In this document: positions 1 through 51,848 of the stretch, one piece after another
Layout: every line of letters starts with the position of its first letter
Position numbering within the stretch: position 1 is the stretch's first letter
Assembly: GCF_014837295.1 (NCBI RefSeq)
Contig: NZ_JACYHB010000019.1
Location: forward strand, 1 to 51,848
Source: Cellulosimicrobium arenosum
GTDB lineage: Bacteria > Actinomycetota > Actinomycetes > Actinomycetales > Cellulomonadaceae
Direction of reading: 5' to 3'
DNA: 51,848 bases
Translations under genes and position numbers: made by a program
The notes under the pieces: model-generated
Databases searched by the model: none
What the model was told of the DNA's origin: nothing
What the model saw: only the letters and a program-made list of their open reading frames with translations

Positions 1-121
1 GGGGAGGGGCGGCGGCGGGTCGTGGCGGGCCTGGCGGGAGCCCGCGAGGAACGAGCGGGCGGATGGAAGACCCGCCGCCGCCCCTCCCCGCCCGGCCGCC
101 GCACGCACAGACCGCGACCTT

Positions 122-161
122 GCCGACGCGCCGACGCGCCGACGCGCCGACGCGCCGACGC
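122..161. repeat. 8-bp tandem repeat, five perfect copies
   Basis: Five uninterrupted copies of GCCGACGC lie just downstream of the aldo/keto reductase stop codon. The unit is not a multiple of three and no gene is supported in bases 1-165. That stretch otherwise holds only a weak hairpin (40-45 pairing with 55-60). The array could vary in copy number by slippage. Confidence 0.9.
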
Positions 162-165
162 AGGC

Positions 166-1161
166 TCACCACCGGTCGTGGATCTGCCCCCGGAGGTACT
201 CGTCGTAGATCTCGCGCACGCCGGACGCGAAGAGCGGTCCGAGCACGTCGAGCGAGCCCGCGACCGCGTTCGAGCGTGCCTGGTCCACGTTCCGTGCGCC
301 GGGGATGACCGTGGAGACGCCGGAGCGCTGCCAGATCCACGCGATGGCGGCCTGCGCGGGCGTCACGTCGGCGCCGAGCCGGTCGCGCACGAGAGCGGTG
401 AACTCGCCCGCGGCCCGCACCCCGGTCTCGTAGTCCACGCCCGAGAAGGTCTCGCCGACGTCGAACGCGCTGCCGTCCCGGTTGAACGAGCGGTGGTCGT
501 CGTCCGCGAAGGTCGTGGTCCGGGTGTACTTCCCCGAGAGCAGGCCGGACGCGAGCGGGACGCGGGCGATGATGCCCACCCCCGCGTCCGAGGCGGCAGG
601 CAGGACCTGCTCGAGCGGCTTGAGCCGGAACGCGTTGAGGATGATCTGCACCGACGCCACGTGGGGCCGGGCGATCGCCGTCAGCGCCTCGTCGACGGTC
701 TCCACGCTCACGCCGTAGGACGCGATCGCGCCCTCCGCCCGCAGGGTGTCGAGCGCATCGTACACCTCGTCGCGCGAGTACACGTCGGTCGGCGGGCAGT
801 GCAGCTGCACGAGGTCGAGGCGCTCGGTGCCCAGGTTGCGCCGCGACCGGTCGGTCCACTCGCGGAACTTCGCGAGCGTGAAGTTGTCGGGGTCCTGCTC
901 CTCGCGGCGACCCATCTTCGTCGCGACGGTGATCGAGTGGCCCGGGTTGTCGGCGAGGTAGGAGCCGATGACCTGCTCGCTGCGCCCGTCGCCGTAGACG
1001 TCGGCGGTGTCGAAGAAGGACACGCCGGCCTCGGCGGACGCGTCGAGCACCGCACGGGCGTCGGCCTCGCTGACGTCTCCCCAGTCGGCACCGAGCTGCC
1101 AGGTCCCCAACCCGACGACCGAGACGAGTCGTCCCGTGCGTCCGAGCACTCGTCGTTCCAT
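166..1161 (-). CDS. Aldo/keto reductase family oxidoreductase
   Basis: This is an NAD(P)H-dependent (alpha/beta)8-barrel oxidoreductase of 331 residues, the usual family length. The catalytic tetrad is visible: D51 in FFDTAD, Y56 in VYG, K82 in VATKMG and H121 in VQLHCP. Features typical of the family include the N-terminal LGRTGRLVSVVGLGTW strand and the C-terminal cofactor loop VIPGARNVDQARSN. The ATG at 1161 was chosen because GAGGAGG precedes it at good spacing; the frame stays open far upstream but that part is composition-driven. It is divergent from the aldose 1-epimerase gene, which suggests carbohydrate or aldehyde metabolism. The substrate cannot be predicted from sequence. Confidence 0.93.
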   Translation of the reverse strand: MERRVLGRTGRLVSVVGLGTWQLGADWGDVSEADARAVLDASAEAGVSFFDTADVYGDGRSEQVIGSYLADNPGHSITVATKMGRREEQDPDNFTLAKFREWTDRSRRNLGTERLDLVQLHCPPTDVYSRDEVYDALDTLRAEGAIASYGVSVETVDEALTAIARPHVASVQIILNAFRLKPLEQVLPAASDAGVGIIARVPLASGLLSGKYTRTTTFADDDHRSFNRDGSAFDVGETFSGVDYETGVRAAGEFTALVRDRLGADVTPAQAAIAWIWQRSGVSTVIPGARNVDQARSNAVAGSLDVLGPLFASGVREIYDEYLRGQIHDRW

Positions 1162-1255
1162 CGTTCCTCCTCGTGCTGCGTCGGGCGCGGCGGTGCGCGC
1201 GCCCGACCACCGAGTCTGACGGGAGCCGGTCGATCCCGCACCCGCGCGCGCCGAG

Positions 1256-1261
1256 TACCGT
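1256..1261 (+). promoter_or_regulatory. -10 element for leaderless epimerase mRNA
   Basis: TACCGT is followed by 8 nt and then GTG at 1270. There is no Shine-Dalgarno sequence, so transcription probably begins at or next to the start codon. Confidence 0.45.
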
Positions 1262-1269
1262 ATGTGAGC

Positions 1270-2181
1270 GTGAACACCTACGCCCCCACCGGAGCCCAGC
1301 TCCGCATCGTCCACGGAGACCACGCCGCCACGATCACCGAGGTCGGAGCTGCCGTGCGCGAGTACACCGTCGGCGGCCGACCCGTCTTCGTCCCGTTCCC
1401 GGCCGACGAGCTCTCGCCCGCCTTCAACGGCGGTGTGCTGGTGCCCTGGCCCAACAGGTTGCGCGACGGCGCGTACGAGCTGGACGGCACGGCGTACCAG
1501 GTGCCGATCACCGAGCCGCGCCGAGGCACCGCGCTGCACGGGCTCGCCTGCTGGCAGCGGTGGGGCGTCGTCGAGCACGACGTCGCCACCGTCACGCTCG
1601 AGCTCGCCCTCGTCCCGACCCCCGGCTACCCGTTCTCCGTCGTCACGCGCGTCACGTACTCGCTCGGGGACGACGGGCTGCACGTGCGGGTCCGGACGAC
1701 CAACGTGGGACCCGGGGCGGCGCCGTACGGCGTCGGCTTCCACCCGTGGCTGTCCCCGAACGGCGCGGACCTGGACGAGTGCACGCTCCGCCTGGACGCG
1801 ACGACGCGCGTCACGACCGACGACCGGCTGCTGCCGACGGGCACGGAGCCGGCGTCGGGCTCGTTCGACCTGCGCGAGGCCCGCCCGCTCGCCGGGGTGG
1901 ATCTCGACGACGCGTACGTGGACGTGCTCCGCGACGACGACGGCCTGTCCTGGACACGGCTCGCGGCCCCGGACGGTCGCACGGCGGCGATCTGGATGGA
2001 CTCCACCATGGACACATGGCAGGTCTGCACGGGCGACCACGTCGACCCGGCGTTCCGCCGGTCAGGCGTCGCCGCCGAACCCATGAGCTGCATCGCGGAC
2101 GCGTTCCGCACGGGCGACCGGCTCGTCCGGCTGACCACCGGCCAGACCCACGAGGTCACGTGGGGAGCGACGCTGCTGTGA
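1270..2181 (+). CDS. Aldose 1-epimerase family protein
   Basis: The protein (303 residues) is a galactose-mutarotase-like beta-sandwich enzyme that would interconvert sugar anomers or hexose-6-phosphates. The N-terminal part carries VLVPWPNRLRDG and TALHGL. A mid-protein PYGVGFHPW holds the second conserved histidine, and the C-terminal AAEPMSC supplies the expected catalytic glutamate. The upstream continuation of the frame to base 22 is antisense to the reductase gene and is not coding. GTG 1270 is preferred because TACCGT lies 8 nt upstream; GTG 1264, two codons earlier, is an alternative. The exact sugar is unknown. Confidence 0.9.
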   Translation: MNTYAPTGAQLRIVHGDHAATITEVGAAVREYTVGGRPVFVPFPADELSPAFNGGVLVPWPNRLRDGAYELDGTAYQVPITEPRRGTALHGLACWQRWGVVEHDVATVTLELALVPTPGYPFSVVTRVTYSLGDDGLHVRVRTTNVGPGAAPYGVGFHPWLSPNGADLDECTLRLDATTRVTTDDRLLPTGTEPASGSFDLREARPLAGVDLDDAYVDVLRDDDGLSWTRLAAPDGRTAAIWMDSTMDTWQVCTGDHVDPAFRRSGVAAEPMSCIADAFRTGDRLVRLTTGQTHEVTWGATLL

Positions 2182-2267
2182 GCCGCGCGCGCGGCGACGG
2201 CGGAGCGGGCGGCCCCCCGACACGCCGCTGAGACGTGGACGGGTCGTCCGCCGGCCCCCGCGTCGGC

Positions 2268-2273
2268 GACAAT
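2268..2273 (+). promoter_or_regulatory. -10 element for leaderless SGNH mRNA
   Basis: GACAAT is followed by exactly 6 nt and GTG 2280, with no ribosome binding site. This favours GTG 2280 over the upstream in-frame ATG 2235. Confidence 0.45.
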
Positions 2274-2279
2274 GGCTCC

Positions 2280-2894
2280 GTGGAGGACGCCGCTCATCGA
2301 GAAGTTCGCATCTGCGTCGTCGGCGACGAGCTGTGCGCCGGCGCCGGGGACGCCAAAGCCCTGGGGTGGGCGGGCAGGGTGGTGGCACGCACGCACTTCC
2401 CGCACCCCGCCTACGTCTTCCCGCTCGCGATCCCGGGCGAGACCACGACCGCGCTCAGCCAGCGCTGGGAGACCGAGACGGTACGGCGCTTCGCCACGGA
2501 CCCGGACGTCGACAACCGCCTCGTCGTCGGGCTCGGACGGCACGACCTGGACGCGGGGCTGTCCGTCGCGCGGTCGCGCCTCAACCTGGCGAACATCCTC
2601 GACGTGGCGGACTCCCAGCGGCTGCAGACGTTCGTCGTCGGCCCTCCGCCCGGCCGTCCGCAGGACGGCCCCCGCCTGGCCGAGCTGTCCAACGCCTTCG
2701 CCGACGTCGCCAACCGCCGCCGGGTGCCGTACGTGGACACGTTCAGCCCGCTGGTCACGCACGAGCAGTGGCTCGCGGACCTGGCGCAGAGCGGCAACGG
2801 CCTCCCCGGGCAGGCGGGCTACGGGCTCATGGCGTGGCTCGTGCTGCACACCGGCTGGCACGCCTGGCTCGGGCTGCCCGACGCCGCGGCCTGA
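2280..2894 (+). CDS. SGNH/GDSL hydrolase-like protein with GDE variant
   Basis: The protein (204 residues) has the SGNH-hydrolase layout: an N-terminal strand VRICVVGDELCAG (block I), a central VVGLGRHDL (block III position) and a C-terminal histidine-containing segment. In block I the nucleophilic serine of GDSL is replaced by glutamate (GDEL, residue 17), and the block III GxND is GRHD. I recall a group of actinobacterial homologues with the same GDEL signature, so this is probably a family feature rather than a mutation. The protein may be a non-esterase member or use a different mechanism. No signal peptide is seen. The start follows the leaderless promoter signature. Confidence 0.75.
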   Translation: MEDAAHREVRICVVGDELCAGAGDAKALGWAGRVVARTHFPHPAYVFPLAIPGETTTALSQRWETETVRRFATDPDVDNRLVVGLGRHDLDAGLSVARSRLNLANILDVADSQRLQTFVVGPPPGRPQDGPRLAELSNAFADVANRRRVPYVDTFSPLVTHEQWLADLAQSGNGLPGQAGYGLMAWLVLHTGWHAWLGLPDAAA

Positions 2895-2908
2895 GCCGCG
2901 GCGTCGGG
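2877..2908. terminator. 14-bp hairpin between convergent genes
   Basis: A perfect stem (2877-2890 with 2895-2908) closes a 4-nt loop, CTGA, that contains the stop codon of the SGNH gene. It lies between that gene and the convergent DUF4097 gene and could stop transcription from both sides. There is no U-tract, as is common in high-GC genomes. Confidence 0.6.
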
Positions 2909-2927
2909 TGTCCCGCGGGGCGCGGGC

Positions 2928-3731
2928 TCAGCCGCGTGAGACGGTGACGTCCCCCGAGACCGTCCGCGCCGACACGTACGCCGCTGCGGCGCCGCGCGGG
3001 TCGACGTGGTCGACCTTGGTCGAGCGCTGCGCCGAGCTCTCGAGCGGGGCGCCGTCGAGCACCACCTTGCCGTTCACGCTGCGCGCCCGGATGTTGACGG
3101 GGGTTTCGGGGCCCAGCCGCACGGCGACGTCCCCGGAGACCGTCTTCGCCTCGACGAGCGGCGTCTGCTCGCGCGCGACGATCTCCACGTTGCTCGAGAC
3201 CGTCGAGACCGAGGCGCGGCCGAGCGTCCCGACCAGGTTCACGGCTCCCGACCCGGTGCTCACGCGCACGTCGCCGAGGTGCTCGAGCACGTCGACCGAC
3301 GCCGATGCTGTCTTGACGGAGACGGCGCCGCTGGAGCCCTGCACGCGCACCGGTCCCGTCGCGGTCGCGACCGTCAGCGCACCGCGCGTGCCGGTCGCGG
3401 TCGTGGCGGCCACCGACGTGGAGAGCTTCAGCGCGACGTCCACGGGGACGGTCAGGCGCACCGTGGCACTGTCCTTGTCGCGCATGCCCTTGGCACGTTC
3501 GACGATCCCCTCGAAGCCCGAGAAGTCGTAGCCGATCCTCAGGTCGCCGTCGTGCGCGCTCACCTGCAGCGGTCGCTCGGAGATCTCGGCGACCTCGACG
3601 TGCGCTCCCGACGTGCGCGCCGGGTCGGCCACGACGTCGAGCGAACCGGCGTTCAGCTGGACGACGACGCGGCGGACCTCGTCCACGTCGATGTTCTGCG
3701 GGGCGTTGATCACCCAGGACTCTGTAGTCAT
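2928..3731 (-). CDS. DUF4097 family beta-strand repeat protein
   Basis: This 267-residue protein is made of short repeated beta-strand motifs of the form VxVxTxSGxV (SGAVSVKTASASVDV, VRVSTGSGAVNLV, KTVSGDVAVRL, RTVSGDVTVSRG). These are typical of the DUF4097 right-handed beta-helix-like fold. No signal peptide or membrane segment is visible, so it is probably cytoplasmic. ATG 3731 is preferred over GTG 3737 because GAGGAG is then 7 nt upstream. It is the last gene of a DUF4097-PadR-DUF4097 operon, 54 bp after the PadR gene. Molecular function is unknown. Confidence 0.88.
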   Translation of the reverse strand: MTTESWVINAPQNIDVDEVRRVVVQLNAGSLDVVADPARTSGAHVEVAEISERPLQVSAHDGDLRIGYDFSGFEGIVERAKGMRDKDSATVRLTVPVDVALKLSTSVAATTATGTRGALTVATATGPVRVQGSSGAVSVKTASASVDVLEHLGDVRVSTGSGAVNLVGTLGRASVSTVSSNVEIVAREQTPLVEAKTVSGDVAVRLGPETPVNIRARSVNGKVVLDGAPLESSAQRSTKVDHVDPRGAAAAYVSARTVSGDVTVSRG

Positions 3732-3785
3732 GTGCACTCTCCTCGGGTCGGGATTCCTGTGGTCGGTTCGTGTGGTTCGTGCGGA

Positions 3786-4379
3786 TCAGGGAAGGGTCGC
3801 GCGCACGGCGTCGCGCGCGCCGTCGAGCACGGTGCGCAGCGTGTCGAGCGACACGTCCGTGACCGCGCCGGACGCGTCGGCGCGGCGCAGGTCGGCCCGG
3901 ACCTCGTCCCGGAACCGGCGCAGCGCGACCTCGGCCTCCGCGCGACGCCGGGCCGAGTCGCGCCGACGCCCCTCGCTCGCGTCGGGACGTTCGCGCGCGG
4001 ACCGGGCCGCCGCGGTGAGCTCGGCACGCAGCCCCGCGAGGGACCCCTGGACGTCGGCGCGCAACGCCTGCGCGCGGCGTCGCACCGTCTCGGTGATGTC
4101 GTGCTCGAGCGCGAAGACGTCGTCCCGCCGGGCTGCGAGCTCCGCCCGCCCGGCGGGGGTGAGCTCGTAGGTCGACTTGCGACCGTCCTCGCTGCGCACG
4201 ACCAGGCCGTCCTCCTCGAGCCGGGCCAGGCGCGGGTAGATGGTTCCCGCGCTCGGGCGGTAGGTCCCGCCGAACCGCTGGGAGAGCTCCGTCATGAGCT
4301 CGTACCCGTGCTTGGGCCCGGACGCGAGGAGGGCCAGCAGGTAGAGCCGGAGCTGCCCGTGGGCGAACACGGTGGCCAT
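3786..4379 (-). CDS. PadR family transcriptional regulator
   Basis: The protein (197 residues) has the PadR winged helix at the N terminus: LYLLALLASGPKHGYELM, then RPSAGTIYPRLARLEEDG and the wing region KSTYELTPAGRAEL. An Arg/Ala-rich helical C-terminal half suits a dimerisation arm. The stop of the upstream DUF4097 gene overlaps the start (TGATG), so translation is coupled. PadR proteins usually repress their own operon. Two near-identical palindromes upstream of this operon (5272-5310) are the obvious candidate operators. The ligand is unknown. Confidence 0.93.
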   Translation of the reverse strand: MATVFAHGQLRLYLLALLASGPKHGYELMTELSQRFGGTYRPSAGTIYPRLARLEEDGLVVRSEDGRKSTYELTPAGRAELAARRDDVFALEHDITETVRRRAQALRADVQGSLAGLRAELTAAARSARERPDASEGRRRDSARRRAEAEVALRRFRDEVRADLRRADASGAVTDVSLDTLRTVLDGARDAVRATLP

Positions 4380-5233
4380 CAGCGACCGACCGCCCCGTCG
4401 TCGACCGGCGCCGCGGGGACGGCGCCGTCGTGGGCACCGCGCAGGACCGTGACGCCGCCGGAGACGGCTGTCACCTCGACCGGTCGCCCGGGGCCGTGCA
4501 CGGCCGCCCGTGTGAAGGAGCCGAACGAGACGTGCTGCGCCTCGCCGTCCACGACGACGCGTCCGCTCAGGCAGCGGACGGCGTAGTCCATCAGGTCCGG
4601 GTCCGGGAGGCGGACGAGCACGTCCGCGGACACGGCGTTGACGCGCACCACGGACGGGGTCGTGCTCGTCGCCACCGTCACGGTGCCCGACACGGAGTCG
4701 ACGGTCAGCTCGCTCAGCGCGCCGGTCGCCGTCAGAGCCCCGGAGACCGACTCCATCTCCAGGCGTCCGTCGTGCTCGCTCGCCGCGACGTCACCCGAGA
4801 CGGTGTCGACGTGGAGCGTGCCGCAGGTCCGGCTCGCGACGAGCGCACCGGAGACCGTCGCCAGGTACGCGCCGTCGTGCAGCCCGGCGACGAGCGCCTC
4901 CCCCGTCACGGTCCGGACCCGGACCTGGGTGCCGGCCGGCACCGCCACGTGGATCTCCGCGGCGTCCGTCCCCGTGTACGAGCGGAACCGCTCGACGAAG
5001 CCCCGCCATCCGACGCTGACGGGGCCGTGCCCGATCCGGAGCGCGTCGCCCGCGTACTCGACCTCGAGCGGACGTCCGTCGACCGCGTGGACCTCGACCC
5101 GCGCGTCGGTGCGCCCGGGATCGTCGTGGGCGACGACGTCGACGCGCCCTCCGAGCACCGTCGCGTCGAGCGAGCCGACGCGCTCGAGGTCGATGATCTG
5201 GGGACCGTCGACGGTCCAGCTCTCGCCGTTCAT
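4379..5233 (-). CDS. DUF4097 family beta-strand repeat protein, operon leader gene
   Basis: This 284-residue paralogue of the gene at 2928 opens with NGESWTVDGPQIIDL, matching the other protein's TTESWVINAPQNIDV. It carries repeated VSGxxxxx strands (ATVSGALVAS, DTVSGDVAAS, ESVSGALTAT, DSVSGTVTVA). ATG 5233 was chosen because it restores this shared N terminus and AGGAGG lies upstream; the open frame beyond is noncoding. Encoding a PadR between two DUF4097 paralogues suggests that the two proteins act together or sense related states. Function is unknown. Confidence 0.88.
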   Translation of the reverse strand: MNGESWTVDGPQIIDLERVGSLDATVLGGRVDVVAHDDPGRTDARVEVHAVDGRPLEVEYAGDALRIGHGPVSVGWRGFVERFRSYTGTDAAEIHVAVPAGTQVRVRTVTGEALVAGLHDGAYLATVSGALVASRTCGTLHVDTVSGDVAASEHDGRLEMESVSGALTATGALSELTVDSVSGTVTVATSTTPSVVRVNAVSADVLVRLPDPDLMDYAVRCLSGRVVVDGEAQHVSFGSFTRAAVHGPGRPVEVTAVSGGVTVLRGAHDGAVPAAPVDDGAVGR

Positions 5234-5271
5234 CTGTGTTCCGTCCTCCTGGGAGCCGTCCAACCGGCCAC

Positions 5272-5287
5272 ACGCGATATATCGCGT
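5272..5287. promoter_or_regulatory. Palindromic operator 1 (putative PadR site)
   Basis: ACGCGATATATCGCGT is a perfect 16-bp inverted repeat with an AT-rich centre in an otherwise GC-rich region. It lies 39 bp upstream of the DUF4097-PadR-DUF4097 operon start. Confidence 0.7.
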
Positions 5288-5294
5288 CAGACAG

Positions 5295-5310
5295 ACACGA
5301 TATATCGCGT
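5295..5310. promoter_or_regulatory. Palindromic operator 2 (putative PadR site)
   Basis: ACACGATATATCGCGT repeats operator 1 with one changed base. Its centre is 23 bp from that of operator 1, about two helical turns. It sits between the PadR operon and the divergent bL37 gene, so it could affect both. Confidence 0.7.
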
Positions 5311-5395
5311 TCGCCCGCAGGGCAAGGTGTCCTGTGTGGGACCATGGAAGGCAGTCGGGGCCCGATCCCCGCACGAGACCCCACGGGAGAACACC

Positions 5396-5470
5396 ATGAG
5401 CAAGCGCGGACGCAAGCGTCGCAGCCGCAAGGGCAACGCAGCGAACCACGGGAAGCGCCCCAACGCCTGA
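5396..5470 (+). CDS. 50S ribosomal protein bL37
   Basis: This 24-residue, extremely basic peptide starts MSKRGRKRRSRKG and ends ANHGKRPNA. It matches the small actinobacterial large-subunit protein bL37 first seen in mycobacterial ribosome structures, which packs against 23S rRNA. GGGAG lies just upstream of the ATG, and a strong terminator follows directly, so the gene forms a single-gene transcript divergent from the PadR operon. It is easily missed in annotation because of its length. The identification rests on the whole sequence pattern and size. Confidence 0.9.
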   Translation: MSKRGRKRRSRKGNAANHGKRPNA

Positions 5471-5487
5471 GGCGACACGAGCACAGC

Positions 5488-5526
5488 ACGAAGGCCCGGA
5501 CCGACACCGTCGGTCCGGGCCTTCGT
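5488..5526. terminator. 18-bp-stem terminator between bL37 and rsrA
   Basis: A core 13-bp perfect stem (5493-5505 with 5509-5521, loop ACC) extends by five more pairs outward to 5488-5526. It lies directly after bL37 and before the convergent rsrA stop, so it can serve both directions. Confidence 0.85.
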
Positions 5527-5544
5527 CGTCCCTGGGACGAGCGC

Positions 5545-5895
5545 TCAGCGCTCCTCGATCACCGCGGTGGTGGTGGTGGTCGTGATCGAGGTCGCCGTCA
5601 TCACGGTCAGCTGCGCGTGGATGCGTGCCCGCAGCCCCGCGGGCGCCTGCTCGTGGCAGGACCGCTGCACGAGACGCTTCACGAGCTCCTCGACGCTCAG
5701 CTCCGCGAGGCACGGCGAGCAGTGTGCGACGTGCGCGCGCATCTGCTGCTCGTCCTCCGGCGTCATCTGCGAGTCCAGGTACTCGTAGAGGTGCAGGAGC
5801 GCGTGCTCGCACTCCGACTGCCCCTGCGTCGAGTGCGGGATGGGGGTGACCGTGGCCCCCGCGTCACTCTCCTGTGCGTGCTGGCCCGTGCTCAC
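5545..5895 (-). CDS. rsrA: Mycothiol-system anti-sigma factor RsrA/RshA
   Basis: This 116-residue zinc-binding anti-sigma factor should hold SigR inactive until disulfide stress. It carries the ZAS signature H55-x3-C59-x2-C62 (HVAHCSPC) and the upstream C29. In this family oxidation of these cysteines releases zinc and the sigma factor. The N-terminal 25 residues and Thr-rich C-terminal tail are variable. The GTG start overlaps the sigma-factor stop (GTGA), giving translational coupling and balanced stoichiometry. Confidence 0.95.
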
Positions 5896-6566
5896 GACTC
5901 ACCTCCGGCGTTCTTCGCTCCGACCAGGCCGCGCCTGGTCGCGTAGTCCGCGAGCAGCTCGCGCAGCTGACGCCGGCCGCGGTGCAGGCGGGACATGACC
6001 GTTCCGATCGGTGTCCCCATGATCTCCGCGATCTCCTTGTAGGGGAAGCCCTCGACGTCGGCGTAGTACACCACCATGCGCCGATCCTCCGGGAGCTCGG
6101 CCAGGGCACGCTTGACGTCGGAGTCCGGGAGCCGGTCCAACGCCTCCGCCTCGGCCGAGCGCAGACCCTGGGACGTGTGCGACGCCGCCCGGGCGATCTG
6201 CCAGTCCTCGACGTCGTCCGTCTGCGCCTTCTGCGGCTCACGCTGCTTCTTGCGGTAGGTGTTGATGAACGTGTTCGTCAGGATCCGGTACAGCCACGCC
6301 TTGAGGTTCGTCCCCGGTCGGTACTGGTGGAACGCCGCGAACGCCTTGGCGAACGTCTCCTGCACGAGGTCCTCGGCGTCCGTCGGGTTGCGCGTCATGC
6401 GCAGGGCCGCGGAGTAGAGCTGGTCGAGGTACTGCAGGGCGTCCTGCTCGAACCGGGCGGCACGCGCGGCGTCGCTCTCCGCCGCGGGCGCACGGTCGGT
6501 CTCGGTGCTCTCGTCCGGGTTCGCGTCGTTGCTCGCGTCCGGGGCGGAGGTGGGTGGCGTCGTCAT
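5892..6566 (-). CDS. sigR: ECF sigma factor SigR/SigH (oxidative and thiol stress)
   Basis: This 224-residue ECF sigma factor has region 2 ([20 protein letters not shown], then [20 protein letters not shown]) and region 4 ([20 protein letters not shown], then [20 protein letters not shown]). The adjacent RsrA with its redox zinc motif places it in the SigR/SigH group controlling thiol-disulfide stress genes. The ATG at 6566 is 8 nt downstream of TAGGCT and fits a leaderless constitutive transcript. The frame stays open upstream, and a SigR-type promoter sits just before an in-frame GTG at 6719. A longer isoform with 51 extra residues is therefore plausible (see findings). Confidence 0.95.
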
Positions 6567-6574
6567 CACCGACG

Positions 6575-6580
6575 AGCCTA
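6575..6580 (-). promoter_or_regulatory. -10 element, leaderless sigR mRNA
   Basis: TAGGCT on the minus strand is followed by 8 nt and ATG 6566 without a ribosome binding site. It would give the short, housekeeping sigma isoform. Confidence 0.45.
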
Positions 6581-6728
6581 GTCCTCCACGGCCCCGTCCG
6601 TCCGGCGAGCCGACAGCGAGAACGCGCGTGGTGGGCCAGCCGGCGGTGGGCTGCGCGGGTGCGGACGGTCGCAGGGCCACGGACGGCGGCTGGACCTGGT
6701 GCTCGAGAACGCATGTCACGACCTCTCC

Positions 6729-6755
6729 AACGGTTCCCCGGCCCGTCCCATTCCC
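6729..6755 (-). promoter_or_regulatory. SigR-dependent autoregulatory promoter of sigR
   Basis: The minus strand reads GGGAAT, 18 nt, GTT, the established SigR/SigH promoter consensus. Transcription would start about 6722, a few bases before GTG 6719, which is in frame with sigR. The remaining 6567-6863 intergenic sequence shows no gene. Confidence 0.75.
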
Positions 6756-6863
6756 GACGGCCCCGCGCGGCGAGGAGTTCCCGCCGACGAGCCGTGGCGG
6801 GTGGCGCGGCGGCGCCGCGCGAGGCAGGCTGGGACAGAACGCCCACCTGCGAAGGAGTCCCCC

Positions 6864-7496
6864 ATGCCGATGCTGCTTCGTCAGCTCGCGAGGCCGATGC
6901 TGGCCTCGTGGTTCGTCTACGACGGCGTCCAGGCCGCGATCCGCCCCGCCGAGCACGTCCGCGCGGCCCGGAGCGGTGTCGAGCTCGTCGAACGGAGCGT
7001 CGGCGTCGAGGCACCGCTCAGCGAGAAGCAGGTCACCGCCCTCGTCCGTGCGCACGGCGCGGCGACGGCGCTGGCCGGGCTCTGCCTCGCCGTCGGCAAG
7101 GCGCCGCGGACCGCGTCCCTCGCGCTCGCGGCGCTCACCGTCCCGCTCGCGGTGGTGAACCAGCCCTTCACCTCCGGCGAGGCGACGCGGGCAGAGCGGA
7201 CCCGTCGGTTCGTCACGAACATCGGCGCGATCGGGGCCGCGCTCATCGCCGGTGCGGACTACGAGGGCCGGCCCGGGGTCCAGTGGCGGCTGGCGAAGGC
7301 GCGGCACGACCTCGCGCTCGCCAAGGACGCCAAGCAGGAGGCGCTCGTCGCGAGCGCCAAGGACGCTGCGCACCAGACCGGTCGGTCCGCACGCAAGGCG
7401 GCCAGGTCCGCGCGCACGTCCGCCGAGCAGGCGGCCGCGAGCGTGTCGCACGCGGTGCACGACGCCGGCGACGCCGTCCGGGCCACGGTCTCCTGA
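6864..7496 (+). CDS. DoxX family membrane protein
   Basis: The 210-residue protein begins with the DoxX pattern [19 protein letters not shown] and has three or four hydrophobic segments (about residues 70-105 and 118-135). A long charged Ala/Arg/Lys helical C-terminal tail (about 140-210) is likely cytoplasmic. GAAGGAG lies 7 nt upstream of the ATG. DoxX proteins are small integral membrane proteins; in mycobacteria a DoxX homologue works with SodA and SseA in redox defence, which fits the divergent sigR neighbour, but that link is inference. Confidence 0.8.
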
Positions 7497-7533
7497 GCGG
7501 CGGACGCTCCGCCGTCGGGCCGCGACGCTCCAC

Positions 7534-7539
7534 TAGCCT
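7534..7539 (+). promoter_or_regulatory. -10 element, leaderless aroA mRNA
   Basis: TAGCCT is followed by 6 nt and ATG 7546, with no Shine-Dalgarno sequence. Confidence 0.5.
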
Positions 7540-7545
7540 GGGGCC

Positions 7546-8913
7546 ATGACCGACGTGCGCCCCGACTCCCCCGCCACCCCTGCCGCCGACGGGGACGGCT
7601 GGCCCGCGCCCGTCGCGGGCGGACCGCTCGACGCGACCGTCGAGGTGCCCGGGTCGAAGTCCCTGACGAACCGCCTGCTGGTGCTGGCCGCGCTCGCCGA
7701 CGGGCCCGGCGTCCTGCGCGGCGCGCTGCGCTCGCGCGACGCGGACCTCATGGTGGCGGGGTTGCGCTCGCTCGGCGTCGAGGTCGCCGAGGGCGACGCC
7801 GCGAGCGAGCTGCGCGTGACGCCCGGCCCGCTGCGAGGGCCGGCGGAGGTCGACTGCGGGCTCGCGGGCACGGTCATGCGGTTCCTGCCCCCGGTCGCGG
7901 CGCTCGCGGACGGGACGGTCCGGTTCGACGGCGACGAGGGCGCGCGGGTGCGCCCCATGGGTCCCGTCCTCGCGGGCCTGCAGGCGCTCGACGTCGGGGT
8001 GGGAGCCGGCGAGGGCGGCCCGGTCACGTCCGGCCGCGCGCCGACGACGCTGCCCTTCACGATCCGCGGGCGCGGCCACGTGCGAGGCGGGTCCGTCGAC
8101 GTCGACGCGTCGGCGTCGAGCCAGTTCGTGTCCGGGCTGCTGCTCGCCGCCGCCCGGTTCGACCAGGGCCTGACGCTGCGGCACACCGGCCGGACCCTGC
8201 CGAGCATGCCCCACATCGACATGACGGTGCAGGTCCTGCGCGACGTGGGCGTCGTCGTCGACGACTCACGGGCCTCGATCTGGCGGGTCGAGCCGGGCAC
8301 GATCGCCGCGCGCGACGTCCGGGTCGAGCCCGACCTGTCCAACGCCGGGCCGTTCCTCGCGGCCGCACTCGTCGCGGGTGGGACGGTGCGCGTCGCAGGG
8401 TGGCCGACGACGACGACGCAGCCGGGTGCGATGCTCGGCGACCTGCTCACCGCCATGGGCGGGCACGCGACGCTCGCGGACGGTGTCATGACCGTCACCG
8501 GTACGGGAGAGGTCCGCGGTGTCGACGTCGACCTGCACGCCGCGGGCGAGCTCGCGCCCACGATCGCGGCGCTCGCCGCGCTGGCCGGCTCCCCCAGCCG
8601 GCTGCGCGGCATCGCGCACCTGCGCGGCCACGAGACGGACCGGCTCGCGGCGCTCGCGAGCGAGATCACGCGCCTCGGGGGGCAGGCGGAGGAGACCCGC
8701 GACGGGCTCGTCATCACGCCGAGGCCGCTGCACGGGGCGACGTTCCGTACGTACCACGACCACCGGATGGCGACCTCGGCCGCGCTCCTGGGACTGCGCG
8801 TCCCGGGCGTCGTCGTCCAGGACGTGGCGACGACCGCCAAGACCTTGCCCGGGTTCACGGGCATGTGGGACCGCATGCTGGCCGGTGCGTCCGTGGGAGC
8901 GGCGACGCGCTGA
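7546..8913 (+). CDS. aroA: 3-phosphoshikimate 1-carboxyvinyltransferase (EPSP synthase)
   Basis: This is the sixth step of the shikimate pathway: shikimate-3-phosphate plus PEP gives EPSP and phosphate. The 455-residue protein has the hallmark [20 protein letters not shown] near the N terminus and [32 protein letters not shown] and [14 protein letters not shown] mark the later substrate loops. The Phe after MR in the PEP-binding loop differs from the E. coli Pro but is usual in actinobacteria. The downstream rsgA start overlaps the stop (TGATG). The start follows a leaderless promoter signature. Confidence 0.97.
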
Positions 8914-9977
8914 TGAGCCGGCTACCCGACGAGTCGGACTTCCGGTCCCGCCCCACCAAGCGGGGCAGCCGGCCGCGCACCAAGCAGCGCCCCGAGCACG
9001 CGGACGCGGTGTCGGGCTTCGTGATCGGGGTCGACCGCGGCAGGTACACGCTGCTCGTCGGGGGCGAGGACGTCGGGGGCGACTCCTCCGCAGGTGCCGA
9101 CGAGCGCACGGTGACCGCGATGAAGGCCCGCGAGCTCGGTCGGACCCGCGTCGTGTGCGGGGACCGCGTCGGCATCGTGAGCGACGTCAGCGGCGACGCC
9201 GGCACCCTCGCGCGCATCGTGCGGATCGAGGAGAGGTCGTCGGTGCTGCGTCGTACCGCCGACGACACGGACCCCTACGAGCGGGTCATCGTGGCCAACG
9301 CCGACCAGCTCGTGATCGTCACCGCGCTCGCCGAGCCCGAGCCGCGGACGCGGATGATCGACCGGTGCGTCGTGGCCGCGTACGACGCCGGCATGGACGT
9401 GCTCCTGTGCCTGACCAAGGCGGACCTCGCGGATCCCGCCCCCCTGCGCGCCCTGTACGAGCCGCTCGGCGTCTCGGTGGTCGTGACGCGGCGCGTACCG
9501 ACGACGGACGACGACTGGGAGATCGAGCCGCTCGACGCGGTGCGGGACGCGCTCGCCGGCCGCGAGTCGGTGTTCGTGGGGCACTCCGGCGTGGGCAAGT
9601 CGACGCTCGTGAACGCGCTCGTGCCCGACGCCGGCCGCGCCACCGGCGTCGTCAACCAGGTCACGGGCCGGGGCCGGCAGACGTCGACGTCTGCCGTCGC
9701 GCTGCGGCTGCCCGGTGGAGGGTGGGTCATCGACACCCCCGGCGTGCGCTCGTTCGGCCTCGCGCACGTCGAGGTGGACCACCTGCTGAGCGCGTTCGAG
9801 GACCTCGCCGAGGTCGCCGCCGAGTGCCCGCGCGGGTGCACGCACCTCGACGACGCTCCCGACTGCGCGCTCGACGACTGGGTCACCGCGTCGCCCGACG
9901 CGCCGACCCGCGACGCACGCGCCGCGAGGGTCGAGTCCTTCCGCCGGGTGCTCGCGTCCCGCACCGGCGGCGCCTGA
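8913..9977 (+). CDS. rsgA: Ribosome small-subunit-dependent GTPase A
   Basis: This 354-residue circularly permuted GTPase acts in late 30S subunit maturation. The order of GTPase motifs is permuted as expected: TKAD (G4, about residue 167), then GHSGVGKST (G1, about 225) and DTPGVRSFG (G3, about 273). An OB-fold precedes them. The C-terminal zinc motif CPRGCTHLDDAPDC is intact. A basic N-terminal tail (about residues 1-30) is typical of actinobacterial members. It is translationally coupled to aroA through a TGATG overlap. Confidence 0.96.
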   Translation: MSRLPDESDFRSRPTKRGSRPRTKQRPEHADAVSGFVIGVDRGRYTLLVGGEDVGGDSSAGADERTVTAMKARELGRTRVVCGDRVGIVSDVSGDAGTLARIVRIEERSSVLRRTADDTDPYERVIVANADQLVIVTALAEPEPRTRMIDRCVVAAYDAGMDVLLCLTKADLADPAPLRALYEPLGVSVVVTRRVPTTDDDWEIEPLDAVRDALAGRESVFVGHSGVGKSTLVNALVPDAGRATGVVNQVTGRGRQTSTSAVALRLPGGGWVIDTPGVRSFGLAHVEVDHLLSAFEDLAEVAAECPRGCTHLDDAPDCALDDWVTASPDAPTRDARAARVESFRRVLASRTGGA

Positions 9978-9981
9978 CCGC

Positions 9982-9987
9982 TACGGT
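9982..9987 (+). promoter_or_regulatory. -10 element, leaderless hisN mRNA
   Basis: TACGGT is followed by 7 nt and ATG 9995. It lies in the 17-bp gap after rsgA, so hisN may have its own leaderless promoter. Confidence 0.45.
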
Positions 9988-9994
9988 GTCACCC

Positions 9995-10825
9995 ATGGTC
10001 ACCCCCTCGACGCGCGGATACGACGACGACCTGCGCCTCGCCCACGTCATCGCCGACCAGGTCGACGCCCACACCATGTCGCGCTTCAAGGCGCTCGACC
10101 TGCACGTCGAGTCCAAGCCGGACTCGACCCCGGTGAGCGACGCCGACCGCACCGCCGAGGAGATCATCCGGGCCCAGCTCGGCAGGGCGCGCGGGCGCGA
10201 CGCGATCGTGGGCGAGGAGTTCGGCGAGACCGGGCACGGTTCGCGCCGCTGGATCATCGACCCCATCGACGGGACGAAGAACTACGTGCGTGGCGTCCCG
10301 GTGTGGGCGACGCTCATCGCGCTCGCCGACGGCGACGACGTCGTGGTCGGCCTCGTGTCCGCACCCGCGCTCGGGCGGCGCTGGTGGGCGGCGAAGGGGA
10401 CCGGCGCGTGGACAGGCAAGTCGCTCGCCGCCGCCTCGCGCCTGCAGGTCTCCGGGGTCGCGGAGTGGTCCGACGCCTCGCTCGCCTACTCGTCCCTGAC
10501 GGGGTGGAAGGAGCAGGGCCGTCTCGACGCGTTCCTCGGCCTCATGGACGACGCGTGGCGCACGCGCGGGTACGGCGACTTCTGGTCGTACATGCTCGTC
10601 GCCGAGGGTGCGGCCGACGCCGCCGCCGAGCCGGAGCTCGAGCTCTACGACATGGCCGCGCTCGTCCCGATCGTCACGGAGGCCGGCGGACGGTTCACGT
10701 CGCTGGACGGCACCCCGGGGCCGTGGGGCGGCAACGCCGTCGCGACGAACGGGCTGCTCCAGGACACCGTGCTCGAGCGGATCGGCGACACCGTCCACGC
10801 GAGCGGCGCGCGGCCCGAGGCCTGA
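9995..10825 (+). CDS. hisN: Histidinol-phosphatase, inositol monophosphatase family
   Basis: This 276-residue Mg-dependent phosphatase has all FIG-superfamily motifs: VGEEFGE (metal ligand glutamates), WIIDPIDGTKNYVRG (the DxIDGT metal loop) and the C-terminal LYDMAALVPIVTEAGG. The WDxxA motif is LYDMA here, as in actinobacterial HisN. That family hydrolyses histidinol phosphate in histidine synthesis, and the aroA-rsgA-hisN order is common in actinobacteria. A different sugar-phosphate specificity cannot be excluded. Confidence 0.9.
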   Translation: MVTPSTRGYDDDLRLAHVIADQVDAHTMSRFKALDLHVESKPDSTPVSDADRTAEEIIRAQLGRARGRDAIVGEEFGETGHGSRRWIIDPIDGTKNYVRGVPVWATLIALADGDDVVVGLVSAPALGRRWWAAKGTGAWTGKSLAAASRLQVSGVAEWSDASLAYSSLTGWKEQGRLDAFLGLMDDAWRTRGYGDFWSYMLVAEGAADAAAEPELELYDMAALVPIVTEAGGRFTSLDGTPGPWGGNAVATNGLLQDTVLERIGDTVHASGARPEA

Positions 10826-10834
10826 CCTCAGGCC
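10819..10834. terminator. Palindrome spanning two convergent stop codons
   Basis: GGCCTGACCTCAGGCC is a 7-bp inverted repeat around a 2-bp centre. It includes the stop codons of hisN and of the convergent DUF6912 gene, which are only 2 bp apart. The tight loop makes strong termination uncertain. Confidence 0.35.
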
Positions 10835-11373
10835 CGCGGGACCGCCGCGATCTCGGACCAGTCGTACCAGAGCAGGTCACGGTCGGTGACACGCTCCAGC
10901 GCTGCGTCGAGCGCCGCGTCCGCGTCCGGACCGTCACCGTCCGCTGCGGCGAGGACCGCTGCCACGTCCGGCGCTGCCTCGACCTCGTCGACGTGCACGC
11001 ACACGACGGCCACGTCCGGCACGGTCTGCACGATGTCGACGGCGCTCGGCGACAGGTCTTCGTCGTCGGTGCCCGCCGGACGCGCCGATCCGCCCGGCCC
11101 CGCGAGCTGGACCGCGGCGTCGGGCACCTCGAGCGTCACCACGAGCCGCTGACGCGGTGCGCCCGGCCGCGCGGCGACCAGGGCGAGCGAGTCGTCTGCG
11201 GCCTCGAGCGCCGCGGCGAACTCCAGGCCTTCGTCGTCCTCGTCGGGCAGCTCGCGGGTCAGCGCCGTGGTCACCGCGTGCGCGCCCCGGGGCCGCACGG
11301 TCCACCGCGCGGCGTCGCGCGTCAGCACGACGTCGTCGAGCTCGTCCAGGGTCGCGGGCAGGTAGATGCGCAT
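10828..11373 (-). CDS. DUF6912 family protein
   Basis: This 181-residue protein begins MRIYLPATLDELDD and contains RGAHAVTTALTRELPDEDDEGLEFAA. I recall these as the signature of the actinobacterial DUF6912 family, whose function is unknown. It ends with DLLWYDWSEIAAV and has no membrane segment or signal peptide. It begins 4 nt after the CpaE-like gene and is the last member of a SAF/CpaE-like/DUF6912 operon. CACACT lies 6 nt before the ATG, so an additional leaderless start is possible. Confidence 0.8.
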   Translation of the reverse strand: MRIYLPATLDELDDVVLTRDAARWTVRPRGAHAVTTALTRELPDEDDEGLEFAAALEAADDSLALVAARPGAPRQRLVVTLEVPDAAVQLAGPGGSARPAGTDDEDLSPSAVDIVQTVPDVAVVCVHVDEVEAAPDVAAVLAAADGDGPDADAALDAALERVTDRDLLWYDWSEIAAVPRA

Positions 11374-11377
11374 GGGA

Positions 11378-12754
11378 TCAGTGTGCCGCTTCGAGGCTGC
11401 GCGCGGCGCTCCCGGGAGCGGGGCGCGCGGGCACGACCTCGCGCAGGTGCTCCGCGACCCGCGCCACCGCGCGCCGCGCCGACCCGCTCGGCGACACCTC
11501 CGGGAGCGTCCTGCCCTCGCGCAGCGCGACGTCGAGCGCGCCGTCCTCCGGGACGACGAACAGGTCGGCGACTCCCGCGTAACGCTCCATCGCCAGGCGC
11601 ACCGCACTCTCCGGACGCGGTCCGACGACGGCCGCGCGGACCCGGTTCACCACGACGACCCGCTCCGCGGAGAGCGCGACGCCGCTGTCGGCGAGCTCGT
11701 CCAGCGACCGGACGAGACGCTGCAGTCCGACCGGGTCGGCGGACCCGACCACGACGACCGCGTCGGCCGCGGACAGGGCGCTGAGCGTCGCCCCGTTGCG
11801 CTGCGGCGCGCGGGTGTCATAGCTCAGCAGCTCGTCGCGCTCGACGCAGAATCCGCAGTCGACGACGGTCCAGTCCGCGAGCGTGCGGGTCACGTCCCAC
11901 ACGGCGTCGAGGGACGGGCCGGGCAGCTCGGGCCAGCGGGCCGCGCGGGCGATACCCGTCAGGACGCGCAGCCGGGGCGCGACGACCGGCGTCAGGCGCG
12001 CGAGCGTGGCCGCGGACAGCATGCCCTGCGCAGCGCCCCGGGCCGCCGCCGCCAGGCCGGGCGACTCGTCGAGCAGCCCGAGGCGCTGCGCGATCGTCCC
12101 TCCGTACGTGTCGGCGTCCACCAGGACGACGTCCGCCTCCGGCCCGCGGGGAGCCGTCGCGGGCAGGTCGACCTCAGAGACCGCACGACGTGCGCGGCGC
12201 GGACGCCTGCCCGGGGCGCGGGGTCCCGACAGCTCCGCGGCGAGGTTGACCGCGAGCGTCGTGCGTCCGGGTGCGCCCGTCGGTCCCCAGACGGCGACGA
12301 GGCGGCCGTCGCGCGGAGCCTGTGACCCGAGGGCACTCTCCTGGGGGGCCGTCGGCGGCAGGGCCGGCCCGCCAGGTGCCGCGGAGGCGCCGCGCGCCGT
12401 GTCGCGGACCGCGTCGCGCAGCCCGGCGGCGGGTGCCGACAGGTCCACGACGGTGTCCACGCCGAGCGTCACGAGCATGTCACGCTCCCACGGTTGGCCG
12501 GCGATCGCCACGACCCGCACCGCGTGCGCGTGCAGGTGCGCGATCGCGTCCCGGTCGAGCGACGGCAGGTCCGCCGAGACGACGGCGACCCGACCGGCAC
12601 CGGCCGCGGCAGCCGCGAGGAGCTCGACGACGTCGGCGCAGCGCCGCGTCACCTGCAGTCCGGAGCCGGGCGCGTCGAGCGCCGTCACGACGCCTGCCTC
12701 GCCCGGCCCACGCACCGCGCACAGGACGGTCGCGACGGCCGTCGCCCCCGCCAT
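11378..12754 (-). CDS. CpaE-like P-loop ATPase (MinD/ParA superfamily)
   Basis: In this 458-residue protein, residues 1-120 resemble a receiver-like domain (VVSADLPSLDRDAIAHLHAH). A deviant Walker A follows at 157-166 (GPTGAPGRTT), then VVLVDADTYGGTIAQRLGL and ADWTVVDCGF as the Walker A' and B regions. The layout is that of CpaE/TadZ localisation ATPases. The usual KGGxGKS loop is changed: lysines are replaced and RTT ends the loop. It overlaps the SAF gene stop (TGATG). No pilus motor, prepilin or CpaF gene is nearby. It may serve another membrane or septum process; this is uncertain. Confidence 0.75.
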   Translation of the reverse strand: MAGATAVATVLCAVRGPGEAGVVTALDAPGSGLQVTRRCADVVELLAAAAAGAGRVAVVSADLPSLDRDAIAHLHAHAVRVVAIAGQPWERDMLVTLGVDTVVDLSAPAAGLRDAVRDTARGASAAPGGPALPPTAPQESALGSQAPRDGRLVAVWGPTGAPGRTTLAVNLAAELSGPRAPGRRPRRARRAVSEVDLPATAPRGPEADVVLVDADTYGGTIAQRLGLLDESPGLAAAARGAAQGMLSAATLARLTPVVAPRLRVLTGIARAARWPELPGPSLDAVWDVTRTLADWTVVDCGFCVERDELLSYDTRAPQRNGATLSALSAADAVVVVGSADPVGLQRLVRSLDELADSGVALSAERVVVVNRVRAAVVGPRPESAVRLAMERYAGVADLFVVPEDGALDVALREGRTLPEVSPSGSARRAVARVAEHLREVVPARPAPGSAARSLEAAH

Positions 12755-13467
12755 CAGGCACCGCCCCGGGGGACGACGGCGAGGTCGCCCTCACCGGTCA
12801 CCGCGCTGAGGACGGTCGGCAGGTCGGCCACTGGCACCAGGGTGTGGACCGTGACGGGACCGCCCGCGACCAACGATCCGCCGCCCTCGTCGACCTGCGC
12901 GACCGTCACGTCGGAGACCAGCTCGACCGGGTCGCGGGGCGCGTCGTCGTCACCCTCCGCGGCGTCCTCCGCCGGGACGTACCAGAGGTCGACCTGCGTC
13001 CCCGGGGCGATCCGGTCCGACAGCCCGGTGGTCACCGGGACGGCGACCGACCGCACCTCGAGATCCTCCGCGCTCCCGTAGGCGGACGGGCGCACGAGCT
13101 CGCCCGGTTCGAGCGCCCGGAGCATCACCGCGTCGTCCGGCAGCGGCGCGTCCGCGTGCACGTAGCCGTCGTCCACCGGACCCAGCTGGACGTCGACGAT
13201 GCGCAGGTCCTGTGCGGCGACGGGGTCGCCCGGCAGGAGCACGCCGGCAGCCGCGTAGACCGGCACCGTGCGGCTCGCCGAGCCGACCGCCCACGACCCG
13301 AGCGCGACCGAGCAGGCGATCACGACGACGCCGATCAGCAGGCGCGGGTCGCGCCAGGTAGGTCGACGTAGCCGCGACGCCGTGGGTGATGCCGCGCCGG
13401 GCCGTGCGCCGTCGCGTTCCGCGAGCTCGGGCCGGTCTGGCGGGGCAGGGTGGATCGTCTGAGTCAT
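12754..13467 (-). CDS. SAF domain-containing membrane-anchored protein (CpaB-like)
   Basis: The 237-residue protein has a Pro/Arg-rich cytoplasmic N terminus, one transmembrane helix (about residues 43-62, LLIGVVVIACSVALGSWAVG) and an extracytoplasmic SAF domain beginning VPVYAAAGVLLPGDPV. It continues with the CpaB-type segment RSVAVPVTTGLSDRIAPGTQVDLW. SAF/CpaB proteins are linked to flagellar or pilus assembly. The pairing with a CpaE-like ATPase supports this origin, but no other pilus gene is present. The start is ATG; the ribosome binding site is weak. Confidence 0.78.
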   Translation of the reverse strand: MTQTIHPAPPDRPELAERDGARPGAASPTASRLRRPTWRDPRLLIGVVVIACSVALGSWAVGSASRTVPVYAAAGVLLPGDPVAAQDLRIVDVQLGPVDDGYVHADAPLPDDAVMLRALEPGELVRPSAYGSAEDLEVRSVAVPVTTGLSDRIAPGTQVDLWYVPAEDAAEGDDDAPRDPVELVSDVTVAQVDEGGGSLVAGGPVTVHTLVPVADLPTVLSAVTGEGDLAVVPRGGA

Positions 13468-13583
13468 CGTCGTCCCGTCCGTGGCGTCGAAGAGCGCGGG
13501 TGCGCTCCGAGGTCATGATGGTGGCTCGGGCGCCACCGTGCCGAGGCCCTGTGGAGAACAGCGTCCCGGCGAGGAGCGCGTGC

Positions 13584-13589
13584 CAGACT
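13584..13589 (+). promoter_or_regulatory. -10 element, leaderless HTH gene
   Basis: CAGACT is followed by 6 nt and ATG 13596, with no Shine-Dalgarno sequence. Confidence 0.4.
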
Positions 13590-13595
13590 TGGGCC

Positions 13596-13811
13596 ATGGC
13601 ACAGCGCTTCCTCACACTCGCCGACGTCACGGAGGAGCTCAACATCTCTGCGGCGCAGGCGTACGCGCTCGTCCGTTCCGGCGAGCTCCCCGCGATCCAG
13701 GTCGGCGGTCGCGGTCAGTGGCGGGTCGAGGCGTCGGAGCTCGAGACCTACATCCAGCGCCTGTACGCCCAGACCCGCCAGCGCATCGACGCGGGCGAGT
13801 TCGAGGCCTGA
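13596..13811 (+). CDS. Small MerR-like/BldC-type helix-turn-helix protein
   Basis: The 71-residue protein is a single winged-helix domain of the excisionase/MerR-like type. LTLADVTEELNISAAQAYAL forms the helix-turn-helix, VRSGELPAIQVGGRGQWRV the wing, and a short C-terminal helix follows. Size and architecture match BldC-family regulators, which bind direct repeats by head-to-tail oligomerisation. It is not an excisionase: there is no prophage context. An array of 10-bp phased repeats about 700 bp downstream (14501-14550) is a candidate target. The start is set by the leaderless signature. Confidence 0.85.
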   Translation: MAQRFLTLADVTEELNISAAQAYALVRSGELPAIQVGGRGQWRVEASELETYIQRLYAQTRQRIDAGEFEA

Positions 13812-13858
13812 CACCCCGCGCACCGAGCGGTCGCTGCACCGTTCCCCCTGCGGTGCGG

Positions 13859-14398
13859 TCATCTGGTGCCCGTCCCCCCGTCCGACTCGCTCACGCACAC
13901 CAGCGCGGCGAAGGGCACCGTCCGGGTCCCGTGCGACTGCCCGGGGGCGACCTCGAGGTCCAGGTGGTCCTTGCCGACCCTCGCGATCCAGCCGGGATGG
14001 ACGCCCGCGAGGGTGCTCACCTGTACCGGCCGACGGTCGCGCATCAGCGCGCGCAGCACGTGGCCCACCCCGTAGCCGTCGCCCCGAGGACCCGGGGCAG
14101 GTCGCGCGGTCCGCGCGAGTCCTTGCACCGTGACGACTGCCGAGGTGAGGACCACGTGCTGGCGTGTCGCGTCCGTGAGCAGCAGCCAACCGGTGCCGAG
14201 ATCGTGCAGCCGACCCGAGACACGCGAACCGTCCCGCAGCTCGAGCGTCACGACGTCCCGGGTGTCGCGCAGCCGCTCCGCGAACGTGATCGTCGCGTGC
14301 TCTGCGCGCGTGAGGTCGGCGACAGCGACGTCACGGTCCGCGCGCTCCGCCGCGACCAGCTGCGCCGCGAGATCGTCGAACAGCGCCTCCCATCGCAC
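13859..14398 (-). CDS. Conserved actinobacterial protein of unknown function
   Basis: The 179-residue protein begins VRWEALFDDLAAQLVAAERA. An N-terminal coiled helix precedes a small beta-rich region (TLELRDGSRVSGRLHDLGTG, WLLLTDATRQHVVLTSAVV) that resembles an SH3 or Sm-like fold, with a second similar strand set near the C terminus (STLAGVHPGWIARVGKDHLD). I recall similar proteins in other actinobacteria but no function. GTG 14398 is chosen over the longer frame because TACGGT lies exactly 6 nt upstream. It is convergent with the BldC-like gene. Confidence 0.7.
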   Translation of the reverse strand: MRWEALFDDLAAQLVAAERADRDVAVADLTRAEHATITFAERLRDTRDVVTLELRDGSRVSGRLHDLGTGWLLLTDATRQHVVLTSAVVTVQGLARTARPAPGPRGDGYGVGHVLRALMRDRRPVQVSTLAGVHPGWIARVGKDHLDLEVAPGQSHGTRTVPFAALVCVSESDGGTGTR

Positions 14399-14404
14399 GC
14401 GCAC

Positions 14405-14410
14405 ACCGTA
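14405..14410 (-). promoter_or_regulatory. -10 element, leaderless transcript
   Basis: TACGGT on the minus strand is followed by 6 nt and GTG 14398. Confidence 0.45.
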
Positions 14411-14500
14411 GCGGGCACCCACCCCTGCCTTGTCGCAGCCGTCCACATCACGAGAAGTCGCTGGACACCCATGCCCATTGCCGCTTAGATGGCTTGAGGA

Positions 14501-14550
14501 CGATCAAACAACATCAAACAGCATCTGAAGATATCGAGTCACATCAAGCA
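14501..14550 (+). repeat. Five direct repeats in exact 10-bp phase (putative BldC-type array)
   Basis: The trinucleotide ATC recurs at 14503, 14513, 14523, 14533 and 14543, in units such as CGATCAAACA, ACATCAAACA and ACATCAAGCA. The tract is AT-rich for this genome and ends 41 bp before the LysM gene start. Confidence 0.75.
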
Positions 14551-14591
14551 GCAGACATGCGCACGGCACGTCCAGCGGATCGGGGAGCACC

Positions 14592-15614
14592 ATGGGAGCA
14601 CGGACACGACCGGACCTGGACGGAGAGGTACGACCGGCTCCGGCAGCCGACGCGTCGTCCGCCGCGAGGGTGCTGCTCCTCGCGCTCGTCACGGGCGTGG
14701 CGACCGCGGTCCTCGCCTGGAGAGCGGGGGTGGTCGCGGCCGATCTCGCCCCGCTGCGCGTCGAGGACTGCCTCGAGCTGCTCGCGCTCGCGGTGGGGAT
14801 CCTCGCGGCGGGCTGGCTGGCACTGGCCTCCCTGCTCGCCCTCCTCTGCGTCCTCGTGCGGGCCGGAGGGCGCTCCTGGGCGCGCGGCGAGCGCCTGCTC
14901 GTGCGGCACGCGCCCGCGGTCGTCCGGCGCGCGGCGCGCGTCGGCGTGAGCCTGTCGGTCGGTGCTGGCCTCGTGCTGGGAGCCGGGACCGCACAGGCCG
15001 CAGAGCTCGAGCCGCCCGAGCAGCAGAGCGCGGTCGCCGTCGACCTCGGCTGGCGGGAGGCGCCCGCGGCCGCGACTGCCGACGCCAGGCAGACCCCGGC
15101 GGCGGCCGACGCCGGGCAGAAGCCGGAGAGCGTGCCGGATCCCGCCGCCGCAGCGGACCACGGAGGCGGCACGGCACGTCCGGCTCCGAGCCCGTCGAGC
15201 ACGACGACGGGCGCGAGCACGTCCACCTCGACCACCGAGACGGTCGTGGAGAACGCTCCGACGAGCGCTCCGGACACCCCCGAGGCCGCGTCGGCGCGCG
15301 GGACCGACGTCCCCGCACCGGCGCCCGCCGCCGCGGCGGCGGCCCCGTCCGTGCCCGCGCAGACCCGCGACGCCGTCCTCACGGTCCGGCGCGCGCAGCA
15401 GCCGGCTCCCACCGGCACCACCAACCCCGCGGAGGTCGTCGTGGTCCGTGGCGACAACCTGTGGAGCATCGCCGCTCGGCAGCTCCCGGCCGACGCGTCC
15501 GCCGCCGACGTCGGTGCCGAGGTCGAGCGCTGGTACGCGGCGAACCGGGGCGTCGTCGGGGACGACCCCGACCTGATCCGACCCGGCCAGGTCCTCGTCC
15601 CGCCGCCCGCCTGA
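14592..15614 (+). CDS. Membrane-anchored LysM peptidoglycan-binding protein
   Basis: This 340-residue protein has hydrophobic segments at about 25-50, 62-90 and 116-136, then a long Ala/Pro/Thr/Ser-rich linker (about 140-275). A C-terminal LysM domain follows (281-337: VVVRGDNLWSIAARQL, then WYAANRGVVGDDPDLIRPGQ). The linker and LysM domain are probably outside the cell, where LysM binds N-acetylglucosamine chains of peptidoglycan. GGGGAG precedes the ATG. A phased direct-repeat array lies immediately upstream, and an Rv3235-family gene follows 26 bp downstream. It may have a cell-wall or division-related role. Confidence 0.88.
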   Translation: MGARTRPDLDGEVRPAPAADASSAARVLLLALVTGVATAVLAWRAGVVAADLAPLRVEDCLELLALAVGILAAGWLALASLLALLCVLVRAGGRSWARGERLLVRHAPAVVRRAARVGVSLSVGAGLVLGAGTAQAAELEPPEQQSAVAVDLGWREAPAAATADARQTPAAADAGQKPESVPDPAAAADHGGGTARPAPSPSSTTTGASTSTSTTETVVENAPTSAPDTPEAASARGTDVPAPAPAAAAAAPSVPAQTRDAVLTVRRAQQPAPTGTTNPAEVVVVRGDNLWSIAARQLPADASAADVGAEVERWYAANRGVVGDDPDLIRPGQVLVPPPA

Positions 15615-15640
15615 CCGTCACGAGCACAAGGAGCACGGCT

Positions 15641-16201
15641 ATGACCGCACCGACCGTCACGTCCTTCTCTGCGCCGTCTTCCACGACGCGCGCCCGCACC
15701 GCGGACGTCCCCGCCGCACCCTCCCCGGCACGGCTCCTGCGCTGCATCGGGGAACGCGCCGCCCCGGAGATCGACACCCTCGCGCCCCACGTCCCGCAGC
15801 ACCTCGTCCGCCGACGCCCGCTCGGCGAGGCGACCGCACCCGGCCCCGTCGCCGACCCGCGTGCTCTGTGCTGCGCGGTCGTCCGTGCCGCCGTCGAGGT
15901 GCTGCGCGGCGAACGCACGGTCCACCAGCTCGCCCGGTGGGTCACCCCCGAGATCTACGACGCGCTCGCACGGCGGGCCCGCCTCGTCGTCGACGCCCGG
16001 GCGCTCACCCCCGTGACGGCCGGCGCGCCCGAGCCGACGACGCGGCCCGTCAGCGTCCGCCGCGCCCGGGTCGTGCGGCTCGGCGAGTCCGTCGCCGAGG
16101 CCACGGTCGTCGTCCAGGACGGGGACCGCGTGCGTGCAGCAGCAGCGCGTCTCGAGCTACGACGAGGCGTGTGGCGCGTCGTCGTGCTCGAGATCGGCTG
16201 A
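15641..16201 (+). CDS. Rv3235 family protein
   Basis: In this 186-residue protein the N-terminal 30 residues are disordered. The conserved core contains ALCCAVVRAAVEVLRGERTV and LARWVTPEIYDALARRA, followed by strands RRARVVRLGESVAEATVVV. This matches the actinobacterial Rv3235 family, which typically sits next to secA; here secA is convergent. AAGGAG lies 7 nt before the ATG, and the gene is in the same transcript as the LysM gene. No enzymatic motif is seen; function is unknown. Confidence 0.85.
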   Translation: MTAPTVTSFSAPSSTTRARTADVPAAPSPARLLRCIGERAAPEIDTLAPHVPQHLVRRRPLGEATAPGPVADPRALCCAVVRAAVEVLRGERTVHQLARWVTPEIYDALARRARLVVDARALTPVTAGAPEPTTRPVSVRRARVVRLGESVAEATVVVQDGDRVRAAAARLELRRGVWRVVVLEIG

Positions 16202-16241
16202 GACGACGAGGGTTCCCCGCGCGCGGTGACCCGGGACGCGC

Positions 16242-19295
<3,054 letters not shown>

Positions 19296-19474
19296 GCAGA
19301 ACTCCCGTATCGATCGCGTCCCCGGGCCGGGTGGACCGGGAGGGTGCCGCGCCCGCACCGCGCAGTGGTGCACGGGTGGGACGTCGGCAACGTCACAGAC
19401 CATCGTAGGCGAGTCGGGGACCGGCGCGTCCCGCCCGCCCGTTCGCCGACGACGAACCGGCCCGTCGCGTCGGG

Positions 19475-20740
19475 TCAGCCCGCGCCGCGGACCGCGGCGG
19501 ACAGGTCCGGGGCGAGGTCTCCGGACGGGGCGACGTCCACGTCGGGCACCCCGAGCCACGCACCGAGGACACGCAGCTCGGCGGCGAGCCGACCGGCCGT
19601 CGCGGTGCCGGCAGCCTGCTCTCGGTGCGCGGACAGGACGCGCAGCACCCCGTCCCGGCGGTCGGCCTTGAGGTCGACTCTCGCCGTGATGTCACCGTCC
19701 TCGAGGAACGGCAGCACGTAGTACCCGTGGACCCGCTTCGCTGCCGGCACGTAGATCTCGATCCGGTAGCGCACCCCGAAGAGCCGCTCGAGGCGCGTGC
19801 GCTCGAAGACCACCGGGTCGAACGGGTTGAGCAGCGTCGTCGCGGTCGCGTGACGCGGCAGCACCGCATCCGCGTGCAGGTACGTGGGCTCGTCCCAGCC
19901 GCGCACGGCGACCGGGCGCAGCGTGCCGGCGTCGACCAGCTCGGCCAGCGCGGTCCGCACGCCCGGGCCGCCGATGCGGAAGTAGTCCTTGAAGCAGCGC
20001 AGCGTCCCGACCCCGTGCGCGCGCGCGCCGATCTCCAGCAGCGCCCGCACCGCGTCGGCGTCCGCCACGGGCGGGAGCGCGAGCACCGCCGGCGGCAGGA
20101 CCCGGTCGGTGAGGTCGTAGCACCGCTCGAACGCCGCGTTGCGACGCGTCGAGGTGACCTCCCCGGTGAAGAACAGGAACTCGAGCGCCCGCTTGGCCAC
20201 GGTCCAGTTCCAGCCCCACCGGGACATGTCTCGAGGGTGCGAGCGCCCCTCGGCCTCGAGGATCGCGTGCACCTCGCTCGCGGTGACAGGTCCGCGCTCG
20301 GTCACGAGCCGACGGACGTCCTCGACCGCCGCCGAGTGGCTCATCTCGACCGAGCTGATCGATCCCCACGCCTCGGTGCGGTAGCGCCGGCGACGCCACT
20401 CGAGCAGCGGCCACGTGCTCGGCGGCACGTAGGACGCGACGTGGGCCCAGGTCTCGACCAGACGGCGGGGCGCACGGCCCGCGGCGCGGTCGAGCAGCCC
20501 CGTGTCGTAGGGACCGATCCGCGCGTAGAGCGGCATGAGGTGCGCGCGGGCGAGCACGTTCACGGAGTCGATCTGCAGCAGCCCCAGCCGGTCGATCACC
20601 CCCTGCACGTGCCGCATCGTGGGTGCGCCGGCCCGCGCCGCGCCGCCAGGGGAACCGAACGGCCGTGGCCGATGCAGTCCTTGGGCGGCGAGCGCGACGC
20701 GACGTGCCTGCGCGAGCGACATCGACTCGAGAGTGACCAC
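19475..20740 (-). CDS. YcaQ-type cross-link repair DNA glycosylase (HTH_42 family)
   Basis: The 421-residue protein belongs to the winged-helix HTH_42 superfamily that includes AlkZ and YcaQ (AlkX). The catalytic Q-x-D motif of the YcaQ branch is present at Q56-D58 ([14 protein letters not shown]). Further conserved parts are [41 protein letters not shown] and [20 protein letters not shown]. YcaQ-like enzymes unhook interstrand DNA cross-links made by alkylating agents. GTG 20740 lies 6 nt after CAGGAT, favouring it over ATG 20722. The family match is strong; the substrate is inferred. Confidence 0.88.
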
Positions 20741-20746
20741 GTCCCG

Positions 20747-20752
20747 ATCCTG
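20747..20752 (-). promoter_or_regulatory. -10 element, leaderless glycosylase mRNA
   Basis: CAGGAT on the minus strand is followed by 6 nt and GTG 20740, identical in sequence and spacing to the comF start. Confidence 0.45.
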
Positions 20753-20862
20753 CCCCGGGCCACCCACACGGGCCCCACGCCCGCCCCCACCTCGTCCGGA
20801 GCGAGCACGCCGTACCTGACGCCGTAGGACGCCTACCTGGCGACCTACGCGTCAGACCGAGG

Positions 20863-21525
20863 TCAGGCGGACTTCTCGACCTTCTGCTCGGCGCAGTCGC
20901 ACGCCGTGTCGAGCGCGACGACGCCGTACGTCCACCCGCGCCGACGGTAGGCGACGGACGGTCGCGAGGTCTCGACGTCGACGAAGAGGTAGAAGTCGTG
21001 CCCGACCATCTCCATCTCGTACAGAGCGTCGTCCATCGTCATGGGCTCGGCGGAGTGGAGCTTCTGCCGGATCACGATCGGGGAGTCCCCGTCCCCGATC
21101 GTCGTCTCGACGGCCTCGCCGGGGTGGCTCGGCGTCGTCGGCGCGGGCGGCTCCGGTGCACCGTGCTCGGCCGGGTCGAACGGCCGGACGTCGACCGGGG
21201 GCGTCACCGTGTGGTTGCGGTGGTGGTCCTTGCGCCGGTCACGTGCCCGGCGCAGCCGCTCCGCCAGCTTCTCCATCGCGAGGTCGAGGGCTCCGAACCG
21301 GTCGTCCGCAGCGGCCTCCGCCCGGACCACGGGCCCCTTCGCCCGCACGGTCAGCTCGACGCGCTCGCGGACCCCGGAGAGCCTCGGGTTGTTCTCGTGC
21401 GTCACCTCGACGTCCACGCGCTGTGCGCTGGGCGAGAGCTGCTGGACCTTGGCGAGCTTGTCCTCCGCGTGACGGCGGAACCGGTCCGCCACCTCCGTGT
21501 GCCTGCCGACGACGACGATCTCCAT
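20863..21525 (-). CDS. hpf: Long-form ribosome hibernation promoting factor
   Basis: The 220-residue protein has an N-terminal S30AE fold (MEIVVVGRHTEVADRFRRHA, then KLAERLRRARDRRKDHHRNH). A charged linker leads to the C-terminal dimerisation domain (MTMDDALYEMEMVGHDFYLF, then SVAYRRRGWTYGVVALD). The length marks it as long HPF, which alone forms 100S dimers of inactive 70S ribosomes. GGAGG lies 6 nt before the ATG. The 196-bp upstream gap carries a hairpin and a TAGGCT -10-like box overlapping the comF stop, so it likely has a long leader. Confidence 0.96.
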   Translation of the reverse strand: MEIVVVGRHTEVADRFRRHAEDKLAKVQQLSPSAQRVDVEVTHENNPRLSGVRERVELTVRAKGPVVRAEAAADDRFGALDLAMEKLAERLRRARDRRKDHHRNHTVTPPVDVRPFDPAEHGAPEPPAPTTPSHPGEAVETTIGDGDSPIVIRQKLHSAEPMTMDDALYEMEMVGHDFYLFVDVETSRPSVAYRRRGWTYGVVALDTACDCAEQKVEKSA

Positions 21526-21591
21526 GTGAGCCTCCGCGTTGGGGTGTACGGGACCCGGCCGTCGAGCCGAGCCCGGTCCGAATGAGTGCGG

Positions 21592-21610
21592 GGCACCCGC
21601 GCCGGGTGCC
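21592..21610 (-). terminator. Hairpin in the comF-hpf gap
   Basis: An 8-bp stem (GGCACCCG pairing with CGGGTGCC, 3-nt loop) lies downstream of comF and within the possible hpf leader. It could terminate comF transcription or act in the hpf leader. Confidence 0.4.
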
Positions 21611-21721
21611 GGTGGTCCACCACCTCCCCGCGACAGCCGTGTCACGGTGTCGCGCTCGGTTCGCTCGCGCGGCGACGGGCACAGGTGTCCTGGGCTCCCG
21701 CACGTCCGCGGCGACTGGTCC

Positions 21722-22579
21722 TCAGCCTAACCCTGACCCTCGGGTGTCGGCAGCACCAACGACAGGTGAACCGACCGGGCCGCCCGCGACGAGCTCGTCC
21801 TGCCCGCGGACGCCTCGGGGTGGCGGCGTCGCCACCAGCACGAAGGCCCCGAGCACCGCGAGCCCGGCACCGTTGAGGGCTCGCTCGCACGCGGCGACCG
21901 TCGCGCCGGTCGTGAGCACGTCGTCCACGACGACGCACGCCGCACGCTCGCGCACGCGTGGCTCCGCCCGGACACGACGTCCCGGCCGGACGGCCGTCAG
22001 CCGGGTCCCCCGACCGCGCGACCCCTGGCCGACCTGGTCGCGCGCCGGGCCGTCCCGCACGAGCACCCGAGCGGTGCGTGCGCGGCAGCCCGCCGAGCGC
22101 AGCCCGTCGACGAACGCGTCGGCGAGCACCACCACGGGTTCGCGGCCGCGGGCCCGGCGAGCCCCCAGGGAGGACGGCGCGGGCACCACCCGCACCTCGC
22201 CGTCGCGGCCGGCCGCGGGTCCGGCCGCGGCGCGCAGCAGCGGCGCCAGCTCGCGGCCCGCCGCACGCACCGCGGCACGCAGGGGTCGATCGAGGTCGGC
22301 CCTCCCCCGGTCCTTCCAGGCCACGACCACCTCGCGCAGCGGACCCGCGTACGACGCCAGCGTCCACACCGGCAGCGGCGCCAGACCGTCCAGCCGGTCG
22401 AGCCGCGGAGCACCGTCCTCGGCGCGCCGCGGCGGTCCTCCCAGGGGAGCCAGGCACGGGTCGCACCACGCGACGTCGGGCAGGTCGCAGCCCGGGCAGG
22501 AGACGGGCACGACGAGACGCGCCACGTCGCGCACAGCACGCTCGACGACGGCCCACGCTGCAGGACGAGCACCACGCAC
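21722..22579 (-). CDS. ComF family phosphoribosyltransferase-like protein
   Basis: The 285-residue protein has an N-terminal four-cysteine zinc ribbon (SCPGCDLPDVAWCDPC) and a phosphoribosyltransferase fold. The PRPP loop is CVVVDDVLTTGATVAACERA. The conserved ASYAGPLREVVVAWKDRGR segment of ComF lies between them. ComF proteins are needed for DNA uptake in naturally competent species, but the biochemical role is not firmly known. GTG 22579 is chosen because CAGGAT is 6 nt upstream; GTG 22612 would add 11 residues. It follows lpqB on the same strand. Confidence 0.88.
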   Translation of the reverse strand: MRGARPAAWAVVERAVRDVARLVVPVSCPGCDLPDVAWCDPCLAPLGGPPRRAEDGAPRLDRLDGLAPLPVWTLASYAGPLREVVVAWKDRGRADLDRPLRAAVRAAGRELAPLLRAAAGPAAGRDGEVRVVPAPSSLGARRARGREPVVVLADAFVDGLRSAGCRARTARVLVRDGPARDQVGQGSRGRGTRLTAVRPGRRVRAEPRVRERAACVVVDDVLTTGATVAACERALNGAGLAVLGAFVLVATPPPRGVRGQDELVAGGPVGSPVVGAADTRGSGLG

Positions 22580-22585
22580 CCACCC

Positions 22586-22591
22586 ATCCTG
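22586..22591 (-). promoter_or_regulatory. -10 element, leaderless comF mRNA
   Basis: CAGGAT on the minus strand, 6 nt, then GTG 22579; no Shine-Dalgarno sequence. Confidence 0.45.
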
Positions 22592-22711
22592 GACCGGGCG
22601 CCGCGGACGCACCGCCGCGGCACCCGGACGCTGTGGACGACGCCGTGCAGCGACCGTCCTGGGGAAGTCTGGGGAAGCCTGTGGAAGCCCAGACGAGCCG
22701 CGGTCCCCGGA

Positions 22712-24481
22712 TCAGCCGGGGTAGGTCGGCAGGACGACGTCCGTGGCGACCCGCGTCCAGAGCGTCGAGCTCCCTGCGGAGTACAGGCTGCGGTCTCCCG
22801 TGCCGAGCAGCACGGACGAGACGCCGGGACCGGCCGCGAGCCAGTCGGCGTCCTCCAGCGGTGACGCCTGGCGCGTGGGCCCGCCGACGGGCACGAGCTG
22901 CAGGCGTGGCGACACGTCGGTCGCGGTGCGGCCCAGCACCCCCAGCAGCGCCGTGTCCGTCCACATGACCTGGGACGCGCTGGTCACGGGCTGCCCGACG
23001 CGCACCGGGTCGGACACCTGGACGGGCAGCCCCGACTCGTCGCGCACGACGCCGGCGACATCGACCCGCACGCTCGTGCCGGACGTGCTCACGACGGCGA
23101 GGCGGGCGCCGTCGGGCGCCACGCGGACGCTGACGGCCCGGCGCTCCTCGAGCCACGGGACGGGGACCGTCGCACTCACCTCACCGTCGAGGGAGACCAC
23201 CTCCAACGACCCGCCCTGCACCGCCGGCCCGCTCCACACGAGGCCGAACCGGTCGATGCCGGGCGCCAGCAGCCCCTCGCCCTCGAGCAGCACGACACTG
23301 TCGGAACCGTCGTGGGGCGCCGTCACGAGCCGGTCGGTGCCGTCGCGCACGACGAAGGTCGAACCGGACGACGACCCGCGGAACGCGAGGGCCGTGGGGT
23401 CCAGGCCGGCCAGGGGTGCGACGCCCTCGACCGGTTCGGTGCTCCTGCCCTCGAGCGTGGAGACGTCGTCGCCGACCAGGACGACGGGGTCGTCGGGCGT
23501 GACCGCGGGGCCGATGTCGGGTGTCGGGCCCGCGGCGAGCGGAGCACTGCCCACGGACAGCTGGACGACCGGCCGCGCAGGATCGGCGAGGGACGCCTCG
23601 AGCTGGGCCACGAGCATGCCCCGGTCGGTCGTCGACATGGCGGACGCCGCGTCGGTGAGGGGCACGACGACGGGCCCCGTGTCGGCCACGGTCACCGAGT
23701 CGATGCTCAGGCCGATGCCTTCCGGGGTGGCGGTCGTGACCGCCCCGCTGAGCCACTCGGCGGGGCCGGCGAGCGTCTCGCGCACCGCGAGCGTCTGCCA
23801 GTTGCGCCCCGGGAACCAGCGCTCGTCGGGCACGAGGTAGCGGCGGTCTGCGGTCGGGAAGTAGAGGTCGGTCGCGCGGTACGTCCGGTCGAAGTTCGTG
23901 CGCGTGATCGCCAGCCCGTCGTCGGTGGTCTCGATGCGCCACTGCCCGTCGCTGTCGCGCGCGAGCTCGTAGACGAGCTCGGTGGTGCTGCCGGGCAGCT
24001 GCTCGGTGTACACGCCCCGCGCGTCGACCACCCCGACGAGCTCGGCGGTGGCGCGCACCGTCGCGGTGTCCGCGTCGGCCGCCGAGTCGTCCACGTCGAA
24101 CGTCGGCTCCGTCGCGAGGACCGCCACCTGGGCGAGCGGGCTCCACGACGAGGCCGACGCCGGCGTGAGGAACTCGGTCGCGACGTCGAACGTCCCCGTC
24201 GCGCCCGAGACCTGGGCCGCGAGGAAGCCCTGGACGATCTGGTCGGGGGGCGCGTCCTGGCGTGGCGAGTTCGCCTGCAGGAACACCGGCCCGGGTGCCG
24301 CGACGACGGCCTCGCCCTCCATCACGGGGCCGGACGTCGGGATCGCGGCGCACGCACCGAGGACCGTCGCGCACACCACCACGACGACGGCGAGGACGAC
24401 CCGGCGGACCGGCCGCGTCGTCGGCGGCGATCCGGTGCGCGCGGTCGTGCGCGACGTCGCGCGGTCGCGGTCGTGGCTCAT
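22712..24481 (-). CDS. lpqB: Lipoprotein LpqB
   Basis: The 589-residue protein starts with an N-terminal lipoprotein signal ending in the lipobox LGAC (TVLGACAAIPTSGPVMEG). A GerMN domain follows in the middle and a C-terminal beta-propeller domain beyond it. LpqB binds the extracytoplasmic part of MtrB and modulates MtrAB signalling, linking it to envelope and division control. The start overlaps the mtrB stop (ATGA), as in other actinobacteria. Residues before ATG 24481 in the open frame are antisense or mtrB shadow. Confidence 0.96.
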   Translation of the reverse strand: MSHDRDRATSRTTARTGSPPTTRPVRRVVLAVVVVVCATVLGACAAIPTSGPVMEGEAVVAAPGPVFLQANSPRQDAPPDQIVQGFLAAQVSGATGTFDVATEFLTPASASSWSPLAQVAVLATEPTFDVDDSAADADTATVRATAELVGVVDARGVYTEQLPGSTTELVYELARDSDGQWRIETTDDGLAITRTNFDRTYRATDLYFPTADRRYLVPDERWFPGRNWQTLAVRETLAGPAEWLSGAVTTATPEGIGLSIDSVTVADTGPVVVPLTDAASAMSTTDRGMLVAQLEASLADPARPVVQLSVGSAPLAAGPTPDIGPAVTPDDPVVLVGDDVSTLEGRSTEPVEGVAPLAGLDPTALAFRGSSSGSTFVVRDGTDRLVTAPHDGSDSVVLLEGEGLLAPGIDRFGLVWSGPAVQGGSLEVVSLDGEVSATVPVPWLEERRAVSVRVAPDGARLAVVSTSGTSVRVDVAGVVRDESGLPVQVSDPVRVGQPVTSASQVMWTDTALLGVLGRTATDVSPRLQLVPVGGPTRQASPLEDADWLAAGPGVSSVLLGTGDRSLYSAGSSTLWTRVATDVVLPTYPG

Positions 24482-26289
24482 CGGTCCTCCTCCGCGGGGT
24501 CGGTCGCGGTCCCCGGGACGCGTGCGCCGGCGACCGGGACGACCGGGAGCTCGCCCGTCAGGGCCGGCAGCCCGGCCGGGTCGACCGTACCGTCCACGTC
24601 CTCGGTCACGGCGGCGGCGGACGACCCGTCCCACTCGTGGGCCAGGCCGCGCCCCGCGGACGCCTCCGTGACCAGCGGCAGCGGCGAGGACCGGAGCTGG
24701 ATGCCGGCCCGCCGCGGCAGCGTCAGGCGGAAGCTCGCTCCCCGGCCCGGTCGTCCCCACGCCTCGAGCCAGCCGCCGTGCAGGTGCGCGTCCTCGAGCG
24801 AGATCGCGAGCCCGAGCCCGGTACCGCCGGTCGTCCGGGCGCGGGCCGGGTCCGCACGCCAGAAGCGGTCGAACACGTGCTCCACGTCGTGCGGGGTCAT
24901 CCCGACGCCGTGGTCGCGCACGACGACGGCGACCGCGTGCCCGTCCCCCTCGACGGTCACCTCCACCGGATGGTCCTCGGCGTGCTCGATCGCGTTGACC
25001 AGGAGGTTGCGGACGATGCGCTCGACCCGACGCGGGTCGACGTCGGCGGTCAGCCGCTCGTCCGCCAGGTGCACCGACAACCACACGCCCTTGCGCTCCG
25101 AGAGCGGCGCGGCGTGCTCGACCGCGGCCAGGACGACGTCGCGCACGTCGCGCCGCTCGGCCTCGAGAGCGGCGGCCCCCGCGTCGAACCTGCTGATCTC
25201 GAGCAGGTCGGCCAGCAGGTCCTCGAACCGGTCGAGCTGGGCCTGCAGGAGCTCCGTGGAGCGCCGGGACACCGGGTCGAACTCGTCGCGCGAGGTGTAC
25301 AGGACCTCGGACGCCATGCGGACCGTGGTCAGCGGCGTGCGCAGCTCGTGCGACACGTCGGACACGAAGCGCCGCTGCAGCATCGACAGCTCCTCCATGC
25401 GCCCGATCTGCTCCTGGAGGCTCTGGGCCATCTCGTTGAGGGTCCGTGCGAGGGAGGCCATCTCGTCATGACCCTTGACGGGCAGCCGCTCGTCGAGGTG
25501 ACCGTCCGCGAGGCGCTCCGCGACGCGGGCCGCCCCGCGCACCGGCTGGACCACCTGGCGGGTGACGATGGCCGTGATCCCCGCCAGGAGGGCGAGCATG
25601 ATCAGCGCGCCGACGAGCAGGACCGACTGCAGGAAGCCGAGTGTCTCCTGATCCGCCTCCAGGTCGTAGAGGTAGTAGAGCTCGTACGTGCCGGCGACCG
25701 GCACCTCGACGGTCGACCCGACGACGACGCCCGGCACGACCTCCGTGCCAGGGGCGTCGGGGTCCGGGATCGCGACCGGCTGGAGCTGCTGGGCGCCGTC
25801 GGCCGCGATCGTCGCCGCACGCATCTCCGGGGACACGAGCTGCGCGAGCTCGCGGTTGGACGACACGTCGAGCACGACGTACGGCTCGCCCTGAGCGCGC
25901 CAGAGGAACACCTCGCGCGAGGCGGAACCGCTCGACTGGAGCATCTCGTTGAGGTCGTACAGCAACGACTGGGCCTCGGACGCCGTCGCGGCAGGTGACG
26001 CGTCGAGGGTCCGGCGGGCCTGGGCCGTGGACTGTGCGCTCTCGAGGTCGATCTCCGCGATCCGGCGGTCGAACAGCCCGTCGCGCATCGAGTCCGACAG
26101 GTACGCCCCGAGCGCGGCGACCGCCACGACGCCGACCACGAGCACCGACGACACGACGCGCAGCTGCATCGAGGAGCGCCAGCGCCACACGCTCTGTCGT
26201 ACCAGCACCCGCACGCGGCGTCGCGCCCGGCGCAGGGCCGCGCGACCGCGGCCCAGGACCGTGCGCCAGCCCGCGCCGTGCTCGCTCAC
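24478..26289 (-). CDS. mtrB: Sensor histidine kinase MtrB
   Basis: The 603-residue kinase has an N-terminal basic stretch, a first transmembrane helix (about residues 43-63), a roughly 160-residue extracytoplasmic sensor, a second helix (LLVGALIMLALLAGITAIV) and a HAMP domain. The H-box FVSDVSHELRTPLTTVRMAS lies at about residue 312; the N (VNAIEHAEDH), G1 and G2 boxes follow. A roughly 100-residue acidic tail ends the protein. It phosphorylates MtrA and controls cell-wall metabolism and osmotic responses. GTG 26289 overlaps the mtrA stop (GTGA). Confidence 0.97.
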   Translation of the reverse strand: MSEHGAGWRTVLGRGRAALRRARRRVRVLVRQSVWRWRSSMQLRVVSSVLVVGVVAVAALGAYLSDSMRDGLFDRRIAEIDLESAQSTAQARRTLDASPAATASEAQSLLYDLNEMLQSSGSASREVFLWRAQGEPYVVLDVSSNRELAQLVSPEMRAATIAADGAQQLQPVAIPDPDAPGTEVVPGVVVGSTVEVPVAGTYELYYLYDLEADQETLGFLQSVLLVGALIMLALLAGITAIVTRQVVQPVRGAARVAERLADGHLDERLPVKGHDEMASLARTLNEMAQSLQEQIGRMEELSMLQRRFVSDVSHELRTPLTTVRMASEVLYTSRDEFDPVSRRSTELLQAQLDRFEDLLADLLEISRFDAGAAALEAERRDVRDVVLAAVEHAAPLSERKGVWLSVHLADERLTADVDPRRVERIVRNLLVNAIEHAEDHPVEVTVEGDGHAVAVVVRDHGVGMTPHDVEHVFDRFWRADPARARTTGGTGLGLAISLEDAHLHGGWLEAWGRPGRGASFRLTLPRRAGIQLRSSPLPLVTEASAGRGLAHEWDGSSAAAVTEDVDGTVDPAGLPALTGELPVVPVAGARVPGTATDPAEEDR

Positions 26290-26969
26290 GTGCGCGCCGC
26301 GCCCGCCTTGTACCCGACGCCGCGGACGGTCAGGACGATCTCGGGGTTCTCCGGGTCGTGCTCGATCTTGGACCGCAGGCGCTGGACGTGGACGTTGACC
26401 AGCCGCGTGTCCGCGGCGTGGCGGTAGCCCCACACCTTCTCGAGCAGGACCTCTCGCGTGAAGACCTGCCAGGGCTTGCGCGCGAGCGCGACGAGGAGGT
26501 CGAACTCGAGCGGCGTGAGCGCGATCGCCTCACCGTCGCGGGTCACGCGGTGGCCGGTCACGTCGATCTCGACGTCGCCGACCCCGATGTGCTCGGGCGC
26601 GGGCTCGTCGCTGCGGCGCAGCCGCGCCCGGATCCGTGCGACGAGCTCCTTGGGCTTGAACGGCTTGGAGATGTAGTCGTCCGCGCCCGACTCGAGACCG
26701 AGGACGACGTCGACCGTGTCGCTCTTCGCCGTGAGCATGATGACCGGGACACCGGACTCCGCCCGGATGAGGCGGCACACCTCGGTCCCGTCCTTGCCCG
26801 GCAGCATGAGGTCCAGCAGGACGAGGTCCGGCTGCGTGCTGCGGAACGCCTCCAGGGCACGGTCCCCGTCCTCGCAGAAGACCGGATCGAAGCCCTCGGA
26901 GCGCAGCACGATGCCGATCATCTCGGCCAGGGCGGTGTCGTCGTCGACCACGAGCACTCGAACCTTCAT
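26286..26969 (-). CDS. mtrA: Response regulator MtrA
   Basis: This 227-residue OmpR-family regulator has receiver motifs VVDDD, phosphoacceptor D53 in LLDLMLPGKDG and LTAKSD. The winged helix carries LTPLEFDLLVALARKPWQVF and VNVHVQRLRSKIEHDPENPE. MtrA is essential or central in actinobacteria and governs peptidoglycan remodelling, replication and compatible-solute genes. The ATG lies 6 nt after CATCAT, suggesting a leaderless operon transcript for mtrA-mtrB-lpqB, which are joined by 4-nt overlaps. Confidence 0.98.
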   Translation of the reverse strand: MKVRVLVVDDDTALAEMIGIVLRSEGFDPVFCEDGDRALEAFRSTQPDLVLLDLMLPGKDGTEVCRLIRAESGVPVIMLTAKSDTVDVVLGLESGADDYISKPFKPKELVARIRARLRRSDEPAPEHIGVGDVEIDVTGHRVTRDGEAIALTPLEFDLLVALARKPWQVFTREVLLEKVWGYRHAADTRLVNVHVQRLRSKIEHDPENPEIVLTVRGVGYKAGAART

Positions 26970-26975
26970 GCGGAC

Positions 26976-26981
26976 ATGATG
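26976..26981 (-). promoter_or_regulatory. -10-like element of the mtrAB-lpqB operon
   Basis: CATCAT on the minus strand is followed by 6 nt and ATG 26969. The hexamer is weaker than the others in the window but the spacing is identical. Confidence 0.35.
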
Positions 26982-27061
26982 CCATCGCACGCGGCGGGCA
27001 CCCGCGCCGTCACGCCGTCGGTGCGGGTGAAGCGGTCCCGCGCGGGCCCCGGGCCTCGTAC

Positions 27062-27067
27062 TAGGGT
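27062..27067 (+). promoter_or_regulatory. -10 element of the MoxR/DUF58 operon
   Basis: TAGGGT, extended as TACTAGGGT, lies 64 bp before ATG 27132 and would give a leader of about 58 nt. It is the only clear promoter before the five-gene operon. Confidence 0.5.
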
Positions 27068-27131
27068 GGCCTCGCCAGCGGGCCGAGACCCGGGACCGAC
27101 GCAGGACCGACCGACAGCGGGGACAGGAACG

Positions 27132-28562
27132 ATGAGCACACCCGACCCGTCCGACACCACGGACGAGTCCGCCCGCACCCCTCAGGGCGGGCGGGGCGGC
27201 CAGGGGGCCACCGACCCCACGAGCGCACCGGCGGGGCCCGGGCCCGACGGCGGCTGGGGCCAGCCCTCGTTCGGGACGCCCGGGTACGGACCGGCGTCGT
27301 CCCCGGGCGCCCCGCCGCCCCCGGCCACGCAGGACCGGCCCGTCGACCCCCAGCAGCCGCACCGTCCGCCGCCGCGCTACGGCCAGTACGCCTCGGGGCA
27401 GGGCCAGTCAGCACCCGCAGCACCCGCAGCACCGGCGTCACCACCCGCGTACGGGCAGCCGCAGTACGGGCAGCCCCCCGCCCAGCAGCACGGGCAGCCT
27501 TCGGCCCCGCAGTACGGGCAGGGCCAGTACGGGCAGGGTCAGTACGGGCAGCAGGGTCAGTACGGGCAGGGCCAGTACGGAGGCCCGGGAGTCGCTCCCG
27601 CGGGGTTCGCGGGCGCCCCCTTCGCCCCGCCGGTCAACAAGCCGGGCATCGTCCCGCTGCGCCCGCTGACGCTCGGCGAGATCTTCGACGGGGCGTTCGG
27701 GGCGATCCGGCACAACCCGCGGGTGATGCTCGGGATGAGCACGCTCGTGGTGGTCGCGGCGACGATCGTCGGCGCACTGCTCGGCTACGCGTTCTCGGGC
27801 TACGTCGCCGACGCGTTCCTCTCCATGCCGACGGAGGCCGGCCTCGGCGGGATGGAGAGCGAGTTCGCGACCCTCTACTCGACCACGATCGGCACCGGCC
27901 TGACCACCGCCCTGGCCACGCCGATCGTCAGCGGGCTGCTGACGGTCTCGATCGGCCAGTCCGTGATCGGGCGTCGGGCGAGCGTGCACGAGGTCTGGAG
28001 CCAGGTCGGAAGCCGTGCGTGGTTCCTCATCGGCTGGGCCCTGCTCCAGTCGCTCGCGTTCGGCGTCCTCATCGTGGTCGTCGTGGTCGTGGCCGTCGCG
28101 GGCTTCGCCGTCGACCCTGCTCTCGGCGGCATCCTGACCCTCGTGGGCATCCCGGCCTACCTGGCCGCGGTGATCTGGCTCGGAGCCCGCACGGGTCTCG
28201 TCCCTCCCGCGCTCGCGCTCGAGGGCAAGCCGTTCTGGCAGACCGTCGCGCGCGCGTGGCGCCTGACGCGCGGCTCGTTCTGGCGGCTCGTCGGGATCTA
28301 CGCCCTCGCGTACGTCGCGATGTACATCGTCTCCCAGATCGTCGTCACCCCGTTCAGCCTCGTCGGCGTGGTCGCGCTCACCGGGGGGCAGGCATTCGTC
28401 GGGAGCCTCGTCGTGACCCTGGGGGCTGCGGTCGCGACGATCGTGATGTCGCTCTTCCTCGGGAGCGTCGTCGCGCTGCTGTACATCGACCTGCGGATGC
28501 GTCGCGAGGGCCTCGACGTCGAGCTCGCCGCCGCCGCGGCGAGCGAGCAGCGCCCCGCATGA
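27132..28562 (+). CDS. Polytopic membrane protein with Q/G/Y-rich N-terminal region
   Basis: In this 476-residue protein residues 1-165 are a disordered Pro/Gly/Gln/Tyr region with repeated YGQ and YGQGQ units. From about 170 (PLRPLTLGEIFDGAFGAIRH) a six-helix membrane domain begins that matches the membrane domain of glycerophosphodiester phosphodiesterase-like proteins; the catalytic domain is absent. It heads the operon with DUF4129, DUF4350, MoxR and DUF58 genes, overlapping the next gene by ATGA. A start at ATG 27132 fits AGGAAC just upstream. Probable role: partner of the MoxR-DUF58 envelope system; molecular activity unknown. Confidence 0.85.
   Translation: MSTPDPSDTTDESARTPQGGRGGQGATDPTSAPAGPGPDGGWGQPSFGTPGYGPASSPGAPPPPATQDRPVDPQQPHRPPPRYGQYASGQGQSAPAAPAAPASPPAYGQPQYGQPPAQQHGQPSAPQYGQGQYGQGQYGQQGQYGQGQYGGPGVAPAGFAGAPFAPPVNKPGIVPLRPLTLGEIFDGAFGAIRHNPRVMLGMSTLVVVAATIVGALLGYAFSGYVADAFLSMPTEAGLGGMESEFATLYSTTIGTGLTTALATPIVSGLLTVSIGQSVIGRRASVHEVWSQVGSRAWFLIGWALLQSLAFGVLIVVVVVVAVAGFAVDPALGGILTLVGIPAYLAAVIWLGARTGLVPPALALEGKPFWQTVARAWRLTRGSFWRLVGIYALAYVAMYIVSQIVVTPFSLVGVVALTGGQAFVGSLVVTLGAAVATIVMSLFLGSVVALLYIDLRMRREGLDVELAAAAASEQRPA
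27440..27590 (+). repeat. In-frame short repeats encoding YGQ units
   Basis: Units of 12-15 bp such as CAGTACGGGCAGGGC recur many times with few differences and encode the low-complexity segment of the membrane protein. Confidence 0.85.
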
Positions 28563-29209
28563 CCGTGCCCGGCCTGCGGGGGGACGTCCCGGTCCAGCCG
28601 GGTGCGGACGAGGCACGACGCTGGCTCGTCCACGAGCTCGCGAAGCCGGAGTACGCGCAGGACCCGTCGTTGCTGGAGCGGTTCCTCGACTGGTTCACCG
28701 GCCTGTTCGACGGCGCGCCCACGCTCGACCTGCACCGCGGCCTGGCCGCGCTGGCCGTCGTGGCGGTCGTGGTCGTCGTCGCGGTCGTCGCCTACCGGGT
28801 CGCCGGTCCGGTCCGGCTGTCGCGCAAGGGCGCGCCGTCCGCCGTCGTGCTCGACGAGGACGACCGCAGCGCCGCGGAGCTCCGGGCCGCCGCCGACTCC
28901 GCCGCGGCGGCCGGCGACTGGGCCACGGCCGTGCTGGAACGGTTCCGCGCCGTCGTGCGGTCGCTCGAGGAGCGCGCCCTGGTCGAGCCCCGGCCCGGGC
29001 GCACCGCGCGCGAGGCCGCGGAGGCCGGCGGGGACCGGCTGCCCGACGTCGCCGCCGACCTCACCACCGCCGCGCACCTGTTCGACGACGTCTGCTACGG
29101 CAAGCGCACCGTCGGGCCGGACGCGGACGCCTCGCTCCGCGCGCTCGACGCGCGCGCGGCCGCGACGCGGCCCACCGCGCGTGCCGGGCTCGCGGGAGTC
29201 GCCTCGTGA
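28559..29209 (+). CDS. DUF4129 domain-containing membrane protein
   Basis: The 216-residue protein has one transmembrane helix (about residues 62-82) and a C-terminal cytoplasmic DUF4129 region with VLERFRAVVRSLEERALVEP, then PGRTAREAAEAGG and LFDDVCYGKRTV. The motif R-x-L-E-x-x-x-L followed by PGRTARE is typical of the family. It overlaps both neighbours (ATGA and GTGA). DUF4129 domains commonly accompany transglutaminase, MoxR and DUF58 genes; function is not established. Confidence 0.88.
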   Translation: MTVPGLRGDVPVQPGADEARRWLVHELAKPEYAQDPSLLERFLDWFTGLFDGAPTLDLHRGLAALAVVAVVVVVAVVAYRVAGPVRLSRKGAPSAVVLDEDDRSAAELRAAADSAAAAGDWATAVLERFRAVVRSLEERALVEPRPGRTAREAAEAGGDRLPDVAADLTTAAHLFDDVCYGKRTVGPDADASLRALDARAAATRPTARAGLAGVAS

Positions 29210-30476
29210 GCGCCCCCGCACCCCCGAGCGCGCCGACCGCGGGGCAGAGCCCGACCACGGGTCCCGGACCCGTGACGACGCTGCGCACGCCCGTCGTCGG
29301 CGACGGCACCACCGCGTCCTCGCGCGCACGCTCACGCTGGCGCCGGGCCCGGTGGCCCGTCCTCGTCGTGGTCGCGCTGCTCGTGCTCGCCGGTCTGTCG
29401 GCGATCGCACGACCCGCGACGTCCAGCACTCCCCTGGCCCCGGACAACCCCGAGCCGCCGGGTGCGCGGGCGCTCGCCGAGGTGCTGGGCGACCGGGGCG
29501 TGGACGTGGTCTACGTGCAGACGGTCGCCGACGCCGTCGCCGCGGCCGAGGCCGACGAGCCCACGACGCTGCTCGTCGCGCAGGGCGACTACCTGCTGCC
29601 GGAGCAGGAGGACGCGCTCGTCGGGACCGGCGCGGACCTCGCCCTCGTCGCGCCGTCCGACCACCTGCTCGACCTCGCGACCGACGGCGCCGCGCAGCTC
29701 TCCTACTCCTGGGGCAGCTCCGAGACCGCCCGCCCCGCGGGCTGCGACGACCCTGCCGCGCAGGCCGCGCAGGAGATCCGCTCCGACGGGGTCGGGTTCG
29801 AGGCGACGGGGACCGGCGACGTCACGCTGTGCTTCGCCGCCGCCGACGACCCCGACGTCGCGGCCTACCTCGCGCACGAGGGTGACGGTCGCACGGTCCG
29901 CGCCCTCGACACGTCCACCATCCTGCGCAACGACTCGATCGCCGACGACGGCGGGGCCGCCCTCGCGCTGTGGACCCTCGGGGCGAACGAGCGGCTCGTG
30001 TGGCTCGTCGCCGACCCCTTCGACATGTCGTTGTCCGGCGAGGGCGAGGAGGACGGCGTCGTCGCCGCGTCCCTGCCCCCGTGGGCCGGCGTCGCCGCGC
30101 TCCAGCTGCTCGTCGTGGCCGTCGTCCTCGCACTGTGGCGCGGACGACGGCTGGGTCCGCTCGTGACCGAGCACCTGCCCGTCGTGGTCCGGGCGTCCGA
30201 GACGACCAGGGGCAGGGGCCGGCTCTACCGCCGTGCCGGTGCGCGCGGTCACGCGGCGGCAGGGCTGCGCGCGGCCACGGCCGACCGCGTCGCGTCGCGC
30301 CTCGGCCTGCCCCGTTCCGCGGAGGCGACCACGCTCGTGGACGCCGTCTCCCGGGCGACCGGGCGACCCGTCGAGCAGGTCACGCACGTCCTGTACGGTC
30401 CACCACCCGCCGACGACGCGTCGCTGCTCGAGCTCGCGCGTCTCCTTGACCAGATCGAGAGCGAGGTCCACCACTC

Positions 30477-30480
<4 letters not shown>
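29206..30480 (+). CDS. DUF4350 domain-containing membrane protein
   Basis: The 424-residue protein has a transmembrane helix near residue 50 (WPVLVVVALLVLAGLSAIA) and an extracytoplasmic DUF4350 domain starting STPLAPDNPEPPGARALAEV. A second helix is at about 285-305 (GVAALQLLVVAVVLALWRGRR), followed by a cytoplasmic C terminus with RLYRRAGARGHAAAGLRAAT. The fold is that of a non-catalytic glutamine-amidotransferase-like domain used in envelope systems. The GTG start and stop both overlap neighbouring genes by 4 nt. Confidence 0.88.
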
Positions 30481-31670
<1,190 letters not shown>

Positions 31671-31677
31671 GGCCCTC

Positions 31678-32970
31678 GTGGCTCTGACGTGGCGCGCCGT
31701 CGTCCTCGCGGCGCTCGGGATCGTGCCCGTGCTGCTCTGGCCCGTGCCCGGGACCGTGCTGGTCTGGGCGCTCGTCGTGGTGGCGGTGTGCGCGCTCGAC
31801 GTGGCGCTCGCGGCGTCCCCGCGACGCGTCGCGGTCGAGCGGCGGGTCGCTGCCGCGGTCCGGCTCTCGGAGCGCACGAGCTCGCGGCTGACGCTGACCA
31901 ACGTGGCGCCGCGCCGGCTGCGAGCGCTCGTGCGGGACGCCTGGTCACCGTCCGCGGGCACGGTGTCGAATCGCCACACGGTCGACCTGCCGCCCGGCGA
32001 GGCGACGCGGGTCACGACCGTGCTCGTGCCCACGCGGCGCGGGGACCGGGTCGCCGACAAGGTGACGATCCGGTCGTTCGGGCCGTTGCGGGTCGCGGCC
32101 CGGCAGGCCTCGCTCGACGTGCCGGGTCACCTGCGCGTGCTCCCCGAGTTCCGGTCCCGTCGCCACCTGCCGAGCAGGCTCGCGAGGCTGCGCGAGATGG
32201 ACGGGCGCTCGGCGGTCCAGGTGCGCGGCGAGGGCACCGAGTTCGACTCGCTGCGCGAGTACGTCATCGGCGACGACGTGCGCTCGATCGACTGGCGCGC
32301 CTCGGCCCGGCGGCACGACATGGTCGTGCGCACCTGGCGACCGGAGCGGGACCGGCGCGTGCTGATCGTCGTCGACACCTCGCGCACGTCCGCCGCACGG
32401 CTCGGTGACGAGCCCCGCCTGGACGCGAGCATCGAGGCCGCGCTGCTGCTCTCCGCGCTCGCGGGCCGGGCCGGCGACCGCGTCGAGCTGATCGCCTACG
32501 ACCGCACCGTGCGGTCCCGCGTCGCCGGCGCCGCGGGTCCCCGGCTCATGCCCGCGATGGCGGACGCCCTCGCCCCGCTCGAGCCCGCCCTGCTCGAGAC
32601 CGACTGGTCCGGCCTCGTCACCGCGGTGCACGAGCGTCTGAGCCAGCGCGCGCTCGTCGTCCTGCTGTCCACGCTCGACGCCGCGGCGATCGAGACGGGG
32701 CTGCTCCCCGTCGTCGGGCAGCTGACGTCCACGCACCAGGTGGTCCTCGCCGGGGCGGGCGACCCCGAGGTGAGCGCGCTCCGGTCCGACCGCTCGGGGA
32801 CCGCCGAGGTGTACGACGCGGCGGCCGCGGCGCGCGGCGAGATCGAGCGCGTCGCGGTGACCACGGTGCTGCGCCGACACGGCGTCGAGATCGTCGACGG
32901 CCTCCCGGACGAGCTGGCCCCACGCCTGGCGGACACGTACCTGGCGCTGAAGGCGGCAGGCCGCCTCTGA
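31678..32970 (+). CDS. DUF58 (von Willebrand factor A-like) membrane protein
   Basis: The 430-residue protein has two N-terminal transmembrane helices (about residues 5-45), then an extended region with VPTRRGDRVADKVTIRSFGP. The DUF58 core is LREYVIGDDVRSIDWRASAR. A vWA-like domain begins IVVDTSRTSAARLGDEPRLD; its metal site is partly degenerate (DTSRT for DxSxS). It is the MoxR partner by position and family. The GTG start lies 7 nt after the moxR stop. Confidence 0.93.
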   Translation: MALTWRAVVLAALGIVPVLLWPVPGTVLVWALVVVAVCALDVALAASPRRVAVERRVAAAVRLSERTSSRLTLTNVAPRRLRALVRDAWSPSAGTVSNRHTVDLPPGEATRVTTVLVPTRRGDRVADKVTIRSFGPLRVAARQASLDVPGHLRVLPEFRSRRHLPSRLARLREMDGRSAVQVRGEGTEFDSLREYVIGDDVRSIDWRASARRHDMVVRTWRPERDRRVLIVVDTSRTSAARLGDEPRLDASIEAALLLSALAGRAGDRVELIAYDRTVRSRVAGAAGPRLMPAMADALAPLEPALLETDWSGLVTAVHERLSQRALVVLLSTLDAAAIETGLLPVVGQLTSTHQVVLAGAGDPEVSALRSDRSGTAEVYDAAAAARGEIERVAVTTVLRRHGVEIVDGLPDELAPRLADTYLALKAAGRL

Positions 32971-32980
32971 CCCCGACGTC

Positions 32981-33009
32981 GTCAGCACCCGGTGAGCCCC
33001 GGTGCTGAC
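32981..33009 (+). terminator. 9-bp hairpin after the MoxR-DUF58 operon
   Basis: GTCAGCACC pairs perfectly with GGTGCTGAC across an 11-nt loop, 11 bp after the DUF58 stop. No U-tract follows. Confidence 0.5.
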
Positions 33010-33066
33010 AGGGACTCGGGGTAGGGTCGGCGCAGCGTCCACGAACACCGACTCCTGGAGATGCCC

Positions 33067-33189
33067 GTGGCCTGGCAGCCGACCGACCCGCGCGACCGCG
33101 AGCGCAGGACGCGCCGCACCGCGATCATCGTGGTCGCGGCCCTGCTCGCGACCTTCGTCATCCCCGTGCTGGCGATCCTGCTCTCCTGA
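33067..33189 (+). CDS. Single-pass membrane microprotein
   Basis: The 40-residue peptide begins VAWQPTDPRDRERRTRRTA and then forms one hydrophobic helix ending IPVLAILLS. The basic N-terminal half predicts an N-in orientation. GTG 33067 is preferred because GGAG then lies 6 nt upstream; ATG 33061 would abut the ribosome binding site. A TAGGGT box at 33022-33027 could be its promoter. It lies between the MoxR operon and the AlkZ-like gene. I do not recognise a family. Confidence 0.65.
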   Translation: MAWQPTDPRDRERRTRRTAIIVVAALLATFVIPVLAILLS

Positions 33190-33196
33190 GCCGGCC

Positions 33197-34438
33197 GTGG
33201 CACCCACGACACCGACTAGTCCGAGCGCCGGGCACCGGTACGGACCGCGGCTGACCCTCGACGACCTGAACCGTGCGCTGCTCGCGCGCCAGCACCTGAG
33301 CACCCGGGCGGACGCGACGGTGCTCGACGAGGTGCGGCACCTCGTCGGCCTGCAGTCCCAGGTCCCGTCGTCGCCGTACCCGGGGCTGTGGTCCCGCCTC
33401 GCGTCGTTCACGACCGACGACCTCGGCGACCGCCTGCTGGACCGCAGCGTGGTGCGCCTCGGCACGCTGCGCGGCACGGTCCACCTCGTGGCGGCCGACG
33501 ACGCGCTCGAGCTCGCGGCGCACGCGCGTCCTGCGATGGCCGCGCACCTGCGGTCCAGGAACCAGCACGGGACCGCGCTCGCCGACGTCGACCTCGACGA
33601 CCTCGAGCGCGCGGCCGAGGACCTCCTCGCCGAGCCGCTCACGTCGGTCGAGCTCGGGCGCCGCCTTGCCGCCCGGTGGCGCGACGTCGGCCCCACCCAG
33701 CTCGCCTACGGCGCGCGCTGCCTCCTGCCGCTCGTGCAGGTACCGCCGCGGGGGCTGTGGGGCGCGAGCGGTCCGGGCACCGCCACGACCTGGACGACGG
33801 CGGACGCCTGGCTCGGCCGGTCGCGGCACGACCTGGACGGCGTCGCGCACGGCACCGACGCCGCGGCCGTGCTCGCCGCGCGCGTGCGGCTCGTGCGGCG
33901 CTACCTCGCGGCGTTCGGCCCGGCGAGCGTCGCGGACGCCCAGCGCTGGGCCGGTCTGACGAGGCTGCGGGCCGCGTTCGACCGGCTGCGCCCCGAGCTC
34001 GCGACGTTCACCGGCCCGGGCGACGTCGAGCTGTTCGACCTGCCCGACGCACCGCGGCCGGGCGGCGACGCACCGGTCCCGGTGCTGCTCGTCGCGGACT
34101 TCGACAACCTCGTGCTCGCCCACGCCGACCGCGCACGCGTCCTCGCAGACCTGCCCGTGCAGCGGGTCGTCAGCATCAACGGCCAGGTCGCCGCGACCGT
34201 GCTCGTCGACGGGCGCGTGACCGGGTCGTGGACCTGGACGGTCGAGCGGGCGGCCGGCGACGCCGTCGTGCGGGTCGAGGTGCGACCGCTCGCGCGCCGC
34301 GACGGCGGTCACGAGGGACCGCGGGCGCCCGCCGGGGCGCTGCGGGAGACGGACGTGCTGGACCAGGTCGTCGAGCGCGCCGCGGACTGGTCGCGGGTCG
34401 CCGCGCCGGGTGCGACGCCGCAGGTCGTCCTCTCGTAG
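33197..34438 (+). CDS. AlkZ-like winged-helix DNA glycosylase (HTH_42 family)
   Basis: The 413-residue protein begins TLDDLNRALLARQHL and carries the Q-x-Q signature of the AlkZ branch at Q53 and Q55 (LVGLQSQVPSSPYPGLWSRL). Further family segments are RLGTLRGTVHLVAADDALEL, RYLAAFGPASVADAQRWAGL and LLVADFDNLVLAHADRARV. AlkZ-type enzymes repair DNA cross-links and bulky alkyl adducts, sometimes as self-resistance to genotoxins, but many members are housekeeping. The GTG start lies 7 nt after the microprotein stop; the ribosome binding site is weak. Confidence 0.85.
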   Translation: MAPTTPTSPSAGHRYGPRLTLDDLNRALLARQHLSTRADATVLDEVRHLVGLQSQVPSSPYPGLWSRLASFTTDDLGDRLLDRSVVRLGTLRGTVHLVAADDALELAAHARPAMAAHLRSRNQHGTALADVDLDDLERAAEDLLAEPLTSVELGRRLAARWRDVGPTQLAYGARCLLPLVQVPPRGLWGASGPGTATTWTTADAWLGRSRHDLDGVAHGTDAAAVLAARVRLVRRYLAAFGPASVADAQRWAGLTRLRAAFDRLRPELATFTGPGDVELFDLPDAPRPGGDAPVPVLLVADFDNLVLAHADRARVLADLPVQRVVSINGQVAATVLVDGRVTGSWTWTVERAAGDAVVRVEVRPLARRDGGHEGPRAPAGALRETDVLDQVVERAADWSRVAAPGATPQVVLS

Positions 34439-34448
34439 CGCGAGGGCT

Positions 34449-35438
34449 TCAGGCAGCGACCGGTGCGACGTCGCCCGCGTGGTCGGCGGTGAGGTCTCCG
34501 GTCTCCCCCGCCCGGGCCGCGCGGCGGCCGAGCACGATCGTGTAGACCCAGAAGCCCGCGAGGGCGATCGCGCCGATGACGATCTTGAGCCACCACGGCA
34601 TCGTGGAGCCGGTGACGAAACCCTCGATGACGCCGGAGATCGCGAGCGAGATGATCAGCCCGATCGCGACGGTCACCAGGGACCGTCCTTCCTGGGCGAG
34701 CGCTCGACCGCGCGGCAGCGGCCCGGGTGCGATCCACGCCCAGCAGATCCGCAGCCCGGCGGCGCCGGCGACGAACACCGACATGAGCTCCAGCAGGCCG
34801 TGCGGCGCGATGAGGGTGAGGAACAGCTCGAGCTCGCCGTGCGCGGCCATCATGCCGCCCGTGGCCCCGACACCGATGGCGTTCATGAGCAGCACGTATG
34901 CGGGATAGACGCCCGTGATCCCCAGACCGATGCACTGCGCCGCGATCCACGCGTTGTTGGTCCACACCACGGTCGCGAAGTCGAGGCCCGGGTCGTAGTA
35001 GGACGCGAACGCCTCGTCGACGTACTGCTCCTGCGCGCTCGGCGGGCCCATCGACGCGAGACCCTCGGGCGTCGTGGCGACCCACACGCCCGCCACGACC
35101 GCGACCGTCAGGCACGCGGCGGTGACGCCGACCGACCACCATCGGATCCGGTAGAGCGCCGCGGGCAGCGAGACCACGAGGAACCGCACGACGTCGCGCC
35201 ACGCCGGCTCGTGGGCGCCGGCGATGCGGCTCCGTGCCCGGGCGAGGAGGTCCGAGAGCCGCGTGATGAGGACCGGGTCCGGGGCGACGGACCGGACCGT
35301 CGACAGGTGCGTCGCCACCGTCTGGTAGAGGCGCACGAGCTCGTCCGCCTCCGCGCCGTCCAGCAGGCGCCGCTTGGTCAACGTCTCCAGGCGGTCCCAC
35401 TGCGCGCGGTGCACGTCGGTGAAGGCGTCGAGGTCCAC
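34449..35438 (-). CDS. Stage II sporulation protein M (SpoIIM)-like membrane protein
   Basis: The 329-residue protein has a cytoplasmic N-terminal helical region (MDLDAFTDVHRAQWDRLETL), a first transmembrane helix near residues 105-125 and a membrane domain with four or more helices. Conserved NNAWIAAQCIGLGITGVYPA and LIAPHGLLELMSVFVAGAAG are typical of SpoIIM/YhfA-like proteins. The organism is not expected to sporulate; in actinobacteria this family sits beside RDD and MoxR-DUF58 genes. GTG 35438 is set by CAGGGT 7 nt upstream. It is divergent from the RDD gene. Confidence 0.88.
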   Translation of the reverse strand: MDLDAFTDVHRAQWDRLETLTKRRLLDGAEADELVRLYQTVATHLSTVRSVAPDPVLITRLSDLLARARSRIAGAHEPAWRDVVRFLVVSLPAALYRIRWWSVGVTAACLTVAVVAGVWVATTPEGLASMGPPSAQEQYVDEAFASYYDPGLDFATVVWTNNAWIAAQCIGLGITGVYPAYVLLMNAIGVGATGGMMAAHGELELFLTLIAPHGLLELMSVFVAGAAGLRICWAWIAPGPLPRGRALAQEGRSLVTVAIGLIISLAISGVIEGFVTGSTMPWWLKIVIGAIALAGFWVYTIVLGRRAARAGETGDLTADHAGDVAPVAA

Positions 35439-35444
35439 GACCGA

Positions 35445-35451
35445 TACCCTG
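35445..35451. promoter_or_regulatory. Overlapping divergent -10 elements (SpoIIM and RDD genes)
   Basis: TACCCT on the plus strand (35445-35450) and CAGGGT on the minus strand (35446-35451) overlap by five base pairs. They point toward the RDD gene and the SpoIIM gene respectively. Confidence 0.5.
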
Positions 35452-35489
35452 CCACAAGTGATGTGCCGCACGAGAACGGGAGGGCGCAC

Positions 35490-36308
35490 GTGCGCGAGGG
35501 AATCCTGATCGGTGAGGGCGTCGTCCTCGACGCGAGACCGGCGTCGTTCGCGACGCGGATGCTGGGCGCGCTCCTCGACGTGCTCGCGATCTGGGTCGTC
35601 CTCATGCTCCTGCTCGTCGTGACCTCGCAGTCGCTGGACTTCATCGACCCCGACTTCGGACCCGCGATCGTGATCGCGGTCCTCGCGCTCGTCATGGTCG
35701 TCGTCCCCACCACGGTCGAGACGCTGACGCGTGGGCGCTCGCTCGGCAAGCTCGCCCTGGGCGTGCGCATCGTGCGCGACGACGGCGGCCCCGTCCGCTT
35801 CCGTCACGCGTTCCTGCGAGCCCTGGTCGGCATCGGCGAGCTGTGGCTCACCCTCGGCTCGGTCGCCCTCGTCGCATCGCTCACGAACGACAAGGGCAAG
35901 CGGCTCGGGGACATGGCCGCCGGCACGTACGGGATCCGCGTGCGCGGTGGGAAGGGGACGCTCGCACCGCTCGTCATGCCGCCGCACCTGCAGTCGTGGG
36001 CCGCGCGCGCCGACATGCGGCGCCTGCCCGACGGACTGGCCCTCGCGTCCCGGCAGTTCCTCTCGCGCGTGAACCGGCTCAACCCGGCGTCGCGCTCGCG
36101 CCTCGGGCAGGACCTCGCGGCGCAGGTCGAGAGGTACGTCGCGCCCGGTCCCCCGCCCGGCACCCACCCGGAGGCGTTCCTCATGGCGGTGCTCACCGAA
36201 CGTCGCGACCGGGACTGGACGACCGCGCGCCGCGCTCAGGACCGCGCCGGCGAGCAGGCCGAGACGCTGCACCGGCTCCCCTACTCGGTCCCGGACCCCG
36301 CGCGCTGA
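35490..36308 (+). CDS. RDD family membrane protein
   Basis: The 272-residue protein has the RDD membrane domain: ASFATRMLGALLDVLAIWVV (the R and D residues), a second helix (PAIVIAVLALVMVVVPTTVE) and TRGRSLGKLALGVRIVRDDG. The third helical part is RALVGIGELWLTLGSVALVA. A roughly 120-residue cytoplasmic tail follows. GTG 35490 has GGGAGG 6 nt upstream, so it is not leaderless. Its last 116 bp overlap the convergent acyltransferase gene. RDD proteins lack a settled function; some act in sodium/proton exchange. Confidence 0.88.
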   Translation: MREGILIGEGVVLDARPASFATRMLGALLDVLAIWVVLMLLLVVTSQSLDFIDPDFGPAIVIAVLALVMVVVPTTVETLTRGRSLGKLALGVRIVRDDGGPVRFRHAFLRALVGIGELWLTLGSVALVASLTNDKGKRLGDMAAGTYGIRVRGGKGTLAPLVMPPHLQSWAARADMRRLPDGLALASRQFLSRVNRLNPASRSRLGQDLAAQVERYVAPGPPPGTHPEAFLMAVLTERRDRDWTTARRAQDRAGEQAETLHRLPYSVPDPAR

Positions 36309-37566
36309 GCCGCCCCGGACGACGTGGGCGCCCGCCCCGGTCCTCGAACCGGCCGACGACGCGCACGATCCCCACGAGGGCGAACGCGTACGCGCCGAAC
36401 CACAGAGGGCGGCTCGCCCACCAGTCCGCGGAGCCCGGGTCGGGCAACCGCGTGCCGAGGCCGACGAGCACGGACGCGACGACCGCGATCATCGCGGTCA
36501 CGTGCCACAGGTAGACCGTCATCGAGCGGGCCGCGACCGCGGCCACGACACGCCGTCCTCGACCCCGGGCCCACCGCACGAGCAGGTCGCGCGCCGCGAG
36601 CGCGAGCGCGACGAGCGCGACCGCGTGGAGCAGGACGGGCGCCGTCGGGGGGCCGAGGTTGGACATCGCCTCCCCGGGCATCCCGATGAGCGAGGCGGGG
36701 TACGGCCCGACGACGACCAGGAGCGCCGCGACCGCGAGGGCACCCGCCGCGACCGCGACGAGCACCGCGCGGCGCGGCAGCACGGCCACGGGGACGATGC
36801 GCCCGCGCCGCACGACGCGCAACCCGGAGCGCGCATCGGCGTACAGCAGGCCGATCGCGTAGGGCACGGCCCACACGAGCACGACGTCGACGAGCGCGAG
36901 CCGCTCGAGACCGGCCCCGAACCGCAGCGCCTCGACCGCGAGCGGGACCGCGGCGAGCACCCCGGCCCCCCACCACCCGGTGGCGTGCAGGGTCCGGCGC
37001 AGCGAAGGCGTGAGCGCGACGAGCACGACGTAGACGCCGAGGAACCACAGGAGCTGGGGAGCGAGTAGCGAGAGGGTCAGCACCGCGTCGTCGGGCAGCC
37101 CGGTCGCGAGGAGCACGGCGACGACGACCGCCCACGCTGCGACGAACACCCCGACGGGACGTAGGAGCCGGGTCACGCGCCGGGCGACGAGGGCGAGGCC
37201 GGACGGGGCCGGTCCGCCCGGGACGCGTTGCAAGCCGTACGCGGCGGACGCGCCGGCCGCGAAGAACAGGAGTGCGAGCACCTGCAGCACCCACGTCACG
37301 ACCCAGCCGTGGCCGTGCGCGAGCGCGTTCCCGATCTCGAGGTGCCGGCCGTCCCACGTCGCGTCGGCCATGAGCCAGTGCACGGTCACGACGCACACCG
37401 TCGCGACGGCGCGCACGGCGTCGACGAAGACGTCGCGGGCCGCGCGACCCGGCGGCGTTCCGGGTGGCCCCGCGGCGGGTTGCCCGACGGCGGCGCGGGT
37501 GCCGGGACCGCGGGCCGTCGTCGCCGGCAGGACGTGGTTGCGGGGCGGGTCGAGCAGGGCGGTCAC
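36193..37566 (-). CDS. Acyltransferase family membrane protein
   Basis: The 457-residue protein has about ten transmembrane helices. An N-terminal acyltransferase-3 type signature is visible: DVFVDAVRAVATVCVVTVHW (conserved His in TVHW), and a later MTVYLWHVTAMI. Such enzymes O-acylate cell-surface sugars or lipids using acyl donors. GTG 37566 is preceded by GAGGAG 6 nt away. A strong hairpin lies just upstream of that site. The Arg/Gly-rich C-terminal 45 residues are antisense to the RDD gene and may be poorly conserved. Confidence 0.85.
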   Translation of the reverse strand: MTALLDPPRNHVLPATTARGPGTRAAVGQPAAGPPGTPPGRAARDVFVDAVRAVATVCVVTVHWLMADATWDGRHLEIGNALAHGHGWVVTWVLQVLALLFFAAGASAAYGLQRVPGGPAPSGLALVARRVTRLLRPVGVFVAAWAVVVAVLLATGLPDDAVLTLSLLAPQLLWFLGVYVVLVALTPSLRRTLHATGWWGAGVLAAVPLAVEALRFGAGLERLALVDVVLVWAVPYAIGLLYADARSGLRVVRRGRIVPVAVLPRRAVLVAVAAGALAVAALLVVVGPYPASLIGMPGEAMSNLGPPTAPVLLHAVALVALALAARDLLVRWARGRGRRVVAAVAARSMTVYLWHVTAMIAVVASVLVGLGTRLPDPGSADWWASRPLWFGAYAFALVGIVRVVGRFEDRGGRPRRPGRLSARGPGPSRGAGAASRPARRRGPERGARSSSPGRDVR

Positions 37567-37582
37567 GGGGGGCTCCTCGGTC

Positions 37583-37612
37583 GGTGGGAGCCGGAGTCGT
37601 CCGGCTCCCACC
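37583..37612 (-). promoter_or_regulatory. 13-bp leader hairpin before acyltransferase
   Basis: A perfect 13-bp stem with a 4-nt loop GTCG ends 4 nt before the GAGGAG ribosome binding site of the acyltransferase gene. It may protect or regulate the leader or be an operator. Confidence 0.55.
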
Positions 37613-37683
37613 AGTCTCGAGAAGTGCCCTCTGACCTGGAACGGGACCGTCCCCCGCGTGGTCCGGGGTCAGCCGCCGGCCGT

Positions 37684-37700
37684 CGGGGGGCTCTCCCCCG
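37684..37700 (-). terminator. GC-rich hairpin after response regulator
   Basis: CGGGGG pairs with CCCCCG around a 5-nt loop, 18 bp past the response-regulator stop. It is a likely intrinsic terminator without a U-tract. Confidence 0.45.
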
Positions 37701-37717
37701 CGCCCGACCGCCGCCCG

Positions 37718-38377
37718 TCAGACCTTCAGGTAGCGGAGCACCGCGAGCACCCGTCGGTGGTCCCCCGCGTCCTGCGGGAGCCCGAGCTTGCCGAAGATCG
37801 ACGTGACGTTCTTCTCGACCGCGCCGTACGAGAGGAACAGCGCCTCCGCGATCGCCGAGTTGGACCGCCCCTGCGCCATGAGCTCGAGGACCTCGGTCTC
37901 GCGCGGCGTGAGGCGCGCGAGACCGTCGTCCGACCGCGAGGCGCCCATGAGCTGGCTGACGACCTCCGGGTCGAGCACGGTCTGCCCCGCCGCGATGCGC
38001 TCGAGCGCGTCGACGAACTCGCTCACGTCGGCGACGCGATCCTTGAGGAGGTACCCGACGCCCTGCGCCCCGCCCGTGAGCAGCTCGCTCGCGAACCGCG
38101 TCTCGACGTACTGGGAGAACAGCAGGACGCCGAGCCCCGGGTAGGCCGCACGCAGCGCGAGCGCGGCACGCAGCCCCTCGTCGGTGAACGACGGGGGCAT
38201 GCGGATGTCGACGACGGCGACGTCGGGCAGCGCGTCGTCGGCCGCGAGACGCGCGACCGCGGCGACGAGCGCGTCGCCGTCACCCGCCGCCGCCGCGACC
38301 TCGTGGCCGCGGCGCGTGACGAGCGCGACGAGCCCGTCGCGCAGGATGGCCGAGTCCTCGGCGATGACGAGCCGCAT
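37718..38377 (-). CDS. LuxR/NarL-family response regulator
   Basis: The 219-residue regulator has an N-terminal receiver (VIAEDSAILRDGL, phosphoacceptor D57 in VVDIRMPPSF) and a C-terminal LuxR helix-turn-helix (LTPRETEVLELMAQGRSNSA, then GAVEKNVTSIFGKLGL). GGAAGGA precedes the ATG. It follows the sensor kinase gene by 38 bp, making a complete two-component pair. The regulated genes are not evident; the membrane kinase suggests an envelope or cell-surface signal. Confidence 0.95.
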   Translation of the reverse strand: MRLVIAEDSAILRDGLVALVTRRGHEVAAAAGDGDALVAAVARLAADDALPDVAVVDIRMPPSFTDEGLRAALALRAAYPGLGVLLFSQYVETRFASELLTGGAQGVGYLLKDRVADVSEFVDALERIAAGQTVLDPEVVSQLMGASRSDDGLARLTPRETEVLELMAQGRSNSAIAEALFLSYGAVEKNVTSIFGKLGLPQDAGDHRRVLAVLRYLKV

Positions 38378-38415
38378 CGGGGTCCTTCCGGTCCGGTCGG
38401 GTGGCGCGCCCATCC

Positions 38416-39909
38416 TCACACGTCCGTGGGCAGCAGCACGGTCACGACCGTGGGTCCGCCCACCGGGCTGGACAGCTCGAACGTCCCGTCGACGGAGCGC
38501 ACGCGCTCCGCGAGCCCCGCGAGCCCCGACCGGTGACCGTCGGCACCGGGCTGGACGACGCGCGCGCCGCCCTGCCCGTCGTCGCGCACGCGCAGGCGCA
38601 GGCGCGCCCGGTCACGACGACCGCCGCGCCCGCCCGGAGCCGTGCCCTGCCGCTCGACGAGCACGTAGACCCCGCTCGCCCGCGCGTGCTTGACGGCGTT
38701 CGTCACGAGCTCCGCGACGCAGAAGTACGCGATCGACTCGACCGCGGGCGCGAGGCGGCCCGACGCCTCGACCGCGGGGTCGACGTCGACAGTGACCGGG
38801 AGCGGCGTGCGCGCCGCGAGCGTCTCGAGCGCGACCGCCAGGCCGTTGTCGAGCGCGGGCGGGTGGATGCCGCGCGCGAGCTCGCGCAGCTCGACGAGCG
38901 CCTCCTTCGTCGACGCGTGCGCCTGGTCGACGAGCGCGAGCGCGTCCGTGGGCTCGGACCCGGAGGCGAGCTGCTCCTTCGCCTCGCCGAGCTGCATCGC
39001 GACCGCGACGAGGCGCGCCTGCGTGCCGTCGTGCAGGTCGCGCTCGATCCGGCGCAGCTTCGCGTCGCCGTCCTCGACGGTGCGGCCGCGCGACTCCTCG
39101 AGGTCGGCGACCCGCAGGCTCGCGAGGGTCGGGGCGAGCAGCGCGACGGTGAGCACCCGGAACAGGTAGGTGACGGCACGCGTCACGTGGGGCCACACCC
39201 ACAGGAAGACCATCCCCACGAGGACGAGGCCCAGCTGGCGCACCGGTGTGTCCACGAACCAGTCGGTGCCGAACGACGCGCCACGGTGCCACGACCCGTC
39301 GCTCGTCTGCTGCAGCGGGAGGAACTGCGACCAGAACCAGTGCGTCGTCGCGCCGAGCCCCACCGCGAGGAATGCCGTGCTCACCACGAACCCGGTGATC
39401 GCGAGCGGGAACGTGACGAACAGGAACAGCAGCGTCCGCCACCCCGTGGCGTCCCCGAGCCCGCCCCAGAGCGTGCGCCAGAAGCCCCGCGGGCGCACGT
39501 ACGGCGAGGGGGCCGCGACGTCGGCGCCCAGCATGGACCGGACCATCGACCGGTACATCGAGCCCCAGCCGCGCCCGCCGAGCACCAGCGCGCTCGACAC
39601 GACGAGCCCGACCACCGTCACCCAGATCCCCGCCGTGAACGAGACGGTGAAGACCGTGTAGGCGAAGGCGAAGGGGGCGAGCAGGAGCGCGAGCCACAAG
39701 AAGCCGTACCCGCGCCACGTGCGGCCGGCGAACGGCGCGCGCAGGAACGCGACCGGCTCGTGGCGGTCCACGACCCGCGGGTCCCGGCGGGTGCCGGCAG
39801 GACCGGTCGCGCCCGGCACGCCAGGAGCCGGGGAGTCCGGGGCGGTACCCGACGGCGTGTCGTCCGGGCGGGGCACGGCGTCCTGCTGGTCAGAGGTCAC
39901 GGCTGTCAT
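38416..39909 (-). CDS. Sensor histidine kinase (HisKA_3 type)
   Basis: The 497-residue kinase has a Pro-rich N terminus (about 1-50) and a membrane sensor region with at least four helices (FLWLALLLAPFAFAYTVFTV, WVTVVGLVVSSALVLGG, then LFLFVTFPLAITGFVVSTAF). The H-box is IERDLHDGTQARLVAVAMQL. The ATPase domain contains AELVTNAVKHARASGV and HRSGLAGLAERVRSVDG. The ATG lies 6 nt after CAGACT, suggesting a leaderless transcript. It is the partner of the LuxR-type regulator downstream. Confidence 0.95.
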   Translation of the reverse strand: MTAVTSDQQDAVPRPDDTPSGTAPDSPAPGVPGATGPAGTRRDPRVVDRHEPVAFLRAPFAGRTWRGYGFLWLALLLAPFAFAYTVFTVSFTAGIWVTVVGLVVSSALVLGGRGWGSMYRSMVRSMLGADVAAPSPYVRPRGFWRTLWGGLGDATGWRTLLFLFVTFPLAITGFVVSTAFLAVGLGATTHWFWSQFLPLQQTSDGSWHRGASFGTDWFVDTPVRQLGLVLVGMVFLWVWPHVTRAVTYLFRVLTVALLAPTLASLRVADLEESRGRTVEDGDAKLRRIERDLHDGTQARLVAVAMQLGEAKEQLASGSEPTDALALVDQAHASTKEALVELRELARGIHPPALDNGLAVALETLAARTPLPVTVDVDPAVEASGRLAPAVESIAYFCVAELVTNAVKHARASGVYVLVERQGTAPGGRGGRRDRARLRLRVRDDGQGGARVVQPGADGHRSGLAGLAERVRSVDGTFELSSPVGGPTVVTVLLPTDV

Positions 39910-39915
39910 GGTGAC

Positions 39916-39921
39916 AGTCTG
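39916..39921 (-). promoter_or_regulatory. -10 element, leaderless kinase operon
   Basis: CAGACT on the minus strand, 6 nt, then ATG 39909; identical hexamer and spacing to the BldC-like gene at 13596. Confidence 0.45.
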
Positions 39922-39994
39922 GCCGGGCGTGCGCGGGACGAACAGGGTGCCGTCCGCCGAGCGCGGTGGGGACATCCCCCGCGCGGGCCGGGCC

Positions 39995-41275
39995 TCAGGC
40001 CGGTCGGTCCACCAGCTCGTCGGCGGAGTCGGGTGCCGGCCCGTCGTCCGGGGTGCGGCCGCCCGACCAGACCGACCAGACGACGACGGCCACGACCAGG
40101 ACGACACCGATGACGGTGAGCCACACGCCCTGGCTGCGCAGCGGACCGGTGATCCGGTCGAAGACGACGCCCGTGGCGTCGTCCGCGACCGAGGGCGGCA
40201 GCGCGGCGAGGTACTTCCCGCGACCGAACGCGATCGCACCCACGAGCAGCAGGCCGGCCGCGGCCCAGGTGCCCCCGACGAGCGCGGTCCCGCGGCGTCG
40301 GGCCGGGGCGATCCACACCGCGAGCGCGCCGAGCGCGACCACGACCCACGGCAGCCACGCTGCTGCCCGGGCCAGCCAGGCCACCCCGTTCTGCACCGCG
40401 GAGAGCTGGGGGAACTCGCCGACCGCGATCTGCGGGTCGACCGCGGGGATCGACTCCGCGAAGGAGAAGCCGCGGTCCTGGAGCTCGGCACGGACGTCGT
40501 CCACCACGGGACCGAGGCTCAGGTGCACGACGCCGTCCCGCGACACCTCGACGACGTCGCCCTCGCCCGTGACGACGTAGACGACGGCGCGGTGTCCCGC
40601 CCGGTTGGCGTTGTTCCACACCGCGACGAACGCGTCCGAGTCGACGACCCGTGTCACGATCTTGCGCACGAGCGACTCGACCTGCCCGTAGATCACGGGG
40701 GCCAGCGCCGCGGCGGCGGCGTCCGAGCGCTGGGTCGCCTGGCCGGACAGGATCGGTCGCTCCTCCGGGTCGATCGACGCCGCGACGCCGTCGAGCACCG
40801 ACGCGGTCATCGTCTCGACGTCGATCCGCTCCATGACCTGGTCCGTCACGACGTCCACGACCTTGCCCCTGACGGACTCGTCCTGGGCGAGCGGACTGAC
40901 CATCGCGACGTACCGGTCGGTGTTCAGGAGCGTGCCGTCGGCGTACCGGGCGACCACGGCCGCGATCGCGAGGACACCGCTCAGCACCAGCACGAGGCCG
41001 CACGCGGTCCACTGCACCCACCCCGGCACCCGCGACCCCGACCGCTCCCCGCGACCCGGACCCGTCCCCGAGTCCGGGCCTGTCCCCGCCTCCGGGCCCG
41101 TCCCGCCCGCGCGGGCTCTCGCCGCTGCCGTGTACTCGGGCTCGCCCACGAGCTCCTGCTCGTCCGCGCCGGACGGCTCGCCGGGGTGCTCCGTGGCCGT
41201 CTCACCGGCCGCGTCGGCGTGCTCCGCGGCGCCGGCGGACCCCGCGGCGTCGTCCTTCGGGTCGGTGCTCGGCAT
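39995..41275 (-). CDS. Membrane protein of unknown function
   Basis: The 426-residue protein has an acidic, Gly/Glu-rich cytoplasmic N terminus (about 1-85), a transmembrane helix (about 88-110), then a roughly 200-residue extracytoplasmic region (RYADGTLLNTDRYVAMVSPL to FAESIPAVDPQIAVGEFPQL). Three further helices lie near the C terminus. I recall similar actinobacterial integral membrane proteins beginning TLLNTDRYV but no function. ATG 41275 is placed 7 nt after GACAGT; upstream GTGs are possible. Confidence 0.7.
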   Translation of the reverse strand: MPSTDPKDDAAGSAGAAEHADAAGETATEHPGEPSGADEQELVGEPEYTAAARARAGGTGPEAGTGPDSGTGPGRGERSGSRVPGWVQWTACGLVLVLSGVLAIAAVVARYADGTLLNTDRYVAMVSPLAQDESVRGKVVDVVTDQVMERIDVETMTASVLDGVAASIDPEERPILSGQATQRSDAAAAALAPVIYGQVESLVRKIVTRVVDSDAFVAVWNNANRAGHRAVVYVVTGEGDVVEVSRDGVVHLSLGPVVDDVRAELQDRGFSFAESIPAVDPQIAVGEFPQLSAVQNGVAWLARAAAWLPWVVVALGALAVWIAPARRRGTALVGGTWAAAGLLLVGAIAFGRGKYLAALPPSVADDATGVVFDRITGPLRSQGVWLTVIGVVLVVAVVVWSVWSGGRTPDDGPAPDSADELVDRPA

Positions 41276-41282
41276 GCTCGGC

Positions 41283-41288
41283 ACTGTC
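41283..41288 (-). promoter_or_regulatory. -10-like element, leaderless membrane protein mRNA
   Basis: GACAGT on the minus strand, 7 nt, then ATG 41275. Confidence 0.3.
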
Positions 41289-41358
41289 ACGCTCCATCCG
41301 TACGTCGGGGTCTGGGGGCGAGAGTACGACCCCGGGTCACGGCGCGCGCGCCGACCCG

Positions 41359-42924
41359 TCAGTAGCGGTAGTGCTCGGGCTTGAACGGCCCCTCGGCGGA
41401 GACGCCCAGGTACTCGGCCTGCGCCGCCGAGAGCGTGGTCAGACGGACGCCGAGGGCGTCCAGGTGCAGGCGCGCGACCTTCTCGTCGAGAACCTTCGGC
41501 AGGCGGTAGACCCGCTGCTCGTAGGCGCGTGCGCCGTCCCCCGACGGTGCCTCCACCGCGTCGCGGTACAGCTCGATCTGACCGATCACCTGGTTGGAGA
41601 ACGAGTTGCTCATGACGAACGACGGGTGCCCCGTCGCGTTGCCCAGGTTCAGCAGGCGCCCCTCGGAGAGCACGATGATCGAGCGGTCGCCACGGTCCGT
41701 CCCGTCCGGCCCGACGCCGGCCGGGAACGTCCACTCGTGCACCTGCGGCTTGATCTCGGTGCGGGTGACGCCGGGCAGGTCGGCGAGACCGGCCATGTCG
41801 ATCTCGTTGTCGAAGTGGCCGATGTTCCCGACGACGGCCTTGTCCTTCATGGCCGCCATGTGCGCGGCCGTGACGACGTCCTTGTTGCCCGTCGTCGTGA
41901 TGAAGAAGTCCGCCTCGTCGAGCACGTCCTCGATGCGCGCGACCTGGTAGCCGTCCATCGCGGCCTGCAGGGCGCAGATCGGGTCGACCTCGGACACGAT
42001 CACGCGTGCGCCCTGGCCGCGGAACGCCTCGGCCGCCCCCTTGCCGACGTCGCCGTACCCGGCGACGAACGCGACCTTGCCGCCCATGAGGACGTCCGTG
42101 GCGCGGTTGATGCCGTCGGGCAGCGAGTGCCGGATCCCGTACTTGTTGTCGAACTTCGACTTGGTCACCGAGTCGTTGACGTTGATCGCCGGGAACAGCA
42201 GCTCACCGGCCTCGGCGAGCTGGTACAGGCGGTGCACGCCCGTCGTGGTCTCCTCCGTCACGCCGTGGATGGCCTGGGCGACCGCGGTCCAGCGCAGCGG
42301 GTCGGCGTCGAGCGCGCGGCGCAGCACTGCACGGACCACGTTCATCTCGTGCGTGTGGTCCGGCTCGCCCGGCAGCGTGTCCGGCGGGACGACGCCCGCG
42401 CGCTCGTACTGGAGCCCCAGGTGCACGAGCATCGTGGCGTCGCCGCCGTCGTCGAGGATCATGTTCGGCCCCGACGCGGCGCCGTCCGCGGCCGGCCAGA
42501 CGAGGATCTGCTCCGTGCAGTCCCAGTACTCCTCGAGAGACTCGCCCTTCCACGCGAAGACCGGCACCCCACGCGGGTCCGACGGCGTCCCGTCCGGCCC
42601 GACGGCGATCGCGGCGGCGGCCTCGTCCTGCGTGGAGAAGATGTTGCAGCTCGCCCAGCGGACCTCGGCGCCCAGCGCGGTGAGGGTCTCGATGAGCACG
42701 GCCGTCTGGACGGTCATGTGCAACGAGCCGGCGATGCGCGCGCCCGCGAGCGGCTGTGCGTCGGCGTACTCCGCGCGCAGCGCCATCAGGCCGGGCATCT
42801 CGTGCTCGGCGAGGCGGATCTGGTGGCGTCCGGCCTCGGCGAGGCTCAGGTCGCGGACCTTGTAGCGGCCGGGGACCTCGTCGAACCCGGGCGTCGAGGT
42901 GGGAGCGGTGGCGGTCGAGGACAT
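41359..42924 (-). CDS. ahcY: Adenosylhomocysteinase (SAH hydrolase)
   Basis: The 521-residue cytosolic NAD-dependent enzyme hydrolyses S-adenosylhomocysteine to adenosine and homocysteine, relieving inhibition of methyltransferases. Conserved parts are [36 protein letters not shown], the NAD loop [20 protein letters not shown], and the C terminus ending KPEHYRY. AGGAG lies 4 nt before the ATG. The leader (about 80 nt from the TACCCT box) has a 7-bp hairpin at 42988-43005 but no recognisable SAH riboswitch. Confidence 0.98.
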
Positions 42925-43012
42925 GGTTCTCCTGTGCTGTGGGTGCTCACGGTCGAGTGGTGCGCTGGGGGCTCCCGTCCGCGCCGTCGGCGGCTCTCGC
43001 CGCCGCACCCTC

Positions 43013-43018
43013 AGGGTA
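43013..43018 (-). promoter_or_regulatory. -10 element of ahcY
   Basis: TACCCT on the minus strand lies about 90 bp before ATG 42924 and gives a leader of about 80 nt. Confidence 0.4.
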
Positions 43019-43057
43019 CCGACGCCTGGCGACCCCCGCGCCGCCTGCCCGGACGGC

Positions 43058-43095
43058 GAACGCCCGCCCCCGGCTGCTGCCGGGGACGGGCGTTC
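43058..43095 (-). terminator. 16-bp hairpin terminator of the betaine transporter operon
   Basis: A 16-bp stem with one C-A mismatch and a 6-nt loop lies 22 bp after the substrate-binding protein stop and before the ahcY promoter. Confidence 0.75.
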
Positions 43096-43116
43096 GTGAT
43101 GTCTTCCGAGAAGGGC

Positions 43117-44046
43117 TCAGCCCTCCAGCGCGGGAACGACGTCGGGGTACTCCTCGAGCCACGCGTCGACACCGGCTGCCGGGTCGTCGGGGTGCTGGTT
43201 GACGACCTGGTCCTCCAGCGCGCCGTACTGCTCGTCGTCCAGCGCGATCTGCCCGATCCAGTCGGCGACGTCCGGGTACTCCTCGGAGATGCCCTCGGTG
43301 CCGAGGAAGTGCAGACCCTCTGCCTCTCCGAGCGCACCCTTCGGGTCCTCGAGATCCTTCACCGGGTAGGCCGAGTTCGCCCAGAACGGACGCCACAGCG
43401 TGACGAGGATGTCCTCCTGGTTCTCGGTGGCCTTCTCCAGCTCGGTGAGCATGGCCGTCGTCGAGGACTCCACGAGCTCGTAGCCTGCCTCGTCGAGACC
43501 GTAGTCGGGGATGACCGCGTCCTTGGTGATGTCAGTCAGCCCGGCGCCCGGCTCGATGCCGACGATCTTGCCGTCGAACATGTCGACGTTGTCCGCGAGC
43601 TCGTCGATCGAGTCGATGTCGGTGTACTCCGGCACCGCGAAGGTCAGCTTCGCGTTGTCGTAGTAGGTGTCGAGGTCCTCGATCTGGTCGCCGTACTGGT
43701 CCATGTACTTCGCGTGGGTGACCTCGGGCCAGGCCGACGGGTAGATGTCGACGTCGCCCCTGGACAGGGCCGTGTAGAGCAGCCCGGCGTCGCTGATCTC
43801 CTCGTGCTCGACCGTGTAGCCGGCCTCGTCGAGGAAGTGGTCCAGCAGGTAGGCGGTGCTCAGGCCGTCGGTCCACGACGGGATGTAGCCGAGCGTGATG
43901 GTCTTGTCGCCACCACCGTCGCCGTCTCCGCCGTCGCCGGCGGTGTCGTCCCCGTCGCTGCAGGCGGCGAGCGTGAGGCCGAGCGCCGCGGTGGCGGCCA
44001 CGGCCACGCCCTGACGCATCCGACGGTTCGTTCGGAGGGTACTCAT
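43117..44046 (-). CDS. Glycine betaine ABC transporter substrate-binding lipoprotein
   Basis: This 309-residue lipoprotein has a signal with lipobox LAAC, a Gly/Asp-rich linker and an OpuAC-type binding domain (ITLGYIPSWTDGLSTAYLLD, then GDVDIYPSAWPEVTHAKYMD). Aromatic residues in PSAWPE and LWRPFWANS fit the cation-pi box that holds quaternary ammonium groups. GAAGGA precedes the ATG. It is the third gene of an ATPase-permease-binding protein operon for osmoprotectant uptake. Whether the ligand is betaine, proline betaine or choline is not decided. Confidence 0.92.
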   Translation of the reverse strand: MSTLRTNRRMRQGVAVAATAALGLTLAACSDGDDTAGDGGDGDGGGDKTITLGYIPSWTDGLSTAYLLDHFLDEAGYTVEHEEISDAGLLYTALSRGDVDIYPSAWPEVTHAKYMDQYGDQIEDLDTYYDNAKLTFAVPEYTDIDSIDELADNVDMFDGKIVGIEPGAGLTDITKDAVIPDYGLDEAGYELVESSTTAMLTELEKATENQEDILVTLWRPFWANSAYPVKDLEDPKGALGEAEGLHFLGTEGISEEYPDVADWIGQIALDDEQYGALEDQVVNQHPDDPAAGVDAWLEEYPDVVPALEG

Positions 44047-44097
44047 GGGTGATTCCTTCCCTAGGGATGTCTTGCAGAAGGTCTGGACGGGGCGACG

Positions 44098-45012
44098 TCA
44101 GCCGACGTCGACCAGCACGGTCTCGGCCGCGGCGCGACGGCTGCGCACCATCGCGACGAGCGAACGTCCCGTGGGCTGGCCGATGGCACCGGTGAGCCGG
44201 TCCAGGAAGATGGCGAGGATGACGACCGCGAGCCCGGCCTCGAACCCGAGCGGGACGTCGAGGCGGGAGATCGAGGTCACGACCTCCTGGCCGAGGCCGC
44301 CGGCCCCGACGAGCCCGGCGATGACCGACATGGACAGCGCGAGCATGATGACCTGGTTGACCCCGGCCATGATGGTCGGCAGTCCGAGCGGGAGCTGGAT
44401 GCCCCACAGGATCTGGCCGCTGGTGCCGCCGAACGCCTCGCCCGCCTCGACCGTCTCCGAGTCGACCTGCCGGATGCCGAGCTCGGTGAGCCGCACGCCC
44501 GGGGGGAGCGCGAAGATGATCGTGGCGCAGACGCCGGGGACGACGCCGATGCCGAAGAAGATGACCACGGGCACCAGGTAGACGAACCCCGGCATGGTCT
44601 GCATGAAGTCGAGCACCGGACGGACCGCCGCGCTGAACGTGTCGTTGCGCGCGGCCAGGATGCCCACCGGGACGGCGATGAGGAGCGCGATGAGCGCGGC
44701 CACGATGACCAGCCCCAGGGTCTCCATCGCCGGTTCCCACATGTCCATGCTGACGACGAGGAGCGTGCCGAGGAGCGTGAAGAGCCCGAAGCCCCACGAG
44801 CGGACGAGCAGGGCGAGAAGGGTGAACAGCACGACCATGACCAGCGCCGGCAACGCCAGGAGCGTGTCGGTGACCGTCTCGACGAGGAACAGCAGGCTGG
44901 TGCTGATGGCGTCGAGCACGGGCGAGAGGTTGTCGTAGATCCAGTCGATGGCGCTCTTGACGCCGTCGCCGATGTGCAGGTCGGGGAGGACGGAATCGGT
45001 GCTGGTGGACAT
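44098..45012 (-). CDS. Glycine betaine/proline ABC transporter permease
   Basis: The 304-residue permease has five or six transmembrane helices and the EAA-type loop EAGEAFGGTSGQILWGIQLP that contacts the ATPase. Other parts are AARNDTFSAAVRPVLDFMQT and LSMSVIAGLVGAGGLGQEVV, typical of ProW/OpuAB proteins. The start overlaps the ATPase stop (TGATG). The soluble N-terminal 35 residues resemble those of ProW-like proteins. Confidence 0.95.
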   Translation of the reverse strand: MSTSTDSVLPDLHIGDGVKSAIDWIYDNLSPVLDAISTSLLFLVETVTDTLLALPALVMVVLFTLLALLVRSWGFGLFTLLGTLLVVSMDMWEPAMETLGLVIVAALIALLIAVPVGILAARNDTFSAAVRPVLDFMQTMPGFVYLVPVVIFFGIGVVPGVCATIIFALPPGVRLTELGIRQVDSETVEAGEAFGGTSGQILWGIQLPLGLPTIMAGVNQVIMLALSMSVIAGLVGAGGLGQEVVTSISRLDVPLGFEAGLAVVILAIFLDRLTGAIGQPTGRSLVAMVRSRRAAAETVLVDVG

Positions 45013-46385
45013 CAGACGGCTCCTGCCTGGTCGAGAGCGGACTGGCCGTCGGCGGCCACCGGGGCGTCCTCGACCGCGTTCGGGTCCGGGACCTCCTCGA
45101 CGGCGTCCGGGACGGAGAGCGCGCTCAGCAGCGTCACCCGGGGGATGACGCCCTGGAGGCGCCCCTGCTCGTCGACCACCACGAGGGGGGCCCGGCTGGA
45201 CGCCGCGTCGGCGAACAGCTCGACGAGCGGCGTGTCCGGCGTGACGCGGACGATCTCCGTGCTCACCGGCAGCCGGTCGACACCGCGCTTCACGGCGTCG
45301 GCGACGGCCTCCTCCCAGACCACGCCCTCGACCGTGCGGTTTCGACCTGTCACCAGCAGCGCGGGGACCTGGTTCTCGCGCATGAGCTTGTGCGCTGCCT
45401 TCGGGCCGGTCTCCGCACCGACGACCGCGACCGGGCGCTCCATGACAGCGCTAGCCGTCAGCACCCGGCTCCGGTCGACGTCCGCGACGAACTGGGCGAC
45501 GTAGTCGTTGGCGGGCTCGTTGAGGATCTGCTCCGCGGTGCCCACCTGGACGATCCGGCCGTCGCGCATCATCGCGATGCGGTCGCCCAGTCGCATGGCC
45601 TCGTTGAGGTCGTGGGTGATGAACAAGATCGTCTTGCCGAGCTCCGCCTGCAGCTCCAGGAGCTGGTCCTGCATCTCCTTGCGGATCAGCGGGTCCAGCG
45701 CGCTGAACGCCTCGTCCATCAGCAGGACGTCGGTGCCCGCGGCGAGCGCACGGGCGAGCCCGACGCGCTGCCGCATGCCGCCCGAGAGCTCCGACGGCAT
45801 GGAGCCGCCCCACCCCTTCAGGCCGACCATTCCCAGCGCCTCGTCTGCGCGCTGCTCGCGGTCGGCCTTCGACACGCCGCGCAGCGCGAGCGCGTACGCC
45901 GCGTTCTCGCCCACGGTGCGGTGCGGCAGCAGGGCGAAGTGCTGGAACACCATGCTCACCTTGGTGCGACGGACCTCACGCAGCTGCGCCGTGGACAGGT
46001 GCGTGACGTCCTGCCCGTCGATGCTGATGCTGCCGGCCGTCGGCTCCAGGAGCCCGTTCACCGTGCGGATCAGGGTGGACTTGCCGGAACCGGAGAGCCC
46101 CATCACCACGAAGATCTCGCCCGGGGCCACCTCGAAGGTGGCGTCGATGACCGCGGCGGTCAGACCTTCACGGCGCAGCTTCTCGCGGTCCGCACCCTCC
46201 TTGAGCATCCGGACACCGCGTTGGGGGCGACGACCGAAGATCTTGGTCAAGCCGTTTGCCTCGATGGCTGGCACAATTCTCCCGTGCTCGGGGACTGGGA
46301 CATGCGCCGGGGGTGCGCTCGCTGGGGCACCCGGGGCACGGACGCTCGACTGCTCGTGGCGCTGAGGCCCGGAGTCGGTCGTCAC
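45012..46385 (-). CDS. Glycine betaine/proline ABC transporter ATP-binding protein with CBS domains
   Basis: This is a 457-residue ProV/OpuAA-type ATPase. Walker A is GLSGSGKS (96-103), signature LSGGMRQRVGLARAL, Walker B LLMDEAFSALDPL, and the C-terminal half carries CBS domains that sense ionic strength in related transporters. GTG 46385 has GGAGGA 5 nt upstream. A second candidate, GTG 46274 (GGGAG upstream), would give 420 residues and a more usual N terminus; the extra 37 residues are Pro/Ala-rich. Osmotic induction, perhaps through MtrAB, is inference. Confidence 0.93.
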   Translation of the reverse strand: MTTDSGPQRHEQSSVRAPGAPASAPPAHVPVPEHGRIVPAIEANGLTKIFGRRPQRGVRMLKEGADREKLRREGLTAAVIDATFEVAPGEIFVVMGLSGSGKSTLIRTVNGLLEPTAGSISIDGQDVTHLSTAQLREVRRTKVSMVFQHFALLPHRTVGENAAYALALRGVSKADREQRADEALGMVGLKGWGGSMPSELSGGMRQRVGLARALAAGTDVLLMDEAFSALDPLIRKEMQDQLLELQAELGKTILFITHDLNEAMRLGDRIAMMRDGRIVQVGTAEQILNEPANDYVAQFVADVDRSRVLTASAVMERPVAVVGAETGPKAAHKLMRENQVPALLVTGRNRTVEGVVWEEAVADAVKRGVDRLPVSTEIVRVTPDTPLVELFADAASSRAPLVVVDEQGRLQGVIPRVTLLSALSVPDAVEEVPDPNAVEDAPVAADGQSALDQAGAV

Positions 46386-46624
46386 CTACTTCCTCCGACG
46401 GTATGACCCTGCTTTCGCAACGATCCGCGCAAAAGGGGCAAAGCGCAGCAACATCTTTACCATGCTGTGACACTCGGTATCACGCGGGCCACCGACCGCG
46501 GGTCCGGGTCGCGCCCTTTCGGGCAGAGCTCTCCGTCAGGTGTTCCCGTGGTGCCGCGCCGGACCTACGGTCGGACGAAGGCGTCTGCCGTGCGCCGCTC
46601 TTCACCCGCGACGGGAGGTCCGAC

Positions 46625-48190
46625 GTGTCGGAGGAAGCCGCACCCAGGCCTGCCCGGACCCCGCCGGCTCGACGGGCCGCGCGCGCAGAGATGGTCCGCA
46701 CTCCCCCGGCGACCACCCCGGGCGCCATCCGGACGGTCGACGCCGCACGGGTCGCGTCGGCGGCTCCCTCCGCGCCGTTGCACCTCGCCTCGATGCCGGC
46801 GCTCCAGCGGCAGGCAGGGAACGCTGCCGTGACGAGCAGGATCGCCGTCCAGCGAGACGTCGCGTCCCTGCCCGCCGGGAAGCAGTACCCGGCCACCCGG
46901 GGGACGGTCGTGGCGATCCGCGCGCTGCTCTCGGCGTCGGTGCGGACCATCGCGGACGTTGATCAGCGGGCCGCGGCGGCGGAGCGGCAGGCCGCGGACG
47001 ACAAGACGCTGATCCACCCCATCATGGTCGCCGGCGCCTCGCTGCACAGCGGCAGGCCACCCGTCGGGGCGATCACGACGTGGGCAGAGGTCGATGCCGC
47101 GCTCTTCGCCTTCTGCACCGAGGTCTCGGCGCGAGCGACGGGTCTCGGGCGGGAAGCGATCCGGGCGGGCGACGCGCCCGCAGCCTCCGTGTTCCTGCGC
47201 ACCGCCGACCGTGCGCACGACCTCGCCGCGTCCCATCGGCAGGCCGCACCCGCGCAGCCACCGGCTCTCACCCGTGCGGCGCCGACGCACGGGAAGTCGA
47301 CGCTCGCGACGGCCACGACGGTGCTCGACGCGGGCAACAACGCGCTGGCGCTGCCCGTCACGTCGACCGGTCTCGCGCTGGCGCCGCCGCTCGCCCTGGC
47401 CCCGACGGGGGCGGTGGCGGTCGGCGCGACCGTCGCAGGCACCGGCGGGGGCGGGCTCGGCATCCTGTTCGGACTGATCGGCGTCGGGATGGGAGCGAAG
47501 GCAACGTACCGGGGCCGGACGTCCTGGAAGGAGCTGCGGGACCTCAGCGCGCGCCTCGGCGGTCTGGACGACGACGTGCGCAGCCACCTCATGGCGGGGA
47601 TCGCCGATCACGGTGCCGCCCAGAAGCGGCGCAAGATGTGGGGCGGCCTGGGCGCGATGTCGCTGGGGAGCGTCGCCATGATCGCCGGCGCGCTCTCGAT
47701 CGCCGCCGCGCTCACCGCCGGCATCACCGCCGGCACCCTGGGCATCGGTGCCGCGGTGATCGGGATCGCGGCCGCGATCTTCGGGCTCGGCCTGCTGATC
47801 GGGCGGTGGGTGCACAAGCGCAACAAGCGCAAGAAGTGGCAGGACACGGCCGACGCCGGGGCAGCGAAGCTCGTGTCGTCGGCGGGTCAGACCAAGGACG
47901 CCGTGCTGCGCACCGAGGCCCGGGCGACGATCGCCGCCCTCGGCCTGGACCCGACAGCGGACGCCGGGCAGCTGACGGCCGACATCGCCCGTGTGCTGCA
48001 CACCGAGGTGACGTCGGGGCGCAAGCTCATCGCCTTCCAGGTGCTGCACTACCTCACCTCGGGTGTGCCGAGCGAGTCGGTCCAGGCCGGGCTGGTCCTC
48101 GAGGCGCTGCACGTGGACCCGGCGAAGGTGCTCACGCTCTCACGGGACGCAGCCGTCGGGGAGATCGCGCGCAAGCTCACGCACGGCTGA
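46625..48190 (+). CDS. DUF4157/eCIS-associated-motif protein with hydrophobic segments
   Basis: This 521-residue protein has a disordered Arg/Pro/Ala N terminus and then the motif LQRQAGNAAV (60-69) followed by RIAVQRD. I know this pattern from N termini of actinobacterial DUF4157 proteins and cargo of extracellular contractile injection systems. A helical region follows (90-210). Two glycine/alanine-rich hydrophobic stretches (about 245-291 and 341-393) lie before a basic patch KRNKRKKW and a helical C-terminal domain. There is no signal peptide. GTG 46625 has GGGAGG 6 nt upstream. No eCIS structural gene is in the window. The role is unknown; it could be a membrane-acting effector. Confidence 0.7.
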   Translation: MSEEAAPRPARTPPARRAARAEMVRTPPATTPGAIRTVDAARVASAAPSAPLHLASMPALQRQAGNAAVTSRIAVQRDVASLPAGKQYPATRGTVVAIRALLSASVRTIADVDQRAAAAERQAADDKTLIHPIMVAGASLHSGRPPVGAITTWAEVDAALFAFCTEVSARATGLGREAIRAGDAPAASVFLRTADRAHDLAASHRQAAPAQPPALTRAAPTHGKSTLATATTVLDAGNNALALPVTSTGLALAPPLALAPTGAVAVGATVAGTGGGGLGILFGLIGVGMGAKATYRGRTSWKELRDLSARLGGLDDDVRSHLMAGIADHGAAQKRRKMWGGLGAMSLGSVAMIAGALSIAAALTAGITAGTLGIGAAVIGIAAAIFGLGLLIGRWVHKRNKRKKWQDTADAGAAKLVSSAGQTKDAVLRTEARATIAALGLDPTADAGQLTADIARVLHTEVTSGRKLIAFQVLHYLTSGVPSESVQAGLVLEALHVDPAKVLTLSRDAAVGEIARKLTHG

Positions 48191-48276
48191 ACCCCGGTGC
48201 CCGCCCGCGGGCGCGGACAGGATGTGCGGCATCGACGGCGACCCGCTGAACAGAAGGGTCGGGCGGGGCCCGGGCG

Positions 48277-50241
48277 TCAGCCGTTCTTCGAGGGACGGTA
48301 GCCAGCGGCTCGAGCAGCCCCGGTGGTGGTGAAGCACTCCTCGGGCTTCGTCCGGTCGTACCAGCGCCCACCGGGGACGTGGTAGATCATGCTGCTGGCG
48401 TTGCCCTTGACACGAGCCCACGACGGGCAGTTCCACGTGCTCGCCGGCGACGTACGGCTCGGACGCGGCGCCGCCTTCACGGCCGCGGTCTTCGCGCTCG
48501 CGCGATACGCGGTCACGTACGTGGACCGCTTGCCCGTGACCGTGACCGTGATTCGCTTGCCCTTGTCACCCGACCTGACCTTGAAGGTGGACCTCGTGGC
48601 GCCGCTGACGGACCTGCCGTCCACCTTCCACTGGTACGAGAACAGGGGGGTCGGCGACCACGAGCCGGGCGATGCCTTCAGCGTCTTGCCTACCTGCACC
48701 GTCCCGCTGATCTTGGGAGCCGCGGTCCGGGCGAACTTCGTCGCGACAGCCACGGTCGAGCTGCTGGTGACGCTCCTCGTCGCGTAGCCCGTGGCCCGGC
48801 CCGTCACGGTGACAGTGATGCGCTTGGCGTGGTCGTTCTTCTTGAGCACGTATGTCGACTTCGTCGCGCCACTGATGCTCTTTCCGCCGGCCTTCCACCG
48901 GTACGAGACTGCACCCTTCGGCGCCCACGATCCGGCCGTGACCCGGAGCGTCGAACCCACCCTCGCGGTCCCGGTGATCTTCGGCGTAGGTGCCGAGAAC
49001 GTGCCCGCTGCCACGGCCTGGGTCGCGGCACTGGTGACCGAACGCGTCGTGTAGCCGACGGCCTTCCCCGTGACGGTGAGGGTGATCTTCTTGCCGTGCA
49101 GGCTCGACGGCACCGTGTACGTCGAATGCGTCGCGCCCTTGATCGCGGTGCCGTTCGCCCGCCACTGGTAGCTCACGCTCGGCTTGGGCGTCCAGGTACC
49201 CACCGATGCGGTCAGCTTCTTGCCCACCTGGGCCGTACCGGAGATCTTCGGGGTCGCCGCCGACAGCGCGCCCGCACCCACCGTCACGGTTGGGCTCGTC
49301 CTCTCGGCGTCGGGGTGGAAGGCCGCACTCCCGGTGACGATGACGCCGATCTCGTGACCCAGGTCGGCCGGCGCGGGCACGTAGGTGGGTCGGGTCGCAC
49401 CTGCGACGGCAGCTCCGTCACGGGTCCACCGATAGCTCAGCGTCGCCCCGTTCGACCAAGCTCCTGGTCCGGCGGTGAGGGTCGATCCAATCCGTGCTGA
49501 GCCCACGATCGTCGGCACGGCGCCGGACAGGACGCCGGTCACGGCCGCTGTCGGCGCGGAGGACTCGGTACGAGGAAGGTGGCTGCTCTCGCGCGAGGTG
49601 ACGGTCACGACGATCGCCGCACCCAAGTCTGCTGACGTCACTACGTACTCGGACGCATCGGCCCCCACGATCGGAGCGCCGTCGCGACTCCACTGGTACG
49701 ACAACGACCCCACGGGCAGCCAGGTGACCGATGCACGGAGCCGCTCACCGACGACCGCAAGACCGACGATCGCCGGCGCCGCCCCCTGGACGGCGCAACG
49801 CTCCACCACCGAGGTGGCGACCGTCGTGACCGTGGTGGGCTGCGCGCCCGGGTCCGGGACGGTGCCAGTGACCCGCGCGGAGAGAGAGGTACCGACGAGG
49901 TCGGGCCCGATCTCGAGCGTCTGACCCGACCTGCCGTCGAGCACCGAGGAGTCGGCGAACCACTCGTAGGACAGAGCCACGTCGTGCGGCTGCCACGAGC
50001 CCGGCACGACGCTCAGTGACTCGCCGACACAGGGCTGCCCCGCGATCGTCAACGGCTCGTTCGGCGCCTGGACGACCCTCGCCTCCGGGACTGCGATGTC
50101 CGCCCGGATACCCGCGGGAACGCGCGCGACACCCGCAGCCGGCAGCGCCGCCGTAGGGGCCAGCACGAGCGCGGCGAGGATGGTCAGCACCAGTGCGCGA
50201 TGGCCGGTCGCGGACGCGCGGGGAGATCGGGGGACGGACAT
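48277..50241 (-). CDS. Secreted six-repeat Ig-like protein with C-terminal sunset-like domain
   Basis: The 654-residue protein has a Sec signal peptide (ALVLTILAALVLAPTAALPA). Six Ig-like repeats of about 83-88 residues follow from about residue 58, each with P-x-I-x-G-x-x-x-V-G-x-x-L, SYQW and a closing VTVTG (for example SGTVQVGKTLKASPGSW and SYQWKVDGRSVSGATRST). Repeats 4-6 are most alike. The C terminus holds NCPSWARVKGNASSMIYHVP and WYDRTKPEECF, which I recall as the sunset domain of surface proteins. Likely a secreted or wall-associated adhesin or binding protein. GGAG precedes the ATG. Confidence 0.85.
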   Translation of the reverse strand: MSVPRSPRASATGHRALVLTILAALVLAPTAALPAAGVARVPAGIRADIAVPEARVVQAPNEPLTIAGQPCVGESLSVVPGSWQPHDVALSYEWFADSSVLDGRSGQTLEIGPDLVGTSLSARVTGTVPDPGAQPTTVTTVATSVVERCAVQGAAPAIVGLAVVGERLRASVTWLPVGSLSYQWSRDGAPIVGADASEYVVTSADLGAAIVVTVTSRESSHLPRTESSAPTAAVTGVLSGAVPTIVGSARIGSTLTAGPGAWSNGATLSYRWTRDGAAVAGATRPTYVPAPADLGHEIGVIVTGSAAFHPDAERTSPTVTVGAGALSAATPKISGTAQVGKKLTASVGTWTPKPSVSYQWRANGTAIKGATHSTYTVPSSLHGKKITLTVTGKAVGYTTRSVTSAATQAVAAGTFSAPTPKITGTARVGSTLRVTAGSWAPKGAVSYRWKAGGKSISGATKSTYVLKKNDHAKRITVTVTGRATGYATRSVTSSSTVAVATKFARTAAPKISGTVQVGKTLKASPGSWSPTPLFSYQWKVDGRSVSGATRSTFKVRSGDKGKRITVTVTGKRSTYVTAYRASAKTAAVKAAPRPSRTSPASTWNCPSWARVKGNASSMIYHVPGGRWYDRTKPEECFTTTGAARAAGYRPSKNG

Positions 50242-50257
50242 CTCGGCTCCGGTCTAG

Positions 50258-50263
50258 ATTTTA
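50258..50263 (-). promoter_or_regulatory. -10 element of the Ig-like gene
   Basis: TAAAAT on the minus strand is an unusually AT-rich -10 for this genome and lies 16 bp before ATG 50241. Confidence 0.6.
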
Positions 50264-50264
50264 T

Positions 50265-50279
50265 CGACCACGATGGTCG
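50265..50279. promoter_or_regulatory. Inverted repeat upstream of the -10 (operator candidate)
   Basis: CGACCA-CGA-TGGTCG is a perfect 6-bp inverted repeat with a 3-bp centre. It lies in the spacer directly upstream of the TAAAAT box, where a bound protein would block RNA polymerase. Confidence 0.5.
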
Positions 50280-50530
50280 GGGATCTGAAAGATAGGGCAT
50301 GCGAAGCGCCCTGTAATCACCCCGGTCGGGGCCCTGGCCCCGGCGCTGGTGGCGAATGGGCGGGCTTCTGCTGATCTCGCGATGTGCACCATCGCCGAAC
50401 GCCGCAAACTTCACCCGCCGCGCCGGTTCCCTACCATCGACGGCTCCGAGGGTCTCAGTCCGCCACCATCGAAGAGCTGCCCGACGCGGTGGCAGTGGTG
50501 GCCCCCCTCCACGCGCGCGGGTCGCACCGG

Positions 50531-51592
50531 TCAGCGTGTCACCGTGCGTTCGGCGATCAGTGGCCGCGCAACGAGCGACCGGGCCATCTCATCGACCGAG
50601 AGCCCCTTGTAGAGCACGTCCACCACTCCCGACGTGATCGGCATGTCCACCCCTACGGACAGCGCCAGGTCGAGGACCGACCGGGACGACTTCACGCCTT
50701 CAGCAGTCGTGCCAGTCTTCACGACGGCGTCCTCAAGGCTCAGGCCCTCGCCGATCAGACGGCCCAGTCCGTGATTGCGGGACGATGGGGACGTACAGGT
50801 CGCCACCAGGTCCCCCATACCCGCGAGGCCAGAGAAGGTGGCGGTGTCGGCGCCCAGCGCGAGACCGAGTCGAGTGATCTCGACAAGGCCACGGGTGATG
50901 ATCGTCGCCGTCGTGTTATAGCCGTGGCCTCGGCCCTGCGCCATTCCGACTGCCAGAGCGACCACGTTCTTGACCGATCCGCAGAGCTCGACTCCGATGA
51001 CGTCGGAGTTGGTGTAGGGACGGAAGTAGTCGGTCGTGCACGCGCGCGCGACCGTGCGCGCAGCACGAAGGTCAGTCGAGGCGACCACCGTGGCGGTTGG
51101 TTGCCGCTCGGCGATCTCACGCGCAAGATTCGGGCCGGAGACGACGACTATGCGATCGGCGGCAACGCCGAGCGCCTCGCCGAGCACGACGCTCATGCGT
51201 TGATCGCTCGTGAGCTCGATCCCCTTCATGAGCGAGACCACGAGTGTTCGTGGATCGAGATCCAGGTGCATCTCCGCCAGTGCGTTCCGGACCATCTGGG
51301 AAGGGAGTGCGACCACCACGATCTCCGCACCCTCGGCGACCCACGTCTCGTCCGTCGACGCCTCGATCGAGGAAGGCAGGTCGATGCCTGCAAGATACCG
51401 CGCGTTGCGGCCGGCCGAGAGCTCTTGTGCGGTGGCGCGGTCCCGGGTCCAGATTCGCACCGAGCAACCTGCATCCGCCAGGACCGCGGCAAAAGCAGTC
51501 CCCCAGCTTCCACCTCCGAGCACGGCGACCCTGGTGGACCGCACGAGCGCACCGCTCACTGCCTCGAACTCCATCGTGATGTCACCGCTCAT
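50531..51592 (-). CDS. gpsA: NAD(P)H-dependent glycerol-3-phosphate dehydrogenase
   Basis: The 353-residue enzyme reduces dihydroxyacetone phosphate to sn-glycerol-3-phosphate for phospholipids or glycerol-phosphate polymers. An N-terminal Rossmann motif (VAVLGGGSWGTAFAAVLADA), VSLMKGIE, the catalytic region CGSVKNVVALAVGMAQG, and LAGMGDLVATCTS are all present. The substrate-binding NHGLGRLIGEG follows. GAGGAAGG precedes the ATG. The usual partners plsC or ddl are not adjacent, and the base composition looks less GC-rich than upstream, so it may be a second, acquired copy. Confidence 0.93.
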   Translation of the reverse strand: MSGDITMEFEAVSGALVRSTRVAVLGGGSWGTAFAAVLADAGCSVRIWTRDRATAQELSAGRNARYLAGIDLPSSIEASTDETWVAEGAEIVVVALPSQMVRNALAEMHLDLDPRTLVVSLMKGIELTSDQRMSVVLGEALGVAADRIVVVSGPNLAREIAERQPTATVVASTDLRAARTVARACTTDYFRPYTNSDVIGVELCGSVKNVVALAVGMAQGRGHGYNTTATIITRGLVEITRLGLALGADTATFSGLAGMGDLVATCTSPSSRNHGLGRLIGEGLSLEDAVVKTGTTAEGVKSSRSVLDLALSVGVDMPITSGVVDVLYKGLSVDEMARSLVARPLIAERTVTR

Positions 51593-51607
51593 GATGCCCT
51601 TCCTCGC

Positions 51608-51635
51608 ACGCTCACCCCCACATGCACGGGGACGG
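51608..51635 (-). CRISPR. Isolated type I-E-like CRISPR repeat (degenerate)
   Basis: The minus strand reads CCCCGTGCATGTGGGGGTGA followed by GC. From memory, this differs at two positions from a common actinobacterial type I-E repeat core. Only one copy is visible, 16 bp upstream of gpsA. Confidence 0.4.
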
Positions 51636-51768
51636 AATCATCCCAGGTCTTCTGCCGCTCTCCCGCGGGATACCGCTCTCGTTGAAGGCAGCGTACGGGC
51701 TGGACCGAGCTCTGTGGGCGGGGTCAAGCCCCTTGGAGTGGTGTAGCGCTGCGTGATCTTTGTTGGGG

Positions 51769-51848
51769 TCAGGCGCTGAGCTCGAGCATGGGGTCGGGGT
51801 TCACCTCGATTCCCGGATCGGTGACGGTCGTGAGGCGGCATCTGGTGA
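51769..51848 (-). CDS. C-terminal end of a protein running off the window
   Basis: The last 25 codons of an open frame end with TTVTDPGIEVNPDPMLELSA and a TGA. The residue use looks like a real protein C terminus. It is truncated by the window edge. I cannot assign a family; a transposase or an ordinary cellular gene are both possible. The 176 bp between it and gpsA contain the CRISPR-like repeat and GGGGTCAAGCCCC at 51720. Confidence 0.4.
   Translation of the reverse strand, partial: TRCRLTTVTDPGIEVNPDPMLELSA

Follow-up and report, generated by a model that had tools for sequence, protein, structure and literature searches.

How extracellular contractile injection systems (eCIS), one type of phage-tail-like injection machine, choose their cargo is an open question, and effectors have been sought either beside the eCIS operon or via the DUF4157 domain. 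The locus described here raises the question of whether a protein that has neither of these two features can be marked as cargo. It lies in a window of 51,848 nucleotides (the whole stretch of DNA that was analysed, contig C11 of the Cellulosimicrobium arenosum assembly) and encodes the 521-aa protein P0001 (46625..48190, forward strand), which has a GTG start codon preceded, 6 nt upstream, by the Shine-Dalgarno-like sequence GGGAGG (46613..46618, forward strand). The ORF is a sound, real gene: its frame is coding, as judged from the GC3-biased local GC content at the three codon positions (0.75/0.64/0.90), its GC content is 0.746 versus 0.735 for the window, and the DNA repeats within it are short, imperfect, GC-rich matches only. 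The gene is flanked on its 5' side by glycine-betaine-type ABC transporter genes on the opposite strand (43117-46385). On its 3' side, a gene on the reverse strand (48277-50241) encodes a probably secreted protein with several Ig-like repeats and no apparent connection to P0001. The free space amounts to ~240 bp upstream and 86 bp downstream, and thus no immunity gene stands beside P0001; nor does any eCIS gene adjoin it in the window. The flanking genes thereby bear out what a sequence-only reading of this DNA had stated about both kinds of neighbor.

P0001 is built from a leader, a short motif-bearing module and a long C-terminal part (all coordinates below are on the forward strand). The leader (residues 1-59, 46625..46801) is hydrophilic, basic and probably disordered, with a mean Kyte-Doolittle (KD) value of -0.38 over the first 50 residues, a net charge of +5 over residues 6-21, and a pLDDT of 29-41 over residues 1-60 (10-residue block means, single-sequence AlphaFold2). 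An aromatic residue among the first eight, which is given as an effector feature in the accessible text of PMC11297309, does not occur in P0001 (0 of eight). The leader is followed by the tag core LQRQAGNAAV (residues 60-69, 46802..46831), around which a helix is predicted with low confidence at residues 57-80 (single-sequence AlphaFold2), and by a second tag element, IAVQRD (residues 73-78, 46841..46858). The region between the tag and the hydrophobic stretches is helical. The sequence-only reading had described two long Gly/Ala hydrophobic stretches; using the KD scale with a 19-residue window, we found that the one at residues 338-398 (47636..47818) is strong, with a peak of 2.54, but that the Gly/Ala/Leu stretch at residues 240-295 (47342..47509) is weak and has to be regarded as marginal, because its peak reaches 1.57 only. 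The strong stretch comprises 61 residues, a length that would suffice for a two-helix membrane hairpin, and ends in a basic patch (residues 394-404, 47804..47836), as had been noticed before. The remainder is a helical C-terminal region (residues 405-521, 47837..48187) for which no relative was found. The single-sequence AlphaFold2 model is all-helical and of low confidence (mean pLDDT 49.3, pTM 0.27), and places helices at residues 344-365 and 372-438.

In agreement with the earlier statement that P0001 contains no known toxin domain, the protein matched no Pfam family above the cut-off, no NCBIfam family and no PHROGs family, and the Pfam scan detected no DUF4157/eCIS_core domain (PF13699). 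A CD20-like Pfam match (14.3 bits versus a cut-off of 27.9) and a match to a ZneA chain in the PDB (E 0.0047) were both put down to chance arising from hydrophobic composition. When the best candidates, up to 12 per genome, were scored in 120 other genomes of the family, 10 of which belong to the same genus, a depth at which a weak relative could escape, no relative of P0001 survived inspection. Two weak family matches were rejected upon reading of their ORFs: L004 is a membrane-transporter-like gene, and L005 an acyltransferase-like gene located amid housekeeping genes. Across 84,980 genomes, 494 + 251 peptide-pattern matches (exact 8-residue match required) were obtained, none of which was confirmed, and P0001 had no match in plasmids or, by tblastn, in phage records; likewise, its C-terminal half has no relative in the genomes, plasmids or phages searched. 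As far as these tools reach, P0001 thus appears to be a lineage-specific gene. Since no homologue was found, hydrophobicity is the sole guide to the function of the C-terminal half.

The search of the host genome for eCIS genes, which the sequence-only reading had proposed, was productive. One stretch of contig C6 (L006/L007, ~88-101 kb) encodes a sheath protein (PF04984), baseplate J, gp25, CIS_tube and two gp19/tail-tube proteins, while contig C32 (L008, ~167-172 kb) encodes an AAA+ ATPase with a winged-helix variant domain together with a DUF4157 protein, the only PF13699 match of the genome. The same stretch of C32 also contains a gene for a 383-aa protein with a variant of the tag, LQTGAGNSSV...AAVQRS. 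The host genome thus encodes eCIS parts on two contigs, as read from the genes themselves. A gene next to that for baseplate J (L006:7576-9540, reverse strand) combines a zinc ribbon with an NADase-translocation F5/8-type domain and may represent an accessory or cargo protein. In three genomes of the same genus (G065, G078, and G118), the DUF4157 and sheath genes are at most ~10 kb apart, and therefore the host strain perhaps has its eCIS split over two loci, or else a break in the assembly may separate the two. With the window on C11, the sheath on C6 and DUF4157 on C32, P0001 is beside neither and is unlinked to the eCIS; because the assembly consists of 33 contigs, this distance is a statement at the contig level. 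This arrangement agrees best with the option of unlinked cargo among those that the sequence-only reading had listed.

The motif is not a product of chance. In 20,000 shuffles of P0001, the pattern LQR..GN..V did not occur, and LQR..GN occurred once. A search of the whole genome with a DNA pattern for LQRxxGNx[AV], which also admits F for L and S for R, produced three forward matches, none in reverse and none with the pattern read backwards, and all three fall in proteins tagged near the N-terminus: P0001, the DUF4157 protein and L012. The tag of the latter, LQRVVGNGA...VTVQRD, has the same layout as that of P0001. The L012 gene (L012:4845-6203, forward strand) lies on contig C1 at ~342 kb, away from the eCIS contigs, and its product matches NAGPA (phosphodiester glycosidase) with 28.5 bits versus a cut-off of 25. 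Comparison of 47 tag windows, from which related copies were not thinned and in which the core columns are conserved by design of the search, revealed further preferences at positions for which we had not searched, namely L at -3 (27 windows), V at +9 (33), L at +12 (22), and either V or L at +13 (38). In P0001, the conserved core columns hold the residue most frequently seen there, and position -3 holds M instead of the commonest L. A [VLIMA]QR element is present no more than 50 residues downstream in 16 of 19 family matches and 9 of 14 class matches (GC3-supported frame, DUF4157-positive genomes). As aligned, the tag is a recurrent N-terminal module of the form L..LQRx[AV]GN.AV, after which VQR or LQR often appears.

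Is this module associated with eCIS? Our family sample comprised 121 genomes including that of C. arenosum; PF13699 was found in 30 of them, the sheath, searched for in the family set only, in 32, and both in 28. The loose pattern is noisy in this sample (52 matches versus 38 when read backwards); 37 matches read LQR..GN, and the other 15, with F or S for L or R or with a stop, were dropped before counting. By reading, 20 of the 37 are tags, and 17 are non-tags, being out of frame or not N-terminally located (one each in G050, G119, G102, G115, G101, G058, G037, G047, G087, G111, G105, G012, G036, and G046, two in G108, and L044 of G016). Unfiltered, LQR..GN occurs anywhere in 11 of 30 DUF4157-positive and 13 of 91 negative genomes (p = 0.010); in a GC3-supported frame the counts are 9/30 versus 7/91 (p = 0.004), or 8/29 versus 7/91 with the own genome left out (p = 0.009). 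The narrower GC3-supported LQRx[AV]GN gives 8/30 versus 2/91 (p = 2e-4; 7/29 versus 2/91 without the own genome, p = 6e-4), and the two negative genomes, G102 and G115, share a match located close to where a frame of 196 codons ends. When [VLIMA]QR within 50 residues is also required, 6/30 positive and 0/91 negative genomes remain (p = 1.5e-4; 5/29 versus 0/91 without the own genome, p = 6e-4), the six genomes belonging to two genera only (g1 and g16) and, as related genomes, not being independent. By the tag pattern, 21 of the 30 DUF4157-positive family genomes are without the tag. In the genus of the window, the tag is present in all five PF13699-positive and none of six negative genomes (p = 0.002); in three of the five, tags are confined to the DUF4157 protein or its vicinity, and part of the association between tag and DUF4157 is indeed due to tags on the DUF4157 protein itself.

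A second, class-wide sample of 157 genomes, in which the own genome is not included, was searched with the narrower pattern LQRx[AV]GNx[AV], for which we counted 31 matches versus 7 when read backwards (own genome included). The eCIS_core matches were divided into 21 strong (own genome included) and 13 weak ones, a split made post hoc once the class list was known, and genomes with weak matches were counted among the 137 negatives. With the own genome left out, any match at all occurs in 8 of 20 strong DUF4157 genomes versus 12 of 137 others (p = 8e-4); a GC3-supported match in 7/20 versus 1/137 (p = 1.4e-6), the one exception, G168, being mid-protein; and a GC3-supported match followed by QR in 6/20 versus 0/137 (p = 2e-6), or 6/20 versus 1/137 if the tagged protein of genome G137, discussed below, is counted in (p = 1.3e-5). 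If all 34 eCIS_core matches are taken as positive, the corresponding values without the own genome are 7/33 versus 1/124 for the GC3 filter (p = 7e-5), and 6/33 versus 0/124 for GC3 and QR (p = 6e-5; 1/124 with G137, p = 3e-4). The GC3, [AV] and QR filters were picked after inspection of the family matches, and the class set was counted later with the same filters. Three DUF4157-positive genomes of the class set (G130, G154, and G159) carry variants of the tag. Thus the tag goes with eCIS, in the sense of a statistical link, and the earlier suggestion that the motif is linked to these systems was upheld in that, after the frame and core filters, it is found mainly in DUF4157-positive genomes.

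The earlier naming of the tag as a motif of DUF4157 was not supported, since the module lies upstream of this domain, outside the Pfam model, in one clade of DUF4157 proteins, and P0001 carries it without any DUF4157. In the DUF4157 protein of the host genome, the same tag is found 98 residues ahead of HExxH. Among the DUF4157 proteins in which our patterns picked up both elements, 18 have the first residue of the tag 89-132 residues ahead of HExxH, 13 of these at 94-98, and the distance is greater in L047 (265) and L077 (160). The tagged clade (L008, L050, L054, L055, L057-L059, L102, and L114) is characterized by SPVLDVV, YTVG and HELTHVVQ, and the untagged one (e.g., L095, L097, L104, L107, L108, and L110) by FT.G.D.YF; this HExxH-based classing leaves out L121 and, as having no pattern match, L096, L099, L100, L101, L103, L105, L106, L109, L111, L112, L113, L123, and L126, the last of which (G243:C19) carries eCIS_core according to Pfam.

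Behind the tag, the C-terminus is swapped. We scanned 21 tagged proteins against Pfam and found no eCIS_core match in the sequence covered, which does not extend to the C-terminal ends of L071, L089, and L090, as these run past the end of their stretches. Four of the 21 contain another domain above the cut-off (NAGPA in L012, OmpA in L052, a Scabin-like domain in L132, and GT4-conflict in L134), 16 contain no domain above the cut-off, and L060 has an APOBEC-like deaminase match at its C-terminal end that stays just below it (24.5 versus 25). The Scabin-like domain of L132 (L132:3293-4258, forward strand) scores 88.7 bits; its namesake Scabin is an ADP-ribosyltransferase. An all-against-all BLASTP comparison (E 1e-3) of the parts downstream of the tag in 25 proteins, namely the 21 above plus L047, L093, the variant-tag protein L008m and its relative L057c, resulted in 21 groups: L008m/L057c, L060/L093/L090/L071, and 19 singletons including P0001. 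The second group consists of large tagged proteins that are mutually related downstream of the tag. L060 and L093 come from two different GTDB families and share two stretches of 72% and 82% identity, and, as both keep the tag, it is conserved in this one pair of close relatives across families. One tag on many unrelated, partly toxin-like C-termini resembles a delivery tag.

P0001 is not the only tagged gene located apart from the eCIS. By reading, tagged genes without DUF4157 that are distant from the DUF4157 gene occur in five family genomes (two in G000, one in G007, six in G016, one in G030, and two in G091) and three class genomes (two in G214, three in G243, and one in G273). Taken alone and with the own genome left out, such genes are present in 4/29 versus 0/91 family genomes (p = 0.003, by reading) and in 3/20 versus 1/137 class genomes (p = 0.007, G137 counted). 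In the single-contig genome G016 (loci L042-L050), six tagged genes without DUF4157 are spread over 4.8 Mb, each at least 470 kb from the eCIS, and in the likewise single-contig G214 the tagged genes without DUF4157 are at least 740 kb from the DUF4157 gene; since both genomes are single contigs, these distances are real. In the other genomes, the unlinked tagged genes are on different contigs from the DUF4157 gene. L042 of G016 also has strong hydrophobic stretches. For comparison, the accessible part of Danov 2024 (PMC11297309) places 88% of known effectors at most ten genes from the operon.

The exception is G137, which has no PF13699 match and encodes a tagged protein, LQRMAGNQAVSALVIQRQ (L130:4921-6030, reverse strand), that we judged genuine; it fails the GC3 filter (0.72/0.54/0.68) and is hence outside the 0/137 given above. 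Among the seven other ORFs of this 9-kb stretch, one has AAA-type domains (PF13401 and PF00004), one SH3_3 and one Septum_form, and none has a sheath, tube, baseplate or eCIS_core domain. The gene with the AAA domains (L130:502-2079) is located ~3 kb from the tagged gene. The eCIS may have been lost from G137, or the rule that links tag and eCIS may not be strict.

We consider it rather likely that P0001 is cargo of the eCIS encoded elsewhere in the same genome, loaded in trans via the shared tag; the N-terminal tag would probably mark this membrane-seeking protein as cargo even though its gene stands apart from the genes of the machine. The disordered leader and the LQRxAGNxAV...VQR module, the latter a putative short helix, would together serve as a loading or docking tag. 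Because the same module precedes DUF4157, P0001 and the DUF4157 protein probably meet one partner, for which the candidates are the AAA+ loading ATPase, by analogy with Pvc15 as presented in the available text of PMC11495950, the spike or baseplate, or the DUF4157 protein itself, which is tagged. Interactions of this kind have been looked at in related systems: the accessible portions of the respective papers report that Tme eluted together with proteins of the spike and the tube initiator (PMC11126660) and that Sle2 was assayed for binding to spike proteins (PMC13277306). After firing, the C-terminal half of P0001, with its hydrophobic stretch, basic patch and small helical domain, would embed itself in a membrane; the strong hydrophobic stretch suggests such a target, and, if P0001 is cargo, membrane action, deduced from hydrophobicity, would again be the somewhat better bet. 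The tag, the eCIS genes of the host genome, the joint occurrence of tag and DUF4157 and the exchange of C-termini downstream of the tag are observed directly; loading, firing, membrane insertion and effect are what we infer from these features.

Several other explanations were weighed. That the motif arose by chance in an unrelated membrane protein would agree with the failure to find homologues of P0001; it is very unlikely given the shuffles, in which LQR..GN..V was never produced, and the genome pattern count, and the commonest residues at the conserved core columns, the VQRD element and the layout shared with L012 all argue against it. The tag could also be a general actinobacterial helix for protein docking or oligomerization, with P0001 residing in the membrane and having no part in injection. 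A short motif can serve in more than one context, and the tagged protein of G137 exists without a PF13699 match, but the association of the tag with DUF4157-positive genomes in two samples and the few tagged proteins with toxin-like C-termini make this explanation improbable in our view. More remote still is a relationship to tape measures, with P0001 as a small effector, comparable to Sle1 of Streptomyces lividans or Tme of S. davawensis, that runs through the lumen of the tube and opens a pore in the membrane. As described in the accessible parts of the papers, Sle1 has a membrane-seeking part, a predicted membrane helical hairpin, without DUF4157, as P0001 does (PMC13277306), and in Tme, which unlike P0001 has DUF4157, hydrophobic regions are followed by a basic segment (PMC11126660). 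However, Sle1, Sle2 and Tme are, per these sources, cluster-encoded, coiled-coil or very long, and remotely related to tape measures, whereas P0001 is unlinked, beside neither the sheath nor the DUF4157 gene, has no match in PHROGs or, by tblastn, in phage records, and, at 521 aa, would make a short tape measure.

P0001 might instead never be fired and act as an accessory protein, like CisA of Streptomyces coelicolor, through which the eCIS is anchored to the cytoplasmic membrane, with the tag of P0001 bound to the particle. The two proteins have in common an N-terminus that is unstructured, in P0001 probably so, followed by a membrane segment, putative in P0001 (PMC12237407 for CisA, as far as its accessible text goes). 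According to the same text, CisA is encoded in the cluster, passes the membrane once and has a substrate-binding-like C-terminal domain, whereas P0001 is unlinked at the contig level; its hydrophobic stretch is longer, at 61 residues, and its tail small and, as modelled, helical. No match for P0001 was found in 10 genomes of the same genus, among them four other eCIS carriers, and some other tagged proteins resemble enzymes and toxins. We therefore judge a role like that of CisA to be unlikely, about on a par with the general docking helix, and prefer the reading of P0001 as cargo.

As cargo, P0001 would resemble known eCIS substrates in part. With the DUF4157/eCIS_core proteins and eCIS-associated toxins, as treated in the accessible text of Geller 2021 (PMC8213781) and Danov 2024 (PMC11297309), it shares the tag that precedes DUF4157 in one clade, the hydrophilic basic leader and the eCIS genes in the host genome; unlike those toxins, it lacks DUF4157, is not near the eCIS and has a C-terminus that matches no toxin family. 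Its leader is also reminiscent of the PVC/Afp signal peptides, 50-70 residue disordered leaders for loading by Pvc15 (PMC11495950, accessible text). The tag of P0001 differs from these signals, in that the available text of PMC11297309 and PMC11495950 names no motif of the LQRxxGN type; in what is accessible of them, Danov 2024 (PMC11297309) detected no specific conserved sequence in PVC/Afp signals, and Evans and Waterfield 2024 (PMC11495950) considered signal peptides groupable by sequence alignment. In the literature that we searched, which excludes bioRxiv, most subscription papers and supplements, we did not find a tag motif of the LQRxxGN type described.

Thus, with a slight preference over the contrary, we propose that LQRx[AV]GN.AV...VQR is a sequence-specific sorting tag of one actinobacterial eCIS clade, that the cargo genes of this clade may be located chromosome-wide, and that many orphan tagged proteins without DUF4157, P0001 included, would be undetected effectors. 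If this is true, a recognizable tag would make cargo findable anywhere in a genome and would account for proteins that belong to eCIS without having DUF4157, and P0001 would represent a membrane-acting cargo without a known relative.
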